From: Flavobacteriales bacterium
GTDB taxonomy: Bacteria; Bacteroidota; Bacteroidia; CAIKAF01
Direction of reading: 5' to 3'
Assembly: GCA_018401695.1 (NCBI GenBank)
Contig: JAGYKD010000001.1
Coordinates: 1,032,016-1,096,015 of the forward strand
DNA length: 64,000 nucleotides
Part shown: positions 1-64,000 of the stretch, one piece after another
How the letters are laid out: every line of letters starts with the position of its first letter
Position numbering within the stretch: position 1 is the stretch's first letter
The notes under the pieces: generated by a model
What the model was told of the DNA's origin: nothing
What the model saw: the letters and a program-made list of their open reading frames with translations, nothing else
The model's database searches: none
Made by a program: the position numbers and the translations under genes

Positions 1-155
1 GTACCTCTAGCAATAGCAACGGCTACAATTTTTCCAGCCTAAATTTCGAAAGCGACCCCAACGTTTTGCCCATTTGGATTCCTGCAGGATCTACCGTGCA
101 GACCAGTGGGCCCAACATTTTTCTTTCGGCCATCGAATTCAATATCGTACCCTAA
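1..155 (+). CDS. C-terminal end of a TVPAGKVWK-array protein (copy 1, cut by window edge)
   Basis: Only the last 50 codons are in the window (frame starting at base 3). They carry the two signatures of the family that fills the next 5 kb: LPIWIPAGST and the terminal AIEFNIVP. The stop codon TAA overlaps the ATG of the next copy (TAATG), so translation is likely coupled. The signal peptide and the VPAGKVWK segment lie upstream of the window. The function of the family is unknown to me. Confidence 0.85.
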   Translation, partial: TSSNSNGYNFSSLNFESDPNVLPIWIPAGSTVQTSGPNIFLSAIEFNIVP

Positions 156-547
156 TGCGCAAGCTTCTCCTACTTTTATTATTCGGAATTTCCTTACAGG
201 GACTTAAAGCCCAAGGTGCCAATTTAAAGTACAACCAAGCCTTATTGTTGACCAGCCAAGCCAGCGGATGCCAATCCTGTTGGACAGTCCCCTCAGGTCG
301 GGTTTGGAAAATTACGGGTGTTTCTACCAACTCCAATACCATGACCTCCATCCATTTGAATGGTCTTTCTTTAGGCTTTTTAATAGGAAGTGTCTTTACC
401 TCAAGCAGCGGCACCTATTTAAATGCTCAATATGCGGATCAAGTATTCCCGATTTGGTTGCCTGCCGGCTCAACCCTAGGTTACAGCAGCATTGGCTCCA
501 ACCGCAACATCGCTTTCTACGGCATCGAATTTTTAGAAGTACCTTAA
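155..547 (+). CDS. Small secreted TVPAGKVWK-array protein (copy 2)
   Basis: 130 aa. I chose the ATG that overlaps the previous stop because it opens directly onto a signal peptide (MRKLLLLLLFGISLQGLKAQ); the longer upstream reading would put soluble sequence before it. The mature protein has the family core: CQSCWTVPSGRVWKI, a short NG turn, FPIWLPAGSTLG and a terminal GIEFLEVP. The CxxC just before TVPSG is shared with copies 3 and 4. Predicted Sec export to the periplasm or cell surface. There is no T9SS sorting tail and no lipobox. Alternating hydrophobic residues suggest an all-beta domain. Function unknown. Confidence 0.85.
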   Translation: MRKLLLLLLFGISLQGLKAQGANLKYNQALLLTSQASGCQSCWTVPSGRVWKITGVSTNSNTMTSIHLNGLSLGFLIGSVFTSSSGTYLNAQYADQVFPIWLPAGSTLGYSSIGSNRNIAFYGIEFLEVP

Positions 548-548
548 T

Positions 549-944
549 ATGCGACGTTTTTTATGCACGTTAATCTTTGGTTTAGGACTTAGCTTGGGTG
601 CACAGGCTCAAGGAACCCTACAGTTCAATCAGGCCCTGGTGCTCACTGCACAATCTCAGGCCTCCTGCACCAGCTGCTGGACGGTTCCATCGGGTAGGGT
701 GTGGAAAATCACCGGCTTTTCTTGCAATTCCACGGGCTTGCCCTCTATGTATATAAACGGGCTCGAAGGCTCCGGCATGCTCGGCAGCTCATTTAGCACC
801 GGATCCACTAGTTATTGGGGCCCGCGGTATGGAAAGCCTACCTTCCCCCTTTGGCTTTCTGCCGGAACAACCTTGGGTTTTGCCAACGGCACTTCCGGTA
901 TGAATACCATTTTCTATGGCATTGAATTTAATATAATTCCCTAA
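549..944 (+). CDS. Small secreted TVPAGKVWK-array protein (copy 3)
   Basis: 131 aa, starting one base after the stop of copy 2. Signal peptide ends GAQAQG; the mature part opens TLQFNQALVLTAQ, then CTSCWTVPSGRVWKI, then FPLWLSAGTTLG, and ends YGIEFNIIP. It belongs to the Cys-containing short subclass with copies 2 and 4; one further Cys (FSCNS) is unique to this copy. Role unknown. The tight spacing puts it on one transcript with its neighbours. Confidence 0.85.
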   Translation: MRRFLCTLIFGLGLSLGAQAQGTLQFNQALVLTAQSQASCTSCWTVPSGRVWKITGFSCNSTGLPSMYINGLEGSGMLGSSFSTGSTSYWGPRYGKPTFPLWLSAGTTLGFANGTSGMNTIFYGIEFNIIP

Positions 945-1312
945 TGAAGCTCCTGTCACTTTTTTTATTGGCCTTTTGCCTTTCAGTTATGGCATCTGCA
1001 CAGGGAAGCTTGCAGTTTAATAAAGCCGTTTTACTAGAGGCCCATCAAAGCGATTGCGCCAGTTGCTGGACGGTACCCGCCGGAAAAGTTTGGAAAGTCA
1101 CCTCCATGAGTACCAATTCCTCTAATTTGGCCTCCATCCACGTCAATGGTTATACGCTCGGCTTTTTGTCCCGCAGCACCACCCAGTCCGAGTCGCGCTG
1201 GGTCATTGAGTTTCCCCTTTGGTTGCCGGCGGCCGCTACCATGGGCTACACCAACCTTGGCTCCAACCGCAACATCACCTTTTTTGCCTTAGAATTCAAT
1301 GTGGTGCCCTAA
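944..1312 (+). CDS. Small secreted TVPAGKVWK-array protein (copy 4)
   Basis: 122 aa. The ATG shares its first base with the TAA of copy 3. Signal peptide ends MASAQG, followed by SLQFNKAVLLEA, CASCWTVPAGKVWKV, FPLWLPAAATMGY and the terminal ALEFNVVP. It shares the tail GSNRNI with copy 2, which points to a recent duplication within the Cys subclass. It is the last copy before the GC-rich hairpin element that interrupts the array. Function unknown. Confidence 0.85.
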   Translation: MKLLSLFLLAFCLSVMASAQGSLQFNKAVLLEAHQSDCASCWTVPAGKVWKVTSMSTNSSNLASIHVNGYTLGFLSRSTTQSESRWVIEFPLWLPAAATMGYTNLGSNRNITFFALEFNVVP

Positions 1313-1325
1313 GGTTTATTTTTTT

Positions 1326-1473
1326 GGGCGGCCGGGCGGGCTGCTGCCTGCAAGTCCGCGCATCCAAACCAAGGGTGGCGGGGCCGCAGCGCCCTTCGCT
1401 AAAGCTCAGTGGCTGCAACCCTCGCCCCCCTTTGGCTTGGCTGCTTGCGGGCTTTCCGGCGCATCCCTGCCGC
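1326..1473 (+). repeat. GC-rich hairpin element R1 (constant ends, variable arms)
   Basis: A 148-bp intergenic element lying inside the array. Its left end (GGGCGGCCGGGCGGGCTGCT, then CCTGCAAGTCCGCG) and right end (TTGCGGGCTTTCCGGCGCAT, then CCCTG) match the reverse complement of element R2 at 9027-9173 almost base for base. The two also share an apical segment, TTCGCTAAAGCTCAGTG. The arms between ends and apex are unlike those of R2 but are imperfectly complementary to each other. No ORF of its own. Confidence 0.75.
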
Positions 1474-1501
1474 ATCTTCTTCCAAACACAAGTTTCTGCT
1501 C

Positions 1502-1885
1502 ATGAAAAATCTAGTCGTTTGTACCATCTTTTTGTTTGCCTTCTTCTGGGCCAACACCGGCTCGGCTCAATCCCTACAATTTAGCCGGGTAATGCTTGTC
1601 ACCAATCTGCAAACCGTGCCGGCCGGAAAAGTATGGAAGGTAGAATCGGCGATGCTTACCGGAAACCTTGGCATCAACACCGGAACAACCTCCTATCAAA
1701 CCCAATCAGCAATCATCCGTGTGGATGGCCAAAACATAAACCTTATGCACACGTTTGGCAATTCCTACGGGGTGCAATTTCAAGAACTGACTCGTCTGCC
1801 CATGTGGCTACCTGCAGGAACTACCCTAGAGCCTTCTACCAACATTGGTAAAATAAGCATCATCGAATTTACCGTTGTGCCATGA
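1502..1885 (+). CDS. Small secreted TVPAGKVWK-array protein (copy 5)
   Basis: 127 aa. I start it at the ATG that opens a good signal peptide (MKNLVVCTIFLFAFFWANTG, then SAQ); an in-frame extension upstream would read through hairpin element R1. Core: SLQFSRVMLVTN, QTVPAGKVWKVES, LPMWLPAGTTLE, IIEFTVVP. It lacks the CxxC of copies 2-4 and groups with copies 6 and 7 (SLQFS, VTN.ETVPAGKVWK). Because R1 separates it from copy 4, this copy must restart translation. Its stop overlaps the next start (ATGA). Confidence 0.83.
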   Translation: MKNLVVCTIFLFAFFWANTGSAQSLQFSRVMLVTNLQTVPAGKVWKVESAMLTGNLGINTGTTSYQTQSAIIRVDGQNINLMHTFGNSYGVQFQELTRLPMWLPAGTTLEPSTNIGKISIIEFTVVP

Positions 1886-2280
1886 AACAGCTTCTTTTTT
1901 TAGTTTTCTTAGGTTTTGGAGCTTTGCTTCATGGCCAGAGCCTTCAATTTAGCCAAGTGAAACTGGTAACCAACCAAGAAACCGTCCCCGCCGGAAAAGT
2001 GTGGAAAGTAGAGAGCGTGATTTTTAACATTCCCGCCACCACCATGCCCTTGGCCAATAGCGGAAGCGCCAATTGCAATGCCGGTCAATACCAAAACCAA
2101 GCCATCGAGGTCGACGGGGTCTTTACTAAATTGGGCGGCGCCGGAAATTCGGCCTACAATGGCTACACCGGGTATTATTATGGCACCCGTTTGCCTATTT
2201 GGCTTCCTGCAGGGGCTACGCTTTCCGGCGGACCCTGTCTCAATAAAATTTCAGTCATCGAATTTACCATAGCACCATGA
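1882..2280 (+). CDS. Small secreted TVPAGKVWK-array protein (copy 6)
   Basis: 132 aa, overlapping copy 5 by ATGA. Signal peptide ends ALLHGQ; then SLQFSQVKLVTNQETVPAGK, VWKVES, LPIWLPAGATLS and VIEFTIAP. The first 30 mature residues are nearly identical to those of copy 7. Between the two core motifs lies a variable Gly/Asn/Tyr-rich stretch of about 55 residues with two Cys. Exported, function unknown. Confidence 0.84.
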   Translation: MKQLLFLVFLGFGALLHGQSLQFSQVKLVTNQETVPAGKVWKVESVIFNIPATTMPLANSGSANCNAGQYQNQAIEVDGVFTKLGGAGNSAYNGYTGYYYGTRLPIWLPAGATLSGGPCLNKISVIEFTIAP

Positions 2281-2669
2281 AACAACTGTTAGTAGTATTA
2301 TTTTCTTGCTTTGTAGGCCTACTGCAGGCCCAAAGTCTTCAGTTTAGTCAGGTAAAACTGGTGACAAATCAGGAAACCGTCCCTGCGGGAAAAGTATGGA
2401 AGCTTAGCGGCTGTGCTTACAGCAGCAACATTTCCGGCATGATTTCCACCGGTCAGGGATCCGGAGTGTCCTCAAATTCCGACGCCCTTATCCAAATTAA
2501 TGGGCAAAACCGGGCTGTGCGCTCGGTACGGGCAGCCGGGGGGTATAACCACGCTTCAGGGGTGGTTTGGGAAACCCATTGGCCGCTTTGGTTGCCTGCA
2601 GGAGCCACCCTTTCTGCCGGAACCGGTGTGGGCGAAATCTCGGTTATTGAATTTACAGTAGTCCCATGA
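2277..2669 (+). CDS. Small secreted TVPAGKVWK-array protein (copy 7)
   Basis: 130 aa, ATGA overlap with copy 6. Signal peptide ends GLLQAQ; core SLQFSQVKLVTNQETVPAGK, then LPAGATLSAGTGVGE and VIEFTVVP. A near-duplicate of copy 6 at both ends with a different middle (QINGQNRAVRSVRAAGG). This pattern, constant frame with variable middle, is typical of the whole array. Function unknown. Confidence 0.84.
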   Translation: MKQLLVVLFSCFVGLLQAQSLQFSQVKLVTNQETVPAGKVWKLSGCAYSSNISGMISTGQGSGVSSNSDALIQINGQNRAVRSVRAAGGYNHASGVVWETHWPLWLPAGATLSAGTGVGEISVIEFTVVP

Positions 2670-3031
2670 AAAACGTTTTAATTACCCTTTGCTTTTCATT
2701 CGCGCTAAGTTTATTAGGCAAAGCCCAAGGCAGCTTGCAATTCAATCAAGTGTTGTTGCTTAGCACCAACAGCAATGCACAATCTTGGACCGTGCCTGCC
2801 GGAAAAGTTTGGAAAGTCAGCTCTGCAAGTGTAAGCGGCAATTTTAGCAGCTTTATGGCCATCGGCCTTAACGGTACTTCGTATTGGTACACGCCCAATT
2901 ATTCCGTGGACCAGGGCAGATTTTCGCTTACTTTGCCTTTGTGGTTGCCGGCCGGCACCAGCTTAAGCTTGCCTTTTCCAAACACGGTCAATCGTTTTGC
3001 GTCCGTAATAGAATTTAATGTTGTTCCCTAA
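2666..3031 (+). CDS. Small secreted TVPAGKVWK-array protein (copy 8)
   Basis: 121 aa, ATGA overlap with copy 7. Signal peptide ends LLGKAQG; core SLQFNQVLLLST, SWTVPAGKVWKVSS, LPLWLPAGTSLS and VIEFNVVP. It is the shortest full copy and has no Cys in the mature part. It bridges the short subclass and the long subclass that begins with copy 9. Function unknown. Confidence 0.84.
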   Translation: MKNVLITLCFSFALSLLGKAQGSLQFNQVLLLSTNSNAQSWTVPAGKVWKVSSASVSGNFSSFMAIGLNGTSYWYTPNYSVDQGRFSLTLPLWLPAGTSLSLPFPNTVNRFASVIEFNVVP

Positions 3032-3041
3032 ATCAAAGTAT

Positions 3042-3611
3042 ATGTGCCGTTTCCTTTTGGCCGGGCTTTTTGGCCTTTTCTCAAGTGTTGGGTTGCTTGC
3101 TCAAGGCAATTTGCAGTTCAATCAAGTATTGGTAATTAATGCGCAAAGCGGTGTGCAGACCGTACCCGCCGGAAAGGTTTGGAAGATTACTTCGCAGAAC
3201 CTCAGCGGTGGGGTGTATTACAGCAACTGGAGTAGCACCTCAAACACTACATGGTCGATTACCAACCCAAACCCATGCACTGGCGCCACATCAGGAACTA
3301 GTTCCATTAGGCAAGTCCGTAAGTATAAATGTCCGGATGCCAATAACAACCTTGTGCTCAATGGGGTAAAGACCAAGCTGGGGGAGTCCGGGCCGCTATG
3401 GTTGCCGGCAGGAGCTACCTTGGGAATTGTTGAAACCCCATGCGTTAACTCCTTAAGTCCTAATATTCCTTCAGCTACACCGTACTATTTGGAAGATAGA
3501 ACCGACCCCAACAATTTGCAGTATTACCGAGAGTGCGATGGTCCTATCAACGCCGGAGCCGTTCCCAATTCCATTCTTGTAAGTGTCATTGAATTTAATA
3601 TTGTTCCATAA
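3042..3611 (+). CDS. Secreted TVPAGKVWK-array protein, long subclass (copy 9)
   Basis: 189 aa from the ATG at 3042, which starts the signal peptide (MCRFLLAGLFGLFSSVGLLA). An in-frame ATG at 3018 would add eight polar residues and overlap the previous gene. Core GNLQFNQVLVINAQ, QTVPAGKVWKITS, PLWLPAGATLG, VIEFNIVP. Relative to the short copies it has inserts containing NPNPCTGATSGTSSIR, a second Cys (KYKCPDANN), CVNSLSPNIPSATPYY and YRECDGPINAGAVPNS. The four mature Cys recur in all long copies, suggesting two disulfides. Confidence 0.83.
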   Translation: MCRFLLAGLFGLFSSVGLLAQGNLQFNQVLVINAQSGVQTVPAGKVWKITSQNLSGGVYYSNWSSTSNTTWSITNPNPCTGATSGTSSIRQVRKYKCPDANNNLVLNGVKTKLGESGPLWLPAGATLGIVETPCVNSLSPNIPSATPYYLEDRTDPNNLQYYRECDGPINAGAVPNSILVSVIEFNIVP

Positions 3612-3613
3612 CC

Positions 3614-4180
3614 ATGGTTTACCGCTTCTTTTTTTGCTTCATGTTTTTGTTTTCCTTCGGCTTAAATGCCCAGGGAAACCTGCAGTTCAACCAAGTATTG
3701 GTGCTAAATGCGCAAAGCGGCACCCAAACCGTACCGGCTGGAAAAGTTTGGAAAATCACGGCACAGAACACCAGCGGAGGTATATATTTCTACAACTGGA
3801 GCAGCAACGATTTGGTAACTTGGTCAGTAAACAACCCCAACCCATGCAACGGAGCCACTTCTGGAACCTCTAGCGTAAGGCAGATCCGGAAAAGAAGGTG
3901 TCCGACCTCCAACAATGCTCTGGTGTTGAATGGCATAACTACAGCCTTGTCGGAGTCCGGGCCATTTTGGCTGCCGGCAGGAACCACCGTAGATATCTTG
4001 GAAACGGTTTGTTTCAATACCTTGAGTCCCAATATCCCGTCGGGAACGCCTTATTATCAAGAGGATAGGACTGACATGAGCGACATTAGGTCGTACCACG
4101 ACTGCGCCGGCCCTATCCAGGCGGGAGCCGTCTCCAACTCCATTTTAGTAAGCGTTATAGAATTTAATATTGTTCCCTAA
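3614..4180 (+). CDS. Secreted TVPAGKVWK-array protein, long subclass (copy 10)
   Basis: 188 aa, two bases after copy 9. Signal peptide ends FGLNAQG; GNLQFNQVLVLNAQSGTQTV, PAGKVWKITAQN, then the long-subclass inserts NPNPCNGATSGTSSVR, CFNTLSPNIPSGTPYY and HDCAGPIQAGAVSNS, and the end VIEFNIVP. Very close to copies 9 and 11, so duplication is recent. All four subclass Cys are kept. Function unknown. Confidence 0.85.
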   Translation: MVYRFFFCFMFLFSFGLNAQGNLQFNQVLVLNAQSGTQTVPAGKVWKITAQNTSGGIYFYNWSSNDLVTWSVNNPNPCNGATSGTSSVRQIRKRRCPTSNNALVLNGITTALSESGPFWLPAGTTVDILETVCFNTLSPNIPSGTPYYQEDRTDMSDIRSYHDCAGPIQAGAVSNSILVSVIEFNIVP

Positions 4181-4183
4181 CCC

Positions 4184-4753
4184 ATGAAATATCGTTTCTT
4201 CTTGCTTATTATGCTTTTGTTTTCTATTGGGTTGTGCGCCCAGGGAAACCTACAGTTTAACCAAGTGTTGGTTATCAATGCGCAAAGCGGCCTCCAAACC
4301 GTTCCGGCAGGGAAAGTTTGGAAAATAACTTCTTTCTACACAGGAGGAGGGGCCTATTACGGCAATTGGACCTCAAATACTACCGCCACCTGGTCTGTAA
4401 CGAACCCCAATCCCTGCAATGGAGCTACATCAGGCACTGTTAGTGTTAGGAGAATCCAAAAATTTCGATGTCCTTCAGGAAACAACCGGGTGTTGGTCAA
4501 TGGAACCGAGCTAGACATGGATGGAACCAAAGGACTGGTCTGGCTTCCTGCAGGAGCTACCCTTTCTCTTAATACAACCCCGTGCTCTAATACACTGAGT
4601 CCTGACGTGCCCGCGGCCACTCCCTATTATTTGAACGATCAAACCAACCCAAACCAATCGTTCAATTATTTTGCTTGTGACGGTGCAATCAATGCGGGAC
4701 CTGTTACAAACTCTATTGTTCTCACAGTTTTAGAATTCAACATTGTTCCTTAA
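4184..4753 (+). CDS. Secreted TVPAGKVWK-array protein, long subclass (copy 11)
   Basis: 189 aa, three bases after copy 10. Signal peptide ends GLCAQG; GNLQFNQVLVINAQSGLQTV, PAGKVWKITS, NPNPCNGATSGTVSVR, LVWLPAGATLS, CSNTLSPDVPAATPYY, ACDGAINAGPVTNS and VLEFNIVP. Same Cys pattern as copies 9, 10 and 12. Function unknown. Confidence 0.85.
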   Translation: MKYRFFLLIMLLFSIGLCAQGNLQFNQVLVINAQSGLQTVPAGKVWKITSFYTGGGAYYGNWTSNTTATWSVTNPNPCNGATSGTVSVRRIQKFRCPSGNNRVLVNGTELDMDGTKGLVWLPAGATLSLNTTPCSNTLSPDVPAATPYYLNDQTNPNQSFNYFACDGAINAGPVTNSIVLTVLEFNIVP

Positions 4754-4763
4754 GTTTGACTTT

Positions 4764-5339
4764 ATGACAACCCATGTAAGGTTCTGTATTTTATTGGCTT
4801 TAGCTTTTGCCGTAGCAAAGCTTTCCGCGCAAGGCAGTTTGCAGTTTAATCAGGTGCTACTACTTACCGCCCAAACGGGGCAGCAAACCGTGCCTGCAGC
4901 TAAGGTTTGGAAGCTTACAGCCGAGAGGCTGAGCGGAGGTTATCGTTACGGCAATCATTCGAGTAATCTTAATGTAACCTGGTCTCCAACCAACCCAAAT
5001 CCATGTACAGGAGCCACTTCGGGCACAAGCAGCGTGAGGTATTTGGGCAAGCTCCTTTGCGGCACCTCAATGAACGGGATTTTGGTAAATGGAACGCCTC
5101 TTCGGGGTAGCCAAGAGGGTGCTCTTTGGTTCCCTGCCGGAACCACCGTTTTAGTTTCGGAAACACCCTGCCAAAACACCCTAAGCCCCAATATCCCCGC
5201 AGCGACGCCCTACTATGTGTTGGACCAAACCAACCCAAACGGAAATACCGGGTATTATGAATGCGAGAGTCCTTTGAATTTAGGACCTGTTCCCAACACA
5301 CCATTATATACCGTCATAGAATTCAACATAGTTCCATAA
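4764..5339 (+). CDS. Secreted TVPAGKVWK-array protein, long subclass (copy 12)
   Basis: 191 aa from the ATG at 4764; an in-frame ATG at 4743 would overlap copy 11 and add MFLKFDF before the signal peptide. Core: SLQFNQVLLLTAQTGQQTVP, with AAK in place of AGK, then VWKLTA, LWFPAGTTVL and VIEFNIVP. It keeps the four subclass Cys. It is the most diverged long copy, with AAK and LWFP where the others have AGK and WLP. Confidence 0.83.
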   Translation: MTTHVRFCILLALAFAVAKLSAQGSLQFNQVLLLTAQTGQQTVPAAKVWKLTAERLSGGYRYGNHSSNLNVTWSPTNPNPCTGATSGTSSVRYLGKLLCGTSMNGILVNGTPLRGSQEGALWFPAGTTVLVSETPCQNTLSPNIPAATPYYVLDQTNPNGNTGYYECESPLNLGPVPNTPLYTVIEFNIVP

Positions 5340-5343
5340 CGAA

Positions 5344-5877
5344 ATGAGGGTAAGAAACAGATACATTCTTTCTTTGATTTTGGTTTTAATCGGCCTAACT
5401 TGCTGTCATCGTTCTTTGGCACAAGGAGTACCCCCTTCGGTACAAGCCAAAATAGACAGCATGCAAGCTTGGATAGCTCAGGAAGCGGAGGCCGGAAGGC
5501 CCATGGAACAAGAAGCCTTGGAGGCATGGAATCGCAGAATCCGTGCCGAACAAGACCGAATCAACACCCTCTCTGAGGCCGATAGAAAGCAAGCAGAAAA
5601 GTCTGTGGGAAGCAGGGCCGAGTTAAAGCAGTTTTCGGGAATGACAGGAACCGCTTTTACTGTTCCTTCAGGCAAAGCTTGGAAAATTCGAAGGGTTACC
5701 TGCTCGGCAGGGATGGGCGATTATCAAATTTTGGTTAAATCTATTTCCTTTCCCGACCAGCTTAGCGAGGGAGACGTGCTCCAAACCCCAAGTTTTTCGT
5801 CCGAAGCTGCTTTGGTAGCAGAAGACCAAAGCGAAATAATGTATACATTTGAAGTATTAGAGTTTGACCTCAAATAA
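5344..5877 (+). CDS. Chimeric exported protein: helical N-terminus plus a reduced TVPSGKAWK domain
   Basis: 177 aa, four bases after copy 12. Signal peptide about 1-26 (ends SLAQG). Residues about 28-90 are charged and predicted helical (PPSVQAKIDSMQAWIAQEAE onward). From about 97 a reduced array core appears: TAFTVPSGKAWKIRRV and a terminal FEVLEFDLK in place of IEFNIVP. The LPLWLPAG segment is not clear. It ends the tandem series and precedes the large T9SS protein, so it could link or anchor the array products. This is inference; function unknown. Confidence 0.8.
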   Translation: MRVRNRYILSLILVLIGLTCCHRSLAQGVPPSVQAKIDSMQAWIAQEAEAGRPMEQEALEAWNRRIRAEQDRINTLSEADRKQAEKSVGSRAELKQFSGMTGTAFTVPSGKAWKIRRVTCSAGMGDYQILVKSISFPDQLSEGDVLQTPSFSSEAALVAEDQSEIMYTFEVLEFDLK

Positions 5878-5934
5878 ACAACCAACCCTTTGTCTAAATC
5901 ACAACATAGTAAATCCACACCAAAACGCGATAGT

Positions 5935-8900
5935 ATGAAGCCAATGACTACCGGCCTGCTGCTTGTCGCCAGCTCCGCTGCCCTTATAGGGTTTGCCGGG
6001 GCAGCGCGAGGGCAACAGGTGTTCTTCAATGGCGCGTCGGTTCATGTAGAATCGGGCGCCCAAATTTATGTCCAGGGAGGGCTAACCAACCAGGGCAGCG
6101 GACAAATTACCAGCAATGGTACCATAACGCTGACCGGAGATTGGGAAAATAACGCCTCCAACAACGTATTTACGCCCGGCGATACCGGCGTAGTCGTGTT
6201 GGATGGAGCCGCCCAAACTGTGCAGGGAACAGCCCCCACGCACTTTGCCCGTCTGGTGCTCAACAACAACGCCGTTAAAACCCTTAACGTAAATGCGGTT
6301 GTTTCCGATCACTTAGACATTGACAGCTGTGAGCTGGCTTTGGGCAACGACACCCTTCATTTAACCAACCCTTCGGCCAATGCGCTCTCCTTGAGCCCTG
6401 TTGGTTTTGTAAGCAACAGTTTGAATGGAGCTTTGGTGCGTTCAACCAACTCTACAGGTACCTACCTCTACCCCATGGGTTCAACCGTAGGCACCCCTCG
6501 CTACCGTCCGGTAAACATTACACCGGCCAACGCAAACGCCAACGATTTCTCTGTAGGCTTTGTGAACAGCGACCCAAACAACGACGGATTCCTTACCAGC
6601 AACGCTCAAGCGCCTGCTTGTTGGGTAAACGATCAGTGGTATCACCATATCGGTCAGTTGACCGGATCGTCTAACGCCGACCTTACCATTGCATTTGATG
6701 ACCAACTCGATACTGTGTTTACAGGCATCGCCAACTATACTTCAAATACATGGACCGATCAAGGGAATGCCAACTTAGTGAGCAACGTTTCTCCTCAGTT
6801 GAGCACCCTCACGGCTACCGTAACCGCTTTTACGGATTTGCCTTTCGGTTTAACCATCAATACCATTCCGAGCAACATTACGCCATTGTCTTCGACCACC
6901 ATCTGCCAGGGTGACAGCGTACAGCTCGATTCTGATTTTGACCATACCATTTATACATGGCTAAGGAACGGAACCCCAATACCGGGTGTGGGTTCTTCCG
7001 ATACGGCCATTTATGCTAACCAAGCAGGTACTTACCAGCTGGTGGGCAGCAACGGCATCTGTGCCGACACCTCACAAGGCGTGGTGGTGACGGTTAATCC
7101 TTTGCCGAACCCTGCCATCAGTAATCCGGGTACGCTTTGCGCAGGTGGTAACGCCACCAACTTGAGCGCAGCTACCCCAGGTGGTACTTGGTCAGGTACG
7201 GGCATCACCAACCCTACCGCCGGAACCTTTGACCCCAACGTCTCTGGCACCGGTGCAATTCAGGTGATTTATAACGTAACAGTGAATGGCTGCTCCGATG
7301 CCGATACCACCAACATTACGGTGAATACGCTTCCGGACGCTAGCTTTACTTCTCCCGCTGTACTTTGTGATAATGGGTCCCCGGTATCTTTGACCCCCAC
7401 AAACTCAGGCGGTACTTTCCAAGGTTCAGGTGTAACTGGCAGTACATTTGACCCAACAGCTGCAGGCTCAGGATCCGTCAATGTTTCCTACATTCTTTCT
7501 GCAAACGGCTGTACCGATACCGTAACCAACACCATTACGGTAAACCAATCGCCCAACATTAGCTTTAGTGCTCAGCCTACCTTCTGTCAAAACGGACAAG
7601 CGGCTAACCTTAGTGCTACTCCAGCGGGCGGTACCTGGTCCGGAACCGGCATTACGAGTGCCAACAACGGAACCTTTGACCCATCTGTAAGCGGCGTAGG
7701 AAACTTCAACGCCATTTATACAGTTACCGACAACAACAACTGTACAAGCATCGATACACAGTCTGTGGCTGTGAATGCCTTGCCTGACCCCAGCTTTACT
7801 GCTCCGGCAACGGTGTGCGATAATGCAGGAACTATACAGTTTACGGCAACTACTTCCGGAGGTACCTGGTCTGGCAATGGTGTGGTAAACGCCAGTCAAG
7901 GAACCTTTGACCCTGCAACTGCGGGCACCGGTGTGACTCAAATTCTTTATACGGTAGACAATAACGGCTGTCAGGACACTTCATCTAGGTTTGTAGATGT
8001 ACTGCCCGCACCTAACGCTCAAATTGCCAATCAAACGGCGCTTTGCGATAACGATGGTTCTTTGAACCTAAGTGCAACGCCTGCGGGTGGCTCTTGGTCC
8101 GGAGCAGGCATCACCGACGCCGCTTTGGGAACTTTTGATCCTTCTATTGCCGGTTCGGGTGCTGCTCAAGTTACCTACACCGCTACAGCCGGACAATGTT
8201 CCGACACAGACACGTTGGATATTACCATTAATCCGGCTCCAGACGCCGTGTTTAGTGTTACCACACCACTCTGTGTAACGGACAACCCCGTGGTATTGAA
8301 CCCCAATACTTCCGGAGGATCCTTTAGCGGAACCGGTGTTAGCGGAAGCAACTTTGCTCCTGCTCAATCAGGTGCCGGTGTGTTTGATGTAGTGCATACC
8401 GTTACTGCAAATGGTTGTACCGCTGTTGACACTCAAGCCGTAACGGTTAACGACATTCCTGTTGCTGCCGGTAACATTACCTTGAACCAAGTGGGACAGT
8501 TGACCTATACTTATGACGGTACAGGAACCTTGTATGGCATTAACTACACTTGGGACTTTGGAGATGGTAACGTGGCTCAAGGAGATAGCGTTCAACATAC
8601 CTACTCTCAAAGCGGTAGCTACGATGTTATGTTGATTGTAACCAACAACTGCGGAGCCGATACCTTTATGACCAAGCTTAATGTGGTTACCGGAATTGAC
8701 GGATTTGACGGTGGCGCTGCCATTACCGTGTTCCCCAACCCATTCCAAGACATGACCAATGTAGAGATTAGCTTGACCAATGCGCAAGAAATCAATATCG
8801 AGGTATTTGACATGCTCGGACGCAAAACCGGAGAAACCGGATTTGCTAACATGCAGGCAGGCACCAACCAGGTGACCTTGCATAGTCAATTCTTTGATGC

Positions 8901-8979
8901 TTCTCGCGGCACTTACTTTGTTCATGTAGTGAACAAAGCAGGCGAGCGTTCTATTCACAAGGTGATTCGAATGAAATAA
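5935..8979 (+). CDS. Large T9SS-exported protein with six Ig-like repeats, PKD domain and sorting tail
   Basis: 1014 aa from the ATG at 5935 (signal peptide MKPMTTGLLLVASSAALIGF, cut near ARGQ); a TTG at 5890 would only add a polar leader. Residues about 25-330 form an adhesin-like region of short beta repeats and unknown fold. Six tandem repeats of about 75-80 aa follow, each with one Cys near the start and a GGTWSGTGI-like motif followed by GTFDP. Next is a PKD domain (YTWDFGDGN) and a type A T9SS tail (VFPNPF ... MLGRK ... IHKVIRMK). It sits 57 bp after the array and ends just before a terminator, so it may be the last gene of the array operon. Likely surface-attached or released. Confidence 0.85.
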   Translation: MKPMTTGLLLVASSAALIGFAGAARGQQVFFNGASVHVESGAQIYVQGGLTNQGSGQITSNGTITLTGDWENNASNNVFTPGDTGVVVLDGAAQTVQGTAPTHFARLVLNNNAVKTLNVNAVVSDHLDIDSCELALGNDTLHLTNPSANALSLSPVGFVSNSLNGALVRSTNSTGTYLYPMGSTVGTPRYRPVNITPANANANDFSVGFVNSDPNNDGFLTSNAQAPACWVNDQWYHHIGQLTGSSNADLTIAFDDQLDTVFTGIANYTSNTWTDQGNANLVSNVSPQLSTLTATVTAFTDLPFGLTINTIPSNITPLSSTTICQGDSVQLDSDFDHTIYTWLRNGTPIPGVGSSDTAIYANQAGTYQLVGSNGICADTSQGVVVTVNPLPNPAISNPGTLCAGGNATNLSAATPGGTWSGTGITNPTAGTFDPNVSGTGAIQVIYNVTVNGCSDADTTNITVNTLPDASFTSPAVLCDNGSPVSLTPTNSGGTFQGSGVTGSTFDPTAAGSGSVNVSYILSANGCTDTVTNTITVNQSPNISFSAQPTFCQNGQAANLSATPAGGTWSGTGITSANNGTFDPSVSGVGNFNAIYTVTDNNNCTSIDTQSVAVNALPDPSFTAPATVCDNAGTIQFTATTSGGTWSGNGVVNASQGTFDPATAGTGVTQILYTVDNNGCQDTSSRFVDVLPAPNAQIANQTALCDNDGSLNLSATPAGGSWSGAGITDAALGTFDPSIAGSGAAQVTYTATAGQCSDTDTLDITINPAPDAVFSVTTPLCVTDNPVVLNPNTSGGSFSGTGVSGSNFAPAQSGAGVFDVVHTVTANGCTAVDTQAVTVNDIPVAAGNITLNQVGQLTYTYDGTGTLYGINYTWDFGDGNVAQGDSVQHTYSQSGSYDVMLIVTNNCGADTFMTKLNVVTGIDGFDGGAAITVFPNPFQDMTNVEISLTNAQEINIEVFDMLGRKTGETGFANMQAGTNQVTLHSQFFDASRGTYFVHVVNKAGERSIHKVIRMK

Positions 8980-8991
8980 GCAGAAAGCTTT

Positions 8992-9026
8992 AAAAAAAGC
9001 CCGGCCTTTGGCCGGGCTTTTTTTTT
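8992..9026 (+). terminator. Intrinsic terminator after the array/T9SS gene
   Basis: AAAGCCCGGCC, loop TTT, GGCCGGGCTTT followed by a run of T: a perfect GC-rich stem with a U-tract 12 bp after the T9SS gene stop. It is the first strong terminator seen downstream of the array, which supports co-transcription from the array through 8979. Confidence 0.9.
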
Positions 9027-9173
9027 GCGCCAGGGATGCGCCGGAAAGCCCGCAAGACTCCCTGCTTAGGGCTGTGAGGCTTTGGGTCACTGAGCTTTAG
9101 CGAAGGGAGACCAAAGACCACAGCCCTTAGCAGGGAGCCGCGGACTTGGAGGCAGCAGCCCGCCCGGGCGCCC
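9027..9173 (-). repeat. GC-rich hairpin element R2 (inverted relative to R1)
   Basis: Reads in the opposite orientation to R1. On the minus strand it starts GGGCGCCCGGGCGGGCTGCT and ends TTGCGGGCTTTCCGGCGCAT. Its own arms, CTCCCTGCTAAGGGCTGTGG and the complement CACAGCCCTAAGCAGGGAG, are near-perfectly paired but unrelated in sequence to the R1 arms. The apex shares TTCGCTAAAGCTCAGTG with R1. It lies directly between a terminator and the TetR promoter. Confidence 0.78.
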
Positions 9174-9242
9174 TAATGTTAAATAGCCATAAAACCTAGG
9201 AAACTTTTTTGGTTACCGGGGTTTCCGTGGCGAATATCCTAG

Positions 9243-9250
9243 TACATTTG
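9243..9250 (+). promoter_or_regulatory. Putative -7 promoter element for the tetR gene
   Basis: TACATTTG is an exact match to the Bacteroidota -7 consensus TAnnTTTG. No clear TTTG is found at the -33 distance (TTTCC is nearest). Transcription would begin near 9256, at or beside the GTG start, giving a leaderless or nearly leaderless mRNA. Confidence 0.45.
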
Positions 9251-9254
9251 CTGC

Positions 9255-9878
9255 GTGAACGACCCAAAATTTGTACGAATCCTGGAAGCGACCACGCATC
9301 TTTTTCTGCGGTACGGTCTTAAAAGCGTTACTATGGATGACGTTGCGCGCGAGTTGGGCATTTCCAAGAAAACCCTGTATGTGCATTTTAAGGACAAAAA
9401 GCACTTGGTACTGGCCACCATCCAACATTATGTAAAGAACCACAAAAAGTGCATAGATGACACCTTAGCCGAAGGAGGCAATGCCATAGACCGATGGTTT
9501 CGTATTGCGCGCTTGGTAACCGAAGACATGAGCGAAATGAAGCCAACCATTTATTTCGATTTGCGGCGCTACTATCCTCAGGCCTTCCAATATTTTGAGC
9601 AATTTCGGAACGGCGAGATTTTGGCCATGATAAAGCAAAATTTGAGCAGAGGAAAAGAAGAGGGCTTGTACCGTGCCGATTTGGACGTGGATGTGGTGTC
9701 GCGTTTGTATGTGAATATTATTCCACTTACCATGAATCCGGAGGTGTTCCCCTCCGCTCAATATCCTTTTATTAAACTATACTTTGAGGTGTTTCGCTAC
9801 CACGTCCGCGGCATTGCCAGCAAGGAAGGTTTGGCTTACCTCGATCATCATTATAAGAATCCGGAAGTGATATCCTAA
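9255..9878 (+). CDS. TetR/AcrR-family transcriptional regulator
   Basis: 207 aa from a GTG start; the DNA-binding domain begins almost at once, so a later start would cut it. Residues about 5-60 form the TetR helix-turn-helix (YGLKSVTMDDVARELGISKK, then TLYVHF). The rest is the helical ligand-binding and dimerisation region, with no recognisable specificity. It lies 8 bp upstream of the outer-membrane factor of a complete RND efflux set on the same strand, the usual place for a repressor of the pump. Co-transcription implies it also controls itself. The ligand is unknown. Confidence 0.9.
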   Translation: MNDPKFVRILEATTHLFLRYGLKSVTMDDVARELGISKKTLYVHFKDKKHLVLATIQHYVKNHKKCIDDTLAEGGNAIDRWFRIARLVTEDMSEMKPTIYFDLRRYYPQAFQYFEQFRNGEILAMIKQNLSRGKEEGLYRADLDVDVVSRLYVNIIPLTMNPEVFPSAQYPFIKLYFEVFRYHVRGIASKEGLAYLDHHYKNPEVIS

Positions 9879-9886
9879 ACAAACGC

Positions 9887-11239
9887 ATGAAAACGCTTAT
9901 GAAACCATCGACGTTTTTTGGCTTATTGAGCCTTATGGCGTGCAGCTCGCTTGGAGCGCAACAGCAATTTAGTCTGCAAGATGCGTATACCTATGCCCTA
10001 AAGCATAATGCCAATGCGCTGAATGCAGGAACAGAAGTTGAGATTGGCAAACAGCGCATCACCGAGAATGTCGCTACAGGGCTGCCTCAAATATCGGCCA
10101 ATGCCAATTACAGCTACAATATTGAATCTCCGGTGTTTATTTTTCCGGACTTTATCAATGGAAATCCGGATGAGTTTACTACCATTCCAGCGGCTCCTTT
10201 AAACCAAGCGGTAATTGGGGTGAATGGATCCATGCTGCTTTTTAATGGTCAGTACTTCATAGGGATTGCCACGGCCAAGCAGTTTTTAGAGCTAACCCGA
10301 AACCAAAAGGCGCAAACCGAGCGCGATGTACGTTTCCAAGTAGCACAAACGTATTTTTTGTGTTTAGTGTCCGAAGCATCGCTTCGGACTTTGGATTCCT
10401 CGCTCCAAGTGTTAATGAAAAACGTGGAGGAAACTAAAGCCTTGTATACTCAAGGTTTTGCCGAAGATTTAGATGTAGAACAGCTGGAGCTTATTCTTGC
10501 CAATACCAAGGATGCCAGAATTCAGGCCGACAATGCCCGTAAACTTGCCTATGCTACTCTAAAATTTCAAATGGGATTCCCTGCCCAAGAAGAAATTAGC
10601 CTGACCGAAAGCTTGGAGTCTTTGTTAAATTTAGGGGGCTTTTCGGGCCTGGTTCCCGGGCTAAAAGACACCTTTGAAGTAAAGCAACGTTTGGAATACC
10701 AAATTATGAGCCAACAGTTGGCCATTAATGAGTACCAAATTAAACTGCAAAAGGCCGAGGCGCTGCCCAGTTTGAGTACCAGCCTAGGCTACCAATACAA
10801 CCTGTTCAACAACGACCGCTTTTTGGCAGGTTCGGGTACGGTTGGCGCCCAGGGTGGACTGGTTTGGGGGCTGAATTTGCAAGTCCCTATTTTCTCTAGC
10901 TGGAACCGCATGTCTAAACTTAAGCAGTTGCAGTTGGAGCGCGAAAAAGTATTGAGGCAACAAGCTTACCTAGAGCAAGGATTGCAGGTCGATTACCTAA
11001 ATGCCCGAAACCAGGTAATGGACAACTTTCAGCGTTTTCAAAATAGAGAAAGAGGCTTTGAATTGGCCAAGAAAATTCGACAGGTGAATGGCCTTAAATA
11101 CAAAGAAGGCCTTATTACCAGCCTGGAATTATCTCAGTCCGAACAACAGTTGTTCGATGCGCAACAATCTTATTATCAGGCTTTATTTGACCTGCTGAAC
11201 AGCAAGGCGGCGCTAGATAAAGCCATGGGTACTTTTTAA
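9887..11239 (+). CDS. TolC-family outer membrane efflux protein
   Basis: 450 aa with an N-terminal signal; SLMACSS could be a lipobox and GAQQQ a signal peptidase I site, so the processing is uncertain. Two repeats of alpha-helical and beta regions typical of outer membrane factors are visible, with long helical stretches (RFQVAQTYF, TKALYTQG-like, SQSEQQLFDAQQSYYQALFD) and the C-terminal LLNSKAALDKAMG. Expected to form a trimeric outer-membrane channel and periplasmic tunnel for the adaptor and pump encoded next. Middle gene of tetR-OMF-adaptor-pump. Confidence 0.92.
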   Translation: MKTLMKPSTFFGLLSLMACSSLGAQQQFSLQDAYTYALKHNANALNAGTEVEIGKQRITENVATGLPQISANANYSYNIESPVFIFPDFINGNPDEFTTIPAAPLNQAVIGVNGSMLLFNGQYFIGIATAKQFLELTRNQKAQTERDVRFQVAQTYFLCLVSEASLRTLDSSLQVLMKNVEETKALYTQGFAEDLDVEQLELILANTKDARIQADNARKLAYATLKFQMGFPAQEEISLTESLESLLNLGGFSGLVPGLKDTFEVKQRLEYQIMSQQLAINEYQIKLQKAEALPSLSTSLGYQYNLFNNDRFLAGSGTVGAQGGLVWGLNLQVPIFSSWNRMSKLKQLQLEREKVLRQQAYLEQGLQVDYLNARNQVMDNFQRFQNRERGFELAKKIRQVNGLKYKEGLITSLELSQSEQQLFDAQQSYYQALFDLLNSKAALDKAMGTF

Positions 11240-11268
11240 TCTTCTTTTAACGCACTAATTCTTTGTTT

Positions 11269-12405
11269 ATGAAACGTATGGTACGATTGGCTTCCTTGGG
11301 CATGGCCTTGGTTTTGCTTGCCTGCAACTCTCCTTCGCCTTTGGAGCAGAAAAAGGAGGAGCTTAAGCAGCTTAAGGCCCAGATGGCAGAGCTGAAAACC
11401 CGGATTTCCGGTTTGGAAGAAGAAGTTGCCACACTAGATACCGGCGCCAATCAAGGGCTAAAAACTCGTTTTGTGAGTGTAGAGGAGGTGAAGCGAGGCA
11501 CTTTTAGGCACTTTATTGAGGTACAAGGCTCGGTAGAAGCCGACAACAACGTGCTGGCAACTCCAGAACAACCCGGAGTTATTACCGGAGTTTTTGTAAA
11601 AGAAGGTGACCATGTAAACGCCGGACAGCTTTTGGCAGAACTGGAGAATACCGCCATTAAGCGCTCTTTGGACGAAGCCAAAACCGCCCTTGAGCTCGCC
11701 GATGAAACCTATAGACGCACCAGCAAGCTATGGGAGCAAAAAATAGGTTCGGAGCTGCAGTATTTGCAGGCCAAAAGCAACTTCGAAGCCATGCAGCAAA
11801 GGGTTAAGACTCTGGAAGCACAAATAGATATGACACGAATCGAAGCTCCTGTTTCAGGTACTGTCGATGCCGTGCTGCTTAAACCGGGCGAAATGGCTAG
11901 CCCTGGATTGCATGGGGTGCGTGTGGTAAATCTAAAACACCTTAAAATTGTGGCTCCTGTTGCCGACGCCTTTGTAGGTAGTGTAAAAAAAGGACTCCCG
12001 GTAGAGGTGCGTTTCCCCGACCTCAATTTGGTCATGCAAAGGCAAGTGAGCTTTGTGAGCAGGGTGGTAGACCCCGGAAACCGGTCGCTCAGCGTAGAAG
12101 TAGATCTAAGCGATTGCGACTGTGCCATTCGCCCCAACATGGTGGGAAGTCTGCACATCAACGATGTAACCCTAGACTCTGTTTTGCAGGTGCCCTCCAA
12201 TCTGGTGCAAAACTTGAACAACGATACCTATATTATGACTGTAGCCACAGCCGAAAACGGAGTCCTAATGGCCAAAAAAGTGCCTGTGGAAACCGGCATG
12301 CAATACGATGGAACTATAGTGGTAAAAAGCGGCCTTACCGAAGGACAGCAAATCATTACCGCCGGGAGTAGCGAAGTCGTAGACAACCAACCTATAGAAT
12401 TTTAA
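11269..12405 (+). CDS. RND efflux periplasmic adaptor (HlyD/MFP family), lipoprotein
   Basis: 378 aa from the ATG at 11269; an in-frame TTG two codons earlier is less likely. Lipobox LLAC puts the lipidated Cys at residue 19. Residues about 24-55 are a charged coiled coil. The biotinyl-lipoyl-like and hairpin regions follow (GVFVKEGDHVNAGQLLAELE; coiled coil about 125-190; RIEAPVSGTVDAV), then the beta-barrel and membrane-proximal domain. It bridges the inner-membrane pump and the TolC-like channel. The acidic-coil N-terminus is common in Bacteroidota adaptors. Confidence 0.92.
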   Translation: MKRMVRLASLGMALVLLACNSPSPLEQKKEELKQLKAQMAELKTRISGLEEEVATLDTGANQGLKTRFVSVEEVKRGTFRHFIEVQGSVEADNNVLATPEQPGVITGVFVKEGDHVNAGQLLAELENTAIKRSLDEAKTALELADETYRRTSKLWEQKIGSELQYLQAKSNFEAMQQRVKTLEAQIDMTRIEAPVSGTVDAVLLKPGEMASPGLHGVRVVNLKHLKIVAPVADAFVGSVKKGLPVEVRFPDLNLVMQRQVSFVSRVVDPGNRSLSVEVDLSDCDCAIRPNMVGSLHINDVTLDSVLQVPSNLVQNLNNDTYIMTVATAENGVLMAKKVPVETGMQYDGTIVVKSGLTEGQQIITAGSSEVVDNQPIEF

Positions 12406-12416
12406 GCTAAGGCATT

Positions 12417-15400
12417 ATGCAAACCGAACGTATAAAAACGCTCAAGTTTACCAACTGGTGCATAAAAAACCGCACGGCGATTTACGTATTTACCGTATTT
12501 CTTTCGCTGGCAGGTATTGTGGCCTTCCTCCGAATTCCCAAAGAGCAGTTTCCTGAAATTGTTATTCCTACCATTTCGGTAAATACCATTTACCCGGGAG
12601 CCACTCCCGAAGATGTAGAAAACCTCATCACAAAACCCATTGAAAAACAACTTAAATCCATCAATGGAACCAGAAAGGTAACTTCCCAATCCATTTCTGA
12701 TTTTAGCTCCATTGTAGTCGAATTCAATACCAATGTAGAGGTCTCGGAGGCCAAACAAAAGGTGTCCGACGCAGTGGACAAGGCCATGAAGGATTTGCCT
12801 ACCGATCTGGACGAAGACCCCAGGGTGGAGGAACTTGACTTCTCCGAGTTCCCCATCATGAACATCAACCTTTCTGGACAATTCCCCCTCGAAAAACTAA
12901 AAGACTACGGCGAACAACTCGAAGAGCGTATCGAAACGCTACCCCAAATTACACGGGTGGATATCGTAGGAGGGCTTGAACGCGAAGTGCAAATTTTTGT
13001 AGACCTATACAAAATGCAGGCCTCCGGCATCACTTTCGGTGATATGGAGCGGGCCGTTGCCGCCGAAAACGTAAACATATCAGGAGGAGAAATCCGCATT
13101 GGCAAACTACGCCGAAACCTTAGAGTAACCGGACAGTTTAAAGACCCTGAGGCCATCCGAAATATTGTGGTGCGCAGCAGCAGAGGCAACACCGCATTTA
13201 TTCGTGATATTGCTACCGTTGTCGACGGCTTTGCCGAAAAACAAGATTTTGCAAGACTCGACAACAAGCCGGTTGTTACGCTCAATGTGATTAAACGGTC
13301 CGGCGAAAACCTGCTGGAGGCCTCCGATGGTATTCGAATCATTATTGATGAATTCCAAAAGAACAAGTTCCCCGATGGCTTGGAGGTGGTTATTACCGGC
13401 GATCAATCCGACGCCACACGGGTCAATCTCAATGAACTCCTCAATACCGTAATTATCGGCTTTGTTTTGGTGTTGGTGGTGCTTATGTTTTTTATGGGAC
13501 TCAAAAGCGCCTTTTTTGTGGCTTTGGCAGGACCTCTCTCCAGCGTAGTTGCCTTTTTAATCATGCCGGGGCTCGATTATACCCTCAACGTCATTGTGCT
13601 GTTTAGCTTTTTGTTGGCCTTGGGTATTATTGTTGACGACGCCATTGTCGTTATCGAAAACACCCACCGCTTGTTGCATAAACACCGGGATTTAGAAATA
13701 GAAACAGCCGCAAAATGGGGCGCAGGGGAAGTTTTTGTGCCGGTACTGGCAGGAACTTTGACCACCTTGGGACCCTTTATTCCCCTGTTGTTTTGGCCCG
13801 GAATTGTCGGGAATTTTATGCAATACCTTCCGGTAACCCTTATTATTACCCTGGGAGCCTCTCTTTTGGTAGCTTTTGTAATGAACCCGGTCTTTGCCGC
13901 CGATTTTATGAAACGCGACGAACACCTCATGCCCCCTCGCCGCAAAAAGCTCATCCGCTGGTCCATAGCCTTTGGGGTATTAGCTCTGTTGAGCTATTTA
14001 GGCGGGTCAATCGCCCTAGGAAACTTTTTGGTGTTTTTGCTTTTGGTCAATGCACTTTACAACTTGGTGCTTTGGAACCTAATTCGAGGCTTTCAAGAAA
14101 AAGCCTGGCCTAAGGTCATCCGCGCCTACGAGCGTTGGTTGCACCGACTCACAACACCTTTGGGCTCGACCCTTATGGTGGTGGGAGCGGTGTTTGCTCT
14201 TATTTTTTCAGCCATGGGCTTTGGCGCCTCCAACCCTAAGGTGAATTTCTTTCCGGATCCGGACCCAAACTTTGTATATGTCTATTGTGAAATGCCCATT
14301 GGCACAGACGCAGAGGTGACCGATAGCGTTACCTATATCATTGAAAATATGGTGTTCTCTGTAATGGGGAAGGACCATCCGGCCGTAGAAAGTATCATTT
14401 CCAATGTGGGACTGAATGCAGGCGATCCTCAAAACCCCGACCGTGTACCCACGCCCCATAAATCTAAGGTAACGGTTGCTTTTGTAAAATACGCCGAACG
14501 CCATGGCTACAGCACCAAGCAGGGCTTGGAGGATATACGCAAGGCTTTTGATCAAAGCCCCATTCAAGGAGCTACCATTACTGTGGACAAAGAGCAGGCC
14601 GGTCCTCCTACCGGAAAACCGGTGAGTATTGAAATTTCCGGCGAAGACTTTGACCAGCTGCTGGGGCTTCAAGAGGAAGTAAAACGACGCGTTGTAACCG
14701 AAGGCATTGAGGGTATTGAAGAACTGAAAAGCGATTTGCAGCTCAATAAGCCCGAAATTATCGTGGAAATTGACCAGGAAAAGGCCCAGCGAGAGGGCAT
14801 TAACTTGGCAACCATTGGCATGGATCTTCGTACTGCCCTCTACGGAAAAGAAATTTCTAAATTTCGTGCCGCCGAAGACGATTACCCCATTCAACTAAGG
14901 CTGCAAGAACGGTACCGCAAATCCGCAGAGCAATTGTTGGCTCTGAATATTGCCTTTATGGACATGGCCACCGGACAGTTTCGGCAAATCCCACTTTCGG
15001 CCATTGCCACTCTTCGCTTTGCGCCATCCTATTCGGCCATTAACCGAAAAAACCAAAAACGGGTGGTAACCTTGGGGTCCAATCTGCTCGAAGATTACAG
15101 CTCCAGCGAAGTAAACCCGCTCATTCAAAAAAACGTTATCGATCAAATGGAAATCCCGGAGGGCTACGATATCCGACTCGCAGGGGAACAAGAGGACCAG
15201 AAGGAAACTTCCGACTTTCTTGCTGTGGCCTTCTTGGGCGCTCTGGCACTCATGTTCTCGGTAATGGTGACTCAGTTCAACTCCATCGTGAAACCCTTGC
15301 TCATTTTTGCCACCGTGCTCTTTAGCCTCATTGGTATTTTCACCGGATTTGCCCTCACCGGCATGACCATGTCTATTGTAATGACCGGAGTCGGCATGTT

Positions 15401-15785
15401 TGCTTTGGCCGGTATTGTCATCCGAAACGGCATATTGCTCATTGAGTTTATAGACGAGCGTCGGCTCAACGGGATTGGGGCGGTAGAAGCCGCCATCGAA
15501 GCCGGAGCCACCCGTATCACCCCGGTTGTGCTCACCGCCATCTCCACTATTTCGGGCTTGGTGCCTTTGGCCATCGGTTTCAATATCGACTTCGGTAGCC
15601 TACTCAGCACCCTTGACCCAAAAATTCACTTGGGCGGAGACAATGTAGCCTTTTGGGGGCCACTGGCTTGGACCATTATATTTGGACTTACCGTGGCCAC
15701 CTTCCTTACGCTGCTGGTAGTGCCCTCTATGTATGTTCTGGCTTGGCGAACCAAACATTGGGTTTTGGTTCGGATCAAAAAATAA
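12417..15785 (+). CDS. RND-superfamily efflux permease (HAE1/AcrB-like)
   Basis: 1122 aa, 11 bp after the adaptor. One N-terminal membrane segment (NRTAIYVFTVFLSLAGIVAF), two large periplasmic porter regions (about 45-340 and 610-890), and two clusters of membrane helices. TM4 carries the proton-relay acidic pair in GIIVDDAIVVIENTHRLL. It is slightly longer than AcrB (1049 aa) because of an extra loop after TM6 (about 500-560). Proton-driven export of an unknown compound; no specificity can be read from the sequence. Last gene of the tetR operon; no clear terminator before element R3. Confidence 0.93.
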   Translation: MQTERIKTLKFTNWCIKNRTAIYVFTVFLSLAGIVAFLRIPKEQFPEIVIPTISVNTIYPGATPEDVENLITKPIEKQLKSINGTRKVTSQSISDFSSIVVEFNTNVEVSEAKQKVSDAVDKAMKDLPTDLDEDPRVEELDFSEFPIMNINLSGQFPLEKLKDYGEQLEERIETLPQITRVDIVGGLEREVQIFVDLYKMQASGITFGDMERAVAAENVNISGGEIRIGKLRRNLRVTGQFKDPEAIRNIVVRSSRGNTAFIRDIATVVDGFAEKQDFARLDNKPVVTLNVIKRSGENLLEASDGIRIIIDEFQKNKFPDGLEVVITGDQSDATRVNLNELLNTVIIGFVLVLVVLMFFMGLKSAFFVALAGPLSSVVAFLIMPGLDYTLNVIVLFSFLLALGIIVDDAIVVIENTHRLLHKHRDLEIETAAKWGAGEVFVPVLAGTLTTLGPFIPLLFWPGIVGNFMQYLPVTLIITLGASLLVAFVMNPVFAADFMKRDEHLMPPRRKKLIRWSIAFGVLALLSYLGGSIALGNFLVFLLLVNALYNLVLWNLIRGFQEKAWPKVIRAYERWLHRLTTPLGSTLMVVGAVFALIFSAMGFGASNPKVNFFPDPDPNFVYVYCEMPIGTDAEVTDSVTYIIENMVFSVMGKDHPAVESIISNVGLNAGDPQNPDRVPTPHKSKVTVAFVKYAERHGYSTKQGLEDIRKAFDQSPIQGATITVDKEQAGPPTGKPVSIEISGEDFDQLLGLQEEVKRRVVTEGIEGIEELKSDLQLNKPEIIVEIDQEKAQREGINLATIGMDLRTALYGKEISKFRAAEDDYPIQLRLQERYRKSAEQLLALNIAFMDMATGQFRQIPLSAIATLRFAPSYSAINRKNQKRVVTLGSNLLEDYSSSEVNPLIQKNVIDQMEIPEGYDIRLAGEQEDQKETSDFLAVAFLGALALMFSVMVTQFNSIVKPLLIFATVLFSLIGIFTGFALTGMTMSIVMTGVGMFALAGIVIRNGILLIEFIDERRLNGIGAVEAAIEAGATRITPVVLTAISTISGLVPLAIGFNIDFGSLLSTLDPKIHLGGDNVAFWGPLAWTIIFGLTVATFLTLLVVPSMYVLAWRTKHWVLVRIKK

Positions 15786-15813
15786 GGCCTTTAAGGTTGC
15801 GAGGGAAGGGGTT

Positions 15814-15963
15814 GGGCGCCTTATCCGTCTCCGTTTCCAAGTCCTCGGCTTTAGCCTAAGGCCAGCAAGCCTTCCGGGGTCCCCCTCGAAACGTCGGGGG
15901 CCTCCTCAGCGCTTGCTGCCCTAAGGCCAAAACCTCCGGGCTTTCCAACTCCGCCGGGGCGCT
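15814..15963 (+). repeat. GC-rich hairpin element R3
   Basis: Left end GGGCGCCTTATCCG...CCAAGTCCTCGG, right end CCGGGCTTTCC...GCCGGGGCGC, matching the element family's termini in plus orientation. The arms CCTAAGGCCAGCAAGC and GCTTGCTGCCCTAAGG are complementary, and an inner stem CCCCC/GGGGG closes the apex. Located 28 bp after the RND pump gene. Confidence 0.6.
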
Positions 15964-16130
15964 TGGTCTTCCAGAACCAAAATCGCTGATTTGGTCCTCT
16001 ACAAAAAGGGAGTCCGCCGACGCAGTGGGTTTTCAAGGTTTTTGAATGCCCCCTCAAACATGCTGACCGAAGCGTCAGTACGTATTAAGGTTCACACACA
16101 TCGAAAGGCTTCCTGACCGAAGCCTAAGGA

Positions 16131-16264
16131 CAGGATCCCCGCCAGAATAGCAACGCGTCAAGGGGCTCAGCGTGGCAAGGCCCCTCATGTATGCGGGCGC
16201 CTTTGGCATACCTGCCCTTACAGCAGAAATAAAGGCGTCTCCCATTTTTATTTGGGGCACCTAA
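16131..16264 (-). repeat. Degenerate hairpin element R3b
   Basis: On the minus strand it begins TTAGGTGCCCC, contains an apex-like CACGCTGAGCCCCTTGACGC (compare CACTGAGCTTTAGCGAA in R2) and ends GGCGGGGATCCTG, resembling the GGCGCATCCCTG terminus of R1 and R2. The arms pair only weakly. Like R2, it is preceded (minus strand) by TTATGGCTATTTAA. Assigned by resemblance, so lower confidence. Confidence 0.4.
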
Positions 16265-16289
16265 TCGGTTTTTCCTCTTTTTAAATAGC

Positions 16290-16890
16290 CATAAGAATCT
16301 CATAACCAATCTTTTTACGCAGATGATTCGCTGGCCATGCCCAGGGTAAACCCATACATGATTGGAAAGTGGCATGATTTTTTCTTGTATACTTTCAATG
16401 GGCATCGCAGTGCGGTCCTCTGCACTTCTCTAAGCTCCGACGGCCAAGACCGGGGGGCCTACTTCTCCTGCAGATAGGCCATCGCCTGTGAAAATGGCAT
16501 GGTTTTTGCTGTTTTCTTCTTTAATTAAGAACGAAAACGCTCCGGCTTGTTTTCCGGTGTATGTAAAGCATGAATCTACAGGTCTCCCAAAGCAATTCCT
16601 TGTCCATGTTTGAGTTTAATGTGCTCAAAGCATGCCTTTGCTTGGTCGCCTATGGCAATTTAGGTGGCGGATTTTTGGGCAGGATTCAAGTGTTCCGAAA
16701 CAAAATCGGCATGAATAGGTGTTTCGAGGATATGCCAAATACTTGCCCCAGGAGCTTTCGCCGCCTCCAAATAGAGGTCGGATTCCCGAATGGGGTCAAC
16801 CACAAACGCGCCTATGCCGAAATCCTTACCCGCTCACATCACTTCTTAAGATTACCAAAGCCCTTGTCCATAATCAGGGCATTAGCCCCC
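16290..16890 (-). pseudogene. Decayed MBL-fold metallo-hydrolase (persulfide-dioxygenase-like)
   Basis: The minus strand read in shifting frames gives, in family order: MDKGFGNL near the start; GKDFGIGAFVVDPIRESDLY; LEAAKAPGASIWHILETPIH then ADFVSEHL, where a standard protein has the zinc motif THIHADFVSGH (here the first His is Pro); AIGDQAKACFEHIKL; FTGDGLSAGEVGPP (normally FTGDTLFxGxxGRPD); and VWVYPGHG (normally VYPAHG). At least two frameshifts and several stops separate these blocks, so no full product is possible. The likely parent is an ETHE1/rhodanese-associated glyoxalase II-like enzyme of sulfur oxidation. Identification rests on motif order alone. Confidence 0.7.
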
Positions 16891-16936
16891 CTAGAGGCCG
16901 TTCTTCCCCTGTATTTTAAACCCTATTTTTTAAAGT

Positions 16937-16944
16937 TACCTTTG
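16937..16944 (+). promoter_or_regulatory. Putative -7 promoter element for the PKS gene
   Basis: TACCTTTG matches TAnnTTTG exactly, 45 bp before the chosen PKS start. The A/T-rich -33 region has no clear TTTG. It implies a 5' leader of about 39 nt. Confidence 0.4.
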
Positions 16945-16989
16945 CCTCCCTTATGTCGAGGCCTTAAGGTATTTTAACAGTTGCTAAGC

Positions 16990-19900
16990 ATGGAGAAACC
17001 CGTACACATGAGCAAAGAACCCATAGCTATTGTAGGTATAGGCTGCCGATTCCCCGGTGGTGCGGCTAGCCCCGAGCAGTTTTGGAACCTTCTTGCCGAA
17101 GGCACCGATTGCATTATAGATGTTCCCAAAGAACGTTGGGATTATCGTCGTTTTTATGACCCTGAAACCGACAGGCCCGGAAAAAGCCACCAATTTCAAG
17201 GAGGGTTTCTAAAACTAAAGGTAGAGGAGTTCGATCCACTCTTTTTTGGCATGTCTCCACGCGAAGCTGCCGTGCTCGATCCACAGCAACGCTTGCTTTT
17301 GCAGACTACTTGGGAGGCCTTTGAGGATGCCGGTTTTACTGAGCAACAGCTCAAAGGCTCAGAAACCGGGGTGTTTGTAGGGGGCTTTTGTTTAGACAAT
17401 AAGCTTCAGCAGCTGAGCGCCCTTAACCGCGATTTAATTGGACCGCATACTGCCACCTCCTCAACCATGGTTATGCTTTCCAACCGCATTTCCTATGCTT
17501 TTGATTTGCGTGGCCCCTCACTTAGCATCGATACTGCCTGCTCATCAGCATTGGTAGCCGCTCACTATGCCTGTACTTCCATCTGGTCCGGCGAAAGCGA
17601 TATGGCCATTGCCGGTGGTGTTAATATTATGTTGCGTCCGGAATACCCCATTGCCATGTCCAAAGGGCAATTCCTGTCCAAACACTCCCGTTGCAAAGCA
17701 TTTGACGAAGATGCCGGCGGCTATGTGCGTGGTGAAGGCGTAGGTGTGGTGGTCTTTAAGCCCCTTTCCAAAGCCATGGAAGATGGCGATTATATCTATG
17801 CCACCGTACATGCCACCGGAGCAAATCAAGACGGCGCTACCAATGGAATTACCGTTCCTAACCCCGACGCACAAGAAGCCCTTATTCGAAAGGTATACGA
17901 TCGGGCCGGCATCAAGCCAAGCGATATACGCTATGTAGAAGCGCATGGTACCGGAACCAAAGCAGGTGACCCTGTAGAGCTATCTGCGCTAAACAACGTC
18001 CTTAAAGAAGGTCGGGGCGCAAACGATAAGGTCTTTGTCGGTTCGGTTAAAACCAATATTGGCCACTTAGAAGCCGGTGCAGGAATTGCCGGAATTATTA
18101 AGTCCGCCATTTCAGTTAGCCGTCGAGAAATTCCTCCGCACTTACATTTTAAACAGGCAAATCCCAATATTGATTTTGATAAGCTGGCCCTAAAAGTGCC
18201 GCTCAAATTAGAGTCGTATCCCGATGGCCCGGCCCTGGTTTCCATCAATTCGTTCGGTTACGGTGGAACCAATGGCCATATGGTTATTGGAGACCCTCCC
18301 AGAGATTACCTCAAAAGGTTCCAGGCCAACGGCCATGTAGAACAACGTGAACACTGGCTGTTTCCGATTTCTGCAAAAAGTGAACAAGCCTTGCGTAATC
18401 TTGCCGTCAAATATGTGGACTTTATCAAAGACAAAAAGCCAGGCTTGGCTGATTTGGCCTACAGCTTGGTTTGGCGTAGAACCCACCACCAACACCGAGC
18501 TACATTTGTAGCCAAAAATCACGACGAACTCATTGAGAAGCTTGAGGCCTTTGCTCGTGGCGAAGTACTTGCCGGAGTAAACCAACAGCAAGCCTTAGAA
18601 AACCCCGAACTGGTATGGGTCTTTACGGGTATGGGCCCGCAGTGGTGGGCAATGGGTCGTGAGTTGTACCAAACCGAACCTATTTTTAAAGCTACCATCG
18701 ACAAGTGCGATGAGTTGTTTGTGGGCTATGCCGGCTGGTCCTTAAAAGAAGAAATGCTTAAGCCTGAGGCCGAATCAAATATGGCCGAAACCCGCGTTGC
18801 TCAGCCCGCCAATTTCTTTATTCAGGCCGGCTTGATTGAAATGTGGAAGGCTTGGGGGCTAACACCCGATGCCGTGGTTGGCCACTCCGTGGGGGAGGTG
18901 CCGGCTGCCTATGTTTCCGGTGCCCTAAGTTTGGAAGATAGCGTACTGGTTTCTTACCATAGGTCGCGCTGTCAGCAAAAAACAGCCGGCCAAGGTACCA
19001 TGCTTGCCATTGGACTTGGCGAAGAAGATGCAGAAGCACTCATTGCCGAGTTGGGCTTAGTCGATACCCTTTCCGTGGCGGCTATCAACTCCTTTAGTGG
19101 AGTAACTATAGCAGGTACACCGGACTCTCTTACCAAAGTAAGCGAGGCCTGCACCGAACGTGGCGTGTTTAATAAAATGCTTACGGTAGAAGTGGCTTAC
19201 CACTCCTATCAAATGGACCCCTTAGAAGAGGAGCTTAAAGAGTGTTTAAAATCCATTAAGCCGAAAAAGGCAAGCATCCCCTTGTATTCTACCGTCACAG
19301 GTACAAGAATGCAGGGCGATGAGTTTGGTGCCGATTATTGGTGGCAAAATGTGCGTCAACCGGTGCGCTTTGCTAAGGCCGCAAAAACGCTGGTAGAAGA
19401 TGGTTACCGAGTGTTCCTCGAAGTTGGCCCACACCCGGTCTTGAGAACCAACATCAATGAGTGCTTGCAAGCCGATGACAAAAAAGGATTCAGCTTGCCT
19501 TCGCTCCGCCGAAACGAACCCGAAATGCCTACTTTACTCAACAGTTTAGGGGCTCTGCATGGCTTAGGTTTCGCTATTCGTTGGGATTCTTTTACCGAAC
19601 ACGGTCACTACCTTAAGCTTCCAACCTATGCTTGGGACATGGATGTTTATTGGCAAGAATCAGAACGGTCCATGGAAGAAAAGCACGGGGTTCCCGGTCA
19701 TATTTTCTTGAACAACAATTTGCGTCAACCTAATCCCTCTTGGGAAGTTGAAATCAACCGCTACTTGATGCCCTGGATGGACGACCATAAAATTGAGTCC
19801 ATGACCGTAATTCCCGGGGCTGCATATGTTGAAGCAGGACTTGCATTGCATGAGAAAACCTTTGAATCGCAGGCCTGTACCTTACAAAACCTGAACTTTA

Positions 19901-22900
19901 ACCAGGTGTTGGTGGTAGACGAAAAGCGGATACAAATGTTCCATACCACCTACCATCCCGACACCAAGGGGTATAAGGTGTATAGCCGTTACCGGGAGGA
20001 CGACTCTCCCTGGACCTTGCACGCCAGCGGGCGCATGTTGAAAGAAACCGTGAGTCGGAAAATCCCCTTGGTTGATTTTGAGGCCATTCGCAAACGTTGT
20101 CCTCAAGAGCTGGTAGCCCAGGAGCTTTATCAGACATTGACCGATAGAGGATTGCATTATGGTCCTTGGTTCCAGGGCATCAAAACCATTTACAAGGGAG
20201 GCACTGAAGTACTTGTGAGGCTGGAAGGTAACGAAAGCCTAATGGTAAATGCAGACAATTATTTGCTGCATCCCACCATGCTTGACTCGGGATTCCAAAG
20301 TATGGTTGCCATTGTGGGTGAACTTAGCTCAAACCCCAATCCATTCGTGCCGGTATCTATCGATCAAGTGATTTTTTATACCAGTCCAGGGGAGTCTTGC
20401 TGGAGTTGGTGCCAAATAACCGAGGTAAAAGACAACCAAATAAAAGGAGACCTTAGCTTGTTTGATGAGCAAGGAGAAGTGTTGGTGGCCTTGGAAGGAA
20501 TTACTTTGCAAGCCATTTCCTCGGGTGGGGAAGAGGCTAGCGCGGCCTCCGACGATTGGTTTTATGAGTACCAGTGGCAAAACACTAAGCTCCAAGAGCA
20601 AAACAAATTCCAGGGCAATTGTTTGGTATTCGGCGACGAGAGCGAAGGTACTTCCCAGGTCGTTGAAGCCTTAGCTGAGAAAGGAATAACCAGTATGTTG
20701 GTGCTTCCCGGCGATAGCTACGTCAACGACGAGGTCTTATTTACCATTCGTCCCAACAAAGAATCCGACTATTTACAGCTATTAGACGATGCCACTCCCT
20801 TAGACATTTCCGGCATTGTTTATCTATGGTCAGAGGCAACCGACAGCAACAGTGAGGGCTTGGAGCCCGACCAAATTGTTGACCGCACCATGCCTGCCGT
20901 ATATTTGGGGAAATCCTTGGCACAGCGTTGGGCAAGCAAAGAAATCCTTTGGTTAACACTCACACGGAACGCACAGCTAGTGGAGGAAAACGACCAAGTA
21001 AAGTCCTTAGAAACTACTCCCTATTGGGGCTTGGCTCGCCTTATTGCCAATGAGCACCCCAACATTAGAACTGCCATGGTGGACACTAGCGAGGGTGAAA
21101 ACTCTTTTGCTGCTGTAGCCAGTGAGCTGTCAGCAGGACTTCCGGCAGACGATGTGGCCTTTAGGAATGGAGACCGTTTTGTTAAGTCTTTGGTTCAGGT
21201 GGCTTATCAGCGCGAGGACATGGCCGGTAAAACCAGAAAAGTATCCACCGAAGAGCCTGTAAGTCTTGAGATTGGTCAAGTTGGTCGCATTGACTCGCTG
21301 CACCACGAAGTTACAGAACGCCGGGCGCCTGAGGCTAAAGAAATTGAAATCCAAACCTTTGCCTCTTGTTTGAACCTTAAAGATGTACTTAAGGTTATCG
21401 GGCAACTTTCTACCAAAGCTACTAGCGGAACCTACTTTGAGAGCACCTTTGGTATGGAGGCTAGCGGTATCGTGACCCGTGTGGGAAGCGATGTAAGCGA
21501 CTTTAAGCCGGGGGATGAAGTGATTTTGGCGGCACAAAGCGGTTGCCTTAAGAGTTATGTAACGGCAGAACCTACCTTTTTTGTGCGGAAACCTAAGCAT
21601 ATTGCTTGGGAAGACTGCCTAATGGTGGTTCCCTACATGACTGTATTGTACGGTTTGCGTGACAGAGCTCAGCTTCAAAAAGGCGAGAAGATACTTATCC
21701 ACAATGCTACAGGTGGAGTTGGTTTAGCGGCTATTCAGTGGGCACAACATGTGGGCGCTGAGATTTATGCCACCGCCGGAAATGAAGAGAAGCGCGAGCA
21801 CCTGCGGTCCCTTGGAATACAGCATGTATTTGATTCTCGCTCTTTGGATTTTGCCAAAGACATTCGCGAGGCCACCGGAGGCTATGGTGTAGATGTGGTT
21901 ATTAATGCCATTGCCGGAGAAGCCCTGTATCAATCCTTTGAATTGTTGGCTTCTTATGGTCGATTTGTAGAGATTGGTAAGCGCGATATTTCGGAAAACA
22001 ATGGCCTGCCTATGGCAGCCTTTAACCGAAACATTACCTTCCACGGAATAGATGTTGACCGCTTAATGATTGAGCGCACGCCTGTGGTGCAAAACATTTT
22101 GCGCGATATTGAGCGATACTATGAGGAAGGGGTTTTTTCGGCGGTAAAGACCTACAGTTTCCCGGCCAACGATGCTATAGAAGCCTTTAACTTCCTTGCT
22201 CAATCCAAGCACATGGGTAAGGTGGTTTTGAATTACAAAGACCAAGAAGTTGAGGTTCCTATTCGTCAGGAAGTAAAAGAAATAGACCCTCATGGCACGT
22301 ATATCATTACCGGCGGAACCGGCGGCTTTGGATTGGAAATTGCCAAATGGCTTTCTTCCAAAGGGGTAGAGCAGCTGGTTTTGGCTTCACGCAGTGGCCT
22401 TAAAAGCGAAGAGGCCCAAAAGGCCGTGGAGGCCATGGAGAGCCGAGGAACCAAAGTGTGGGCAGAACCCCTGGATATTACCGACGCTGCAGCCGTAAAC
22501 AAAGCTATTGGCTTTATAAAAGCGGAGCTGGCTCCGGTAAAGGGAGTGATCCATGGAGCGGTGGTGCTGGACGACGGCTTCTTGGCCGACATGAACCGCA
22601 GCCGTTTTATGACCTCGTTCCAGGCCAAAGTTGGAGGGGCATTGAACTTGCATCGTGCCTTAGCCGATGTAGATTTAGATTTCTTCCTTTCTTTCTCATC
22701 TATTTCTGCCTTAATTGGAAATAATGGTCAAGCGAACTACGTAGCTGCAAATGCCTTCCTGGATGGCTTTGCGCACTACAGAAGAGCTAAAGGGCAAGCC
22801 GCTACAACGGTAAACCTAGGTGTTTTGGCAGAGGTGGGTGTAGCTGCTCGCGATGCCAATGTAACGGCCATCCTAGAGTCCGGAGGAATTATGGGCTTCT

Positions 22901-23436
22901 CGAACCGACAAGCCCTGGAAGGCCTTGAAATTCTTATTGAGCACCACCCTGTACAAGCGGGTATGTTTGATGTAGATTGGCACCGTTGGGCTTCTGTGAA
23001 TGCAGGGGCCGCCAATTCTTCACGATTTGTGAAACTGGTAGAAGCAAGCGGAGCATCCGGAGCCACCAACAGTGTGCTTGTGGAGCTGGGAGCTGTTTTA
23101 GGCGCCATGGCCGATAACGAACGTCAAAGCTACATGGAGCAAGCCATGGCAGAACAATTGGCAGCCGTACTTAAGCTTCCGGTAGAAAAAATAGACAAGT
23201 CCAGAGGCATTAACTTCCTGGGAATTGACTCGTTGATTGCCGTGGAGTTGGGCCGTGCCATAACGGGACGTTTTGGCCTTGATGTGTCTACCATGGAGCT
23301 GTTGAGTGGGCCAAATGTGAGTCAATTGGCATCCATGTTGCTTGAAAAAGCAGCTGCTCAGGGTGTTATTGGTGCCGATATCGATCAGCTGAGCGACGAG
23401 GAACTCGACGCCATGCTTGCCGAGGTGAAGCAGTAA
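16990..23436 (+). CDS. Stand-alone fully reducing type I polyketide synthase (KS-AT-DH-ER-KR-ACP)
   Basis: 2148 aa from the ATG at 16990; the ATG at 17008 (MSKEPIAIVGIG) is equally possible. KS about 10-435 has active Cys184 (DTACSSAL), His319 (EAHGTGT) and His359 (IGHLEAG). AT about 540-830 has Ser633 (GHSVGE) and His738 in VAYHS. DH about 900-1180 has His933 (HKIESMTVIPG) and Asp1099 (LDSGFQ). A KR-structural linker follows. ER about 1425-1745 has the NADPH motif TGGVGLAA. KR about 1765-1945 has TGGTGGFG, the SFSSIS Ser and Tyr1917 (QANYVAANAF). ACP about 2050-2125 has Ser2081 (LGIDSL). All domains look intact. There is no methyltransferase, thioesterase or docking domain and no biosynthetic partner nearby. 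The order equals mycocerosic-acid-synthase-type and animal FAS enzymes, so I infer an iterative synthase of a long saturated acyl chain. Substrate and release step are unknown. Confidence 0.93.
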   Translation: MEKPVHMSKEPIAIVGIGCRFPGGAASPEQFWNLLAEGTDCIIDVPKERWDYRRFYDPETDRPGKSHQFQGGFLKLKVEEFDPLFFGMSPREAAVLDPQQRLLLQTTWEAFEDAGFTEQQLKGSETGVFVGGFCLDNKLQQLSALNRDLIGPHTATSSTMVMLSNRISYAFDLRGPSLSIDTACSSALVAAHYACTSIWSGESDMAIAGGVNIMLRPEYPIAMSKGQFLSKHSRCKAFDEDAGGYVRGEGVGVVVFKPLSKAMEDGDYIYATVHATGANQDGATNGITVPNPDAQEALIRKVYDRAGIKPSDIRYVEAHGTGTKAGDPVELSALNNVLKEGRGANDKVFVGSVKTNIGHLEAGAGIAGIIKSAISVSRREIPPHLHFKQANPNIDFDKLALKVPLKLESYPDGPALVSINSFGYGGTNGHMVIGDPPRDYLKRFQANGHVEQREHWLFPISAKSEQALRNLAVKYVDFIKDKKPGLADLAYSLVWRRTHHQHRATFVAKNHDELIEKLEAFARGEVLAGVNQQQALENPELVWVFTGMGPQWWAMGRELYQTEPIFKATIDKCDELFVGYAGWSLKEEMLKPEAESNMAETRVAQPANFFIQAGLIEMWKAWGLTPDAVVGHSVGEVPAAYVSGALSLEDSVLVSYHRSRCQQKTAGQGTMLAIGLGEEDAEALIAELGLVDTLSVAAINSFSGVTIAGTPDSLTKVSEACTERGVFNKMLTVEVAYHSYQMDPLEEELKECLKSIKPKKASIPLYSTVTGTRMQGDEFGADYWWQNVRQPVRFAKAAKTLVEDGYRVFLEVGPHPVLRTNINECLQADDKKGFSLPSLRRNEPEMPTLLNSLGALHGLGFAIRWDSFTEHGHYLKLPTYAWDMDVYWQESERSMEEKHGVPGHIFLNNNLRQPNPSWEVEINRYLMPWMDDHKIESMTVIPGAAYVEAGLALHEKTFESQACTLQNLNFNQVLVVDEKRIQMFHTTYHPDTKGYKVYSRYREDDSPWTLHASGRMLKETVSRKIPLVDFEAIRKRCPQELVAQELYQTLTDRGLHYGPWFQGIKTIYKGGTEVLVRLEGNESLMVNADNYLLHPTMLDSGFQSMVAIVGELSSNPNPFVPVSIDQVIFYTSPGESCWSWCQITEVKDNQIKGDLSLFDEQGEVLVALEGITLQAISSGGEEASAASDDWFYEYQWQNTKLQEQNKFQGNCLVFGDESEGTSQVVEALAEKGITSMLVLPGDSYVNDEVLFTIRPNKESDYLQLLDDATPLDISGIVYLWSEATDSNSEGLEPDQIVDRTMPAVYLGKSLAQRWASKEILWLTLTRNAQLVEENDQVKSLETTPYWGLARLIANEHPNIRTAMVDTSEGENSFAAVASELSAGLPADDVAFRNGDRFVKSLVQVAYQREDMAGKTRKVSTEEPVSLEIGQVGRIDSLHHEVTERRAPEAKEIEIQTFASCLNLKDVLKVIGQLSTKATSGTYFESTFGMEASGIVTRVGSDVSDFKPGDEVILAAQSGCLKSYVTAEPTFFVRKPKHIAWEDCLMVVPYMTVLYGLRDRAQLQKGEKILIHNATGGVGLAAIQWAQHVGAEIYATAGNEEKREHLRSLGIQHVFDSRSLDFAKDIREATGGYGVDVVINAIAGEALYQSFELLASYGRFVEIGKRDISENNGLPMAAFNRNITFHGIDVDRLMIERTPVVQNILRDIERYYEEGVFSAVKTYSFPANDAIEAFNFLAQSKHMGKVVLNYKDQEVEVPIRQEVKEIDPHGTYIITGGTGGFGLEIAKWLSSKGVEQLVLASRSGLKSEEAQKAVEAMESRGTKVWAEPLDITDAAAVNKAIGFIKAELAPVKGVIHGAVVLDDGFLADMNRSRFMTSFQAKVGGALNLHRALADVDLDFFLSFSSISALIGNNGQANYVAANAFLDGFAHYRRAKGQAATTVNLGVLAEVGVAARDANVTAILESGGIMGFSNRQALEGLEILIEHHPVQAGMFDVDWHRWASVNAGAANSSRFVKLVEASGASGATNSVLVELGAVLGAMADNERQSYMEQAMAEQLAAVLKLPVEKIDKSRGINFLGIDSLIAVELGRAITGRFGLDVSTMELLSGPNVSQLASMLLEKAAAQGVIGADIDQLSDEELDAMLAEVKQ

Positions 23437-23461
23437 GCAGTTGAATACTAGATTTATATCG

Positions 23462-23493
23462 CCGTTCGATTGGGTTCGAACGGTGATTTTTTT
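23462..23493 (+). terminator. Intrinsic terminator after the PKS gene
   Basis: CCGTTCGA and TCGAACGG form a perfect 8-bp stem around a 6-nt loop, followed by TGATTTTTTTAT, 25 bp after the PKS stop. It fits a monocistronic PKS transcript. Confidence 0.85.
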
Positions 23494-23533
23494 ATAAAAT
23501 GTAAGGATTTGTTCAAAAAAAAAGCATTGTTAG

Positions 23534-23561
23534 TTTTGTATGTTAAAATTTCGTATCTTGC
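23534..23561 (+). promoter_or_regulatory. Putative promoter for the T9SS gene at 23598
   Basis: TTTTG at 23534-23538 and TATCTTGC at 23554-23561 (a one-base-short version of TAnnTTTGC), separated by 15 bp, upstream of a gene that follows a terminator. The same TAnnTTGCA form occurs upstream of the glycine-rich gene at 43896 (TAACTTGCAC). Confidence 0.35.
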
Positions 23562-23597
23562 ACCTTAAGGTTCATAACTAAGGTTAATTACAAACAC

Positions 23598-24803
23598 ATG
23601 AAAAGTACTACTACACTACTAGCAGCCCTCATGGTAACCGGTACCGTGGTGGCTCAAACAGGAAGCCGCGCTGTTGATGACAGCAAATTCAAGCGTCCTG
23701 CCAACTCTATTCAAAAGCATGCCATAACCGTAGACCCTAATAAGTCTCCTACGACTGAAACGGTATACTTGGATTATTTGGAGTACGATGCCCAGTTCTA
23801 TACAATTGAGCAATTTGTAACCAACATGAACGTTAGAGACACAGCAGAATTAGAGTTTGCTCGTGTTTTTGCAAATTACGACACCATCGTAGGGACTACA
23901 GATTACGTAACCTTTATGCCGTATGCCAAAAACACGATCACCAGCATGACTGTTGACTCGATTTTTTACGTGTTGCACCACCAAAACAACGATGGTCTTA
24001 CCGATACATTGACCATGCGTATTTATGGAATGGGTAATGATCAGCGTCCGGATTTGGCAAGTATTCTTTGGGAACAACAAATCTTTACCGATACTTCGTT
24101 GACAGATCCTCCTTCGTCTACCGGATATCCTATCCGTGTAATCAGCGAGGCTCCCAACTTTACTTTGCCCGCGGGTGTTACTGAGTTCGCGGTTTCTTTA
24201 GATTTCCGTGGCGCAGTTATCGATACCGTGATGATGCTCTTTGCATATCCAACTTTGGGTAGTGCTTGCGGTACCAACCAGGGTACTCAGCCTGTGCTTG
24301 GCGAATTCTTCCCCTCTGCTTCTTACCAAGTGGTTCTTGACGACACTGTTGGCGTTAACGGAGGAGCTGTTTCTATTACTATTCCCTTCATTAGCACCCA
24401 AACCAACGACTGGTCTTTGGTATGGTTCTACGATTGCAACAATAATGGAGACGTAGATTACCAAGACGAGCACCCTTACCAACACTGGGGCATTTGGTCA
24501 AAAGTTACTGTTACTTATGACGTGACCGGTATAGATCAGGTGCTTCAAGGAGAAGCTACTTTAGCACCCAACCCTGCTTCTGAAGCAACTCGTTTGAGCT
24601 TTGAGCTTCAACAAGCCGCTGAGGTTTCTTATGCCATCGTTGATCTTGCAGGTCGCACCGTAGCAACTAAGTCTTTGGGTCAGGTAGCTGCCGGTAACGT
24701 GAGCGAAGAAATTAGCTTGGCCGGTTTGACCAATGGCGTATACTTCATGAACTTGAACGCAGGAGGACAAAGCTCTAGCATTAAGTTTATTGTGAAGCAA
24801 TAA
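23598..24803 (+). CDS. T9SS-exported protein of unknown function
   Basis: 401 aa. Signal peptide about 1-19 (MKSTTTLLAALMVTGTVVAQ). The central 300 residues are rich in Thr, Asp and beta-strand patterns and match no domain I recognise; a short acidic DCNNNGDVDYQDE stretch could bind calcium. The last 75 residues are a typical type A T9SS sorting domain (LAPNPASEATRLSFEL ... VDLAGRTV ... GLTNGVYFMNLNAGG ... IKFIVKQ). Monocistronic, between two terminators. Expected to be exported through the Por system and anchored to the surface or released. Confidence 0.85.
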   Translation: MKSTTTLLAALMVTGTVVAQTGSRAVDDSKFKRPANSIQKHAITVDPNKSPTTETVYLDYLEYDAQFYTIEQFVTNMNVRDTAELEFARVFANYDTIVGTTDYVTFMPYAKNTITSMTVDSIFYVLHHQNNDGLTDTLTMRIYGMGNDQRPDLASILWEQQIFTDTSLTDPPSSTGYPIRVISEAPNFTLPAGVTEFAVSLDFRGAVIDTVMMLFAYPTLGSACGTNQGTQPVLGEFFPSASYQVVLDDTVGVNGGAVSITIPFISTQTNDWSLVWFYDCNNNGDVDYQDEHPYQHWGIWSKVTVTYDVTGIDQVLQGEATLAPNPASEATRLSFELQQAAEVSYAIVDLAGRTVATKSLGQVAAGNVSEEISLAGLTNGVYFMNLNAGGQSSSIKFIVKQ

Positions 24804-24825
24804 CTCATTGCCCAACATATACTAC

Positions 24826-24855
24826 AAAAGGCCTCCTTGGGAGGCCTTTTTTTTT
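24826..24855 (+). terminator. Intrinsic terminator after the T9SS gene
   Basis: AAAAGGCCTCC, TTGG loop, GAGGCCTTTT followed by T residues, 22 bp after the stop codon. Confidence 0.88.
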
Positions 24856-24893
24856 GATTTTTCGGAGGAGGATTTCCCTAGGGAACCCCGGGC

Positions 24894-25005
24894 CGCGGGG
24901 ATGCCCCGGATGCCGGGCCTGTGTGTGGAGCCGGGCAGGGGGACGTGGCGCGTAGCAAACGCCCCTGCTGCCCATGGCTCCACCACAGGGGCGGCACCGG
25001 AGCAG
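24894..25005 (+). repeat. GC-rich hairpin element R4 (divergent member)
   Basis: Complementary arms CCTGTGTGTGGAGCCGGGCA and CCCATGGCTCCACCACAGG flank an apex containing GTGGCGCGTAGCAAACGCC. The outer ends (CCCGGGCCGCGGGGATGCCC and GGGGCGGCACCGGAGC) resemble the family only loosely. It is placed, like R2, directly after a T9SS-gene terminator. Membership is less certain than for R1, R2 and R8. Confidence 0.5.
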
Positions 25006-25066
25006 GACTAAGGACCGATAGATGCAAAGAATAAAGCTCGGAGCAGGGTGCCAAAGCCCAAATGCG

Positions 25067-25074
25067 TAACTTCG
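25067..25074 (+). promoter_or_regulatory. Putative -7 promoter element for polyprenyl synthase
   Basis: TAACTTCG matches TAnnTTTG except for C at position 7, and lies seven bases before the chosen ATG at 25081. If real, the transcript starts at the ATG itself (leaderless). No -33 box is clear. Confidence 0.35.
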
Positions 25075-25080
25075 CCTTTG

Positions 25081-26055
25081 ATGGGACGACTCGAGCATAT
25101 TCAGGCCCCGATTCAGGAGGAAATGAAGGATTTTGAACGGCGTTTTCGCCGGTCAATGAAAAGCTCTGTGCCTCTGTTGGATACGGTTACCCAATACATT
25201 GTTCGGCGTAAAGGGAAGCAAGTGCGCCCCATGTTTGTGTTTTTGAGTGCTGCGGTAAGCGGTGGCATTCACGAGGAGACTTACCGGGCTGCGATGCTGG
25301 TGGAGTTGATGCATACGGCCACTTTGGTACACGACGATGTGGTGGACGACTCCAACGAAAGGCGCGGATTTTTTTCGCTGAACGCCCTTTGGAAGAATAA
25401 AATTGCGGTGTTGATTGGGGATTATTTGCTTTCGAAATCCTTGCTGCTTTCCACTCAGAATGGAGACTTTAAATCTTTGGAAATAATTTCAGAGGCTGTT
25501 CGACTCATGAGTGAGGGTGAGCTACTTCAGATAGAAAAGGCGCGGCGCTTGGACATAAAAGAATCGGTGTATTATGAAATCATTCGCGGGAAGACCGCCA
25601 GTTTGATTGCTGCTTGCTGTGCGGCCGGCGCGCATACCGCCGGTGCTGACCCCGCTTGGGTAGAACACATGCGCTTGTTTGGTGAGTATACCGGCATGGC
25701 TTTTCAAATAAAAGACGACTTATTTGACTTTCAGCAGAGTAGCTCTATTGGAAAGCCTACGGGGATTGATATTAAAGAGCAAAAAATGACCTTGCCTCTG
25801 ATTTATGCATTGGATAAAAGCTCTTGGACCACTAAGCGTTCCATCATTCGCAAAATCCGAAGGCACCATGAGCATCCGGATAAAGTGCAGGAAGTGGTTC
25901 GTTTTGTGCTGGAAAGCGGTGGAATGGAGTATGCCGAACAGCAGATGCTGAGGTTTAGGGGGCAAGCTTTGGACTTGTTGGACAAAGCACCGGAGCTTCC
26001 CGCACGGGAAAGTCTTAGGGATTTGGTTTTGTATACCACAGAGCGCAAAAAATGA
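25081..26055 (+). CDS. Polyprenyl diphosphate synthase (trans-isoprenyl synthase family)
   Basis: 324 aa from the ATG at 25081; a GTG at 25048 would add MPKPKCVTSPL, which does not look like the family start. The two aspartate-rich motifs are present: HDDVVDD from Asp85 and KDDLFDF at about Asp212. The substrate-binding KGKQVRPMFVF is also present. It adds isopentenyl units to an allylic diphosphate, probably to make the side chain of menaquinone; chain length cannot be read. It overlaps the next gene by ATGA, so the two are co-translated. Confidence 0.9.
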   Translation: MGRLEHIQAPIQEEMKDFERRFRRSMKSSVPLLDTVTQYIVRRKGKQVRPMFVFLSAAVSGGIHEETYRAAMLVELMHTATLVHDDVVDDSNERRGFFSLNALWKNKIAVLIGDYLLSKSLLLSTQNGDFKSLEIISEAVRLMSEGELLQIEKARRLDIKESVYYEIIRGKTASLIAACCAAGAHTAGADPAWVEHMRLFGEYTGMAFQIKDDLFDFQQSSSIGKPTGIDIKEQKMTLPLIYALDKSSWTTKRSIIRKIRRHHEHPDKVQEVVRFVLESGGMEYAEQQMLRFRGQALDLLDKAPELPARESLRDLVLYTTERKK

Positions 26056-26660
26056 ACCGATTGCTCAAAAGCCTATATCGAAAGGCTTGGTTTGAGGGGC
26101 CGGACCAGGGTTTGTACCTAACCTATGACGACGGTCCTGACCCGAAGGGAAGCCTGGCTTTTGCTCACGAACTGTTTAACCGGGGGATAAAAGCCACCTT
26201 TTTTTGTTTGGGCACCGCTTTGGAAAAAGCACCGGAATATCCGGAGGCTTTATTGGCCTTAAATCATGCGGTTGGTTACCATGGTTTTTCGCATATAAGC
26301 GGTTTTTCTGCAGCCCATAGCGCCTATCTAAAGAACTTTGAACGTCCTGCCGGTTTTCCCTCCCGGCTATTAAGAGTTCCTTATGGAAGAGTGCTTCCGG
26401 GAGCTTATCACAGATTGAGTAAGGATTGGCAGCTGGTGTTTTGGAGTCACATGCCGGGAGATTATAAAACGAGACTAGATGCGGAGGCGTTGTGGCCACG
26501 TTTGGCCTGCTCTTTGGAACCGGGAGCCATAGTGGTATTGCATGACCGAGGGGAGGCTTTGCAAAAGCAATGGCGCTTGTTGGATGCCTTAGAGAAAGCT
26601 ATTGTTCAGCGTGGTTTGGAAACCAAAGCACTGCCCATGGAGGAGAAGAATTGGGCGTAA
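26052..26660 (+). CDS. Polysaccharide deacetylase family protein (NodB fold)
   Basis: 202 aa. NodB motifs in order: TYDDGPDP (Asp26 general base, Asp27 metal), the metal His pair at 77 and 81 (YHGFSHISGF), RVPYGR, WSHMPGD and LHDR near the end. The catalytic set appears complete. No signal peptide is visible, so a cytoplasmic or inner-face role is possible. Flavobacteria often carry such a gene beside lipid genes; the substrate is unknown. Its 3' end overlaps the convergent phosphoesterase by 55 bp. Confidence 0.87.
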   Translation: MNRLLKSLYRKAWFEGPDQGLYLTYDDGPDPKGSLAFAHELFNRGIKATFFCLGTALEKAPEYPEALLALNHAVGYHGFSHISGFSAAHSAYLKNFERPAGFPSRLLRVPYGRVLPGAYHRLSKDWQLVFWSHMPGDYKTRLDAEALWPRLACSLEPGAIVVLHDRGEALQKQWRLLDALEKAIVQRGLETKALPMEEKNWA

Positions 26661-27460
26661 ATAGGCTCTTTTTGTTCGCGAAGCGCGCTTTTTTCTTCCT
26701 TAAGGGCTTTTGGTATAGGTTTATGGGTATGGATGCGCCAGCAGCCCTGGGCATACTCTAAAGCCGTAAGGCTTTCTACCCAGTCTCCGGAGTTTAAGTA
26801 ACGGACACTTCCGTTTTTCCGGCTTAGTTTTTTGTCGGCAGCTTGGTGAATGTGGCCGCAAACTACGGTGTTATAGCCTTGTTGCAAGGCATAATCAGCG
26901 GCGAAGCCTTCAAAGTCAGACATAAAGGCTACGGCTCGTTTAACGCTGTGCTTTATCCGTGCGGATAGCGATACAGGGCCTTTTCCCAGTTTTTGACTAA
27001 CCCAATTGATGGCACGGTTTAGAAGGATAAGAGCGTCGTAGCTTTTACCCCCAAGTTTAGCCAACCAACGGGCATGTTGAATGCTGCTGTCAAACACATC
27101 GCCATGAAAGAACCAAGTTTTTTGGCCATGCAGGTCCAGCACGAGGGTTTCGGCAAGGGTAAAGGAGCCCAAGTGCAGCTCCGGCAAGCGGCGCAACACA
27201 TCGTCATGGTTGCCCGTTAAATAGACCACAGGAATGTCTTTGCTTAGCCATTTTACCAAGTGTTTTACCACTTCCCAGTGACTTTTGGGCCAGTACCATT
27301 TTGAAAATTGCCAGGCATCCACAATGTCTCCATTGAGGATAACCATTTCCGGCTCGATGGATTTAAGGTAATCTAAAAGGGCTGAGGCGTGGCAACCAAA
27401 AGTGCCCAAGTGGATGTCGGAAAGAACCAAAACCTCCACCTTACGTTTATCTTTAGGCAT
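26606..27460 (-). CDS. LpxH-like metallophosphoesterase (UDP-2,3-diacylglucosamine diphosphatase family)
   Basis: 284 aa from the ATG at 27460 (MPKDKRKVEVLVLSDIHLG); a longer in-frame start at 27511 is possible but adds 17 residues atypical of the family. Calcineurin-like metal motifs: SDIHLG, NGDIVDAW, GNHDD, and GHIHQAA later on. Homologues of this type are annotated as the pyrophosphatase giving lipid X in lipid A synthesis, acting at the inner membrane. Divergent from the helicase; convergent overlap of 55 bp with the deacetylase. Confidence 0.85.
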   Translation of the reverse strand: MPKDKRKVEVLVLSDIHLGTFGCHASALLDYLKSIEPEMVILNGDIVDAWQFSKWYWPKSHWEVVKHLVKWLSKDIPVVYLTGNHDDVLRRLPELHLGSFTLAETLVLDLHGQKTWFFHGDVFDSSIQHARWLAKLGGKSYDALILLNRAINWVSQKLGKGPVSLSARIKHSVKRAVAFMSDFEGFAADYALQQGYNTVVCGHIHQAADKKLSRKNGSVRYLNSGDWVESLTALEYAQGCWRIHTHKPIPKALKEEKSALREQKEPIYAQFFSSMGSALVSKPR

Positions 27461-27512
27461 GCGTGTTTTGCCCGAAATTAAGGCCGGGTTGTAACCACAG
27501 AAGAAAGGCAAA

Positions 27513-29951
27513 ATGAAATCAGGGTTAACAAATGCGCAGGTTTTTGAACAGGGCCTGGCTTGGTTTCGGCACTTTGGATGGGAGCCGCGAGACTTTCAAG
27601 TGAAAGCTTGGGAAGCTGCCGTAGCTCAAAAAAGTGGGTTGGTAAATGCTCCCACAGGCAGTGGCAAAACCTATAGTTTGTTGGTGCCTGCCTTGTTGTG
27701 CAGTTCGAATCGGGAGTCTAAACCGGGCAAAGGCTTGCGTATTTTATGGATTACCCCTATCCGCGCTTTGTCGCGTGAAATAGAGCAGGCTACCGAACGT
27801 TTGCTAAAGGAGTTTTTGCCGCAATGGCGCGTGGGTGTTCGCAATGGGGATACAGGGTCTGCGGAGCGAAAAATGCAGCAAAAGTCCTGTCCGGAAGTTT
27901 TAATAAGTACCCCTGAGAGTCTTCACCTATTGTTGGCCATGAAAGGTTATCCGAAGTTTTTTGAATCCTTGGATTTTGTGGTGGTGGACGAATGGCATGA
28001 ACTGTTGGGTTCCAAGCGTGGGGTTCAAGTGGAGCTGGCCTTGAGTCGTTTGCGGTTTTTACGTCCCAAGCTGCAAACCTGGGGCATTACAGCTACCATA
28101 GGGAATTTAGAAGAAGGTCAATACGTACTGCATGGTGCCGATGGATTTGCAGATGCCGTATTGATTCGCAGCAAAGAAGCAAAGCCCATCGAAGTACATA
28201 CCGTGTTGCCCGATGAGGTAGAGACCTTTCCTTGGGGTGGACATTTAGGGGTACGATTGTTGGAAAAAGTCTTGCCCATAATTGAGCAGTCCAACACCTG
28301 TTTGGTTTTTACCAATACCCGAGCCCAGTCTGAGATTTGGTACCAAAGGTTGTTGGAATTGGCCCCCGATTTGGCCGGAAGAATGGCCATGCATCATGGT
28401 TCGGTAAGTCGAGAATTGCGGCATTGGGTAGAAGATGCCTTACACCAAGGTAAGCTTAAGGTGGTTGTTTGCACAGGAAGTTTAGATTTAGGAGTTGATT
28501 TTAGGCCGGTGGATACCGTGATTCAGGTGGGCGGCCCCAAGGGGGTAAGCCGCTTCATCCAAAGGGCCGGACGATCGGGTCACAGTCCGGGGGCCCTAAG
28601 TCGGATATATTTTGTGCCCACCCATTCCTTAGAAATATTAGAGGGTGCTGCTTTGCGGGAAGCCATTGCGGCTCAAGTGCACGAGCGCAGAATTCCTTAT
28701 ATACGTTCGTTTGATGTACTTATTCAATACTTAGTTACCCTTGCCGTTTCGGAGGGCTTTGAGCCGAGACAAACCCTGCGGGAGGTGCAAAGCACCGCTA
28801 GTTTCGAGAGCATGAGTTTGGAAGAATACGATCAGGTCTTAGATTTTATAGCAACCGGAGGGCCGGGACTTCACGCTTATGACGAGTACCATAAAGTGGT
28901 GGTTAAGGGAGGCAAGTATGTGGTAGAAAGTCGGAGAGTGGCTATGCGCCACCGCTTGTCGATAGGAACCATTACCAGCGATCAAATGCTTCCTGTAGTT
29001 TATGTGAGTGGGGGTAAAATAGGCCATGCCGAGGAGTGGTTTGTTTCAAAACTCAAAGCAGGGGATGTGTTTTGGTTGGCAGGAAAATCTTTGGAATTTG
29101 TGCGCTTGCGGGACATGCAGGTGCAGGTAAGACGAAGCACTTCCACTAAGGGTCTGGTTCCCAGTTGGCAGGGAGGGCGAATGCCATTGTCTTCGCAGTT
29201 GGGCAGCTTGCTCAGGCAACAACTTTCGGCTACAGATGCTCCTCATCCCGAAATTCAGGCGCTAAAGCCCTTGTTCTCTGTCCAAAACCAACGGTCTTTA
29301 ATTCCCGGCCCCCATCAGTTTTTGATGGAAAAAGTGCATACCAAAGAAGGCTGGCATTTGTTTTTGTTTCCTTTTGAGGGGCGTTTTGTGCACGAGGGCA
29401 TGGCATCCCTTTTGGCTTGGAGAATAGGAAGGCACAAAAACATCAGCTTTTCTATAGCCATGAACGACTATGGTTTGGAACTGCTAAGCGACCAAGAATT
29501 GCCTTGGGAAGCTCTGGATGCATGGCAGGTATTTGACACGCTACATTTATTACAAGACATACAGGCCAGCATAAACGACACCGAAATGGCCGGGCGAAAA
29601 TTTAGGGACATAGCCCGCGTAAGCGGTTTGGTGTTTCAAGGATACCCTGGAAAGACTAAGGCCGACAAGCATTTGCAGTCAAGTTCCAAATTGTTTTTTG
29701 AGGTTTTTCGGGAACAAGTCCCAAGCCATGTGTTGCTGCGGCAAGCCTATGAAGAAGTCTACGAGTTTCAATTGGAGCAAGAGCGGTTAAAAGGAGCTTT
29801 GGAGCGCATACAAAGGCAGGAGAAGTGCCAAATAACATTAGAAAAACCAAGCCCTTTTGCTTTTCCAATAATGGTGGAGCGCATAAGGGAACGCTTTTCG
29901 AACGAATCGTTGGAAGAAAGAGTACGTAAAATGGTGGTTACCTTTCAATGA
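27513..29951 (+). CDS. Lhr-type DEXH-box helicase (ligase-associated DNA damage response type)
   Basis: 812 aa. Walker A NAPTGSGKTYSLL near residue 47; helicase box II VVDEWHELLGSKRG, diagnostic of Lhr proteins; motif VI QRAGRSGHSPG; then the winged-helix and Lhr-specific C-terminal domains. Lhr helicases are 3'-5' DNA/RNA helicases. The roughly 800-aa form usually travels with an ATP-dependent DNA ligase, an exonuclease and a small phosphoesterase for repair. Those partners are not in this window; the divergent phosphoesterase is LpxH-like, not the repair one. No frame defect seen. Confidence 0.9.
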   Translation: MKSGLTNAQVFEQGLAWFRHFGWEPRDFQVKAWEAAVAQKSGLVNAPTGSGKTYSLLVPALLCSSNRESKPGKGLRILWITPIRALSREIEQATERLLKEFLPQWRVGVRNGDTGSAERKMQQKSCPEVLISTPESLHLLLAMKGYPKFFESLDFVVVDEWHELLGSKRGVQVELALSRLRFLRPKLQTWGITATIGNLEEGQYVLHGADGFADAVLIRSKEAKPIEVHTVLPDEVETFPWGGHLGVRLLEKVLPIIEQSNTCLVFTNTRAQSEIWYQRLLELAPDLAGRMAMHHGSVSRELRHWVEDALHQGKLKVVVCTGSLDLGVDFRPVDTVIQVGGPKGVSRFIQRAGRSGHSPGALSRIYFVPTHSLEILEGAALREAIAAQVHERRIPYIRSFDVLIQYLVTLAVSEGFEPRQTLREVQSTASFESMSLEEYDQVLDFIATGGPGLHAYDEYHKVVVKGGKYVVESRRVAMRHRLSIGTITSDQMLPVVYVSGGKIGHAEEWFVSKLKAGDVFWLAGKSLEFVRLRDMQVQVRRSTSTKGLVPSWQGGRMPLSSQLGSLLRQQLSATDAPHPEIQALKPLFSVQNQRSLIPGPHQFLMEKVHTKEGWHLFLFPFEGRFVHEGMASLLAWRIGRHKNISFSIAMNDYGLELLSDQELPWEALDAWQVFDTLHLLQDIQASINDTEMAGRKFRDIARVSGLVFQGYPGKTKADKHLQSSSKLFFEVFREQVPSHVLLRQAYEEVYEFQLEQERLKGALERIQRQEKCQITLEKPSPFAFPIMVERIRERFSNESLEERVRKMVVTFQ

Positions 29952-29994
29952 CAAGACTATTTTGTAAGTTTATGGAAGTCTAAGGTAGACCGCA

Positions 29995-30657
29995 ATGCTC
30001 AAACTTGACGTCCACGTTTTTAATCCGTTCCAAGAAAATACTTGGGTCATAAGCCATAGTTCCGGAAACTGCTTAGTGGTAGACCCCGGTTGTTCCAATA
30101 CCCACGAACAGCAACATCTGCTGCAGTTCTTGGATAAGAACCAACTAATACCCAACGAAGTTTGGCTTACCCACGCTCATATTGACCACGTGCTGGGGGT
30201 AGATTGGCTTTGCCGTACGTATCAAATCCCTATGCGGGCTTCCCAAAAGTCCATTCCTCTTATTGAATCTTTGCCGGACATATGCCGCATGTACGGTCTT
30301 CCTCCGGTACACTGTCCTAAGCCCGATTTCTTTTTTGACCACCAAGCCGGACAGCAATGGCTTGGCGAACACTTCGAAGTACCTCACTTGCCGGGACATT
30401 CCCCCGATCATGTGGCTTTAATTCATGGGGTTCAAGGCTTTATGGTAAGCGGCGATTTGCTGTTTTACAACAGCATAGGGCGTTCGGATTTGCCGGGTGG
30501 AGATCACGAGACTTTAATGAAAAGCATTCGAAAAGGCTTATTTTCGTACCCCGACGATATGCAGGTTTATCCCGGACACGGACCTAGCACCACCATTGGA
30601 CGAGAAAGAAAAATTAATCCATTTGTAGGCCAATCCTCTCAAAACGCATTTTCATGA
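29995..30657 (+). CDS. MBL-fold metallo-hydrolase (glyoxalase II-like)
   Basis: 220 aa. Zinc-binding motif THAHIDHVLG (His60, His62, Asp64, His65), then GHSPDHV, SGDLLFYNSIGRSDLPGGD and YPGHGPSTTIGRERK. A complete dinuclear hydrolase of the glyoxalase II-like group; soluble, with a thioester or similar ester substrate. Its stop overlaps the start of the LytTR regulator (ATGA), so the two are made together, but no functional link is known. Confidence 0.9.
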   Translation: MLKLDVHVFNPFQENTWVISHSSGNCLVVDPGCSNTHEQQHLLQFLDKNQLIPNEVWLTHAHIDHVLGVDWLCRTYQIPMRASQKSIPLIESLPDICRMYGLPPVHCPKPDFFFDHQAGQQWLGEHFEVPHLPGHSPDHVALIHGVQGFMVSGDLLFYNSIGRSDLPGGDHETLMKSIRKGLFSYPDDMQVYPGHGPSTTIGRERKINPFVGQSSQNAFS

Positions 30658-31409
30658 AAAAGCTACGGGCCGTAATTGTAGACGATGAGCAAAACGCCAG
30701 GGAAAACCTTTCTATTCTTCTGTCGGAGCATTGCCCAAACGTGGAGGTGATGGCACAAGCCGACAATGTTTCCGCGGCTATTGAAGAAGTTCGCCAAAAA
30801 GTGCCCGACATTTTGTTTTTAGACATTGAAATCGGCGAAGGCTCAGGCTTTGATGTCTTGGAAAAAATATCGGGCGGGGCTACGGAGGTTATCTTTACTA
30901 CCGCTTTTAATCACTACGCCGTAAAAGCCTTTAAGTTTTCTGCTGTCGATTATTTGCTCAAGCCTATCGATATTGATGAGCTGGCCTTGGCCATTTCGCG
31001 CGCCGAAGCTAGAATTAAGCAAAGCCAAATCAATCAACGACTCGAAAACCTTATGAATAATCTTTCCGGACAAGACCGGAAAATGAAAAAAATCGGCCTC
31101 CCAGGCCAAGGAGGCATTCAGTATTTCCTGCTTTCCGAAATTATTCGCTTGCAGTCCCAATCCAACTACACTACCTTTTACCTGACCCAAGGCCGTGAAA
31201 TTTTGGTTTCTAAAACCCTTAAAGAGTACGACGAAATGCTTTCAGATCAAGGGTTTGTCCGCGTTCATCAATCGCATGTGATTAATCTGGAACAGGTGAG
31301 CCAATACCAAAAAAGCGACGGGGGGTACGTAATCTTGACCGACGGAAGCAATGTGCCTTTGTCCAAAAGTTACAAAGAGAATTTTTTGAAGGCCTTAGGT
31401 AATATTTAG
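30654..31409 (+). CDS. LytTR-family response regulator
   Basis: 251 aa. Receiver domain about 5-125: DDEQNARENL acidic pocket, Asp57 as phosphoacceptor (LFLDIEIGEGSGF), the Thr and Lys switch residues in FTTAFN and LLKPID. LytTR DNA-binding domain about 150-248 (IIRLQSQSNYTTFYL, RVHQSHVINL, GSNVPLSKSYKENFLK). No sensor kinase is adjacent; the partner histidine kinase must be encoded elsewhere. Target genes unknown. Confidence 0.93.
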   Translation: MKKLRAVIVDDEQNARENLSILLSEHCPNVEVMAQADNVSAAIEEVRQKVPDILFLDIEIGEGSGFDVLEKISGGATEVIFTTAFNHYAVKAFKFSAVDYLLKPIDIDELALAISRAEARIKQSQINQRLENLMNNLSGQDRKMKKIGLPGQGGIQYFLLSEIIRLQSQSNYTTFYLTQGREILVSKTLKEYDEMLSDQGFVRVHQSHVINLEQVSQYQKSDGGYVILTDGSNVPLSKSYKENFLKALGNI

Positions 31410-31540
31410 CAATTCTAATAGAATATTGGGATATGCTCATTTAAACAACTAGCATAATAAAACCCTGCAGGAACATAGCTGGAATGGCGTAAATTAGTGA
31501 TGCATAAAGGCAATCTGTTCTTTTGAATAAGTTTCATAGT

Positions 31541-31647
31541 GGGAGGAAACCTTAAGGGCCGGTGGCTTATCTTCTTAAACCACCCCTGATTTGCAAACCT
31601 TGGTTTGTCTACAATATAGCCGCCGGACCTGAGGTTTTATTTATCCC
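31541..31647 (+). ncRNA. Candidate 6S-like (6S-Flavo type) structured RNA
   Basis: A rod-like fold is visible. Closing pair GGGA (31541-31544) with TCCC (31644-31647). A long stem follows: AAACCTTA then GGGCCGGTGGCT (31547-31567) pairs with AGCCGCCGGACC then TGAGGTTT (31618-31637), with only a bulged A and one mismatch. Next comes a large asymmetric central bubble, and a small terminal hairpin CAAAC-CTTG-GTTTG. A TAAGTTTC box at 31528-31535 would place the start at about 31541. Size (about 107 nt) and the stem-bubble-hairpin shape fit the flavobacterial 6S class, an RNA polymerase-binding promoter mimic. No coding frame lies here. The class assignment is by shape only. Confidence 0.5.
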
Positions 31648-31666
31648 GTCAAAATAAACCAATTCC

Positions 31667-31699
31667 AACCCCTTGTTTTTCATAGCAAGGGGTTTTTTT
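31667..31699 (+). terminator. Intrinsic terminator after the candidate RNA
   Basis: AACCCCTTG, loop TTTTTCATAG, CAAGGGGTTTTTTT: 9-bp stem with a U-tract, 20 nt downstream of the candidate RNA fold. Confidence 0.85.
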
Positions 31700-31805
31700 A
31701 TGGGCCCTTTTTCGGCCCATCCACCTGCAATTTCAAAGCAGACTTACCCTCTTGCCTTAGTGTATTTTTTATTAGCATGGGGCCGAAAAACCCTGCCCTC
31801 CCTCC

Positions 31806-31912
31806 AAGCCCCGTCATCAAAGCTGTTGCCGGCATGGTCGTTTGGGGCGTTTGCTGCGCGCCACACCCAAACTCCCGCCGTCAATAGCTTTGATTTCCGG
31901 GGGCTTTCCGTA
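31806..31912 (+). repeat. Hairpin element R7 (divergent member)
   Basis: Arms TCAAAGCT (31816-31823) and AGCTTTGA (31885-31892) plus inner TTTGGG/CCCAAA pairing form a hairpin. The right end CCGGGGGCTTTCCG matches the GGGCTTTCCG terminus of the family. The left end is not well preserved. It abuts the 3' end of the minus-strand hydrolase gene. Confidence 0.45.
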
Positions 31913-31916
31913 CCGG

Positions 31917-32753
31917 TCAGTGGGCCAGGTTTCCCAATTGATTCTTTGTAAATACAAGCAGTTGGTCAAACCAAAGTTGCTGCTCCGGTTCGTGGTGTAG
32001 CTCATGAAAGCCTCCTTCCATGGCCCAATACTCTGCTGCTTTGCAACGGGCTGCGAAGTCTCGACTTGCAGCTTCAGAAGTAATCCTGTCGGCAGTTCCA
32101 TGGCCCAGAAGTATGGGAACCTGCACAGATGAGGCTTTTTTCAACAGGGAAGCACCGCCCAAGTGAATGCTTAGAAACATAGATGCCGAGATTTTGTCGT
32201 GCACCAAAGGGTCTTTTTTGTAAGCCTCTACCTCCTTCCGGTCTCTGCAAAGAGCAGTAGTTTCCAATCCGGTGGCCTGGCTAAAAGAGGGCCAAATTTT
32301 GGCGGCTGATTTGCCCAAAACTACTTTCCAAGCCGGAGGTTCAAAGGCTAAAGCCAGGTAGGGGGCAGAAACCATAATGGCTTTAAGTGCACCGCCAAAG
32401 TTTAGCTGCCAATGAAGGATTAATTGTCCTCCTAAACTGTGGCCAAAGCCCAGCGTCGGAAGCCCGCCAAAGTCATTTTGTTTGTGCTCATAAAGCGCTT
32501 GAATGTCGCCACACAATTGATCCAGACTTGAGGCATGGCCTCTTTTTCCGGAAGACTTGCCATGCCCACGTAGGTCAAATCCAAAGCAAAGGCCACCCAT
32601 GCTGATAAATGCCTTCCTAAGGTTTTGGTACCGGCCCGAGTGTTCTCCCATGCCATGCACCATCCAAAGCACAAAACGTGGGTTTTCGGGACCTTCGGAG
32701 TTCCAATATAAAGAGGTCCCGTCGGGAGTTTTAAAAAAGCCTTCTTGTTGCAT
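31917..32753 (-). CDS. Alpha/beta hydrolase (monoacylglycerol lipase/lysophospholipase-like)
   Basis: 278 aa. MVHGMGEHSGRY gives the oxyanion region, GFGHSLGGQ the nucleophile Ser106, LLGHGTADRIT the acid Asp and GGFHELHHEP the His: the complete triad in the pattern of monoglyceride lipases. No signal peptide, so probably cytoplasmic or membrane-associated, cleaving small acyl esters. Its start touches the stop of elbB in the same direction, so they likely share a transcript. Confidence 0.88.
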   Translation of the reverse strand: MQQEGFFKTPDGTSLYWNSEGPENPRFVLWMVHGMGEHSGRYQNLRKAFISMGGLCFGFDLRGHGKSSGKRGHASSLDQLCGDIQALYEHKQNDFGGLPTLGFGHSLGGQLILHWQLNFGGALKAIMVSAPYLALAFEPPAWKVVLGKSAAKIWPSFSQATGLETTALCRDRKEVEAYKKDPLVHDKISASMFLSIHLGGASLLKKASSVQVPILLGHGTADRITSEAASRDFAARCKAAEYWAMEGGFHELHHEPEQQLWFDQLLVFTKNQLGNLAH

Positions 32754-33436
32754 TAGCTAAGGGTTTCCATGGCTTTTACGGCCGCTCTGGCGGTAGCAAG
32801 AATGTCGGTGATGCCTGCTTCCATCATGTAACACGGGCCGGTTACTACTTTATTTTTTCGATCGATAGATACTTGAGGGTTGTTCACCTCTTCCGAAGCC
32901 ATGCCTAGGCTTTCGAGTCCTTGGTGAATTCCGGCAATATCGTATGGACTAGGTGCGCTTTGGGTTCCTACGGAAAGCTTAAGTTTTGCTTCGGGAATAC
33001 CTTCTAAGGCTTTTCCCAAAACCACAGGAGCCATGCATAAGGCCACTAAAGGTTTACCAAGTTTCCAAGCCTGTTGAATATGGCTTTTTAGTTCCGGGTG
33101 GATCTTGCTTTCCGGCCCCTTAATGGCCCAGTCGGTTAAATTTTTTGCCGCACCAAATCCTCCGGGTAGAAAAAGAGCATCTACTTTTGTTACATCTAAG
33201 CCGTGTAAAGGTTCTATTTTTCCGCGAGTTATGCGGGCAGACTCAATAAGCACATTACGCTGTTCGGACATTTCTTCCCCCGTAATATGATTTATTACAT
33301 GCAACTGTGGCGTGTCTGGGGCATAGGCTTGCCAAGTATGGCCTGCTTCCTCAATGGCCAATAAGCTAAGCACGGTTTCGTGTATTTCAGCACCGTCAAA
33401 TACTCCGGATCCGGAAAGAATTAAGGCAATATGCAT
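32753..33436 (-). CDS. elbB: Isoprenoid biosynthesis glyoxalase ElbB
   Basis: 227 aa, close to the usual 217-230 aa. DJ-1/PfpI-type fold with N-terminal HIALILSGSGVFDGAEIHE, FLPGGFGAAKNL and the nucleophile Cys in LVALCMAPVV. ElbB proteins have glyoxalase III activity in vitro and were linked to isoprenoid synthesis. Sits between TlpA-like and hydrolase genes on the minus strand with short spacing. Confidence 0.9.
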   Translation of the reverse strand: MHIALILSGSGVFDGAEIHETVLSLLAIEEAGHTWQAYAPDTPQLHVINHITGEEMSEQRNVLIESARITRGKIEPLHGLDVTKVDALFLPGGFGAAKNLTDWAIKGPESKIHPELKSHIQQAWKLGKPLVALCMAPVVLGKALEGIPEAKLKLSVGTQSAPSPYDIAGIHQGLESLGMASEEVNNPQVSIDRKNKVVTGPCYMMEAGITDILATARAAVKAMETLS

Positions 33437-33446
33437 AGGACTAGGA

Positions 33447-33944
33447 TTATGGATTTATGTTCTGTTGTATCCAATGTATCAATTCCTCTTTGGAATCGAA
33501 AGCGTGTGCTGCAAAAAAGGGTTTCCCCTTTCCGGGCGGCACCACAAAAGTGGCCGGTATGGAACCGGACCAGTCGGGGTTAACTTTAGGAATCCAAGTG
33601 TTTTCTGCTGCGGCGTTTAGCCAAACAACCGTTTGTTTTAGATTTTTGTCTTTAATAAAGGTCAGAAGCCGTTCCGGATAGGCCTTTGGAAAATCCAGGC
33701 TTAGGTACCACACCCGAATGGGGCTTTGTGTCCATTCCTTGGCAAGGGCTTCAAAATAGGGGAGTTCCTTAACGCAGGGGGCACACCAGGTAGCCCAAAA
33801 GTTATACACCTGTAGGGTGTCTGATCTTTGCTGACGTTGCCTTTCAAAGTCGGCAAAATCCCATACGGGCACTTCTTGTGCCTTAAGGCAAAGACCGCTT
33901 AAGAGGATACAAAAAACCGTCGTGTAATATCGAAGAAGGACCAT
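33447..33944 (-). CDS. TlpA-like exported thioredoxin-fold protein
   Basis: 165 aa from the ATG at 33944, which opens a signal peptide (MVLLRYYTTVFCILLSGLCL, then KAQ). A longer in-frame ORF to 34001 lacks a signal at its start. Thioredoxin-fold active site NFWATWCAPCVKELP, then cis-Pro region IPATFVVPPGKGKP. Probably a periplasmic disulfide reductase or oxidase. The start overlaps the end of kynureninase by 46 bp. Confidence 0.85.
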   Translation of the reverse strand: MVLLRYYTTVFCILLSGLCLKAQEVPVWDFADFERQRQQRSDTLQVYNFWATWCAPCVKELPYFEALAKEWTQSPIRVWYLSLDFPKAYPERLLTFIKDKNLKQTVVWLNAAAENTWIPKVNPDWSGSIPATFVVPPGKGKPFFAAHAFDSKEELIHWIQQNINP

Positions 33945-35176
33945 ATATCGGAGAAAGAGTTGTAAAGAGGAACAGGAGCGACCCGAATCACATTGGGCCA
34001 TCGCCAGTCGGCCACCACATGGTTTGACTCCAAGAACTCAAACAGGGCACGGCCATTTTCTCCGCAAACCAAGGAGGTTTGGCAGCCCCTGTGGTTGAGG
34101 TCGTCGGGAGTAAGGCTTCCGAGTCCTTCGTTTGGAAAAAGCGCCTTAAGCGCCTCCAGGTTTTCGAACAAGAAAAGGTTTAGGGCCTCCCTTTTTTTGT
34201 GCAAGTTGTCTAAGCCGGCTTCCTGAAATAGGGCCAAGGAAACACGCTGGGCCGCCATATTCATAACAGGAGCATTGCTTAGTTGCCACCCATCTGCGCT
34301 AGTTTCCGGGTCAATTTTCCGTTCCATTTTGAAACGGTTGTTTGCTTTGTTGCTCCACCAGCCCTCCAAGCGATAGGGGGTGTTCCCATGGTGTTTTTTA
34401 TGTACAAACAATCCGGCGGTTGCTCCCGGTCCGCTGTTTAAGTATTTGTAGGTGCACCAAGCGGCAAAATCCACGTTCCAGTTGTGGAGCATTAGCGGCA
34501 CATTTCCCATGGCATGGGCCAGGTCAAAGCCAACGATAGCCCCAACCTTATGGCCGGCTTCGGTTATTTCTTGCATTTGGAAGCGTTGGCCGGTCAGGTA
34601 ATTTACTCCGCCCATCAAAACCAAAGCCAATTCTTCGCCTAAGGCCTCAATTTGGCTTAAAATGTCTTGGGTACGCAGAAAAGTTTCTCCTTTTCGAGGA
34701 TGAAGTTCTACAATTTCGTGCTCAGCTTTACGGTTATGCCAACGGACTTGAGAGTCGAGCATATAAAAATCCGAGGGGAAGGAGCTGCCTTCGCACAAGA
34801 TTTTGGTGCGCTTGCCTTGGGGTCTGTAAAAATTGGCCAAAAGGAAGTGCAGGTTTTGAGTTAGTGAGCCCATGGGGGTTACCTCCTCTTCCATGGCTCC
34901 GCAAAGCTCAGCGAGTGCTGGCTTAAGATCTTGGTGGTAGCTGTACCAGGGGTGCGGGCCTTCAAAATGTCCTTCTACCCCAAAGGAGGCCCATAAGTCC
35001 AACTCCTCTTGGATTGCCTTTCGAACCGCTTTGGGCATTAAGCCCAAAGAGTTTCCGGTAAAATAAATAGAGGGTACGCCCTTAGGTTGAGGCCACTCAA
35101 AACGGTTTCTGAAGTCCGCTAAAGGGTCTTCTGAATCAAGTTGCTGGGCTTTTTTCCTAAGGGCTTCGGTGGGCAT
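33899..35176 (-). CDS. kynU: Kynureninase
   Basis: 425 aa, normal length. PLP enzyme of fold type I: YFTGNSLGLMP near the start, FDLAHAMGN supplies the PLP-binding Asp, and CTYKYLNSGPG the Schiff-base Lys; IRVAPVPLYNSF near the C-terminus is typical. It cleaves kynurenine or 3-hydroxykynurenine to (3-hydroxy)anthranilate and alanine in tryptophan breakdown or NAD synthesis. The other pathway genes are not in the window. Confidence 0.94.
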   Translation of the reverse strand: MPTEALRKKAQQLDSEDPLADFRNRFEWPQPKGVPSIYFTGNSLGLMPKAVRKAIQEELDLWASFGVEGHFEGPHPWYSYHQDLKPALAELCGAMEEEVTPMGSLTQNLHFLLANFYRPQGKRTKILCEGSSFPSDFYMLDSQVRWHNRKAEHEIVELHPRKGETFLRTQDILSQIEALGEELALVLMGGVNYLTGQRFQMQEITEAGHKVGAIVGFDLAHAMGNVPLMLHNWNVDFAAWCTYKYLNSGPGATAGLFVHKKHHGNTPYRLEGWWSNKANNRFKMERKIDPETSADGWQLSNAPVMNMAAQRVSLALFQEAGLDNLHKKREALNLFLFENLEALKALFPNEGLGSLTPDDLNHRGCQTSLVCGENGRALFEFLESNHVVADWRWPNVIRVAPVPLYNSFSDIWSFFDITRRFFVSS

Positions 35177-35184
35177 AATACGGG

Positions 35185-36105
35185 TTATTGAATAAAGAAA
35201 TATCTAACCAAAATGCCTCCAACAACTGCCGGAACAGCCACAATAAGACCATTTCGGAGTTTTCGTTTGGAGGCTTGAACTTTGTAGCCGTCCACAAACA
35301 AGGGGTCGTCTTTATATAGGGCATCCTCGGGTCCGGTTTTGATTTTTTTTACCGGAATAGAAGTATTGACCACCAAGAACAAAAGTGCAGGGCCGGGAGC
35401 CCAAAAGTAGTTAAGGGCGGCGGCGGAGCCTCCGGCAAGTCCTCCGCCAATGTAAGAAAAGGCAGACTCGTAATGCCTTCTCGCAGACCTACGTCCGAAA
35501 ATATAGGCCCGGGCTTCGGCTTCGCTAAGGAAAAAATCTCGGGACGCGGTGTCTTGGCGATAAATGACGGTTTCTTCCGGACCTTGGTAATAGCTAAACA
35601 CTCTGAAAATCCACACGTCTTTTTCGCGTTTGGCTTTTTGAAAATAGGGCTGCCCATCTCTTCCATACGGATAGTCAACAAATCCTTTTTTGTGTTTTGC
35701 TCCGTTTAAAACAATCCCATCCTCCCAAGCGGCTAATACCTGTTCCAAGGGGTAGGTTTTGACCTCGTTTTGTCCTTCTTGTTTAAACTCTACAGAGGTT
35801 TCGTTAGCACTCACTAGGGTTCCGGGGATCACATCTTTGGGGGCAATAATGCCAAAACCATCCACAATGAACCACTTTTTTTCAAGCTTTGGGGCTTCTT
35901 GCTTTTTTCTTTTTTTATGATAGAGTTTAATAGGTTTTTTGGAACTCTTTAAAGGGGTGAAAAGCAAGCGATCTTGTTCGGTATCGGTGCGAATGCCCAT
36001 GGCAGGCACTTCCTTTCCATTGATAAAAAGCAAGGTGTCTTGGCCCAAGGCCAAGCTTGACAAAGCAAGCAGGACAAGGGCAATAGTAGCAGAAATCGAC
36101 TTCAT
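35185..36105 (-). CDS. Exported or membrane protein of unknown function
   Basis: 306 aa from the ATG at 36105, the start of a signal peptide (MKSISATIALVLLALSSLAL, then GQ). I do not recognise the family. The N-terminal half is beta-rich with a very basic patch (KLYHKKRKKQE); two hydrophobic stretches occur near the C-terminus (YIGGGLAGGSAAALNYFWAP and LIVAVPAVVGGILVRYFF). Eight bases before kynU on the same strand. The middle VYRQDT-AEARAYIFGRRSARR is arginine-rich. Confidence 0.75.
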   Translation of the reverse strand: MKSISATIALVLLALSSLALGQDTLLFINGKEVPAMGIRTDTEQDRLLFTPLKSSKKPIKLYHKKRKKQEAPKLEKKWFIVDGFGIIAPKDVIPGTLVSANETSVEFKQEGQNEVKTYPLEQVLAAWEDGIVLNGAKHKKGFVDYPYGRDGQPYFQKAKREKDVWIFRVFSYYQGPEETVIYRQDTASRDFFLSEAEARAYIFGRRSARRHYESAFSYIGGGLAGGSAAALNYFWAPGPALLFLVVNTSIPVKKIKTGPEDALYKDDPLFVDGYKVQASKRKLRNGLIVAVPAVVGGILVRYFFIQ

Positions 36106-36135
36106 AGGAGGAAGAAAAATAATGTGATCAAAAGC

Positions 36136-36168
36136 TTGAAAGGGCACCAACAAATATGTTTAATTTTG
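36136..36168 (+). promoter_or_regulatory. Putative promoter of gcvP
   Basis: TAATTTTG at 36161-36168 matches TAnnTTTG exactly; CTTG ending at 36138 is a fair -33 box with a 22-bp spacer. It gives a leader of about 30 nt to the ATG at 36205. Confidence 0.5.
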
Positions 36169-36204
36169 CGTTTACTAAGAAACCCACTTAGCCTTGATTT
36201 TCAC

Positions 36205-39087
36205 ATGCATCACGTAAATTTTGCTGAGCGCCACCTGGGTCCCGACCGGACCGAAGTACAAAACATGCTTGAGTTCATTGGTGTAGATTCCATGGAGCAG
36301 CTTATAAACGAGGTGGTTCCGTCCTCTATTCGCTTGCCAAAACCTTTGGACTTGGACCGTGCTATGACGGAACAAGATTTCCTAAGGCACATTTGGGATT
36401 TGGCCTCAAAAAACACCTTGGCTCATAATTTTATGGGACAAGGCTATTATGGGACCTTTACGCCCACTCCCATTTTGCGCAATATTTTTGAGAATCCGGG
36501 CTGGTATACGGCCTATACCCCATATCAGGCCGAAATAGCCCAGGGCCGCATGGAAGCCATTCTGAACTTCCAAACCATGGTAATGGAACTCACCGGCATG
36601 GACTTGGCAAATGCTTCTTTGCTCGATGAGGCGACTGCAGCTGCAGAAGCTATGGCCATGGTTCATGCGCTAAGAACAAGGGCGCAAGTTAAAGCGGAAT
36701 GCAACCGCTTTTTTGTTGCAGAATCGGTGTTTGCCCAAACGTTGGATGTGCTGATTACTAGAGCAGAGCCTTTGGGTATATCATTGGTTTTGGGCAACCC
36801 TGCAGACTTTGATCCTAAAGAGGAGGGATATTTTGGAGTATTGTTGCAATACCCCGACAAAAACGGAACTGTAGGTCATTTGGCCGACTTTGTTAGCCAA
36901 TGCCATGCCGCTGAATTAAAAGTAGCTGTAGCCACAGACCTTTTGGCCCTTACGCTTCTAAGCCCTCCCGGAGAGTGGGGAGCAGATGTAGTGGTAGGAA
37001 GCACCCAGCGCTTTGGCGTGCCTATGGGATTCGGAGGTCCTCATGCTGCTTTTTTTGCTACGCGCAAAGATTTCTCCCGACAAATACCGGGCAGAATCAT
37101 AGGTATCACCTTAGACCGAGACCATAAACCGGCCCTTCGGATGGCTTTGCAAACTAGAGAACAGCACATCCGCCGCGATAAAGCCACCTCCAATATTTGC
37201 ACCGCCCAAGCATTGCTGGCCATTATGGCCTCTATGTACGCCGTCTATCATGGTCCGGATGGCTTAAAAGAAATCGCCTTGGATGTGCATAAGAAAACCT
37301 GCCTGGCTGCGGCAGCCCTGGAGCAATTGGGCTACACGCTTCCTGAAGGGGATTTTTTTGATACCCTAAAGGTGCTGCCCAACGACCATACCGAAGAGTT
37401 TTTGGCCAAAGCACGTGCACGCGATATCAATGTGTATTTGCATAAAGACGGATCTATTGGTCTATCTTTTGATGAAACCACCAGCTTGGATAGTTTAAAT
37501 GAGCTAATTCGGGCTTTTGCCGATGCCGCCCGACAGTCGGCACCGGTTTTTACTGAGCAAAGCTTAGCGGCAACGCAAATTAGAATTCCCAAATTTGCGC
37601 AAAGACAATCGCCCTACCTTACGCATCCAGTGTTTCATACCCATCGGTCCGAGACGGAGTTGATGCGTTACATTAAGCAGTTGGAAAGAAAGGATATTGC
37701 TTTGAATTTTAGCATGATTCCTTTAGGCTCTTGCACCATGAAGTTGAATGCGGCCACCCAATTGGCCCCATTGAGCTGGCCGGAGTTTCAAGCCATTCAT
37801 CCTTTTGCTCCTGAGCATCATTCGGCCGGATATCGAATTTTAATCGACAAACTTGCTCGTGACTTAGCTGAAGTTACCGGATTTGATGCGGTTTCTTTGA
37901 TGCCCAACAGTGGAGCCCAGGGCGAATACACCGGCCTAATGGTAATTCGGGCATTTCATCAAGCCAACGGGGAACCTCAGCGCAATGTAGCCCTCATTCC
38001 CTCATCGGCGCATGGAACCAATCCGGCTTCGGCCGTTATGGCCGGCATGAAGGTGGTTGTGGTTGCCTGCGACGAGCAAGGAAATATAGATGTAGATGAC
38101 CTAAGGGCCAAGGCCGAGAAGCATAAAGAGGCCTTGTCGGCTCTTATGATTACCTATCCTTCTACCCACGGAGTTTTTGAGGAGCGGGTAATTGAAATCA
38201 CATCCATCGTACATGAGTTTGGTGGGCAGGTGTATATGGACGGAGCAAATATGAATGCACAGGTTGGACTGACTTCTCCTGCTGCCATTGGAGCGGATGT
38301 TTGCCACCTAAACCTGCATAAGACTTTTGCCATTCCACATGGTGGGGGCGGTCCGGGCATGGGTCCTATCGGTGTTAAGGCGCATTTGGCACCTTTTTTA
38401 CCGGTTCATGGCGACCAGGAAACCGGCGGGCAACAAGGAATTTCATCGGTATCTGCCGCTCCTTGGGGAAGTCCGCTTATTCTCATCATTTCTTATGCCT
38501 ACATACGTTTGTTGGGGCCGGATGGTCTAAAACGTTCTACCGAAACAGCAATTCTGAACGCCAACTTTATGAAGGCTCGTTTGGAACCTCATTTCCCAGT
38601 GTTGTATACTAACAATAAAGGTCGTGTTGCGCATGAGTTTATTTTGGATATGCGTGCGTTTAAAAAGTACAGCATTGAGGTGGTAGATATTGCCAAAAGG
38701 CTTATGGATTATGGTTTTCATGCCCCAACGGTGAGTTTTCCGGTGGCAGGAACCCTAATGATTGAGCCCACCGAAAGTGAGTCCATGGAAGAAATGGGAC
38801 GCTTTTGCGACGCTTTGATTCAAATTCGGGAAGAAATTCGGGAAATTGAATTGGGCCAAAGCGATCCGGAGAATAATGTGGTAAAAAATGCTCCCCATAC
38901 CGCGGCCGTTTTGCTCGAAGAAGATTGGTCTCGTCCTTACAGCCGCAGAAAAGCAGCGTATCCGCTTCGTTTTGTGGAGTACCATAAGTTTTGGCCTCCG
39001 GTAAGCAGGGTAGACGATGCCTATGGCGACCGAAACCTCATTTGCAGTTGTCTTCCTGTGGAGGAATACGCAGCTTTGGAAGGCTAA
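36205..39087 (+). CDS. gcvP: Glycine dehydrogenase (decarboxylating), single-chain P protein
   Basis: 960 aa from the ATG at 36205 (MHHVNFAERHLGPDRTEVQN), the usual start; upstream in-frame sequence overlaps the promoter. It has both halves of the fused P protein: GQGYYGTFTPTPILRNI in the N-terminal half, and in the C-terminal half the PLP Lys in HLNLHKTFAIPHGGGGPG. Decarboxylates glycine and passes the aminomethyl group to lipoyl-H protein. The H and T proteins are not adjacent. Followed by hairpin element R5. Confidence 0.96.
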   Translation: MHHVNFAERHLGPDRTEVQNMLEFIGVDSMEQLINEVVPSSIRLPKPLDLDRAMTEQDFLRHIWDLASKNTLAHNFMGQGYYGTFTPTPILRNIFENPGWYTAYTPYQAEIAQGRMEAILNFQTMVMELTGMDLANASLLDEATAAAEAMAMVHALRTRAQVKAECNRFFVAESVFAQTLDVLITRAEPLGISLVLGNPADFDPKEEGYFGVLLQYPDKNGTVGHLADFVSQCHAAELKVAVATDLLALTLLSPPGEWGADVVVGSTQRFGVPMGFGGPHAAFFATRKDFSRQIPGRIIGITLDRDHKPALRMALQTREQHIRRDKATSNICTAQALLAIMASMYAVYHGPDGLKEIALDVHKKTCLAAAALEQLGYTLPEGDFFDTLKVLPNDHTEEFLAKARARDINVYLHKDGSIGLSFDETTSLDSLNELIRAFADAARQSAPVFTEQSLAATQIRIPKFAQRQSPYLTHPVFHTHRSETELMRYIKQLERKDIALNFSMIPLGSCTMKLNAATQLAPLSWPEFQAIHPFAPEHHSAGYRILIDKLARDLAEVTGFDAVSLMPNSGAQGEYTGLMVIRAFHQANGEPQRNVALIPSSAHGTNPASAVMAGMKVVVVACDEQGNIDVDDLRAKAEKHKEALSALMITYPSTHGVFEERVIEITSIVHEFGGQVYMDGANMNAQVGLTSPAAIGADVCHLNLHKTFAIPHGGGGPGMGPIGVKAHLAPFLPVHGDQETGGQQGISSVSAAPWGSPLILIISYAYIRLLGPDGLKRSTETAILNANFMKARLEPHFPVLYTNNKGRVAHEFILDMRAFKKYSIEVVDIAKRLMDYGFHAPTVSFPVAGTLMIEPTESESMEEMGRFCDALIQIREEIREIELGQSDPENNVVKNAPHTAAVLLEEDWSRPYSRRKAAYPLRFVEYHKFWPPVSRVDDAYGDRNLICSCLPVEEYAALEG

Positions 39088-39121
39088 TGTGTGCTGTGTA
39101 AAAAGACCTTGTCGAGATCTT

Positions 39122-39265
39122 GTGCCAGGGATGCGAGCGGTTAGCGCTGTGCTGCAAAAAAACAGAGGTGCTTGGCTTGGGCAGGCTGACGGAGGAAGCC
39201 ATGACCAAGCCCTAGCACGACGTTTTTTTGCAAACAGCCTAGAAGCGGGCAGCCCGTCCGGCACC
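39122..39265 (-). repeat. GC-rich hairpin element R5
   Basis: Same build as R2: plus-strand left end GTGCCAGGGATGCGAGCGG and right end GGGCAGCCCGTCCGGCACC. The arms, GCTGCAAAAAAAC...GTGCTTGGCTTGG and CCAAGCCCTAGCAC...GTTTTTTTGCAAACAGC, are complementary but unique to this copy. The apex GCAGGCTGACGGAGGAAGCC also differs. It lies between convergent gcvP and the EEP-family gene. Confidence 0.65.
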
Positions 39266-39273
39266 CAAAAAAC

Positions 39274-40323
39274 CTAAGGAAGAATAACTTGCATCCAAAC
39301 GGGCTCATGGTCCGAATAGTCAAAATGCATGTTTAGGCGTTTGGTTTTCAGCACCCGAACCCCGGGTGAAACCAAAAAGTAATCGATGCATGCTTCTTGG
39401 GTTGTCCCTTGCCGGTAGGGCGCCAACAGCCATCGGTTGGTGCTTTGTTCGGGTGCGGCCCACTGCCAGTTGGCGTTGGGGAATTCTTCGGGCGCCTGTT
39501 GTATCGTCACCGGCGCATTTTCCATTGGTTTAGGAAGGGGCTTGTCGGGCGCAATTTGGTTCCAGTCTCCTCCTAAAAGTACCACGTTTCCCTGTTCTTC
39601 TTCCTTTAGTAGAAAGGCCGCAAGGCTGTCCATTTGGTTTTGTTTTACGCCGCCGTCGTCGTAAGCAGAGAGGTGTAGGTTAACCACTACAAGTTCTTTG
39701 CCTGAGCGCATGGGAAATCGTTGGCTTAAAAAACATCGGTCCAGCATAAAAAGACCCATAGGCCATTCTGCATCGGCTTTGAGTCGGTAACGTGTGCTTT
39801 GAAGGGGTTGGGTGCGCGACAAACTGAGCAAGCCGCCTACCACTTTTCCGTAAGGCTCGGAAAGCGGTTGAGGCACAAAGGCTGTTTTGTAATTTAGGGC
39901 AAAGCTGTAGTTGTGTTCAGGTAAAGCCTGACTTATGGGCACCACTTGGTCGGTATGGTAGCTGCGTTTAGAATTCCTATCCACTTCTTGGAGGAGCACA
40001 AAGTCGGTGGAGCTCTGTTGGGCTAAAAAGGTTGTGATTCCCTGGAGGTATCGGCTATTTTCCTCTTTTTCGGGGCGTACACGGCTGCCGCCATCAAAGA
40101 AAAAGTCCATTTCGGCGCCAAGGCCGGCGTAGCCGATATTCCAAATAAGGAGGCTAAGGGTATCTCCGGAGGCAAACATGCGTTCGGGGCTTTGGCCTTG
40201 GAGGCTTGCCGCTTCTCTAGCCTCGGGGCGGTAATCGGTAATGCTCAAGTAGCCAAGAAATCCGGCCAAAAGCAGTATGGCCAAGAGAATTAAGCGGAAA
40301 ATCCACCGAAAAAGATATTTCAT
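39274..40323 (-). CDS. Endonuclease/exonuclease/phosphatase (EEP) family protein, membrane-anchored
   Basis: 349 aa. One N-terminal membrane segment (FRLILLAILLLAGFLGYLSI), then the EEP fold on the outer side: LIWNIGYAG, LLQEVDRN (metal Glu), VVVNLHLSAYDDGG, LLGGDWNQ, CIDYFLVSPGV and SDHEPVWMQ (catalytic His). All catalytic motifs are present. Anchored EEP proteins may act on nucleic acids, phosphoinositides or sphingomyelin; the substrate cannot be chosen here. Confidence 0.88.
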   Translation of the reverse strand: MKYLFRWIFRLILLAILLLAGFLGYLSITDYRPEAREAASLQGQSPERMFASGDTLSLLIWNIGYAGLGAEMDFFFDGGSRVRPEKEENSRYLQGITTFLAQQSSTDFVLLQEVDRNSKRSYHTDQVVPISQALPEHNYSFALNYKTAFVPQPLSEPYGKVVGGLLSLSRTQPLQSTRYRLKADAEWPMGLFMLDRCFLSQRFPMRSGKELVVVNLHLSAYDDGGVKQNQMDSLAAFLLKEEEQGNVVLLGGDWNQIAPDKPLPKPMENAPVTIQQAPEEFPNANWQWAAPEQSTNRWLLAPYRQGTTQEACIDYFLVSPGVRVLKTKRLNMHFDYSDHEPVWMQVILP

Positions 40324-40380
40324 GAGGGGAAATTAAGGAAAAATGCCTCTGTATTTTACTGTTTTTTTTAATTTTTGACC

Positions 40381-42135
40381 ATGATTAACCCCTTTTGCAG
40401 CTTTCTTGCAGCCCTTAGTTTCTTTTCGTTTGCCCGGGCACAAAGCCTAAGCCCCATGCATCAATGGGACTGGAATTTAGCGGGGGCCAGCCTTTGGGAT
40501 ACTACCGGCACCATTACTCTTCGTTTTGCCGATTTAGGAGGCGTTGCCGATGGTCAAACGTTTAATGATACGGCTTGGGCCAATATTCCCGATAGTTTAG
40601 AGGGCCGCCCATTGCGCATACTTCTGGATTCCGGCGATTACCGTTTTAAGGGGCCTATTGGTTTTGCCGACAGCTTGATTTTGGAGGGAAAGGGTGCTCA
40701 AAGTCGCTTATTGTTTGATCCTCAAGGAGGGGGACAGTCGTTTTTGACGATTGGGGGAACCGGTGCAGGTTCATTTGAGCCTTTGACAGCCATGCCACAG
40801 GCCCGCCAAGCTTGGTTTTTGGTGGCGGATACCAGCGGTTTTAGGCCGGGCAGGTATGCAGAGGTTCGCCAAGAAAATGGAGCCTGGGACTCAAACCCGG
40901 CTAGCTGGGCCCAAAATGCGGTGGGACATGTAAGCAAAATTATGCAGGTGAGCGGAGACACCGTGTTTTTGGAGGAGGGCTTCCGATATGCACCCGACAG
41001 CCTTTTGCAGCCGGAAGCTCGGCCTTTGAATATGAGAAAAGGAGTGCGTATTCAATGCCTAAAATTGAAACGGATTGATCAACCCGGCTCTGCCACCGGC
41101 TACCATATTCGGTTTAGTATGGCGGCAGACTGTTTGGTAGAAGGCGTGGAAAGCGAAAAGAGCCTTGGTTCGCATATCATCGCTGATATAAGCACTCATT
41201 TAACCATTCGCCATAGTTATTTGCATGATGCCTACGAGTTTACCGGTTCGGGAACGCGGGGGTATGGGGTAACCATAAATAACCATTCCACCCTTTGTTT
41301 GGTAGAAAACAACTGCTTTAGACGCTTACGGCACGCCATGATGGTAAAATATGGAGCCAATGGCAATGTGTTTGGCTATAACCACTCCACGGAGGTGCTG
41401 CGGGCTGAGCCAATTAGCGACTATTCCGCAGACATTAGCGTTCATGGGCACTATCCCTTTGCCAATTTGTTTGAATCCAATGAGGTAGAAATGATAATGG
41501 TGGACCATTATTGGGGTCCGGGAGGACCGGACAATGTGTTTTTTAGGAATCGGGTGAACGGCTTTGGAGTTTTTGTTACCAATGGAACTCCGGTGACCGA
41601 CCAGCAGCATTTTATTGGCAATGAAGTGACCAACGGCAATGTGTTTTATGGGCAATGGTCCATTCAAGGCCAAGGCCATACCCTTAAAGGAAACAATGTG
41701 CAAGGCGACTGCACCCCACCGGGAACCGAGCTGATTCCCGAAGCCTCACTCTACTTGTCAGGAGCGCCACCTTACTGGGCGCCCCAACAAAGTTTTCCAA
41801 GTCAGGGATATCCTCAAGAATTAGATGTGCTCAACATTCCGGCGGCCTGGCGCTTTGCCGAAGACCAGGGAGCTGTTTGTTCGGATGCAGAGGCTACTCC
41901 CCCTCCAAGTTTGGGCCTTAACACCACGTCTAACTTATGGGTTCCAATGCCTAATCCTTGTTCAGGAGAGTTGCAACTGCCCGGAGTCTCCGGCAGCTGG
42001 ACCCTTTATAACATAATGGGTAAGCAAGTTCAGGAGGGGCATACGGAAATGTCTTTGCCTCAACTGGGGCAGGAAGCTCCGGGAATTTACATTATTCGAA
42101 CCGATAAGGGAAGGGTAAAAATTATACGGCCCTGA
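40381..42135 (+). CDS. T9SS-exported right-handed beta-helix protein
   Basis: 584 aa from the ATG at 40381; a TTG two codons earlier is unlikely. Signal peptide ends SFARAQ. Residues about 160-450 show parallel beta-helix (pectate lyase-like) coil repeats: HLTIRHSYLHDAYEF, LCLVENNCFRRLRHAMMVK, NVFGYNHS, NLFESNEVEMIMVDHYWGP, NVFFRNRVNGFG. The last 75 residues are a T9SS sorting domain (PMPNPCSGELQLPG ... YNIMGKQV ... GIYIIRTDKGRVKIIRP). Could be a surface polysaccharide-acting protein; no catalytic residues are assigned. Confidence 0.85.
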   Translation: MINPFCSFLAALSFFSFARAQSLSPMHQWDWNLAGASLWDTTGTITLRFADLGGVADGQTFNDTAWANIPDSLEGRPLRILLDSGDYRFKGPIGFADSLILEGKGAQSRLLFDPQGGGQSFLTIGGTGAGSFEPLTAMPQARQAWFLVADTSGFRPGRYAEVRQENGAWDSNPASWAQNAVGHVSKIMQVSGDTVFLEEGFRYAPDSLLQPEARPLNMRKGVRIQCLKLKRIDQPGSATGYHIRFSMAADCLVEGVESEKSLGSHIIADISTHLTIRHSYLHDAYEFTGSGTRGYGVTINNHSTLCLVENNCFRRLRHAMMVKYGANGNVFGYNHSTEVLRAEPISDYSADISVHGHYPFANLFESNEVEMIMVDHYWGPGGPDNVFFRNRVNGFGVFVTNGTPVTDQQHFIGNEVTNGNVFYGQWSIQGQGHTLKGNNVQGDCTPPGTELIPEASLYLSGAPPYWAPQQSFPSQGYPQELDVLNIPAAWRFAEDQGAVCSDAEATPPPSLGLNTTSNLWVPMPNPCSGELQLPGVSGSWTLYNIMGKQVQEGHTEMSLPQLGQEAPGIYIIRTDKGRVKIIRP

Positions 42136-43641
42136 TTACCAACTGATGGTGATTTGGCCGTCTCCGCTGCGCTGTCCACCTGCATTTTGTTGGTTTGTTC
42201 CCCCGTTAAAGGAGCCGCCTCCGCCAGCGCTTGTGGCACTGTTTTGTCCGCAACCTCCACCAGAATAACCACCGCCACCTCCGGCAGCATTTGTGGCACC
42301 TCCGCCTCCACCAAAGCCACCACTTCGGTTGTTGCTTCCACCTTGTCCACCGGCCAATGGACGTATTCCCGGTCCTGTTCCTGTGCCATTGCTGTTCCAT
42401 CCGGCACCACCCCCTGCATCGTTCGAATTAAAGGTACTGCCACCGGTTCCGCCATTTCCCGGACTTCCACCCGGGAAGGCTCCCTGCTGGCCTGAAGTTC
42501 CCACAACCGCGTCCATTAGGTCCATGGTGCCCGAATTGCTTCGCCCACCCCCGCCGCCGGCGGCAATGAGCAGTTGATTGCCGTTTTGTTTCCATACAAA
42601 GCTTCCCCCACCGCCGGCACCGGATCGGAAATAGGCTTGAGCAATACCGTCCTGGCCTTTCCCACCTACCAAAATTTGGAGGACTTCCCCGCCCGAAACC
42701 AGGAAATCGCCCTGCATTATGGCTCCCAGCCCCCCAGCATCTCCATTTTGGTTGGCTCCACCTTGCGCGCCGGCGGCTTGAATCGTAAGGCTACCTACGC
42801 AATTGGGAACCGTAAAACTTTGAGTGCTTCCATTAAAACTAAAGGTTTGACTGCCCGGAGGGCAATTGGTGATGGTCACGCTTTGGGTGTCGATGGAGCT
42901 GCAACCGTTGGCATCGGTAGTTTGAAGAATAACTTGATAGCTGCCGGTATTACTCCATACTACGCTAGGGCCTGCCAGGTTGGAATTGGCCGGGCTGCCG
43001 CTCTGAAACTGCCATTGATAACTTATGGCGGTATTGCTGGTAGCATTAAAATTCACAGGATTTCCAATAGCGCCGGAAAGAGGTCCGAAACCGGCTCCGG
43101 GACCCTGAAAAGCAAACGAAACGGCCAAGGGAGAGGAGCTGCCACATCCGTTTATCGCGGCCACTTGCACTTGCCCCGAAGCCCCGGTTCCGGATACCGA
43201 TACCACCAAGCTGTCGCTGCCTTGACCCGACACTACCTGCAATCCTAAAGGAACCGTCCATTGATAAGATGAGGCTCCGGATATGGGACTGACTCGAAAC
43301 ACCACTTGCGTGTCTCCTGGGCAAGCGTTAGGCACTTGAATAGAGCTTGGAGAGGCAGGAGGCACACTGCAAGCACAAGCCACAGGGGTCCAACCGGTTG
43401 AAAAATATACTTCAACACATTCGGTAGTTAAATTCACAATTTGCAGCCCTATAGCCGGATTGGCGATTGCATTTCGCTGAGCAGTAGTGAGTCTGGGCAT
43501 CAAAAATCCCTTTTGCGAAAAACGCACTTCCAAACCTGCCGATGAGTCGGGCTGACCCGGAGCATCGCTAATCAAAACACCTTGTCCTCGGATGGAGGAT
43601 GCGATAAAAAGAAGAACAAAGAGGAAAGGAAGCAAACGCAT
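42136..43641 (-). CDS. Exported PKD plus glycine-rich (ALK-like) domain protein, paralogue 1
   Basis: 501 aa. Signal peptide MRLLPFLFVLLFIASSIRGQ. N-terminal module of about 75 aa (GVLISDAPGQPDSSAGLEVR, LMPRLTTAQRNAIANP, TGWTPVACACS) shared with the two following genes. Then Ig/PKD-like domains (about 95-265) and a C-terminal module of about 230 aa that starts SFTVPNCVGSLTIQAAGAQG and becomes very Gly-rich (GGGGGRSNSG, GGFGGGGGATNAAGGGGGYS), ending GDGQITISW. This resembles the glycine-rich extracellular module of ALK/LTK receptors. No T9SS tail. Divergent from the other two paralogues. Confidence 0.82.
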   Translation of the reverse strand: MRLLPFLFVLLFIASSIRGQGVLISDAPGQPDSSAGLEVRFSQKGFLMPRLTTAQRNAIANPAIGLQIVNLTTECVEVYFSTGWTPVACACSVPPASPSSIQVPNACPGDTQVVFRVSPISGASSYQWTVPLGLQVVSGQGSDSLVVSVSGTGASGQVQVAAINGCGSSSPLAVSFAFQGPGAGFGPLSGAIGNPVNFNATSNTAISYQWQFQSGSPANSNLAGPSVVWSNTGSYQVILQTTDANGCSSIDTQSVTITNCPPGSQTFSFNGSTQSFTVPNCVGSLTIQAAGAQGGANQNGDAGGLGAIMQGDFLVSGGEVLQILVGGKGQDGIAQAYFRSGAGGGGSFVWKQNGNQLLIAAGGGGGRSNSGTMDLMDAVVGTSGQQGAFPGGSPGNGGTGGSTFNSNDAGGGAGWNSNGTGTGPGIRPLAGGQGGSNNRSGGFGGGGGATNAAGGGGGYSGGGCGQNSATSAGGGGSFNGGTNQQNAGGQRSGDGQITISW

Positions 43642-43657
43642 GGGTAAATATTTTGAG

Positions 43658-43665
43658 CGAAGTTA
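43658..43665 (-). promoter_or_regulatory. Putative -7 promoter element for glycine-rich paralogue 1
   Basis: Minus strand TAACTTCG, the same one-mismatch form of TAnnTTTG as before the polyprenyl synthase gene, about 16 bp upstream of the ATG. Confidence 0.35.
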
Positions 43666-43677
43666 AGGAAGATTTTT

Positions 43678-43819
43678 GGCCGCCAATTCCGGCTGTTCGC
43701 TTTACACGGCTTGCGTTTTAGGGCCCTAGCTGTGCTTGCCGGGTCCCTATGGGCCGCGGCAAGCTTTGCTAGGGCAGCCTAAAACGCTGCACCGGGGTAC
43801 CGCTGCCATCCGGGGCGGA
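43678..43819 (+). repeat. GC-rich hairpin element R6
   Basis: Left end GGCCGCCAATTCCGGCTG is nearly the same as that of R8 (GGCCGGCAATTCCGGCTG); right end CTGCCATCCGGGGCGG resembles GCAGCATCCGGGCCGG of R8. The arms GCGTTTTAGGGCCCTAGC...GCTTGCCG and CGGCAAGC...GCTAGGGCAGCCTAAAACGC pair strongly and are unrelated to the R8 arms. It lies between divergent promoters of paralogous glycine-rich genes. Confidence 0.7.
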
Positions 43820-43895
43820 AAAAACTTTTTTTTAACATGGCATTACTTGCTGTTAGCCAAAGTCAAACTTAACTTGCACAAAATCCAATGCTGCC

Positions 43896-45233
43896 ATGAA
43901 ATTTTTATTAAGTCTGCTTTTAGCACTTATTTTCAACTCCTTGGGTTTAACGCAGGGGGTGCTAATTAGCGATAATCCGGGGCAGCCCAACCCGGATGCC
44001 ATGCTCGAAATTCGAAGCACCAATGGAGGGTTGCTTCTTCCCAGGTTGTCCCAAACTCAGCGCGATGCTATAGTGAATCCAACGGCAGGACTTACTATTT
44101 ATAATCTAAGTTCTTCTTGTGTCGATACGTATTTTCCCGGGGGATGGAGAGCGGTAAGGTGCAATTGCCAAAGTTATCCGAATCCTTCTTTTACCATAAG
44201 TCCATCTCCCGCAAGCATCAATAGTACGGTAAGCTTTGCGGCCACCTCCGGAGCGCAAAACTACCAATGGACTTTTCAAGGGGGAACTCCTGCTACCGGA
44301 TTGGGCCAAAATACAACGGCGAGTTTTGCTCTAGCCGGCACCTATCAGGTGAAGCTGGTAGTGACAGATGCCCAAGGGTGCAGCGATTCTAGTAACCAAT
44401 CGTTGGTTGTAAACGCTTGTCCACCTTCCGGTAGTCAAAGCTTTAGCTTTACGGGTGCTGCCCAAAGCTTTGTTGTGCCGGCTTGCATTACTTCGGTGCA
44501 AATAACCGCTCGTGGCGCTCAAGGCGCAAATGGGATTGGGCAAGATTTTGGTGTCGGAGGACCTGGAGGTACTGCAATTGGTGATTTGTCGGTAACTCCG
44601 GGAGAAACGCTTCATGTGTATGTGGGAGGTCAAATGGGATGGAATGGTGGTGGAAACGGCACCTCCAATGCGGGAAATGGCGGCGGTGCATCGGATGTGC
44701 GTCAAGGGGGACAAAACCTTAACGATAGAGTTATTGTGGCCGGTGGCGGCGGGGGCGGCGGCGGTGACACCTACAACAATGTAAATTCTTATGGTGGAGA
44801 TGGCGGACACGGAGGAGGCTTAGGAACTGCCGGTGGTGCAAATGCAGGATCTTGTTGTGGTGGTACACCGGGGAATGCCGCATGGAGTTTGGGTGGCGGA
44901 AGGCCCGGCCAAAGCCATAACTGTTGGACTACTCCCGGATTTTGCGGAGGTGGTGGAAGCGCCGGAGGAAATAACGGAGGAGGCCAAGCTGCTACCGGAG
45001 CCTCGAACCCTGGAACTGCCGGCTCTTTTGGTCAGGGAGGAAACGGAGGAGACCATAGTTCCTATGGCGATGGCGGTGGCGGCGGCGGCGGCTGGTATGG
45101 TGGTGCCGGAGGAAGCTCAGAAGGTAACGGCGGCGGCGGTGGCGGTGGCTCATCCTATATTGGAGGAGTCAGTAACGGGCAAGTTACCCCCGGAAATCGC
45201 CAAGGAAACGGAGAAATTATTATAAATTGGTAA
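43896..45233 (+). CDS. Exported PKD plus glycine-rich (ALK-like) domain protein, paralogue 2
   Basis: 445 aa. Signal peptide MKFLLSLLLALIFNSLGLTQ. N-terminal module GVLISDNPGQPNPDAMLEIR, LLLPRLSQTQRDAIVNP, GGWRAVRCNC. One PKD domain (YQWTFQGGTPATG ... AGTYQVKLVVTDAQGCSDSS). C-terminal module from SFVVPACITSVQITARGAQG, then Gly-rich (GGGGGGGGDTYNNVN, GGGGGWYGGAGGSSEGNGGG) to GNGEIIINW. One base before paralogue 3. Likely surface-exposed, role unknown; the N-terminal module recalls fibre-type proteins. Confidence 0.84.
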   Translation: MKFLLSLLLALIFNSLGLTQGVLISDNPGQPNPDAMLEIRSTNGGLLLPRLSQTQRDAIVNPTAGLTIYNLSSSCVDTYFPGGWRAVRCNCQSYPNPSFTISPSPASINSTVSFAATSGAQNYQWTFQGGTPATGLGQNTTASFALAGTYQVKLVVTDAQGCSDSSNQSLVVNACPPSGSQSFSFTGAAQSFVVPACITSVQITARGAQGANGIGQDFGVGGPGGTAIGDLSVTPGETLHVYVGGQMGWNGGGNGTSNAGNGGGASDVRQGGQNLNDRVIVAGGGGGGGGDTYNNVNSYGGDGGHGGGLGTAGGANAGSCCGGTPGNAAWSLGGGRPGQSHNCWTTPGFCGGGGSAGGNNGGGQAATGASNPGTAGSFGQGGNGGDHSSYGDGGGGGGGWYGGAGGSSEGNGGGGGGGSSYIGGVSNGQVTPGNRQGNGEIIINW

Positions 45234-45234
45234 T

Positions 45235-46521
45235 ATGCTAACTAACAAGGGTTTAAAAATTTTCCTTTTGCTGTTTTCAAGCCAGTGCTTTGCTCAAGGC
45301 GTATTAATCAGCGATACTCCAGGGCAACCCAGCTCCGATGCCGTATTGGAAGTTCGGAGTACCCAGGGAGGTCTTCTTTTACCACGGCTTACCACGGCTC
45401 AGCGAAACGCCATTGCGAATCCAACCCGCGGATTGCAGATTTACAATACCGACACGGAGTGCCAAGAAACGTATTTTCCCACCGGATGGAGAGCCGTGGC
45501 CTGCAATTGCAATTCTGCACCGGATCCTACCATTACCCCCGGAGTGAGCCAAGGCAACATCAACAGTTCGGTAAATTTTCAATCCGTTCCTGGAGCGGCT
45601 ACCTATGCTTGGACTTTTGCTTCGGGTACACCGGCATCTTCTTCATCTGCCAATCCTTCGGTTACTTGGACCCAAACGGGGACCTATCAAGTGAGCCTGG
45701 TGGTAACCGATGCCCAAGGCTGTAGTGACTCCTCCAGCTTGAGCTTTACGATAATCAATTGTCCCTCGGGAAGTCAAACCTTTAATTATACTGGAAGTAT
45801 CCAAAGTTGGACTGTGCCGGCATGTGTAAGCAGTGTTTCCATAGATTGCCGTGGTGCAGAGGGAGGCGATAATTTTGGTTTGGTTTCTCAAGATTTAGGG
45901 GGTCAAGGGGCACGCATGCAAGGAACCTTTAGTGTACAGGGGGGGCAAGTTTTGCAAATTATTGTTGGCCAAAAAGGCAATGATGCTACTAGCGGAAACA
46001 CGGCCAATGGCGGCGGTGGCGGCGGCGGGGGAAGCTTTGTATGGGTTCAGGGACAAACCGCTCAACCCTTAATTGCGGCAGGAGGAGGTGGCGGCTCATC
46101 CCTAACCAATAACGGAGTTCCACATTATTACGGCAAAGATGGAGTTACTTCCAACACAGGGGGAGGTTCACGCAGCCACGACCAGTTTAATGATGCCCCG
46201 GGCGGTTCAAACGGTCAAGACGGATTCGGTGGAAGTGCAGGTGGTAAGGGCTGGCTTTCTATTGTTCAGAATCCTGGGGGGAAAAGTGCCACCAGCTATG
46301 GCGGTAATGGTGGCTATGGTGGGGGTGGTGGCGGCGGTGCCAATTGTTGCGGAAACTCAGGCCATGCGGCAGGTGCCGGTGGAGGGTACTCCGGTGGAGG
46401 AGCAGGTGGCACTACCTATTATTACGGCGGCGGTGGCGGCGGCTCCTACAACGCGGGTACCAACCAAAGCAATACGGCAGGATTCCAAACAGGACACGGA
46501 CAAGTGATTATTTCTTGGTAG
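45235..46521 (+). CDS. Exported PKD plus glycine-rich (ALK-like) domain protein, paralogue 3
   Basis: 428 aa, separated from paralogue 2 by a single base, so co-translated. Signal peptide ends SQCFAQ. Same three modules: GVLISDTPGQPSSDAVLEVR, LLLPRLTTAQRNAIANP, TGWRAVACNCN; PKD (YAWTFASGTPASS, TQTGTYQVSLVVTDAQGCSD); glycine-rich module from SWTVPACVSSVSIDCRGAEG to GHGQVIISW. The final W and the TVPxCV motif are conserved in all three paralogues. Confidence 0.84.
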   Translation: MLTNKGLKIFLLLFSSQCFAQGVLISDTPGQPSSDAVLEVRSTQGGLLLPRLTTAQRNAIANPTRGLQIYNTDTECQETYFPTGWRAVACNCNSAPDPTITPGVSQGNINSSVNFQSVPGAATYAWTFASGTPASSSSANPSVTWTQTGTYQVSLVVTDAQGCSDSSSLSFTIINCPSGSQTFNYTGSIQSWTVPACVSSVSIDCRGAEGGDNFGLVSQDLGGQGARMQGTFSVQGGQVLQIIVGQKGNDATSGNTANGGGGGGGGSFVWVQGQTAQPLIAAGGGGGSSLTNNGVPHYYGKDGVTSNTGGGSRSHDQFNDAPGGSNGQDGFGGSAGGKGWLSIVQNPGGKSATSYGGNGGYGGGGGGGANCCGNSGHAAGAGGGYSGGGAGGTTYYYGGGGGGSYNAGTNQSNTAGFQTGHGQVIISW

Positions 46522-46576
46522 TTAGGGTGTTGCCTAAACTTAGGAGATTAGATTATCCAGAGAAAGGGCGTTTTCT

Positions 46577-48133
46577 TTATCGGTTGGAGCGGGGTTCTCT
46601 GTACTTTATGTAGCCCCCTGGGTTTGGTTGCACGGCATATGCAGCATACAGAGTTTCTTGGGGACCTTTTCCGTAAGCCCAATTTCGAAGGTAACGTATG
46701 TATATGGTTTGGTCGGCATAAACAATACCCCCGGCATCTACCTGATGTTGATTGAGTAAAACCGTGGTAATCAGTAAGCAGCCCTCCTCTTGGTGTATTT
46801 TGGGGTCTGCGCTAAGGCGCTTCAACAGTTCTTCCTCAGAAACGTCAGAAGGTTGCCTGTGAGGATCACGATGCCAAATGAAATTTTCCCTGCCCGGTGA
46901 CCAAACCGGCCGATTTAGCCTAACCGAAATCAAGGAGGCGTGTTGCTGAGGCCAGGCCATTATGGTTTGTTTTGCGCCGGACCTGTCTTGCAGCCATGCG
47001 CATAATTCCTTGGCCGGGCTATAGGTTGTGGTATTCGCCTGATAACTTAGCCAAATACCGGAAAATGCAAGAGGAGCTAAAAGCACAAAGCAAAGAACTC
47101 GACTTTTGTTTTCGAGCCATTGCCACCAAGCTTTTGTTTTGCCAAGCAAAGGCTGTGTAGAATCTTGCCAAAGCACTACACAAATCCAAAATACTGCTAA
47201 GGCAGAAGCGCGTTCCGGCAATTGACTGTAAGCAATATAAGGCGACAGGAAAAGAGAAAGTAGTAGCCCCCCCCCAATAGCCATAAGGGCAAACAACCTT
47301 CCCTTACACATAATAAGGGTTAAGGGAATAAGAAGAATTAAAGGCAAAAGGCAAAAGAGATTAAGGGTTGGTTTCATCCAAAAAATATGGAAACCTACCT
47401 TGGGCATGGCCAATGGATATAAGCCGTTTGCCACTTGTTTAAGCCCAAAGACAAAGTGGCCTTGATCCATGATTCTTAACTGCTCATGGTTATAATTTGG
47501 ACTTAATAGTATTACCGAAATACTAACCCATATAAAAGCCACTATGGAAAGGAATCCAAGGCCATAGGTAAAGGGTTTGGTTTTACCTGCACTTATTCCT
47601 ATAAAGTAGTCTGCCATGAGCAAGAGCAGTACCATTCCCGAGGCCAAAGCACCTATAAAGGAAAGGCCTGCAGCAAAAGCTAAAGCAAGCATACTCAAGC
47701 CCTGTGATTTACGCCAAAAATAAAAAGCAGCAGTCCAAGCCAATCCCAATAAGGGTAATGGACTTAGCCAAGCCCAGTATACCATTACCCCGGGACTGCA
47801 AAGAAGTAAGGTCTGCAGTAATAGCCCCGGTTTCTTGCCCTTAATTATAACCCACCCAAAAGCAAGGGCAAAAAAAGCTTGTACATAAAGGAGACCATGT
47901 ATGCTAAGTCCTAAGCTTTTTAGCAGAAAAAGGAGCAGCACCCAAAGAAAGCCGGCGCCTTCTTCCCCGGATTTTTTGATGAGGCCGCCCAGAGGAAGTC
48001 CTTCGGATAGGCCGGCCAATAAATTGGAGGAAAACATGCCGGGCTCAAAATGCACCACAGTTAAGCCTATGGCCAACAAGTAAAGCGTTCCAACCAAAAG
48101 CTTGGGCCACGGCATACGTTGCATAGGAGGCAT
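46577..48133 (-). CDS. Polytopic membrane protein of unknown function (GT-C-like layout)
   Basis: 518 aa. About ten to eleven hydrophobic segments lie between residues 10 and 365 (for example GFLWVLLLFLLKSLGL, LLLQTLLLCSPGVMVYWAWL, FALMAIGGGLLLSLFLSPYI); a soluble C-terminal domain of about 140 aa follows (ELCAWLQDRSGAKQTIMAWP). This arrangement resembles GT-C glycosyltransferases, but I see no convincing family motif, so no function is claimed. Alternative starts at 48124 and 48115. Confidence 0.75.
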   Translation of the reverse strand: MPPMQRMPWPKLLVGTLYLLAIGLTVVHFEPGMFSSNLLAGLSEGLPLGGLIKKSGEEGAGFLWVLLLFLLKSLGLSIHGLLYVQAFFALAFGWVIIKGKKPGLLLQTLLLCSPGVMVYWAWLSPLPLLGLAWTAAFYFWRKSQGLSMLALAFAAGLSFIGALASGMVLLLLMADYFIGISAGKTKPFTYGLGFLSIVAFIWVSISVILLSPNYNHEQLRIMDQGHFVFGLKQVANGLYPLAMPKVGFHIFWMKPTLNLFCLLPLILLIPLTLIMCKGRLFALMAIGGGLLLSLFLSPYIAYSQLPERASALAVFWICVVLWQDSTQPLLGKTKAWWQWLENKSRVLCFVLLAPLAFSGIWLSYQANTTTYSPAKELCAWLQDRSGAKQTIMAWPQQHASLISVRLNRPVWSPGRENFIWHRDPHRQPSDVSEEELLKRLSADPKIHQEEGCLLITTVLLNQHQVDAGGIVYADQTIYIRYLRNWAYGKGPQETLYAAYAVQPNPGGYIKYREPRSNR

Positions 48134-48251
48134 AAGCGAATATACAGGTTTTATTAAATGTCGACATTATATTATCCGCTTTCCACAGGTTATTTGAAAA
48201 AGAAAAATATCCTCCAATGTTTTGTATTTTGAATGGAATTTGTATATTGTA

Positions 48252-49058
48252 ATGATGGTGAAACAATTGGTTAAGGTAATCTTTGGATTAAGTCTGTTGG
48301 CTCCCGGTTGTGGGGAGGAAAAGGGCTGCACAGACCCTAACTCCATTACCTACAACCCTAATGCAGGAGAGGACGATGGAAGCTGCAGCTATCCTGACCA
48401 AAGCCGCATGTTTCCTGTGTTTTTCTTTTCGGCTTCCAATTGTGCCTCTTGCGGTACTTTCTCTTTTCCAATTTTTCAGTCGTATGCCAATCAGGCCGAT
48501 GGATACATTCCTGTATCCGTTTATGCTTTAAGTCAAGATAGCCTGTTTAGTGCAGCAGGGGTTAATTTGCAATCCGGGCTTAATGTACAGGCAATTCCCT
48601 CCTTTGCGGTAGCTAATTCCTCCGGCCTGAATACTGCTGCAGAGCTTTCAGACGCCATTCATATAGAGTCGGATAGAATAGCCAAAATTGGCATTCAAGG
48701 GGTTCGAAACCCGGATGAAGGAGAGCACCTTTCCTTTACCCTGCGTGGATATTTGCATGAGGAAGTTGAGGGGACACTCTTGGCTAATGTTTGGGTTGTT
48801 CAGGACCAAGTAGTCTCAACTCAAGAGGGAATCGGACCCAACCATACCCATCTGCATGTGTTGCGGGCTGCCGGTGGTGGTAATGCCTTTGGCTTCGAGG
48901 TTAGCCCCGACAATGGTTCTGAAGGTCAAAGTTTTAAACTGGACTTGTCCGTTGCAAAAGATTCGAAGTGGGGAACAGGAAGTCTTCGCTTTATTGCCGT
49001 TGTCTGGTCAAGCTCTAACGGAAAGTACCTTTTCGAGAATGCTCAAATCATTCGCTGA
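48252..49058 (+). CDS. Omp28-like exported protein
   Basis: 268 aa from the ATG at 48252; the upstream in-frame TTG is unlikely and an ATG follows directly at 48255. The N-terminus is a signal, possibly lipoprotein (LLAPGC). A Cys-rich motif GCTDPNSITYNPNAGEDDGS, then C, of the type widely found in marine Bacteroidota surface proteins follows. A thioredoxin-like NCASCG precedes a C-terminal beta region similar to Omp28 proteins. Ends one base before the convergent DivIC gene. Exact role unknown. Confidence 0.75.
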   Translation: MMVKQLVKVIFGLSLLAPGCGEEKGCTDPNSITYNPNAGEDDGSCSYPDQSRMFPVFFFSASNCASCGTFSFPIFQSYANQADGYIPVSVYALSQDSLFSAAGVNLQSGLNVQAIPSFAVANSSGLNTAAELSDAIHIESDRIAKIGIQGVRNPDEGEHLSFTLRGYLHEEVEGTLLANVWVVQDQVVSTQEGIGPNHTHLHVLRAAGGGNAFGFEVSPDNGSEGQSFKLDLSVAKDSKWGTGSLRFIAVVWSSSNGKYLFENAQIIR

Positions 49059-49370
49059 TTACTCCAAGGTACTTCTGTCAACCAAAACAAAAACCTCTTC
49101 GTCCGCGCGTTTCATTTGGTAGCTTTCGCGCGCAAATTTCTCCAATTGATTTTCGTTGCTGTTTAGTTCTTTAAGCTTGCGCTGTATTTCCTCAATTTTA
49201 TTCCTGTACCAAAGCTCATCCTTTTTCAAGGCCTCCTGTCTAGTTTTTAGGTTGTAGAGGCTAATTAAGTGGTTGCTGTCAAAAAACAACATGTACATAG
49301 CAAAGGCCAAACCGGTCCACGCATATCGGTTCCTTAGCCAAGGGTGCTTTATCCATGCCATTTTTTTCAC
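49059..49370 (-). CDS. DivIC/FtsB-family cell division protein
   Basis: 103 aa. Short cytoplasmic N-terminus, one membrane segment (AWTGLAFAMYMLFFDSNHLI), then a coiled coil (LKTRQEALKKDELWYRNKIE onward) and the conserved ESYQMKRADEEVFVL. Bitopic septum protein expected to act with FtsL and FtsQ at the division site. In many Bacteroidota it lies elsewhere in a small operon with eno; here it is alone. Confidence 0.85.
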   Translation of the reverse strand: MKKMAWIKHPWLRNRYAWTGLAFAMYMLFFDSNHLISLYNLKTRQEALKKDELWYRNKIEEIQRKLKELNSNENQLEKFARESYQMKRADEEVFVLVDRSTLE

Positions 49371-49482
49371 CCGGTAAAAATACGCCTAGCTTTTATTTTA
49401 AGGATAATGCTTGCATATTGTTGTTAACAGCCAGGGTTGGAAAATGCCTAATTATGGTGAATCATAAATGGTTATTGTTGAG

Positions 49483-49514
49483 CAAAAAAAGACCCAAACA
49501 AGTTGGGCCTTTTC
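49483..49514 (-). terminator. Intrinsic terminator after pruA
   Basis: On the minus strand GGCCCAA, loop CTTGT, TTGGGTC, then TTTTTTTG, 20 bp downstream of the pruA stop. The plus strand has only a short T-run, so it works mainly for pruA. Confidence 0.8.
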
Positions 49515-49533
49515 AAAGTTCAAATAACCAGCA

Positions 49534-51162
49534 TTATTCCTCCAAGAAGGGGTATCTGTAGTCGGTGGGTGCTACAAAGGTTTCTTTAATGGTTCTGGGA
49601 CTTACCCAGCGCAGCAAATTGATCATTGACCCGGCCTTGTCGTTGGTTCCGGAGGCTCTGGCTCCGCCAAAAGGTTGCTGACCTACTACCGCACCGGTGG
49701 GCTTGTCGTTGATATAGAAGTTCCCGGCGGCATCTCTTAAGCGCTCGGTTAAGTGATGAATCGTATGCCTGTCTTGGGCAAAAATTGCACCCGTTAAGGC
49801 ATAAGGTGATGTGGTATTTACCAAATCAAGTGTCGGTTCTACCTCTTGGTCGGGATATACATACACGGTAAGCACGGGACCAAAAATCTCCTCTTCCATG
49901 GTAATGCTCTGTGGGTCTTTGGTTAGGATAACCGTCGGCTCCACAAAATATCCTTTGGATTTGTCGTAACCGCCACCGGCAATAATTTCGTTGGAAGATA
50001 AGCTTCTTGCTTTCTCAATATATCCGGTAATGTTATCGAATGCTTTTTCGTCTATTACCGCATTAATGAAATTGCTAAAATCCTCGGTGCCTCCCATTTT
50101 AAAACTTGCTAAATCGCGCAGCAAACCGGCTTTGACTGTTGGCCAAAGGCTTTCGGGGATGTATGCACGAGAAGCGGCCGAACATTTTTGTCCTTGGAAT
50201 TCAAAAGCTCCGCGCGACAAACCAATAATTAAGGTATCGGCATTTGCCGAAGGGTGTGCAAAAACAAAGTCTTTTCCACCGGTTTCGCCTACGATGCGTG
50301 GATAGCTGCGGTATTTTTCGATATTGGCTCCAATGGTTTTCCAAATGTGTTGAAAGGTTCCTGTGGAGCCGGTGAAGTGGATGCCTGCAAAGTCCCGGTG
50401 GTTAAAAATAACATTTCCGGCCACAGGTCCGCTTACGTAAATTAAATTAATTACGCCATCGGGTAAGCCGGCCTCCATGAGGATTTCCATGATAACCCTC
50501 GCGGCATAAATTTGACTGTTGGCGGGCTTCCAAACGGCTACATTGCCCATCATGGCAGGAGCTGTGGGTAAATTACCGGCAATAGCGGTAAAATTAAAGG
50601 GAGTAAGTGCAAATACGAAGCCTTCCAATGGCCTTTGCTCGAGTCTATTCCATACCCCTTTGGAGCTGTTGGGCTGCTGGCTGTATATTTCCTCCATGTA
50701 GGAGACATTAAACCTCCAAAAATCAATAAGCTCGCAAGCGCTGTCTATTTCGGCTTGAAAGGCATTTTTGGACTGTCCTAACATGGTAGCAGCATTGAGT
50801 ACATCCCTGTAGGGACCGGCCAACAAATCTGCTGCTTTTAGGAATACCGACGCACGGTCTTCCCAAGGCAATTTGGACCATTTTTCCCGTGCTTCCAGTG
50901 CTGCATCAATGGCCTGTTGGACATGGCCGGCATCTCCTTCGTGGAAATGACCCAATACATGCTGGTGGTCGTGTGGACAGCTAAGTACTTTTTTGTTTCC
51001 GGTACGGATTTCCTTGCCCCCAATATACATGGGAACATCCACCTTTTGTTGCCGCATTTCTTCTAACTTGGCTTGCAACTTGGCGCGCTCCTCGCTTCCG
51101 GGTCCGTAACTAAGAATGGGTTCGTTGTATGCGGGATATACCCGACTAAATCCTAGAGACAT
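49534..51162 (-). CDS. pruA: L-glutamate gamma-semialdehyde dehydrogenase
   Basis: 542 aa, the stand-alone (not PutA-fused) type. Aldehyde dehydrogenase motifs: FALTPFNFTAIAGNLP (NAD binding), FTGSTGTFQHI, VGETGGKDF (general base Glu), FEFQGQKCSAASRAYIP (nucleophile Cys), EIFGPVLTVYVY, KPTGAVVGQQPFGGARASGT. Oxidises P5C/glutamate semialdehyde to glutamate in proline breakdown. Monocistronic, with its own promoter and terminator. Confidence 0.96.
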   Translation of the reverse strand: MSLGFSRVYPAYNEPILSYGPGSEERAKLQAKLEEMRQQKVDVPMYIGGKEIRTGNKKVLSCPHDHQHVLGHFHEGDAGHVQQAIDAALEAREKWSKLPWEDRASVFLKAADLLAGPYRDVLNAATMLGQSKNAFQAEIDSACELIDFWRFNVSYMEEIYSQQPNSSKGVWNRLEQRPLEGFVFALTPFNFTAIAGNLPTAPAMMGNVAVWKPANSQIYAARVIMEILMEAGLPDGVINLIYVSGPVAGNVIFNHRDFAGIHFTGSTGTFQHIWKTIGANIEKYRSYPRIVGETGGKDFVFAHPSANADTLIIGLSRGAFEFQGQKCSAASRAYIPESLWPTVKAGLLRDLASFKMGGTEDFSNFINAVIDEKAFDNITGYIEKARSLSSNEIIAGGGYDKSKGYFVEPTVILTKDPQSITMEEEIFGPVLTVYVYPDQEVEPTLDLVNTTSPYALTGAIFAQDRHTIHHLTERLRDAAGNFYINDKPTGAVVGQQPFGGARASGTNDKAGSMINLLRWVSPRTIKETFVAPTDYRYPFLEE

Positions 51163-51179
51163 AATCTAAGCGGTTTTTA

Positions 51180-51187
51180 CAAAGGTA
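51180..51187 (-). promoter_or_regulatory. Putative -7 promoter element of pruA
   Basis: Minus strand TACCTTTG, an exact TAnnTTTG match, about 18 bp upstream of the ATG. This gives a leader of about 11 nt. Confidence 0.45.
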
Positions 51188-51231
51188 CGGGCTTTGGCCG
51201 ACTTGGTGACCACCATGTGACTTTAGTTACT

Positions 51232-51606
51232 CTAGCGGGCTTTATCTTGTTGTTTGAGGCCCAAAACACCCCAAAGAAGCAAGGCCATACAAAGATAGTG
51301 GCCAAGGCTAAGCGGTAAATTGAGCCACCAAGCATCCACCAAAGTTATTTCTGCAAGTGCCAGTCCGGTCCAAACACCAAAGGCGGTAGAGGAGGGAATG
51401 TCTTTCATGGCTTTAAACAAAAACCAGGCATTTAAAACGCCAAAAACCCCATATCCTGTTAAGGCCACCAGGGCCCATCCATCTCCCACAAAATCTTCTA
51501 TGCGTCCTTGTTTTAGTGCGCCAAAATCCACCTCCCTCAAGGCTCGGATACACATGAACCATGCCGTTTCCATTACCGAAGCCAATATGAGGTAGACCCA
51601 TGCCAT
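51232..51606 (-). CDS. Small multidrug resistance (SMR) family protein, Glu-containing subunit
   Basis: 124 aa, four membrane helices. The proton- and substrate-binding Glu of SMR proteins is present at residue 13 in TM1 (ILASVMETAWFMCIRAL); STAFGVWTGLALAEITL matches the conserved TM3 Trp region. A cytoplasmic insertion of about 15 residues follows TM1. Next to a second SMR gene, as in paired SMR systems that work as heterodimers. The cargo is unknown. Confidence 0.87.
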   Translation of the reverse strand: MAWVYLILASVMETAWFMCIRALREVDFGALKQGRIEDFVGDGWALVALTGYGVFGVLNAWFLFKAMKDIPSSTAFGVWTGLALAEITLVDAWWLNLPLSLGHYLCMALLLWGVLGLKQQDKAR

Positions 51607-51609
51607 CTC

Positions 51610-52041
51610 CTACTCTACTTTGGGTTGATGGTTTTCCTGAGGGGTGTTTTTGGTCTCCTGATCGCCCTTGCTATTGCTTAAAAAGTTCAATCCAGCGGCC
51701 CCGACCAACACCAAGGCCAAATAAAAATACTGCTTTTGGTTGAATTTCTTGTTGAAAAATAACCGGTCGGTTCCTGCGGCAAATACCATGACAACTCCGG
51801 TCCACATGGCATATGCCACCGAAGAGGGCAATGCTTCCATAGAAAGGGTCAAAAAGGCAATATTGCCGATGCCCGTGCCTAGGTAAGCTAAGGGGGGCCA
51901 CAAGCCACGCCATCTTTCTTTGGTGGAGGTTCCAGAACGGAAGGCATGCTTTAAGGTGTCTTTGTTTAAGGCTTTAGTTGCCAAAAGCCAGCCGGTTTGA
52001 AACAAAGCGGCAACTACAATATAAAATGCCGATAAAGTCAC
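51610..52041 (-). CDS. SMR-family protein with Gln in place of the essential Glu
   Basis: 143 aa, four membrane helices plus a hydrophilic tail (SNSKGDQETKNTPQENHQPK). TM1 reads FYIVVAALFQTGWLLATKAL: the conserved Glu is Gln15. TM3 keeps the SSVAYAMWTGVVMV signature. It overlaps the upstream hydroxylase gene by four bases and ends three bases before the partner SMR gene, so all three are on one transcript. It cannot be a classical proton-coupled SMR alone; a heterodimer is likely. Confidence 0.85.
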   Translation of the reverse strand: MTLSAFYIVVAALFQTGWLLATKALNKDTLKHAFRSGTSTKERWRGLWPPLAYLGTGIGNIAFLTLSMEALPSSVAYAMWTGVVMVFAAGTDRLFFNKKFNQKQYFYLALVLVGAAGLNFLSNSKGDQETKNTPQENHQPKVE

Positions 52042-53072
52042 TGTGGACTAAGGTAGGTATTGTCTTTGGCAACTGCTGAAACCCGGTTTGCTTTAGTTCC
52101 GACTTTTCGGTCAAAGAGCTCGGGCTTAGGGCCAAAGGCTTCGTCGCTGCCCAAAGGGCCTCGAGGGAATAAAAAGCTACGCATCGCTTTAGGGAGCAAG
52201 CGACCTAAGCCATTCAATAACCGGTTGCGTAAATTTACTAGGGTATGGCCCAAAGAGGAGCTTTCAAACTGTTCCACATGAAATCGGTATACCGAGAAAA
52301 CGTGTTGCTCGAACCAACCTCTGGGAAATCGGTACCACACCCCAAAGCGTTGGGGCCGGTGATTTGGTAAATAAGCCGTCCCAAATACCCAGTCCCAAAT
52401 AGCCAGCTTGGTTCCAAAGTTTTTATGGTATACTTCCGGGTGATCGGCATGGTGCCATTGATGCAATTCCGGGCCATTGATTAGGTAGCCCAAAGTCCCC
52501 AACTTTACCCGAATATTGGCGTGAATGAATTGTCCCCAAAGCGCATCAATAAGAGCTTTAATGGGCACCACAATGGCTGCCGTTTTCACATCCAGAAGGA
52601 AAAAGATGGGCAAAAACTCAATGGTTTGATTGATGAGAATTTCCACCATGTGAGACCTGGATCCGGCCAACCAATCTACGTGTTCCACCGAATGGTGCGC
52701 CTCGTGGGTGCGCCAGAACCACTTATTGCTGTGTTGAAATCGGTGAAACCAATAAATATAAAAGTCATGGGTAACCACAAAAAACAACACAATGGCCCAA
52801 AGCGGCCAATGACTTATATATCCGCTTTCAGCTACGCCTGTAGCATGCTCCAGTGGAGCAATAATCCAGTCAAATATCAAAATCTTGAGCAAGAAACTTT
52901 GAATAAGCGTATACCAAACAAAATCAATCCACGCTCCTCGCCGAAACACACTAATCCCTTTGGTGTAAGGAAACAGGCGTTCTAGTACCACAAACAATAC
53001 GGCTGCACCCATAATAATTAAGGTACCAACCAGTTCCAGGCTCCACTCAATGGACTTTAAGCTCTCCACCAT
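52038..53072 (-). CDS. Sterol desaturase/fatty acid hydroxylase family protein
   Basis: 344 aa. Di-iron His clusters HDFYIYWFHRFQH and WRTHEAHHS, then HIKVAWDG-type C-terminal His run ELHQWHHADHPEVYHKN. Several N-terminal membrane segments (LVGTLIIMGAAVLFVVLERL). An integral membrane oxygenase expected to hydroxylate or desaturate a lipid chain; bacterial members often act on fatty acids, sphingoid bases or carotenoids. Followed by two SMR genes in an overlapping cluster. Confidence 0.87.
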   Translation of the reverse strand: MVESLKSIEWSLELVGTLIIMGAAVLFVVLERLFPYTKGISVFRRGAWIDFVWYTLIQSFLLKILIFDWIIAPLEHATGVAESGYISHWPLWAIVLFFVVTHDFYIYWFHRFQHSNKWFWRTHEAHHSVEHVDWLAGSRSHMVEILINQTIEFLPIFFLLDVKTAAIVVPIKALIDALWGQFIHANIRVKLGTLGYLINGPELHQWHHADHPEVYHKNFGTKLAIWDWVFGTAYLPNHRPQRFGVWYRFPRGWFEQHVFSVYRFHVEQFESSSLGHTLVNLRNRLLNGLGRLLPKAMRSFLFPRGPLGSDEAFGPKPELFDRKVGTKANRVSAVAKDNTYLSPQ

Positions 53073-53103
53073 GCCTAAGTAACGCCGGTATGGCTTTATA
53101 AGT

Positions 53104-54012
53104 TTATTCGTTATCGAGACTTACTCGACGTAATCGCTTTCTTGGCTCAATTTCGCTATCGTACACCTTTTTAACGCCATCTCCCATGGCAAGTTCAATG
53201 TCGCGAATGTTGCGTACCAGCCGAGCCATTCCTGCAGGCTCTACCGATGCGGCATGGTCGGTGCCCCACATGGCGCGATCTAAAGTAAAGTGACGCTCTA
53301 CAAAAGTGGCGCCCATAGCCACAGCAGCCTGAGTGGTAGCCAAGCCGGTTTCATGCCCTGAATAACCGATGGGAATACCGGGGTATTTCTCCATTAGGGT
53401 GTGAATCATGCGTAAGTTTAACTCCTCAGGAGGGCACGGATAGGCAGAGGTAGAATGCGCAATCATTAGATTGTCTAAACCCACATGCTTTACTGCCACT
53501 TCAATTTCGTGGGTGGTGCTCATGCCTGTACTTAGCATTAGTGGCCTACCGGTGCTGCGTACTTTGCTTAGCAAAGGCAAATCCGTAAGGCTGGCACTCG
53601 CCATTTTATACATTACCGGCTCAAATTGTTCCATAAAATCCACGGAGGGCTCGTCCCAACATGAAGCGAACCAATCGATGCCTTTGGACTTACAATAAGC
53701 GTCGATTTCTGAAAACTCATCCCGCTCGAATTCAATACGCTTTTTGTACTCGATATAAGTCATTTTGCCCCAAGGAGTATCCCTTTCTTTTTCCCATTGG
53801 TCTCTGGGAACGCAGATTTCCGGAGTTCTTTTTTGAAACTTAACGGCATCGCACCCGGCATCGACGGCAGCATCGATGAGTTTTTTGGCCATGGATACTT
53901 CGCCATTATGGTTGATGCCTATTTCGGCAATAACGTAGGACGGTTGCCCATCTCCAATGGACCGGTCTTTAGAAATTTTTACCACGCGTGGTTTCATAAG
54001 TTTTTGATTCAA
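53104..54012 (-). CDS. NeuB-family nonulosonate (sialic acid/KDN-type) synthase without SAF domain
   Basis: 302 aa; overlaps the upstream phosphatase by ATGA, which supports this start over an internal ATG at 53997. TIM-barrel NeuB motifs: YVIAEIGINHNGE, DAVKFQKRTPE, SCWDEPSVD, KMASASLTDLPLL, LSTGMSTTHEI, HSTSAYPCPPEELNL, GYSGHETG, ERHFTLDRAMWGTDHAASVE. It ends at EPRKRLRRVSLDNE, where normal NeuB (about 345 aa) continues into the SAF/antifreeze domain. Condenses PEP with a hexose or hexosamine (or its phosphate). The pairing with a KdsC-like phosphatase suggests a phosphorylated acceptor, as in the KDN-9-P synthase of Bacteroides. Confidence 0.85.
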   Translation of the reverse strand: MNQKLMKPRVVKISKDRSIGDGQPSYVIAEIGINHNGEVSMAKKLIDAAVDAGCDAVKFQKRTPEICVPRDQWEKERDTPWGKMTYIEYKKRIEFERDEFSEIDAYCKSKGIDWFASCWDEPSVDFMEQFEPVMYKMASASLTDLPLLSKVRSTGRPLMLSTGMSTTHEIEVAVKHVGLDNLMIAHSTSAYPCPPEELNLRMIHTLMEKYPGIPIGYSGHETGLATTQAAVAMGATFVERHFTLDRAMWGTDHAASVEPAGMARLVRNIRDIELAMGDGVKKVYDSEIEPRKRLRRVSLDNE

Positions 54013-54530
54013 CGTTGTTTTGCGAAAATAATGAGTTCTGCCACCTCTCTAAAGGCTCCTTGTCCTCCGGGAGTTAGGCATTGGTAGTCGGAAATTTCAG
54101 CGGCAATAGGCATAGCATCGCCTGGGCAGCAGCTGAGTCCTGCCAAGCTAAGGGCCTCTAAATCGTTGGTGTCGTCGCCAATGTAGGCTAACTCTTCAGG
54201 GGCCAGCTGTTCTTGTTCCAGCAAGGTTTTGAGCAATGCACCCTTGTTTTTGGCACCCAAAAACAAATGCGGCATTTGAAGTTTTTTTGCCCTTTGAGCC
54301 ACTGCTTGAGATTGTTCTCCGGTCATAATGCCCGATGCCACTCCCACCAGCTCTCTTAAACGCTCCACGCCCATGCCGTCGCGTATAGAGAAACGCTTCA
54401 TTAGTTCTCCTTCCGAACCAACATACACACCGGTATCGGTGAGTACTCCGTCGCAATCGGTAATGAGGAGTTTTATTCGGCCGGCTTTCTCCAAAATGGG
54501 TGTCGGCACTTGAGCGAAATGAGGAAACAT
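54009..54530 (-). CDS. KdsC-like HAD phosphatase, probably nonulosonate-9-phosphate phosphatase
   Basis: 173 aa from the ATG at 54530; the in-frame extension to 54581 would run into the M13 gene. C0-type HAD without cap: LLITDCDGVLTDTG (nucleophile Asp), the IRDGMGV region, ASGIMTGEQ, AYIGDDTNDLEAL, and PGGQGAFREVAELI at the end. KdsC-like by fold, but the overlapping NeuB-like gene makes a nine-carbon sugar phosphate a better substrate guess than KDO-8-P. The Bacteroides BT1713/BT1714 pair is the model. Confidence 0.83.
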   Translation of the reverse strand: MFPHFAQVPTPILEKAGRIKLLITDCDGVLTDTGVYVGSEGELMKRFSIRDGMGVERLRELVGVASGIMTGEQSQAVAQRAKKLQMPHLFLGAKNKGALLKTLLEQEQLAPEELAYIGDDTNDLEALSLAGLSCCPGDAMPIAAEISDYQCLTPGGQGAFREVAELIIFAKQR

Positions 54531-54558
54531 TGCTGCAAATGTAAGGAATCCCTGAATT

Positions 54559-56607
54559 TTACCACATAGTGCAGCGTGCACTGTCGGGCAACCAAAGTTT
54601 ATGACCTTCTTTTACGTTAAAGGCTTCGTAAAAGGCCGGGAAATTGGAGAGTACCCCAATCACTCTATATTTCCCAGGGGAGTGAGGGTCTGTATACAAT
54701 TTCTGCTCCAAATAGGCTTCTTTGTCGTGGCCTCGCCAAATTTGGGCAAAGCTTAAAAAGAACCGTTGCTCCGGGCTAAAGCCTTCTATAGGTTCTGTGG
54801 ATTTGGCTTTATTGCTAATTTTAAAGGCATCCCAAGCAATAAGCATTCCTCCTAAGTCGGCAATGTTTTCGCCTTGGGTCAACTCTCCATTGATGAATAC
54901 TCCGGGCAAAGGCTCGTACCCGTTGTAGTGTTGCACAAACCGAGAGGCTTTGGCATTGAACCTTTGCTCATCGGCCTTGGTCCACCAAGACCTTAGGTTG
55001 CCTTCGGCATCAAATTGGCGGCCTTGGTCGTCAAAACCATGGGTTAATTCGTGACCAATAACCATGCCGATACCCCCATAATTCAAGGCATCGTCCCCTT
55101 CGGCAAAAAAGAAGGGAGGCTGTAAAATGGCCGCAGGAAACACAATTTCGTTAAGGGTGGGATTGTAATAGGCATTTACGGTTTGTGGCCCCATAAACCA
55201 CTCTCTCCGATCCACTTCTTGGCCCAACTTTTTGGCCATCCGGTCAAATTCAAAGGCATAAGCGGTTTGATAATTTAAGACCAAATGTTGTTCTTTTAAC
55301 TCCAGTCCATCATAGCTCCTCCACTGGTCTGGATAGCCGATTTTAACCATCATTTTGTCCAGCTTTTCCAGGGCTGCGACACGGGTTGTATCTCCCATCC
55401 AATCTAAGCTGCTCAGTCGGTTGCCAAGGGCCTTTTTTAGGTTTTCTACCAAGGCTAAGGCCCGGCTTTTGGCTTGCTCGTCAAAATGTTTTTTTACGTA
55501 CTCTTGGCCCAGCAAGTCCCGCAGCAACTCGTCCGATACGCTCACCATACGCTGCCACCGCGGCTCCATTTCTGTTTTGCCGCTCAACTCGGTGCCGTAA
55601 AAGGCAAAACGGAGCGTTTCGGCTTCCGGGTGTAAATATTTGGCAAAGCTATTGGCGGTATGAAACCTTAAATAATCCGTCCAGGTTTCTGCCGGAAGCA
55701 CTTCCATAAGCTTGTTGAGCTGCTCCATGAACTTGGGCTGACCCAACACTACGCTGTCGGTATTAAGATGTAGCCGCCTAAATAAAGTGGTCCAGTCCAA
55801 CTGTGGATAGTCTTGGTTAAGGTCGTTTAAGGATTTTGGGTGATAGCTGGCATAGGGGTCACGCAATTCCTCTAGGGTCATGCTGGCCTTGGCCAAGGTC
55901 ATCTCTAGTTCATAAATATTTTTGCCGGCCAATTGGGCTTTTTCCATGGACATGCCCGTGGATACCAATAAGTCAATCTGGTATTTTTTATATGCGGCAC
56001 GCACTTTTTCGGCGCGCTCCCCTGCTCTAAAATAATAGTCGCGATCGGGCAATCCCAATCCCGCCTGGTTTACATACAAAACATAGCGATCTGCTTTTTT
56101 GAGGTCTTGGTATACATACATGGAAATTGGAGCAGAACCGCCGTTTCGGAGAAGGCTTGCAAAACGTTGTCCCCGTTCCCGGGGCTCGTTGGTCCAGGTT
56201 ATTTCGGCAAACAAGCTTTGGAGGGGAGTCCAAGCGGCTTGGGCAATGCCTGCGGAGTCCATGGCGGAGTTCCAAAACAAGCCCAACAGCCGGGCTGGCG
56301 AGCCCTCGGCAGCTTGAGAAGTCGCAGCCTCTTCGTGGATTCCCTTTAAGGCCGCAAGGCTTTGCTCCCGAAGCTCATAAAAGGCTCCCCATGAGCTTTT
56401 TGAGGCGGGAATGGGATGGTTGTCAATCCACCTTTGGTTTACAAATTCAAAAAACGCATCTTGAGGGGCGTAATTGCTGTCTAAAAGTGAAACGTCGATG
56501 GCCTCAGCGGCTTGAGCTTGTTGCATAGATGGAGCATTGGGATTGCCACAGGCCGAAATAATCAAACCAAGGGCGGGAAACAAAAGATAAGGTAGCGGTG
56601 CTCGCAT
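54559..56607 (-). CDS. M13 (neprilysin-like) zinc metallopeptidase, lipoprotein
   Basis: 682 aa. Lipobox LIISAC gives a predicted lipidated Cys20. M13_N domain, then the catalytic domain: NAYYNPTLNEIVFPAAILQP, the zinc motif HELTHGFDDQGR, the third ligand in GENIADLGG, and the terminal CTMW, which is typical of M13 enzymes. Expected at the outer or inner membrane facing the periplasm, cutting small peptides. Its stop is 28 bp before the phosphatase start. Confidence 0.93.
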   Translation of the reverse strand: MRAPLPYLLFPALGLIISACGNPNAPSMQQAQAAEAIDVSLLDSNYAPQDAFFEFVNQRWIDNHPIPASKSSWGAFYELREQSLAALKGIHEEAATSQAAEGSPARLLGLFWNSAMDSAGIAQAAWTPLQSLFAEITWTNEPRERGQRFASLLRNGGSAPISMYVYQDLKKADRYVLYVNQAGLGLPDRDYYFRAGERAEKVRAAYKKYQIDLLVSTGMSMEKAQLAGKNIYELEMTLAKASMTLEELRDPYASYHPKSLNDLNQDYPQLDWTTLFRRLHLNTDSVVLGQPKFMEQLNKLMEVLPAETWTDYLRFHTANSFAKYLHPEAETLRFAFYGTELSGKTEMEPRWQRMVSVSDELLRDLLGQEYVKKHFDEQAKSRALALVENLKKALGNRLSSLDWMGDTTRVAALEKLDKMMVKIGYPDQWRSYDGLELKEQHLVLNYQTAYAFEFDRMAKKLGQEVDRREWFMGPQTVNAYYNPTLNEIVFPAAILQPPFFFAEGDDALNYGGIGMVIGHELTHGFDDQGRQFDAEGNLRSWWTKADEQRFNAKASRFVQHYNGYEPLPGVFINGELTQGENIADLGGMLIAWDAFKISNKAKSTEPIEGFSPEQRFFLSFAQIWRGHDKEAYLEQKLYTDPHSPGKYRVIGVLSNFPAFYEAFNVKEGHKLWLPDSARCTMW

Positions 56608-56686
56608 GGACTAAATTTTGCATAAAATTAGCTAAGCCAAGCGAGGCCTAGAACTAAAGGACGGTAAAAAAGGTTAATGGGGCTTT

Positions 56687-56829
56687 TGGCCGGCAATTCC
56701 GGCTGCTTGCTGCAAGTCCTCGTCTTGCCTCTAAGAGAGGCGGGGCTTGCGGGGGCTATCGCCTCCACAGCCCACGCCTCTCTAAGAGGCAAGCCTGTGG
56801 GCTTTTCGCAGCATCCGGGCCGGAGGGCC
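56687..56829 (+). repeat. GC-rich hairpin element R8
   Basis: Left end GGCCGGCAATTCCGGCTGCT, then TGCTGCAAGTCCTCG; right end GGGCTTTTCGCAGCATCCGG. The arms CTTGCCTCTAAGAGAGGCG and CGCCTCTCTAAGAGGCAAG are a near-perfect inverted pair around a short apex. Shares the TGCAAGTCC and GGGCTTT-CG-GCATCC blocks with R1, R2 and R9, while the arms are private. Confidence 0.78.
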
Positions 56830-56862
56830 ACTTAGGTAAATGATGAATGATGAAGTAAAGAC

Positions 56863-56957
56863 GGGATGCCTCCTGTCTCTTGGGATGCCTCCTGTCTCTC
56901 GGGATGCCTCCCGTCTCTCGGGATGCCTCCCGTCTCTCAGGATGCCTCCCGTCTCCA
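56863..56957 (+). repeat. Minisatellite, five copies of a 19-bp unit
   Basis: Unit GGGATGCCTCCYGTCTCTY, five direct copies with one to four substitutions in the outer ones, no spacers. The unit includes GGATGCCTCC, possibly grown from a hairpin-element end (GCATCC). It lies between R8 and R9. Confidence 0.85.
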
Positions 56958-57030
56958 TAGGTATTCCCAGTTTCCATAAATATCCTCCGCCTCCCTTCGG
57001 GCGCCAAACTTTCTTATTTAAGAAGATTTC

Positions 57031-57114
57031 CGCGTGAGGGATAGCAGCGGAAAGCCCACAGCGAGGAACGAGCGAGGACTTGCAGCGGATAGCCCGACCC
57101 GGAGGGGCACGCCC
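57031..57114 (-). repeat. Hairpin element R9 (short form)
   Basis: Minus strand: GGGCTATCCGCTGCAAGTCC, then TCG; short arms CGCTCG/CGAG-type around TTCC; then GGGCTTTCCGCTGCTATCCC. It shows the two conserved termini almost without arms, so it is the clearest view of the constant part of the family. Confidence 0.7.
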
Positions 57115-57231
57115 AAAACCATTTTGAAATTATTGTGGAGGACCGTTTTCCTGACCATGTGGTCTTGAAACTTGAGTAGACGTTCAAACCGGAGGGCCCG
57201 GCATGTCCAACAGCGCTGATATAATCCAAAC

Positions 57232-57262
57232 TTTGATTTCTCAAAATCTATTATTACATTTG
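57232..57262 (+). promoter_or_regulatory. Promoter of the rimP-nusA-infB operon
   Basis: TTTG at 57232-57235, 19-bp spacer, TACATTTG at 57255-57262: an exact match to the Bacteroidota -33/-7 pattern. Predicted start near 57269, about 54 nt before the rimP ATG. Confidence 0.7.
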
Positions 57263-57287
57263 CAGAACATTTTTTCGAAACATCGGA

Positions 57288-57316
57288 AAAGGGGCCAAGC
57301 GCCCCTTTCTTTTTTG
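57288..57316 (+). terminator. Leader terminator (possible attenuator) before rimP
   Basis: AAAGGGGC, loop CAAGC, GCCCCTTT, then CTTTTTTG: a perfect 8-bp stem with a U-tract, lying between the promoter and the rimP ATG (57323). Being downstream of the promoter, it would stop the operon's own transcript unless read through, as in attenuation. Confidence 0.65.
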
Positions 57317-57322
57317 CCAAAT

Positions 57323-57790
57323 ATGTCGGTAGAACATCTCATAAAAGAAATTTTGGAACCCCTTTTGGAGAGGCACAAGCTGGTGTTGGTGGAGTTGAAT
57401 TTGCCGGCGGAGCATCGTGCTGAAATTTACGTTGACGGCTCAGAGAATGTGTCGGTAGAAACCTGTGCTGCCTTGACCCGGGCCCTGCGCGAAAAGAGTG
57501 GGGAGGCCTTAGATGCTTGGCAAATCACCGTAAGCTCTCCGGGTTTGGATCGGCCTTTTAGGCATCCGGTGCAGTTTGAAAAAAACCTGGGCAAATCGGT
57601 AGAGGTAGTGTTGCTCGAAGGGCAAAAGTTGGAAGGTTTGCTTTTGGCTTGGGATCAAGAGAGCCTTACTTTAGACCTGTTTGCTAAGGCCAAAGGCAAA
57701 TCAGGTGCCAAGCCGCCCCTTGCCGGTGAGCAAAGGCGTTTAGGCCTTAATGCATTGAAATCCGTTAAGAAAGCGATATATTTTTCATAA
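57323..57790 (+). CDS. rimP: Ribosome maturation factor RimP
   Basis: 155 aa from the ATG at 57323, the normal family length; the longer in-frame reading from 57203 would run through the promoter and leader terminator. Conserved AEIYVDG, VSSPGLDRPFRHPVQFEKNL and VEVVLLEG. Helps 30S subunit maturation. First gene of the rimP-nusA-infB operon; nusA follows after 22 bp. Confidence 0.93.
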   Translation: MSVEHLIKEILEPLLERHKLVLVELNLPAEHRAEIYVDGSENVSVETCAALTRALREKSGEALDAWQITVSSPGLDRPFRHPVQFEKNLGKSVEVVLLEGQKLEGLLLAWDQESLTLDLFAKAKGKSGAKPPLAGEQRRLGLNALKSVKKAIYFS

Positions 57791-57812
57791 TATGAATATC
57801 ATTCTATAAACC

Positions 57813-59051
57813 ATGGACAGCATATCTCTCATAGACTCCTTTGCTGACTTTAAAGAGCAGAAGAACATCGACCGGGTGACCATGATGAACATCCTGGAAG
57901 AGGTGATTCGGAATATGATTGTCAAAAAGTACGGCGAGGTCGACAACTTCGACATCATTATTAATGTGGATAAGGGCGACTTGGAAATTTGGCAGAACCG
58001 GGAAATTGTGGAAGACGGAGCGGTGGAAGACCCCATAGGTCAAATAGCATACTCCGAGGCTGTTAAAATTGAACCGGATTTTGAAATTGGTGAAGAAGTA
58101 GCCACAGAGGTAAAGTTCATGGATTTTGGTCGCCGTGCCATTATGGCCATGAAGCAAAACCTTAACTCGCGCATCAACGATTTGGAAAAAGATGCGGTGT
58201 ACAAGAAGTATAAAGACAGAGTAGGAGAGATTATTTCGGGCGAGGTGTACCAAATTTGGCGCAAAGAGCTTTTGGTACTGGACGACGAAGGCAATGAGTT
58301 GGTGCTTCCCAAACAAGAAATGATTCCATCGGATTTCTATAAAAAGGGCGAAGCCTTGCGTGCTGTGGTATTGAAGGTGGATATGCGGAACAACAATCCG
58401 GCTATTATTTTAAGCCGTACGGCTCCCGAGTTTTTAGAAAAGCTGTTTGAGCAAGAAGTGCCGGAGGTGTTTGATGGTTTGATAACCATTCACAAGATTG
58501 TTCGCATTCCCGGCGAACGTGCCAAGGTGGCGGTAGAGTCTTTTGACGACAGGATTGACCCCGTAGGGGCTTGTGTGGGGATGAAAGGTAGTCGGATTCA
58601 TGGCATTGTGCGGGAGTTGAGAAACGAAAACATAGATGTTATTAACTATACCAACAATACCCAGCTGTTTATTCAGCGGGCTTTGAGCCCTGCCAAGGTG
58701 GTGAGCATTAATTTAGATGAAGAAAGCCACCGTGCTAGGGTATACCTAAAACCGGACCAGGTAAGCTTGGCCATTGGAAAAGGGGGATTAAACATTAAGT
58801 TGGCCAGCCGATTAACCGAATATGAGATTGATGTGTACCGCGACGATGAGCCGGACGTGGAAGATGTTGCTTTGGACGATTTCCGCGACGAAATCGAAGA
58901 TTGGATCATCGACGCCCTCAAAGGCATCGGTTGCGACACCGCCAAATCAGTCCTTGAAATAGGCGCAGAAGACTTGGCTTCGCGCACAGATTTAGAAATA
59001 GAAACCGTAAATGAGGTGTTGGAGGTTCTGCGTGCTGAATTCGAAGAATAA
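57813..59051 (+). CDS. nusA: Transcription termination/antitermination factor NusA
   Basis: 412 aa. N-terminal RNA polymerase-binding domain (about 1-125), S1 domain (about 130-200, SGEVYQIWRKELLVL), KH1 and KH2 (about 230-345; RIPGERAKVAVES, CVGMKGSRIHGIVREL, SLAIGKGGLNIKLASRLT). A short acidic C-terminal region resembling a helix-hairpin-helix/AR remnant follows. Second gene of the operon; its product could act on the leader terminator in front of rimP. Confidence 0.95.
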   Translation: MDSISLIDSFADFKEQKNIDRVTMMNILEEVIRNMIVKKYGEVDNFDIIINVDKGDLEIWQNREIVEDGAVEDPIGQIAYSEAVKIEPDFEIGEEVATEVKFMDFGRRAIMAMKQNLNSRINDLEKDAVYKKYKDRVGEIISGEVYQIWRKELLVLDDEGNELVLPKQEMIPSDFYKKGEALRAVVLKVDMRNNNPAIILSRTAPEFLEKLFEQEVPEVFDGLITIHKIVRIPGERAKVAVESFDDRIDPVGACVGMKGSRIHGIVRELRNENIDVINYTNNTQLFIQRALSPAKVVSINLDEESHRARVYLKPDQVSLAIGKGGLNIKLASRLTEYEIDVYRDDEPDVEDVALDDFRDEIEDWIIDALKGIGCDTAKSVLEIGAEDLASRTDLEIETVNEVLEVLRAEFEE

Positions 59052-59126
59052 GCATTTAGTTGATTTATCCATACCTTTGCCCTATAGGAAGGGCAACCCG
59101 CGGAAAAGACCTGATCAAAACAACGT

Positions 59127-62100
59127 ATGTCAGAAGAAAAAACGCTGAGGCTAAATAAAGTTGCAAAAGAACTCAACGTTGGTATGTCCACGCTGGTGGA
59201 AACCTTGGCCAAAAACGGCCATGACGTAAAACCCAGCCCCAATACCAAAATTGGACAAGACCTCTATGTGCTCTTGCTTAAAGAACACCAAACCGACCAA
59301 CAGGTTAAGGAAAAGTCCCGACAAATGGGTTCCATTTCGGTGCCTAAATCCAGCGTTACCATTCAAGACAAGAAAAAGGAAGAAGAAGAGGAGCCCTCTG
59401 ACGATGGAGGTGCCGAAATTCTAATTAAGGATACCTCTTTAACTGCTGAAGAGGAAGCCGTTTCTCCTGAAACACAGTCGCGGCAACATGTGGCTAAAGC
59501 CCCCGAACCAAAAATTTCCGAGGAGCCGGCCAAAGAAGCTCCCAAAGAGGAAGCCCCAATCGCCGAAGCTCCTACAACCGAAGCTCCAACAACCGAAGCT
59601 CCAACAACCGAAGCTCCAACAACCGAAGCTCCAACAACCGAAGCTCCCATAGTCGAAGCTCCCATAGCCGAAGCTCCCACAGCCGAAATTCCTACGGCCG
59701 AACCTCCCAAAGAAGAGTCTCCCAAGGAGGAAACTCCTGCAGAGGAAAGCCAAAGGTCTGCGGGAGGTCTTAAAGTTCTTGGGAAAATAGAGCTGCCGGA
59801 ACGTCATGCAAAGGGAAAAGTCGCCAAAAAAGCCGAGCCCAAAGCCCAACAGAAGCAGGAGAAACCCCAAGCCAAAGCCAAAGAAGGCGCCCCTTTGCCT
59901 AAGACCGAAGAACGCCCAAGCCCTGAGGTGGAACCCCGGGCTGCTAAAATAGAAGAGTCTGCGAACGAAAAGGCCTTGGAAGCTCAAGCCCCAACTACCG
60001 GCAAGCAAACGGTCTCTGAAGAATTAACAGAAAAAGACAAAGCTGCGGAAGGGGAAACCAAGCCGGCCAACGCCGATTTGGAAGAAAAGAAAACATCCGA
60101 AGAGGTTATCCGTGCTAAAGTAAACCGACTGGAAGGACCTACTGTGGTCGGAAAAATTGAACTGCCCAAAGAAGCGCCTAAAAAGGACGCCGGAGAGCGG
60201 AAGAAGCGAAAGCGTATACCCAAAGAGCTTAATAAACGCGTCCCCCCCGCGGGAGGCCAGAGCCAAACCCAAAGTCAAGGTGCTGCCAAAAAGGGCGCCG
60301 GACGTGGACGTCGCCGCGATGTGCGCCCCGATGTAAAAGTGGAGCTTACGGAGGAAGAAATCCAAAAGCAAATTAAGGAAACACTGGCGCGTTTGAGTGA
60401 ACGCGGAAAGTCAAAAGCGGTAAAATTCCGCCGGCAAAAACGCGAAGGTATACGCGAAAAGCTGCAATCCGAAGCCGAAGAAGTAGAGCGCGAAAAGAAA
60501 GTGCTCAAGGTTACCGAGTTTGTTTCGGCCAACGAACTTTCTCAGATGATGGAAGTGCCCGTTACAGATATTATTTCGGCTTGCATGAGCTTGGGCTTGT
60601 TTGTTTCCATAAACCAACGTCTTGATGCTGAAACTATTTCTATTATTTCGGAGGAATTTGGTTATGAAGTGAACTTTGTTTCTGCGGATATTCAGGAAGC
60701 TATTGACGAAGAGGAAGAGGACAAAGAGGAAGACTTGGAATTTAGACCTCCTATTGTAACCGTTATGGGTCACGTAGACCATGGTAAAACTTCTTTGCTC
60801 GACTACGTCCGTAAAGCCAATGTAATTGCCGGAGAAGCCGGTGGAATTACACAGCACATCGGTGCCTATGGCGTGCAACTCGAAAACGGTAAGCAAATTA
60901 CCTTTATCGACACCCCTGGTCACGAGGCCTTTACCGCTATGCGGGCTCGTGGAGCGCAAATTACCGATGTGGCTATAATTGTGATTGCCGCCGATGATTC
61001 CGTAATGCCTCAAACGGTGGAGGCTATTAATCACGCCAAAGCGGCAGGGGTTCCCATCGTCTTTGCGATCAACAAAATCGATAAGGACGGCGCCAATCCA
61101 GACAAAATACGGGAAGCTTTGGCCAATATGAACTATTTGGTAGAGGAATGGGGCGGAAAATACCAGTGCCAGGAAATTTCGGCCAAAAAGGGCTTGAACA
61201 TAACCGATTTACTAGACAAGGTGTTGTTGGAGTCCGAAATGCTCGAACTTAAAGCCAATCCGAAGCGCAGAGCTATTGGGGTAACCATAGAAGCACAGCT
61301 CGATAAAGGACGTGGCTACGTGTGTACCCTATTGGTGCAGAACGGAAGCTTGTCTATTGGTGATGTAGTACTTGCCGGTCCTTACAGCGGTAGAGTCAAA
61401 GCTTTGTACAACGAGCGTGGTGTTTCGGTAAAAACCGCAGGCCCGGCCATGCCGGTGCGCATGTTGGGACTTAGCGGTGCCCCTCAAGCCGGAGACAAGT
61501 TCCATGTAATGGACGATGAGCGAGAGGCTCGTGAAATTGCCACTAAACGTCAGCAACTACAAAGGGAGCAAGGCATCCGGAGCCGCAAACACATTACCCT
61601 GGACGAAATTGGTCGCCGTATTGCTATTGGAGACTTCCAGCAATTGAACGTGATTATCAAAGCCGATACCGACGGTTCTGCCGAGGCTTTGACCGACTCT
61701 TTGCTGAAGTTGAGCACGGAAAGCATACAAGTAAATATTATACACAAATCGGTAGGCGCCATTTCGGAAAGCGACGTAATGTTGGCTTCTGCATCCGATG
61801 CCATTATTATTGGTTTCCAGGTGCGTCCTTCTGCCAACGTGCGCAAACTTGCTGATGCAGAAGAAATTGACATCCGCACGTATTCGGTAATATACCAAGC
61901 CATTGAAGAGGTAAAAGCGGCCATGGAAGGAATGCTTGCTCCTACTTTAGAAGAGCAAGTAACCGCCAACGTAGAAGTGCGCGATGTCTTTAGCATTACT
62001 AAAGTGGGTACCGTAGCGGGATGTTATGTGTTGGATGGAAAAATTCAGCGCAACAACAAGGTGCGGGTTATTCGCGATGGTATTGTGGTGCACACGGGCA

Positions 62101-62249
62101 AGCTGAGCAGTCTAAAACGCTTTAAAGACGACGTGAAAGAAGTGGCTACGGGCTACGAGTGCGGCTTAACGGTAGAGAAATTCAACGACATACAGTTGGG
62201 TGATATCATTGAATCTTTTGAAGAGGTAGAGGTTAAGCGTAAGCTGTAG
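59127..62249 (+). CDS. infB: Translation initiation factor IF-2
   Basis: 1040 aa. N-terminal IF2N-type helical domain ([20 protein letters not shown]). Then a long low-complexity region (about 65-450) with tandem EAPTT pentapeptides at 147-191. The GTPase domain starts near residue 545: G1 [17 protein letters not shown]3 [16 protein letters not shown]4 NKID. Domains II-IV follow, with the C-terminal fMet-tRNA-binding domain near [14 protein letters not shown]. Last gene of the operon, 75 bp after nusA. Confidence 0.96.
59565..59699 (+). repeat. In-frame 15-bp tandem repeat in infB
   Basis: Nine copies of GAAGCTCCAACAACC and variants, encoding [20 protein letters not shown] and EIPTA. Four central copies are identical at the DNA level, so copy number may change by slippage without breaking the frame. 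Confidence 0.88.
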
Positions 62250-62293
62250 ATGAATTGGTGATTTGGGTGGGGGTGTAGGTTAGCTTAGGTTTT

Positions 62294-62362
62294 CACCACA
62301 GATTTGTGGGGGCACCATAGATTTGTGGGGGCACCACAGATTGGCACGGATTCACACAGATT
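62294..62362 (+). repeat. CACAGATT repeat tract, downstream side of the GxxExxY gene
   Basis: CACCACAGATTTGTGGGGG twice (one base different), then CACCACAGATTGGCACGGATTC-ACACAGATT. It shares the ACCACAGATT core with the larger tract at 62878-63068, on the other side of the GxxExxY gene. It lies between infB and that gene's stop codon. Confidence 0.75.
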
Positions 62363-62366
62363 ATTG

Positions 62367-62750
62367 TTAAAGAATTATCCGCTTTATACCCCTTTTCATA
62401 TCCTGTACATTAAAGTTAAGCAACAGCCCCAGCTTTAATCCTGATAGTTTTAGGTAGGTCATAAGTTGTGCTTGATGAATGGGTGCTATTTCAGCCACGG
62501 ATTTGAGTTCGAGGATAATTCGATAATTTACTAAAATATCAATTCGGTAACCGGCTTCCAATTGGACTTTGTCATAGACTACCGGAAGTACTTTTTGTCG
62601 CTCAACAATAAGCCCTTCTTTCAATAGCTCATATGTTAGGCATACTTCATAGGTAGACTCTAAGAGACCCGGTCCCAAATTGGAATGTACCTTATACGCG
62701 CACCCTATTATCTTGTAGGTCAAATCATTTAGTTCCATAGGTGTTAGCAT
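62367..62750 (-). CDS. GxxExxY protein
   Basis: 127 aa (the ATG at 62738 is an alternative). Signature GPGLLESTYE (GxxExxY), then ERQKVLPVVYD, YRIDILVNYRIILELKS and LMTYLKLSGLKLGLLLNFNV. The DI...ELK order resembles the PD-(D/E)xK nuclease fold, but activity has not been established as far as I know. A stand-alone gene, bracketed by CACAGAT repeat tracts on both sides. Confidence 0.92.
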   Translation of the reverse strand: MLTPMELNDLTYKIIGCAYKVHSNLGPGLLESTYEVCLTYELLKEGLIVERQKVLPVVYDKVQLEAGYRIDILVNYRIILELKSVAEIAPIHQAQLMTYLKLSGLKLGLLLNFNVQDMKRGIKRIIL

Positions 62751-62877
62751 TGCTGTTTTAAGTTAAAAAAGTTGAGTGAAAGTAACGTGGTTTGTGTGCA
62801 GATATTTTTTATGCATCTATTTTATTTTCAAGAGTTGTATATCCATAAGGGATTGGGGTAAATGTTTTGGTTTTTTT

Positions 62878-63068
62878 ACCACAGATGTTCACAGATTGCC
62901 AGCGATGTTCACAGGTTACCACAGATTACCGCAGATGTTCACAGATTACCACAGATGTTCACAGATTACCACAGATGTTCACAGATTGCCACAGATGTTC
63001 ACAGATTGCCAGCGATGTTCACAGATTCGTGTAGGTTCACCGCAGATTTTCGCTGATTTGCACAGATG
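62878..63068 (+). repeat. 20-bp tandem repeat tract (ACAGATGTTCACAGATTACC), upstream side of the GxxExxY gene
   Basis: About seven full copies of ACAGATGTTCACAGATTRCC plus a half copy (62921-62930), with AGCGATGTTC variants at both ends of the tract (62901 and 63011), then a degenerate tail of CGCAGATT/CACAGAT words. Copies are head-to-tail without spacers. It is open in several frames, but the peptide (HRLPQMFTDY repeats) is a by-product of the repeat. Confidence 0.9.
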
Positions 63069-63166
63069 CGCGCCAAACGGTCTGGAAACCTTGCTATGTG
63101 TGGTCTCGTTTTTATCCCACTAGCGTATTTTCTTTTCTTTAAAAATCGGTTGGATTCTTGGCTTGG

Positions 63167-63199
63167 TTTGTGTACCCACACGGCGATTGGTTATCTTCG
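63167..63199 (+). promoter_or_regulatory. Putative promoter of cysS
   Basis: TTTG at 63167-63170, 21-bp spacer, TATCTTCG at 63192-63199 (one mismatch to TAnnTTTG). This leaves about 11 nt of leader to the cysS ATG. Confidence 0.45.
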
Positions 63200-63216
63200 T
63201 ATTTTAAAGAAGGATA

Positions 63217-64000
63217 ATGGCAGGACAATTGAAGTTGTACAATTCGCTTAGCAGACAAAAAGAAGTCTTTGAACCTCTTAATCCTCCTTTTGTGGGCATG
63301 TATGTATGTGGCCCAACCGTATACAACAATGTGCATTTGGGCAATTTGCGGACCTTCACTTCCTTTGACTTGATTTATCGTTGGCTGCGTTACCGTGGCT
63401 ACAAGGTGCGCTACGTTAGAAACATAACGGATGTAGGGCATTTGGAGAACGATGCCGATGAAGGCGAAGATAAAATCGCTAAAAAGGCCCGGCTCGAGCA
63501 ATTAGAGCCCATGGAAATTGTGCAGAAATATACCAATGGCTTCCATGAAGTAATGTCCATATTTGGAAATATACCTCCGTCTATTGAGCCTACGGCTACC
63601 GGGCATATTGTAGAACAGATACAAACCGTGCAAACCATCCTCGCCAAGGGTTTGGCCTATGAGGTGAACGGTTCTGTATATTTTGATGTGCGTAAGTTCA
63701 ATGACGTATACCCATACGGCTCTTTGAGTGGTCGGCAAATCGACGACTTGGTGTCAGGAACCAGAAACTTAGATGGTCAAGACGAAAAGAGAGATGCGCT
63801 AGATTTTGCTTTGTGGAAGAAAGCTTCGTCGGAGCACATTATGCGCTGGCCATCGCCTTGGGGAGACGGTTTTCCGGGTTGGCATTTGGAATGTTCCGTT
63901 ATGAGTTCCAAGTATCTTGGCCACCGGTTTGATATTCATGGGGGTGGCATGGACTTGAAATTTCCACACCACGAATGCGAAATTGCACAGAACGTAGCGG
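63217..64000 (+). CDS. cysS: Cysteinyl-tRNA synthetase, N-terminal part (cut by window edge)
   Basis: 261 codons are in the window, open to the end. [20 protein letters not shown] starts the protein. The class I signature follows: [20 protein letters not shown], with the zinc Cys and the HIGH-like HLGN. Then [31 protein letters not shown] (second zinc Cys) and [20 protein letters not shown]. The KMSKS part lies beyond the window. Charges tRNA-Cys. Confidence 0.95.

Follow-up and report, generated by a model that had tools for sequence, protein, structure and literature searches.

We found that the gene for a secreted, stalk-like protein with a nine-residue C-terminal tail is genetically linked to a family of small secreted proteins with a predicted jelly-roll fold, which occur in the Flavobacteriales genome analyzed here as an array of 18 full same-strand copies followed by one closing gene. 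The explanation that we favor, at roughly even odds, is a split surface fiber whose stalk has a docking peptide at its C terminus and whose jelly-roll heads come from genes of their own. It builds on the observed gene order, co-occurrence, conservation, and purifying selection, together with the predicted fold. From these, we infer physical docking, trimers, a surface position, and ligand binding.

Coordinates are positions in the window, i.e., the whole 64,000-nucleotide stretch of DNA that was analyzed, and negative numbers count bases before its left edge. The original prediction of a tandem array was right in that the copies are real, lie on the same strand, and are tightly packed, but its dozen copies are 18 in the whole genome, and the array starts 2,923 bases before the window, which misses the first part. 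Six upstream copies lie at −2923 to −2429, −2417 to −1998, −2001 to −1606, −1602 to −1069, −1069 to −680, and −683 to −294, on the same strand as the rest. The window itself is overlapped by 12 same-strand copies and the closing gene, all on the plus strand. Copy 7 starts at −297 and is cut at the left edge, leaving its 3′ part at 1 to 155; it is followed by copy 8 (155 to 547, 130 amino acids [aa], a jelly-roll protein with a signal peptide, joined to copy 7 by a TAATG overlap), copy 9 (549 to 944, 131 aa), and copy 10 (944 to 1312, 122 aa, overlapping copy 9 by TAATG). Copies 11 (1502 to 1885, 127 aa), 12 (1882 to 2280, 132 aa), 13 (2277 to 2669, 130 aa), and 14 (2666 to 3031, 121 aa) come next, the last three with ATGA overlaps. 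Four long variants complete the series: copy 15 (3042 to 3611, 189 aa), with large inserts and four Cys residues, and copies 16 (3614 to 4180, 188 aa), 17 (4184 to 4753, 189 aa), and 18 (4764 to 5339, 191 aa).

Of the 18 junctions, six are 4-base overlaps (ATGA) and three are 1-base overlaps (TAATG); another eight are gaps of 1 to 11 bases, and one is a long gap of 189 bases (1313 to 1501, no strand). The long gap contains an interspersed repeat that matches window positions 9026 to 9176 with 75% identity across about 150 bases and recurs in shorter pieces elsewhere; the corresponding gap in the nearest congener is likewise 189 bases. No RNA family reached its gathering score in the locus. Promoter-like sites numbered 16, against a shuffle mean of 10.4, and terminator-like sites 13, against 14.9, so that we claim no internal signal.

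By inspection and a text pattern, all 18 copies begin with a hydrophobic stretch ending in (A/G)Q, consistent with each having a signal peptide of its own, as had been proposed. The proposed constant frame around a variable middle was also borne out: the paralogues share 67% identity in the frame versus 23% in the middle, and in an alignment of the 18 array copies and two unlinked members, every sequence has the W and K of TVPAGKVWK, the W of LPLWLPAG, the E and F of IEF, and the terminal P. With copy 14 as the sole query, all 17 other copies were recovered, 16 at E values no higher than 2e-4 and one at 0.006. That the family is not a described one agrees with our searches of Pfam, PHROGs, NCBIfam, and PDB sequences, in which no family covered the scanned copies. 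The C1q, TNF, and BclA-C profiles gave no row for 20 proteins at E ≤ 5 (the HMMER filters drop most very weak matches), the Pfam scan found no DUF4183 in the jelly-roll proteins, and the type IX sorting domain Por_Secre_tail was absent from the 20 members and the closing protein. We found no paper in the open-licence PMC literature on the TVPAGKVWK motif, on jelly-roll arrays in Bacteroidota, on collagen-like jelly-roll proteins in Bacteroidetes, or on the stalk tail; a paper on the Legionella collagen-like protein did appear among the titles listed.

AlphaFold2 models of single chains, a check that had been suggested at the outset, predict a small antiparallel jelly roll after the signal peptide. 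Copy 14 (mean pLDDT 86.4) is modeled as a helix at residues 2 to 20, corresponding to the signal peptide, and then eight strands; copy 15 (mean pLDDT 84.2) is modeled as all-beta. The jelly-roll fold is common, and many unrelated families have it. Foldseek against the PDB gave no match at E ≤ 0.001 for either copy, and predicted viral proteins matched at E values of 5.8e-4 to 9.5e-4 with TM scores of about 0.3 to 0.5. In a structural second look, nucleoplasmin filled the top rows at Z 8.4, near the level that may mean only a common arrangement. We therefore rejected an identity with nucleoplasmin, the long variant having a best Z of 7.9 in the second look and a best E of 0.12 in the PDB Foldseek search. 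Lower rows held C1q and TNF folds at Z 5.5 to 6.7 (GITRL, 6.7; C1q family, 6.1) and BclA at 5.8, a match that is not specific because nucleoplasmin scores higher. The Ena subunits had Z 5.2 to 6.2 with rmsd 3.3 to 5.3 (7a02_A, 6.2; 8pdz_A, 6.2; 9t3p_A, 5.8), and the spore-coat protein ExsFA (7r5i_A) had Z 5.6 with rmsd 4.0 over 93 aligned residues. Toxin, enzyme, and transporter readings were set aside, with family matches at chance level only. We also rejected the idea that the jelly rolls derive from a prophage or from phage tails, since neither PHROGs (best E 0.068 among eight jelly-roll proteins) nor viral contigs (81 pattern stretches, none confirmed) yielded a sequence relative; the weak viral fold matches do not settle the matter.

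In the nearest congener, the array order and junctions are kept and orthologues pair one to one, with a median dN/dS of about 0.09 and values of 0.04 to 0.27 in 18 of 19 pairs. Tight tandem packing is kept in six species, with up to 22 copies per array, and among the 116 copies of these species only one is split. Decayed duplicates, the outcome that would have undone the original prediction, are excluded by dN/dS and orthology. In a tree, the copies of each species are scattered throughout, which excludes concerted evolution and cassette switching. The suggestion of loop diversity held insofar as the middles differ among paralogues, but they do not vary fast, being 84% identical between orthologues. 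The array members are long-lived, distinct proteins, neither decayed duplicates nor fast-switching variants.

The stalk gene lies just upstream of the array and was located in the whole genome, as an open reading frame (ORF) running from −3465, with a likely start at −3402, to −2944. Its secreted product ends in a Gly/Ser linker and then roughly T-L-I-Y-T-x-D-G-F-COOH, with I or V at position 3. ORFs ending in this tail motif numbered 41 in 94 fetched loci, some of them overlapping, and 40 of the 41 had a same-strand family gene downstream. Among the 36 distinct ones, in which the tail is preceded by a linker rich in G, S, A, or N, tail conservation was T 32, L 36, Y 35, D 31, G 36, and F 36, partly imposed by the search motif. 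A family gene followed within 100 bases in 32 of the 36 distinct tagged ORFs versus 11 of 491 other mechanical ORFs of at least 150 aa. Collagen-like runs of at least nine triplets occur in 23 of the 36 proteins, and Pfam Collagen matched three of six that were scanned (E values of 6.6e-32, 4.1e-25, and 3.4e-50); in the window's genus, the stalks lack such runs. In PHROGs, the stalk matched phrog_1325 of unknown function (E 1.7e-8) and a tail family (E 0.0027).

The linkage was also seen from the tail alone, with a DNA pattern chosen independently of the neighborhood. The strict pattern (I only) matched 6 of 395 class genomes, and a version also allowing V matched 1 of 390 genomes of a phylum draw; the reversed pattern, as a control, gave zero matches. 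All seven genomes had one match each, carried the family, and had the match no more than 85 bases before a copy; five belong to one genus, which leaves three lineages. The family itself was matched in 26 of the 395 class genomes, a few matches being weak and partial, and the strict pattern misses 20 of these, including our own genome and G007 through V and some through variant tails. Many of the records of uncultured Bacteroidota carry lake names, going by their titles. In the fetched loci, 26 of 31 single-copy runs and 24 of 82 multi-copy runs had no same-strand tag in the 700 bases upstream, and another 26 runs (4 single, 22 multi) begin too close to a locus edge for scoring. Many of the untagged runs, though not all, form a second or a divergent block at a locus that does have a tag.

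The last gene of the array (5344 to 5877, plus strand, 177 aa) had been taken for a chimera, a reading that did not hold up. Its product has a signal peptide, a helix-like stretch as judged by eye, and a divergent domain (TVPSGKAWKIRR...), and the fetched loci contain 29 distinct members of this group, 25 of them located −14 to 31 bases downstream of a jelly-roll copy. It is a conserved separate closing gene. Downstream (5935 to 8979, plus strand) lies a gene for a secreted 1,014-aa protein that contains a PKD domain and carries a type IX secretion tail (Por_Secre_tail, E 5.5e-9). In G007, G006, and G009, the array is likewise followed by an ORF of this type, and the contigs end earlier in G005 and G008; this type IX cargo is an unproven candidate member of the system. 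Some loci carry fusions or rearrangements: the stalk N-domain fused to a jelly roll in one ORF (L083, E 3e-5), a jelly roll fused to a collagen-like repeat (L131, E 2.5e-7), and a circularly permuted jelly roll with a Gly-rich tip as the first gene behind a tagged stalk (L077, L085, and L129).

In the proposed split fiber, the first gene would encode a secreted protein serving as stalk or collar, with the docking peptide at the end of its flexible C-terminal linker, and the next 18 genes would encode different secreted jelly-roll proteins that dock on this peptide, either one at a time or, if the stalk is trimeric, as trimers. These would be the heads, their differing loops binding ligands. 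The product of the closing gene, a divergent relative carrying an additional helix-like stretch, would probably serve as a fixed piece, either accessory or at the base. A precedent is BclA-BxpB (ExsF) of the Bacillus cereus group exosporium, where a collagen-like trimeric filament is attached through a short peptide at its end to a jelly-roll protein from another gene, residues 20 to 38 of BclA forming stable complexes with BxpB trimers (PMC10470788). There, however, an N-terminal peptide joins the filament to a jelly roll that forms the base, whereas here a C-terminal peptide would carry jelly rolls at the tip; we found no relation in sequence, and the arrays here have up to 22 copies. The T2-type phage long tail fiber is alike in that a gp37 stalk trimer carries a separately encoded tip, gp38, with hypervariable loops and glycine-rich motifs (PMC12892980). 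Here too a tip-type gene stands directly behind the stalk and some relatives are Gly-rich-tipped, but an array of heads replaces the one tip protein, and the genes are cellular and encode signal peptides. C1q/TNF-like proteins also combine a collagen-like stalk with a jelly-roll head, whereas head and stalk are encoded separately here and no C1q, TNF, or BclA-C match was found in Pfam.

We favor the split fiber because tail-bearing ORFs adjoin the family, including in genomes found by the tail pattern alone, because of the collagen-like runs, the linker with its tail, and the stalk/jelly-roll fusions, and because of the one-to-one orthologues with conserved middles and the BclA-BxpB precedent. 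Against it stand the untagged runs, the six family loci outside the array in our own genome versus one tail, the 20 of 26 genomes missed, the genus stalks lacking a collagen-like run, the common fold, and the lack of a recognized sorting domain.

Among the alternatives, an unlikely one is a heteropolymer, namely, a pilus, fibril, or coat, built from the jelly-roll proteins and anchored or tipped by the tagged protein. The conserved packing in six species and the Ena and ExsFA rows point that way, as do F-ENA pili with F-Anchor and F-BclA, in which, according to a preprint (PMC11952670), short hook peptides sit in clefts of trimeric all-beta heads and the collagen-like tip protein shares the subunits' kind of hook. 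F-ENA subunits, however, polymerize by their own N-terminal hook as described there, and most proteins here lack such an extension, with no more than three residues between the signal peptide and strand 1 in 362 of 466 matched proteins (53 unmatched); the fixed-stoichiometry polymer or coat once read from gene coupling is unsupported as stated. Moreover, the tail is found on stalk-like proteins and in zero jelly-roll ORFs, and 18 subunits with such dissimilar middles would be unusual for one polymer. Somewhat more doubtful is a role of the tail in export, sorting, or processing, as a signal recognized by machinery encoded elsewhere, in which case the stalk and jelly rolls would be co-operonic without ever touching. 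An exact C-terminal place after a flexible linker is also typical of sorting signals, and the downstream neighbor is a type IX cargo, but a general signal would be expected on several proteins per genome and also in genomes without the family, whereas each matching genome has the strict pattern just once, and the pattern is confined to family genomes and to sites adjoining the family. Least probable of the three is that the jelly rolls are freely secreted lectins or decoys against glycans, phages, or predators, with the stalk as only one of several partners: none of the six non-array loci has the strict tail pattern nearby, and the mature array proteins are 38 to 49% S/T/N/G/Q, near neutral, with 0 to 8 Cys, but the order behind the stalk is conserved in many assemblies, and purifying selection with slow middles ill suits an arms race with phages.

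If the split fiber is correct, it would be an undescribed surface display system with a simple plug peptide in uncultured Bacteroidota and would account for an unannotated family in 26 of 395 class genomes. More tentatively, it may be a combinatorial cellular fiber, with one stalk and a universal C-terminal socket peptide serving some 20 individually conserved jelly-roll heads of many fixed specificities from a single operon, the permuted, Gly-rich-tipped relatives being alternative heads for the same socket. The tail makes stalk genes recognizable from sequence that would otherwise be lost among generic collagen-like or fiber-like annotations, and the hosts are little-studied, mostly uncultured Bacteroidota, some of which carry both stalk and array. 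In these organisms, the pair would represent a natural docking of peptide and jelly roll, a cellular counterpart of the exchangeable tips of phage fibers.

The array of small secreted TVPAGKVWK proteins is real, and it is part of a conserved three-part locus rather than a repeat array alone. In the 2.99-Mb genome, the window (contig 1, 1032016-1096015) is overlapped by 12 same-strand family ORFs, the first truncated by the window edge, followed by a closing gene at 5344-5877 (+). The upstream DNA holds six further complete copies and the remainder of the cut copy, giving an array of 18 copies and the closing gene; the same-strand tandem arrangement of the original prediction was found, but its count of a dozen copies plus a chimera was too low. 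Its description of the junctions as ATGA or TAATG overlaps or gaps of a few bases held for 17 of 18 (six ATGA overlaps, three TAATG overlaps, and eight gaps of 1 to 11 bases), the exception being a gap of 189 bases. This sole long gap (1313-1501) is occupied by an interspersed repeat that matches 12 places in the genome, its own included; ten of these matches extend over just some 34 to 65 bases, and one has 151 bases at 75% identity (9026-9176, minus strand). A row at 9255-12405, which we take to encode a TetR-like regulator, a TolC-like outer membrane protein, and a membrane-fusion protein, is presumably an efflux operon by its appearance.

In an alignment of twenty proteins (the 18 array copies and two unlinked ones), columns average 31% identity, and residues Q, L, T, W, K, G, W, E, F, and the last P do not vary. 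A single-query search with copy 14 recovered 16 of the 17 other copies at E <= 2e-4 and the last at 0.006, and the 20-row profile, which includes the array copies, scored them at E 9e-44 to 3e-22. The same profile found six loci outside the array in this genome, two of them profile rows; one (C1:585231-586199) has two family domains within one ORF. This two-domain member is adjoined by an ORF on the minus strand (L125 233-1417; G000, the own genome, C1 about 583730-584920) that we assume to be REP-type transposase-like and that neighbours ORFs built of a repeated SYGAGRGFAPMELQRFR-like unit. An unlinked single copy lies behind a 503-aa Gly-rich fibre-like protein without the C-terminal tail described below (locus L010, 4155-4577 and 4885-6396, both on the minus strand).

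The jelly-roll proteins scanned against Pfam (all 20 members), PHROGs, and NCBIfam had matches at chance level only, and the family profile had no significant hit in PDB sequences (best E 0.13), upholding the earlier view that no described family covers them. AlphaFold2 models of copy 14 and the long copy 15 (mean pLDDT 86.4 and 84.2) are all-beta past the signal peptide. Neither model had a PDB match at E <= 0.001 in Foldseek; copy 14, the model compared with predicted viral proteins, gave three matches there (E 5.8e-4 to 9.5e-4, TM 0.33-0.51), one of which bears the name of an uncharacterised protein of Caudovirales. A second structural look placed nucleoplasmin cores in the top rows (Z 8.4, rmsd 2.9, 86 aligned), followed by phage cement proteins (Z 6.9), GITRL (6.7), and Ena subunits (6.2), with C1q-type proteins (6.1), BclA (5.8), and ExsFA (5.6) lower down. 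From these models we read the copies as a generic jelly roll, a fold that by itself does not decide function.

The gene preceding the first copy (ORF 6535-7056 of the upstream locus L009, likely start 6598, ending at window position -2944) codes for the stalk, a collar-like secreted protein with the C-terminus GGGGGQGGDPTLVYTVDGF. It matched phrog_1325, whose function is not assigned there, at E 1.7e-8, and tail families weakly. Arrays of other genera are likewise preceded by this kind of ending. Across 94 fetched loci, some overlapping, the tail motif closes 41 ORFs, 40 of which have a same-strand family gene downstream; the exception, L096, has none within the fetched locus. A family gene lies within 100 bases downstream of 32 of 36 distinct tagged proteins (three more at 432-433 bases, one without), compared with 11 of 491 other mechanical ORFs of at least 150 aa.

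Since these loci had been fetched for the family, the fair test of linkage is genome-wide. A strict, degenerate DNA pattern for the tail matched 6 of 395 genomes in the class draw (G005, G006, G008, G009, G222, and G356), and a version also allowing V matched 1 of 390 in the phylum draw, the own genome; as a draw of this kind yielded the family in that genome alone, the phylum draw serves mainly as a negative control. The reversed pattern had zero matches in both draws. In all seven genomes the strict match is single and lies at most 85 bases ahead of a family gene; five of the seven belong to one genus, leaving three independent lineages. The strict pattern is absent from 20 of 26 class genomes bearing the family, variants outside it include TLVYTVDGF, TLIYTTQGF, and TLIYLSDGF, and tail examination covered some of the genomes with only single or fused copies. 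Gene order, exclusivity of the strict tail, and conservation are direct observations, and the tail is apparently specific to the locus.

Collagen-like repeats occur in 23 of 36 distinct tagged proteins; they run for 9 to 96 triplets, one in three of which contains proline, and Pfam Collagen was confirmed in three of six scanned. All six stalks of the window's genus are without such a run and look like short fibre collars. In the tagged proteins, the stretch linking to the tail abounds in G, S, A, and N. Nine proteins join a circularly permuted domain, C-terminal half first, to a glycine-rich part (Gly_rich_2 E 1.2e-8 in the one scanned); three are the first gene behind a tagged stalk, and those of L127 and L128 have no tagged stalk within the fetched loci. 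Single ORFs also join a stalk-type N-domain (YQAAVRN, by eye) to a jelly roll (L083) and a jelly roll to a collagen-like repeat (L131). Four congeners have a 453-454-aa Gly-rich protein inside the array (Gly_rich_2 E 1.1e-29, one scanned). At four loci (L057, L058, L060, and L052), family copies flank the tagged stalk on both strands, and upstream of the stalk is a second fibre-like protein whose coiled-coil-like tail, we presume, resembles an endosialidase-type chaperone.

Some counts speak against a general tie to the stalk. Among multi-copy runs in the fetched loci, the tag is directly upstream of 36 and absent from 24, with 22 too near the locus edge; the corresponding numbers for single-copy runs are 1, 26, and 4. 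Of the multi-copy runs lacking a tag, many form a second or divergent block at a locus that has one, and those of L071, L074, and L095 show no tag on that strand of the fetched locus, so jelly rolls can also occur where no stalk gene adjoins them.

The protein of the closing gene, taken originally as a chimera, proved to be one of a group that numbers 29 distinct members across the fetched loci, of which 25 start at -14 to 31 bases relative to the preceding copy and two at 115 and 415; two weak members (L084 and L088) lie elsewhere, upstream of a stalk. Only some members have a helix-like stretch. Up to 55 family assemblies, with each handle that has no name counted as a separate assembly and with contigs often cut, contain a tagged stalk in 36 cases, a closing gene in 29, and both in 21.

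All six searched genomes of the genus, own included, have 28-42 family matches; five other genera of the same taxonomic family gave one match in 1 of 10 genomes. With only ten candidates scored per genome, the class draw yielded the family in 26 of its 395 genomes, covering 19 of 196 genera (weakest match E 7e-4), and the phylum draw of 395 yielded it solely in the own genome. The nearest congener, G007, agrees in 18/18 copies, the closing gene, and the 189-base gap, all gaps being equal except one (3 versus 2 bases); in the remaining four congeners the arrays number 18-22 copies and follow a related order. In a tree of 115 copies, which rests on an alignment of just 143 columns (good support for 73 of 112 inner branches, with a tool warning of long-branch meeting), the changes required per species label equal that species' number of copies, the G007 counterpart is sister to 16 of 18 own copies by our count from the printed tree, and in five well-supported clades each of six species is represented by a single copy. 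Orthologues of the two genomes are 69% identical in the signal peptide, 95% in the frame, and 84% in the middle; the paralogue values of 34%, 67%, and 23% bear out the predicted fixed frame around a variable middle. The dN/dS between the own genome and G007 was 0.04-0.27 (median 0.09) in 18 of 19 pairs, one not being computable and many dS being near saturation, and a stop codon interrupts 1 of 116 copies across six arrays (L116 8984-9352), speaking against silent decayed duplicates. This one-to-one orthology, low dN/dS, and scarcity of split copies indicate that each copy is long established, maintained in its own right, and functional. Synonymous divergence of array genes between L009 and L115, the latter from the nearest congener, is uneven (pS 0.21 to 0.86), which hints at patchwise recombination.

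We propose that the locus encodes a split fibre, in which the stalk would carry a C-terminal docking peptide, the separately encoded jelly-roll proteins would be its heads, and the closing protein would be an accessory; docking, stoichiometry, ligand binding, and surface location are what we infer. Such steps are possible, as three known systems exemplify. In BclA, which is collagen-like, residues 20-38 bind trimers of BxpB, a jelly-roll protein (PMC10470788), resembling the docking envisaged here of a collagen-like protein's peptide on a separate jelly roll. The subunits of F-ENA pili carry short N-terminal hook peptides that dock on trimers, and a collagen-like tip is modelled to dock likewise (PMC11952670, preprint), similar to the putative short-peptide docking and collagen-like parts here. 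The gp37 fibre of T2-type phages bears gp38 as a separate tip (PMC12892980), a protein encoded apart from its stalk, as the heads proposed here would be. We file the locus as a variant of this stalk-and-head kind whose head family is undescribed. The finding goes beyond the original prediction, in that the array makes up one part of a conserved locus together with the tagged stalk and the closing gene.

Follow-up and report, generated by a model that had tools for sequence, protein, structure and literature searches.

A Genome-Dispersed Polyketide Synthase and α-Oxoamine Synthase Gene Set Probably Directs Lipid Synthesis in a Bacteroidota Family

The PKS Gene and Its Surroundings

The window, the whole 64,000-nucleotide stretch of DNA that was analysed, carries a gene for a type I polyketide synthase (PKS) with an uninterrupted reading frame. 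The features at the locus are as follows:

16937-16944, + strand: TACCTTTG, Bacteroidota-type -7 promoter element (TAnnTTTG), 53 nt 5′ of the ATG, putative in function
16990-23436, + strand: highly reducing type I PKS, 2148 aa, predicted to be iterative; proposed acyl-chain synthase of a PKS/α-oxoamine synthase (AOS) lipid pathway
17017-18309, + strand: ketosynthase (KS) domain, Pfam PF00109/PF02801, with TACSS, HGTGT and NIGHL
18613-19563, + strand: acyltransferase (AT) domain, PF00698, with GHSVG and VAYHS; predicted malonyl specificity from a motif survey and PDB ranking
19699-20532, + strand: dehydratase (DH) domain, PF21089 and PF14765, with DHKIESMTVIPG and HPTMLD
21334-22230, + strand: enoylreductase (ER) domain, PF08240/PF00107, with HNATGGVG
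22294-22830, + strand: ketoreductase (KR) domain, PF08659, with TGGTGGFG/S/Y and a B-type LDD motif
23149-23340, + strand: acyl carrier (ACP) domain, PF00550, with GIDSL
23377-23433, + strand: PKS C-terminal tail DIDQLSDEELDAMLAEVKQ, proposed AOS docking element on the basis of its motif pattern
23458-23497, + strand: strong intrinsic-terminator-like hairpin (23458-23487), with a 12-bp stem followed by TTTTTTATAA

The Pfam domains of the PKS all score above their cut-offs (KS, aa 10-387; AT, 542-858; DH, 904-1181; ER, 1449-1747; KR, 1769-1947; ACP, 2054-2117) and the catalytic motifs are intact in every one of them, while Pfam identified neither a methyltransferase nor a thioesterase domain in the protein. 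As such the earlier note was right to describe a complete highly reducing PKS with the domain order of mycocerosic acid synthase (MAS), KS-AT-DH-ER-KR-ACP, and without methyltransferase or thioesterase. The enzyme is a single-module, fully reducing type I PKS, as in the SgaAB system (see below), and from the single module it would be expected to work iteratively.

The same note proposed one independent transcript, and this is supported by the promoter-like TACCTTTG and the terminator-like hairpin, with TAnnTTTG present in the 140 nt upstream of the PKS in seven of 10 orthologues. Upstream lies an RND efflux operon (TetR, OEP, HlyD, AcrB) and downstream a gene whose secreted product bears a T9SS sorting tail. 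Comparison of the neighbourhoods of the family orthologues revealed no conserved PKS-adjacent gene across the family; the efflux operon was discarded as a partner as it adjoins the PKS in the closest sibling only. A divergent MBL-rhodanese gene, which adjoins the PKS in five relatives and is a decayed remnant beside the PKS in this genome, was considered as a releasing hydrolase and rejected, homologues being found in family genomes both with and without the PKS. A sigma-54-like site, TGGCATGGTTTTTGCT at 16495, is unique in the genome; its reverse complement corresponds to a coding stretch conserved in the MBL gene of relatives (SKNYA/SKNHA), and the site is therefore probably a relic. Sigma-54-like copies are also located about 45 nt upstream of the ATG in three relatives (L008, L013 and L022). 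An Rfam search gave no matches.

Distribution of the PKS

Orthologues of the PKS with 66-97% identity were identified in 12 of 16 family genomes, two of them split between contigs, including all six of the genus, while the PKS is absent from the other four (G006, G007, G010 and G011). Among 395 evenly drawn Bacteroidota genomes only three carry such a PKS at E < 1e-250, two of these at 34-35% identity. In the PKS tree the family is sister to the PKS of L018, with L049 next, within the part of the tree that holds all of the AOS-adjacent PKSs.

An AOS of a PKS-Coupled Clade

AOSs catalyse the decarboxylative condensation of acyl thioesters with amino acids. In 21 of 77 relatives an AOS gene is at most two genes away from the PKS; these relatives are spread over Pseudomonadota, Nitrospirota, Planctomycetota, Actinomycetota, Cyanobacteriota and Bacteroidota, whereas in the genome studied here the two genes are 765 kb apart. 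In L049 (Chitinophagales, 49% identity) the AOS adjoins the PKS and is followed by a P450-like protein and oxidoreductases. The candidate partner genes elsewhere on the chromosome (contig C1) are:

C1:282408-283787: pyridoxal phosphate (PLP)-dependent AOS, 765 kb from the PKS
C1:274926-275915: extended SDR reductase (PF01370), 6.5 kb from the AOS
C1:991468-992163: type II thioesterase (TEII), identified by Pfam, beside the PPTase
C1, about 992.16-992.80 kb: Sfp-type PPTase, adjoining the TEII

The family AOS is a protein of 458-461 aa with an N-terminal segment (MADQKPLSTEEKRELLKKMLREKA in this genome) and is found in 11 of the PKS-positive genomes, with the twelfth (G008) carrying a fragment cut by the contig end. 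It is 54-57% identical to the PKS-adjacent AOSs of other phyla and no more than 40% identical to other AOSs of its own class. No AOS of the PKS-coupled clade was found in the four PKS-negative family genomes or in 44 other genomes of the class, the AOSs of which match the family enzyme only from about residue 65 and at no more than 40% identity, nor was one of this type detected at E < 1e-85 in the other 394 of the 395 sampled Bacteroidota genomes. Against a strict pairing, an AOS of this clade is also absent from the genomes of some relatives of the PKS (L017, L019 and L027).

In the AOS tree the family enzymes and the unlinked AOS of the L018 genome form a clade (99/97), nested in a larger clade of 31 rows (99/98) all members of which come from genomes with such a PKS, while the canonical serine palmitoyltransferases (SPTs; L157-L160 and PDB 3a2b), Kbl and a fourth type fall outside it. 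The genome thus carries a dedicated AOS of the PKS-coupled clade, in a tree built without the SgaB sequence. The branches of L049, L057 and L075 are long and their own placements unsure, with L049 not inside the clade, such that among PKSs with a neighbouring AOS the nearest one is paired with an AOS of uncertain position. Little weight attaches to the AOS neighbours of the actinobacterial PKSs (L057, L059 and L069), which are long-branched or were omitted from the tree.

Against the model for the canonical Bacteroidota SPT (NF047600) the AOS scores 309 bits and fails the cut-off of 640, which the controls L157 (679) and L160 (720) pass; judged by its sequence, it is not a canonical Bacteroidota SPT, and no canonical SPT was found in the genome. 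Its best PDB matches are SPTs, with a cysteate-C-fatty acyltransferase also among the matches.

Co-inheritance of Unlinked Genes

The earlier note regarded the PKS as an orphan with no partner gene. This was not borne out, since the AOS, the SDR and the TEII-PPTase pair, although unlinked, share its pattern of presence and absence. The SDR is 70-100% identical in 12/12 PKS-positive genomes, with matches of no more than 32% in PKS-negative genomes and 60% in the L018 genome; it scores 228 against the HpnA model (cut-off 368). The TEII is 44-100% identical in 12/12 PKS-positive genomes and 40% in the L018 genome, whereas the four PKS-negative genomes of the family gave no match. It lies adjacent to the PPTase in all 12 PKS-positive genomes. 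The Sfp-type enzyme is the only PPTase found in this genome. The AOS and SDR genes are in tandem as one operon, with gaps of 18-73 bp, in six genomes of two sister genera, whereas in G001 and G003-G005 they are found on separate contigs. L018, whose PKS is the next closest to that of the family, has all four of PKS, AOS, SDR and TEII.

Taken together, PKS, AOS, SDR and TEII co-occur in 12/12 PKS-positive and 0/4 PKS-negative family genomes, for which a simple count gives p = 0.0005, indicative only as the genomes are related and the sample of 16 represents about two independent events. In the FabF/FabD/Kbl tree genus g3, which lacks the PKS, groups as sister to genus g1, which has it (99/99), and a single clade of all PKS-positive genomes was rejected (p-AU 0.0045). 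The PKS-positive genomes do not form one clade, and therefore the scattered genes were gained or lost jointly at least twice.

Docking-Like Termini

The PKS ends in DIDQLSDEELDAMLAEVKQ some 15-30 residues past the ACP. Every PKS whose AOS is unlinked (13/13) carries a tail of the LSxEELDALL-like pattern, as do 8/21 of those with the AOS beside them and 2/44 others, counts which include close relatives so that a Fisher value on them is not a fair probability. The motif is thus not universal among AOS-adjacent PKSs. At the other terminus, the PKS-adjacent AOSs of Nitrosomonas, Nitrospira and Methylobacter start with a segment similar to that of the family AOS (LS-EEKR-LLK-LL). The C-terminal tail of the PKS and the N-terminal segment of the AOS look like docking elements, and both are seen again in other PKS-AOS pairs.

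Proposed Pathway and Alternative Explanations

The PKS is probably the iterative synthase of a genome-dispersed, SgaAB-like PKS/AOS lipid pathway, a reading in which we have reasonable confidence. It most likely carries out the opening step, with the remaining pathway genes dispersed over the chromosome and inherited along with it. In this scheme the Sfp-type PPTase would prime the ACP of the PKS, which would extend an acyl starter by malonyl units with full reduction of each β-carbon to give a long saturated acyl-ACP, the TEII encoded beside the PPTase serving to clear stalled chains. With no thioesterase domain in the PKS, chain release would fall to the unlinked AOS. This enzyme could dock through its N-terminal LSTEEKRELLKKMLREKA segment onto the C-terminal tail of the PKS and would condense the acyl chain with an amino acid, probably serine, with decarboxylation to a 3-keto long-chain base, the ketone of which would be reduced by the extended SDR to yield a sphingoid-type envelope lipid. 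The earlier note suggested a long-chain lipid as the product, as opposed to a secreted polyketide, and this is supported and probably correct.

We judge the chances of a true sphingoid lipid derived from serine to be about even. In a variant that we consider possible but distinctly less probable, the chain would still come from the PKS but the amino acid used by the AOS would be glycine, alanine, cysteate or some other than serine, and the products would be lipids of the 1-deoxy-sphingoid, sulfonolipid or amino-ketone type in place of true sphinganines. The AOS family includes members of each specificity, and both the failure of this AOS on the SPT models and the cysteate-C-fatty acyltransferase among its PDB matches would be in keeping with such a variant. 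Against it, the top PDB matches are SPTs, and SgaB, the PKS-coupled enzyme that has been characterised, has an almost exclusive preference for L-serine when offered against alanine and glycine (PMC12134224).

It is unlikely that the PKS stands alone, its product being a free fatty acid or a hydrocarbon that the TEII would release, with the AOS and SDR co-occurring through shared ancestry only. The genes are unlinked and the TEII also co-occurs, which speaks for such an explanation, but all four genes change together though the PKS-positive genomes are no clade, the AOS clade is found elsewhere with PKSs, and this AOS is missing from the other 394 of the 395 sampled Bacteroidota.

Similarly improbable is an enzyme of the MAS type, possibly making a methyl-branched fatty acid that an acyltransferase would transfer directly to lipid, with the AOS belonging to a different pathway. 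MAS is the best full-length PDB match of the PKS, with an identical domain order, and Pks2 (NF041183) is its top NCBIfam model, but the score of 1324 bits falls far short of the cut-off of 2400. The AT carries VAYHS and GHSVG in place of the methylmalonyl-type ASH motif found in L070, no PapA/FadD-like partner was found beside the PKS, and the history of the AOS and its N-terminal segment are those common to PKS-coupled AOSs. Reading VAYHS as closer to the VAFHS of animal fatty acid synthase (FAS) was mistaken, as among 78 aligned sequences VPYHS occurs in 31 and VAYHS in 29, making VAYHS by sequence an ordinary motif of this enzyme class and not an animal-like one. Hence a position close to the ancestor of animal FAS, hinted at by this motif, a similar domain set and the presence of animal FAS among the whole-protein PDB matches, is highly improbable, given that xA/PYHS is common across bacterial single-module PKSs and that the best PDB matches of the AT are DEBS/MAS and other bacterial PKSs, with animal FAS accounting for none of the 52 PDB sequences matching it at E < 1e-30.

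Comparison With Known Systems

To our knowledge, the PKS route to sphingolipid-like lipids has so far been known from one bacterium, with the genes side by side. In Pseudomonas fluorescens MYb115 PfSgaAB makes C24, C26 and C28 sphinganines from serine, as established by deletion, labelling and enzyme assay, with SgaB having SPT activity (PMC12134224). These PKS-made bacterial sphingolipids were reported in 2025 from one Pseudomonas with adjacent genes, and their spread was estimated via co-located PKS-AOS pairs (PMC12134224). The earlier note had asked whether close homologues were already linked to a known lipid: the PKS-AOS architecture does have a product class, sphinganines in Pseudomonas (PMC12134224), although this link does not run through a close homologue. 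Both systems combine a single-module iterative type I PKS with a PLP-dependent AOS, and both have a keto-reductase proposed for the third step and the same product class, here predicted from the genes; the likeness is one of architecture. In contrast to PfSgaAB, the genes described here are spread over three chromosomal locations, and the keto-reductase belongs to the extended SDRs (PF01370) and not to the KDSR type. A TEII and PPTase are co-inherited, and the system is kept in every genome of the genus that was searched and, within the Bacteroidota family, in three genera.

The fungal sphinganine-analogue clusters (fumonisin, AAL toxin and sphingofungin; PMC7711896, PMC10936153) likewise pair a reducing PKS with an AOS that releases the chain by condensing it with an amino acid, whereas the PKS described here has no methyltransferase domain, is of bacterial lineage and is not clustered with its predicted partners. 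The canonical bacterial sphingolipid pathway (Spt, bCerS and CerR; PMC11087976) shares the AOS chemistry and an SDR-kind keto-reductase, an activity that bacterial sphingolipid synthesis requires (PMC11087976), and its genes in Bacteroidota are also dispersed and need not adjoin (PMC11334938). It differs in that the acyl chain here would be expected from the PKS and not from fatty-acyl-CoA/ACP, and in the score of the AOS on the SPT model (309 against 640 bits). The mycobacterial enzymes MAS and Pks2 have the same domain order and no TE domain, while the PKS here differs in its AT motif, which is not of the methylmalonyl type, in its clade and in having no PapA-type acyltransferase beside it.

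Implications

The PKS and AOS genes are far apart and yet are kept or lost together, which means that surveys of co-located pairs would miss the pathway. An 'orphan' PKS becomes a testable pathway with named partner genes, together with a diagnostic AOS clade and candidate docking motifs. In this Bacteroidota family the PKS, and not a canonical SPT fed by ordinary fatty-acid synthesis, may be the source of the acyl chain in a conserved sphingolipid of the envelope, by a pathway that is spread over three or more loci and so is hidden from genome mining based on clusters, a proposal to which we would give an even chance. The findings suggest that some bacteria make standing membrane lipids by polyketide synthase, in a phylum known for sphingolipids.

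Genes and sites flanking the PKS

Upstream of the PKS lies a decayed gene for an MBL-fold and rhodanese protein, which is intact at the corresponding site in the 97% sibling (locus L012, genome G002) and is oriented divergently to the PKS at the related loci L009 and L014-L016. In three species of the PKS genus (L008, L013 and L022) the PKS is preceded by a sigma-54-like site.

Window 16301-16809 (-): MBL-fold and rhodanese gene, decayed; its frame is interrupted by stop codons and a large part has been deleted
L008 9957, L013 9957, L022 9954: sigma-54-like site TGGCATGATTTTTGCT, about 45 nt 5′ of the PKS start codon

Elsewhere in the window, three adjoining secreted paralogues of 428-501 aa with glycine-rich stretches occupy 42136-46521.

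PKS loci in other genomes

The PKS of the Bacteroidota family was also found on L011, a contig labelled Candidatus Competibacteraceae (Pseudomonadota), whose length, and the position of the PKS on it, are identical to those of the match in family genome G009, and the label in the public record is therefore probably wrong. At L028 and L029, the gene upstream of the PKS (approximately 800 aa) has an N-terminal domain fused to an AOS domain, with a second AOS downstream of the PKS. Verrucomicrobiota PKSs of this type (L026, L040, L045, L046, L050 and L072) are followed by a conserved protein of 463-470 aa and mostly then by a two-component-type gene run, with no adjoining AOS at these loci. In Nitrosomonas, Nitrospira and Methylobacter (L032, L038, L041, L043, L060, L063, L064, L068, L071 and L084), the PKS-AOS pair is followed by genes that, named by sequence look only, encode an MMPL-like transporter and a LolA-like protein, by another conserved gene and often also by a PPTase-like gene, likewise so named. 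The MMPL-like, LolA-like and companion genes would be candidates for a lipid export route.
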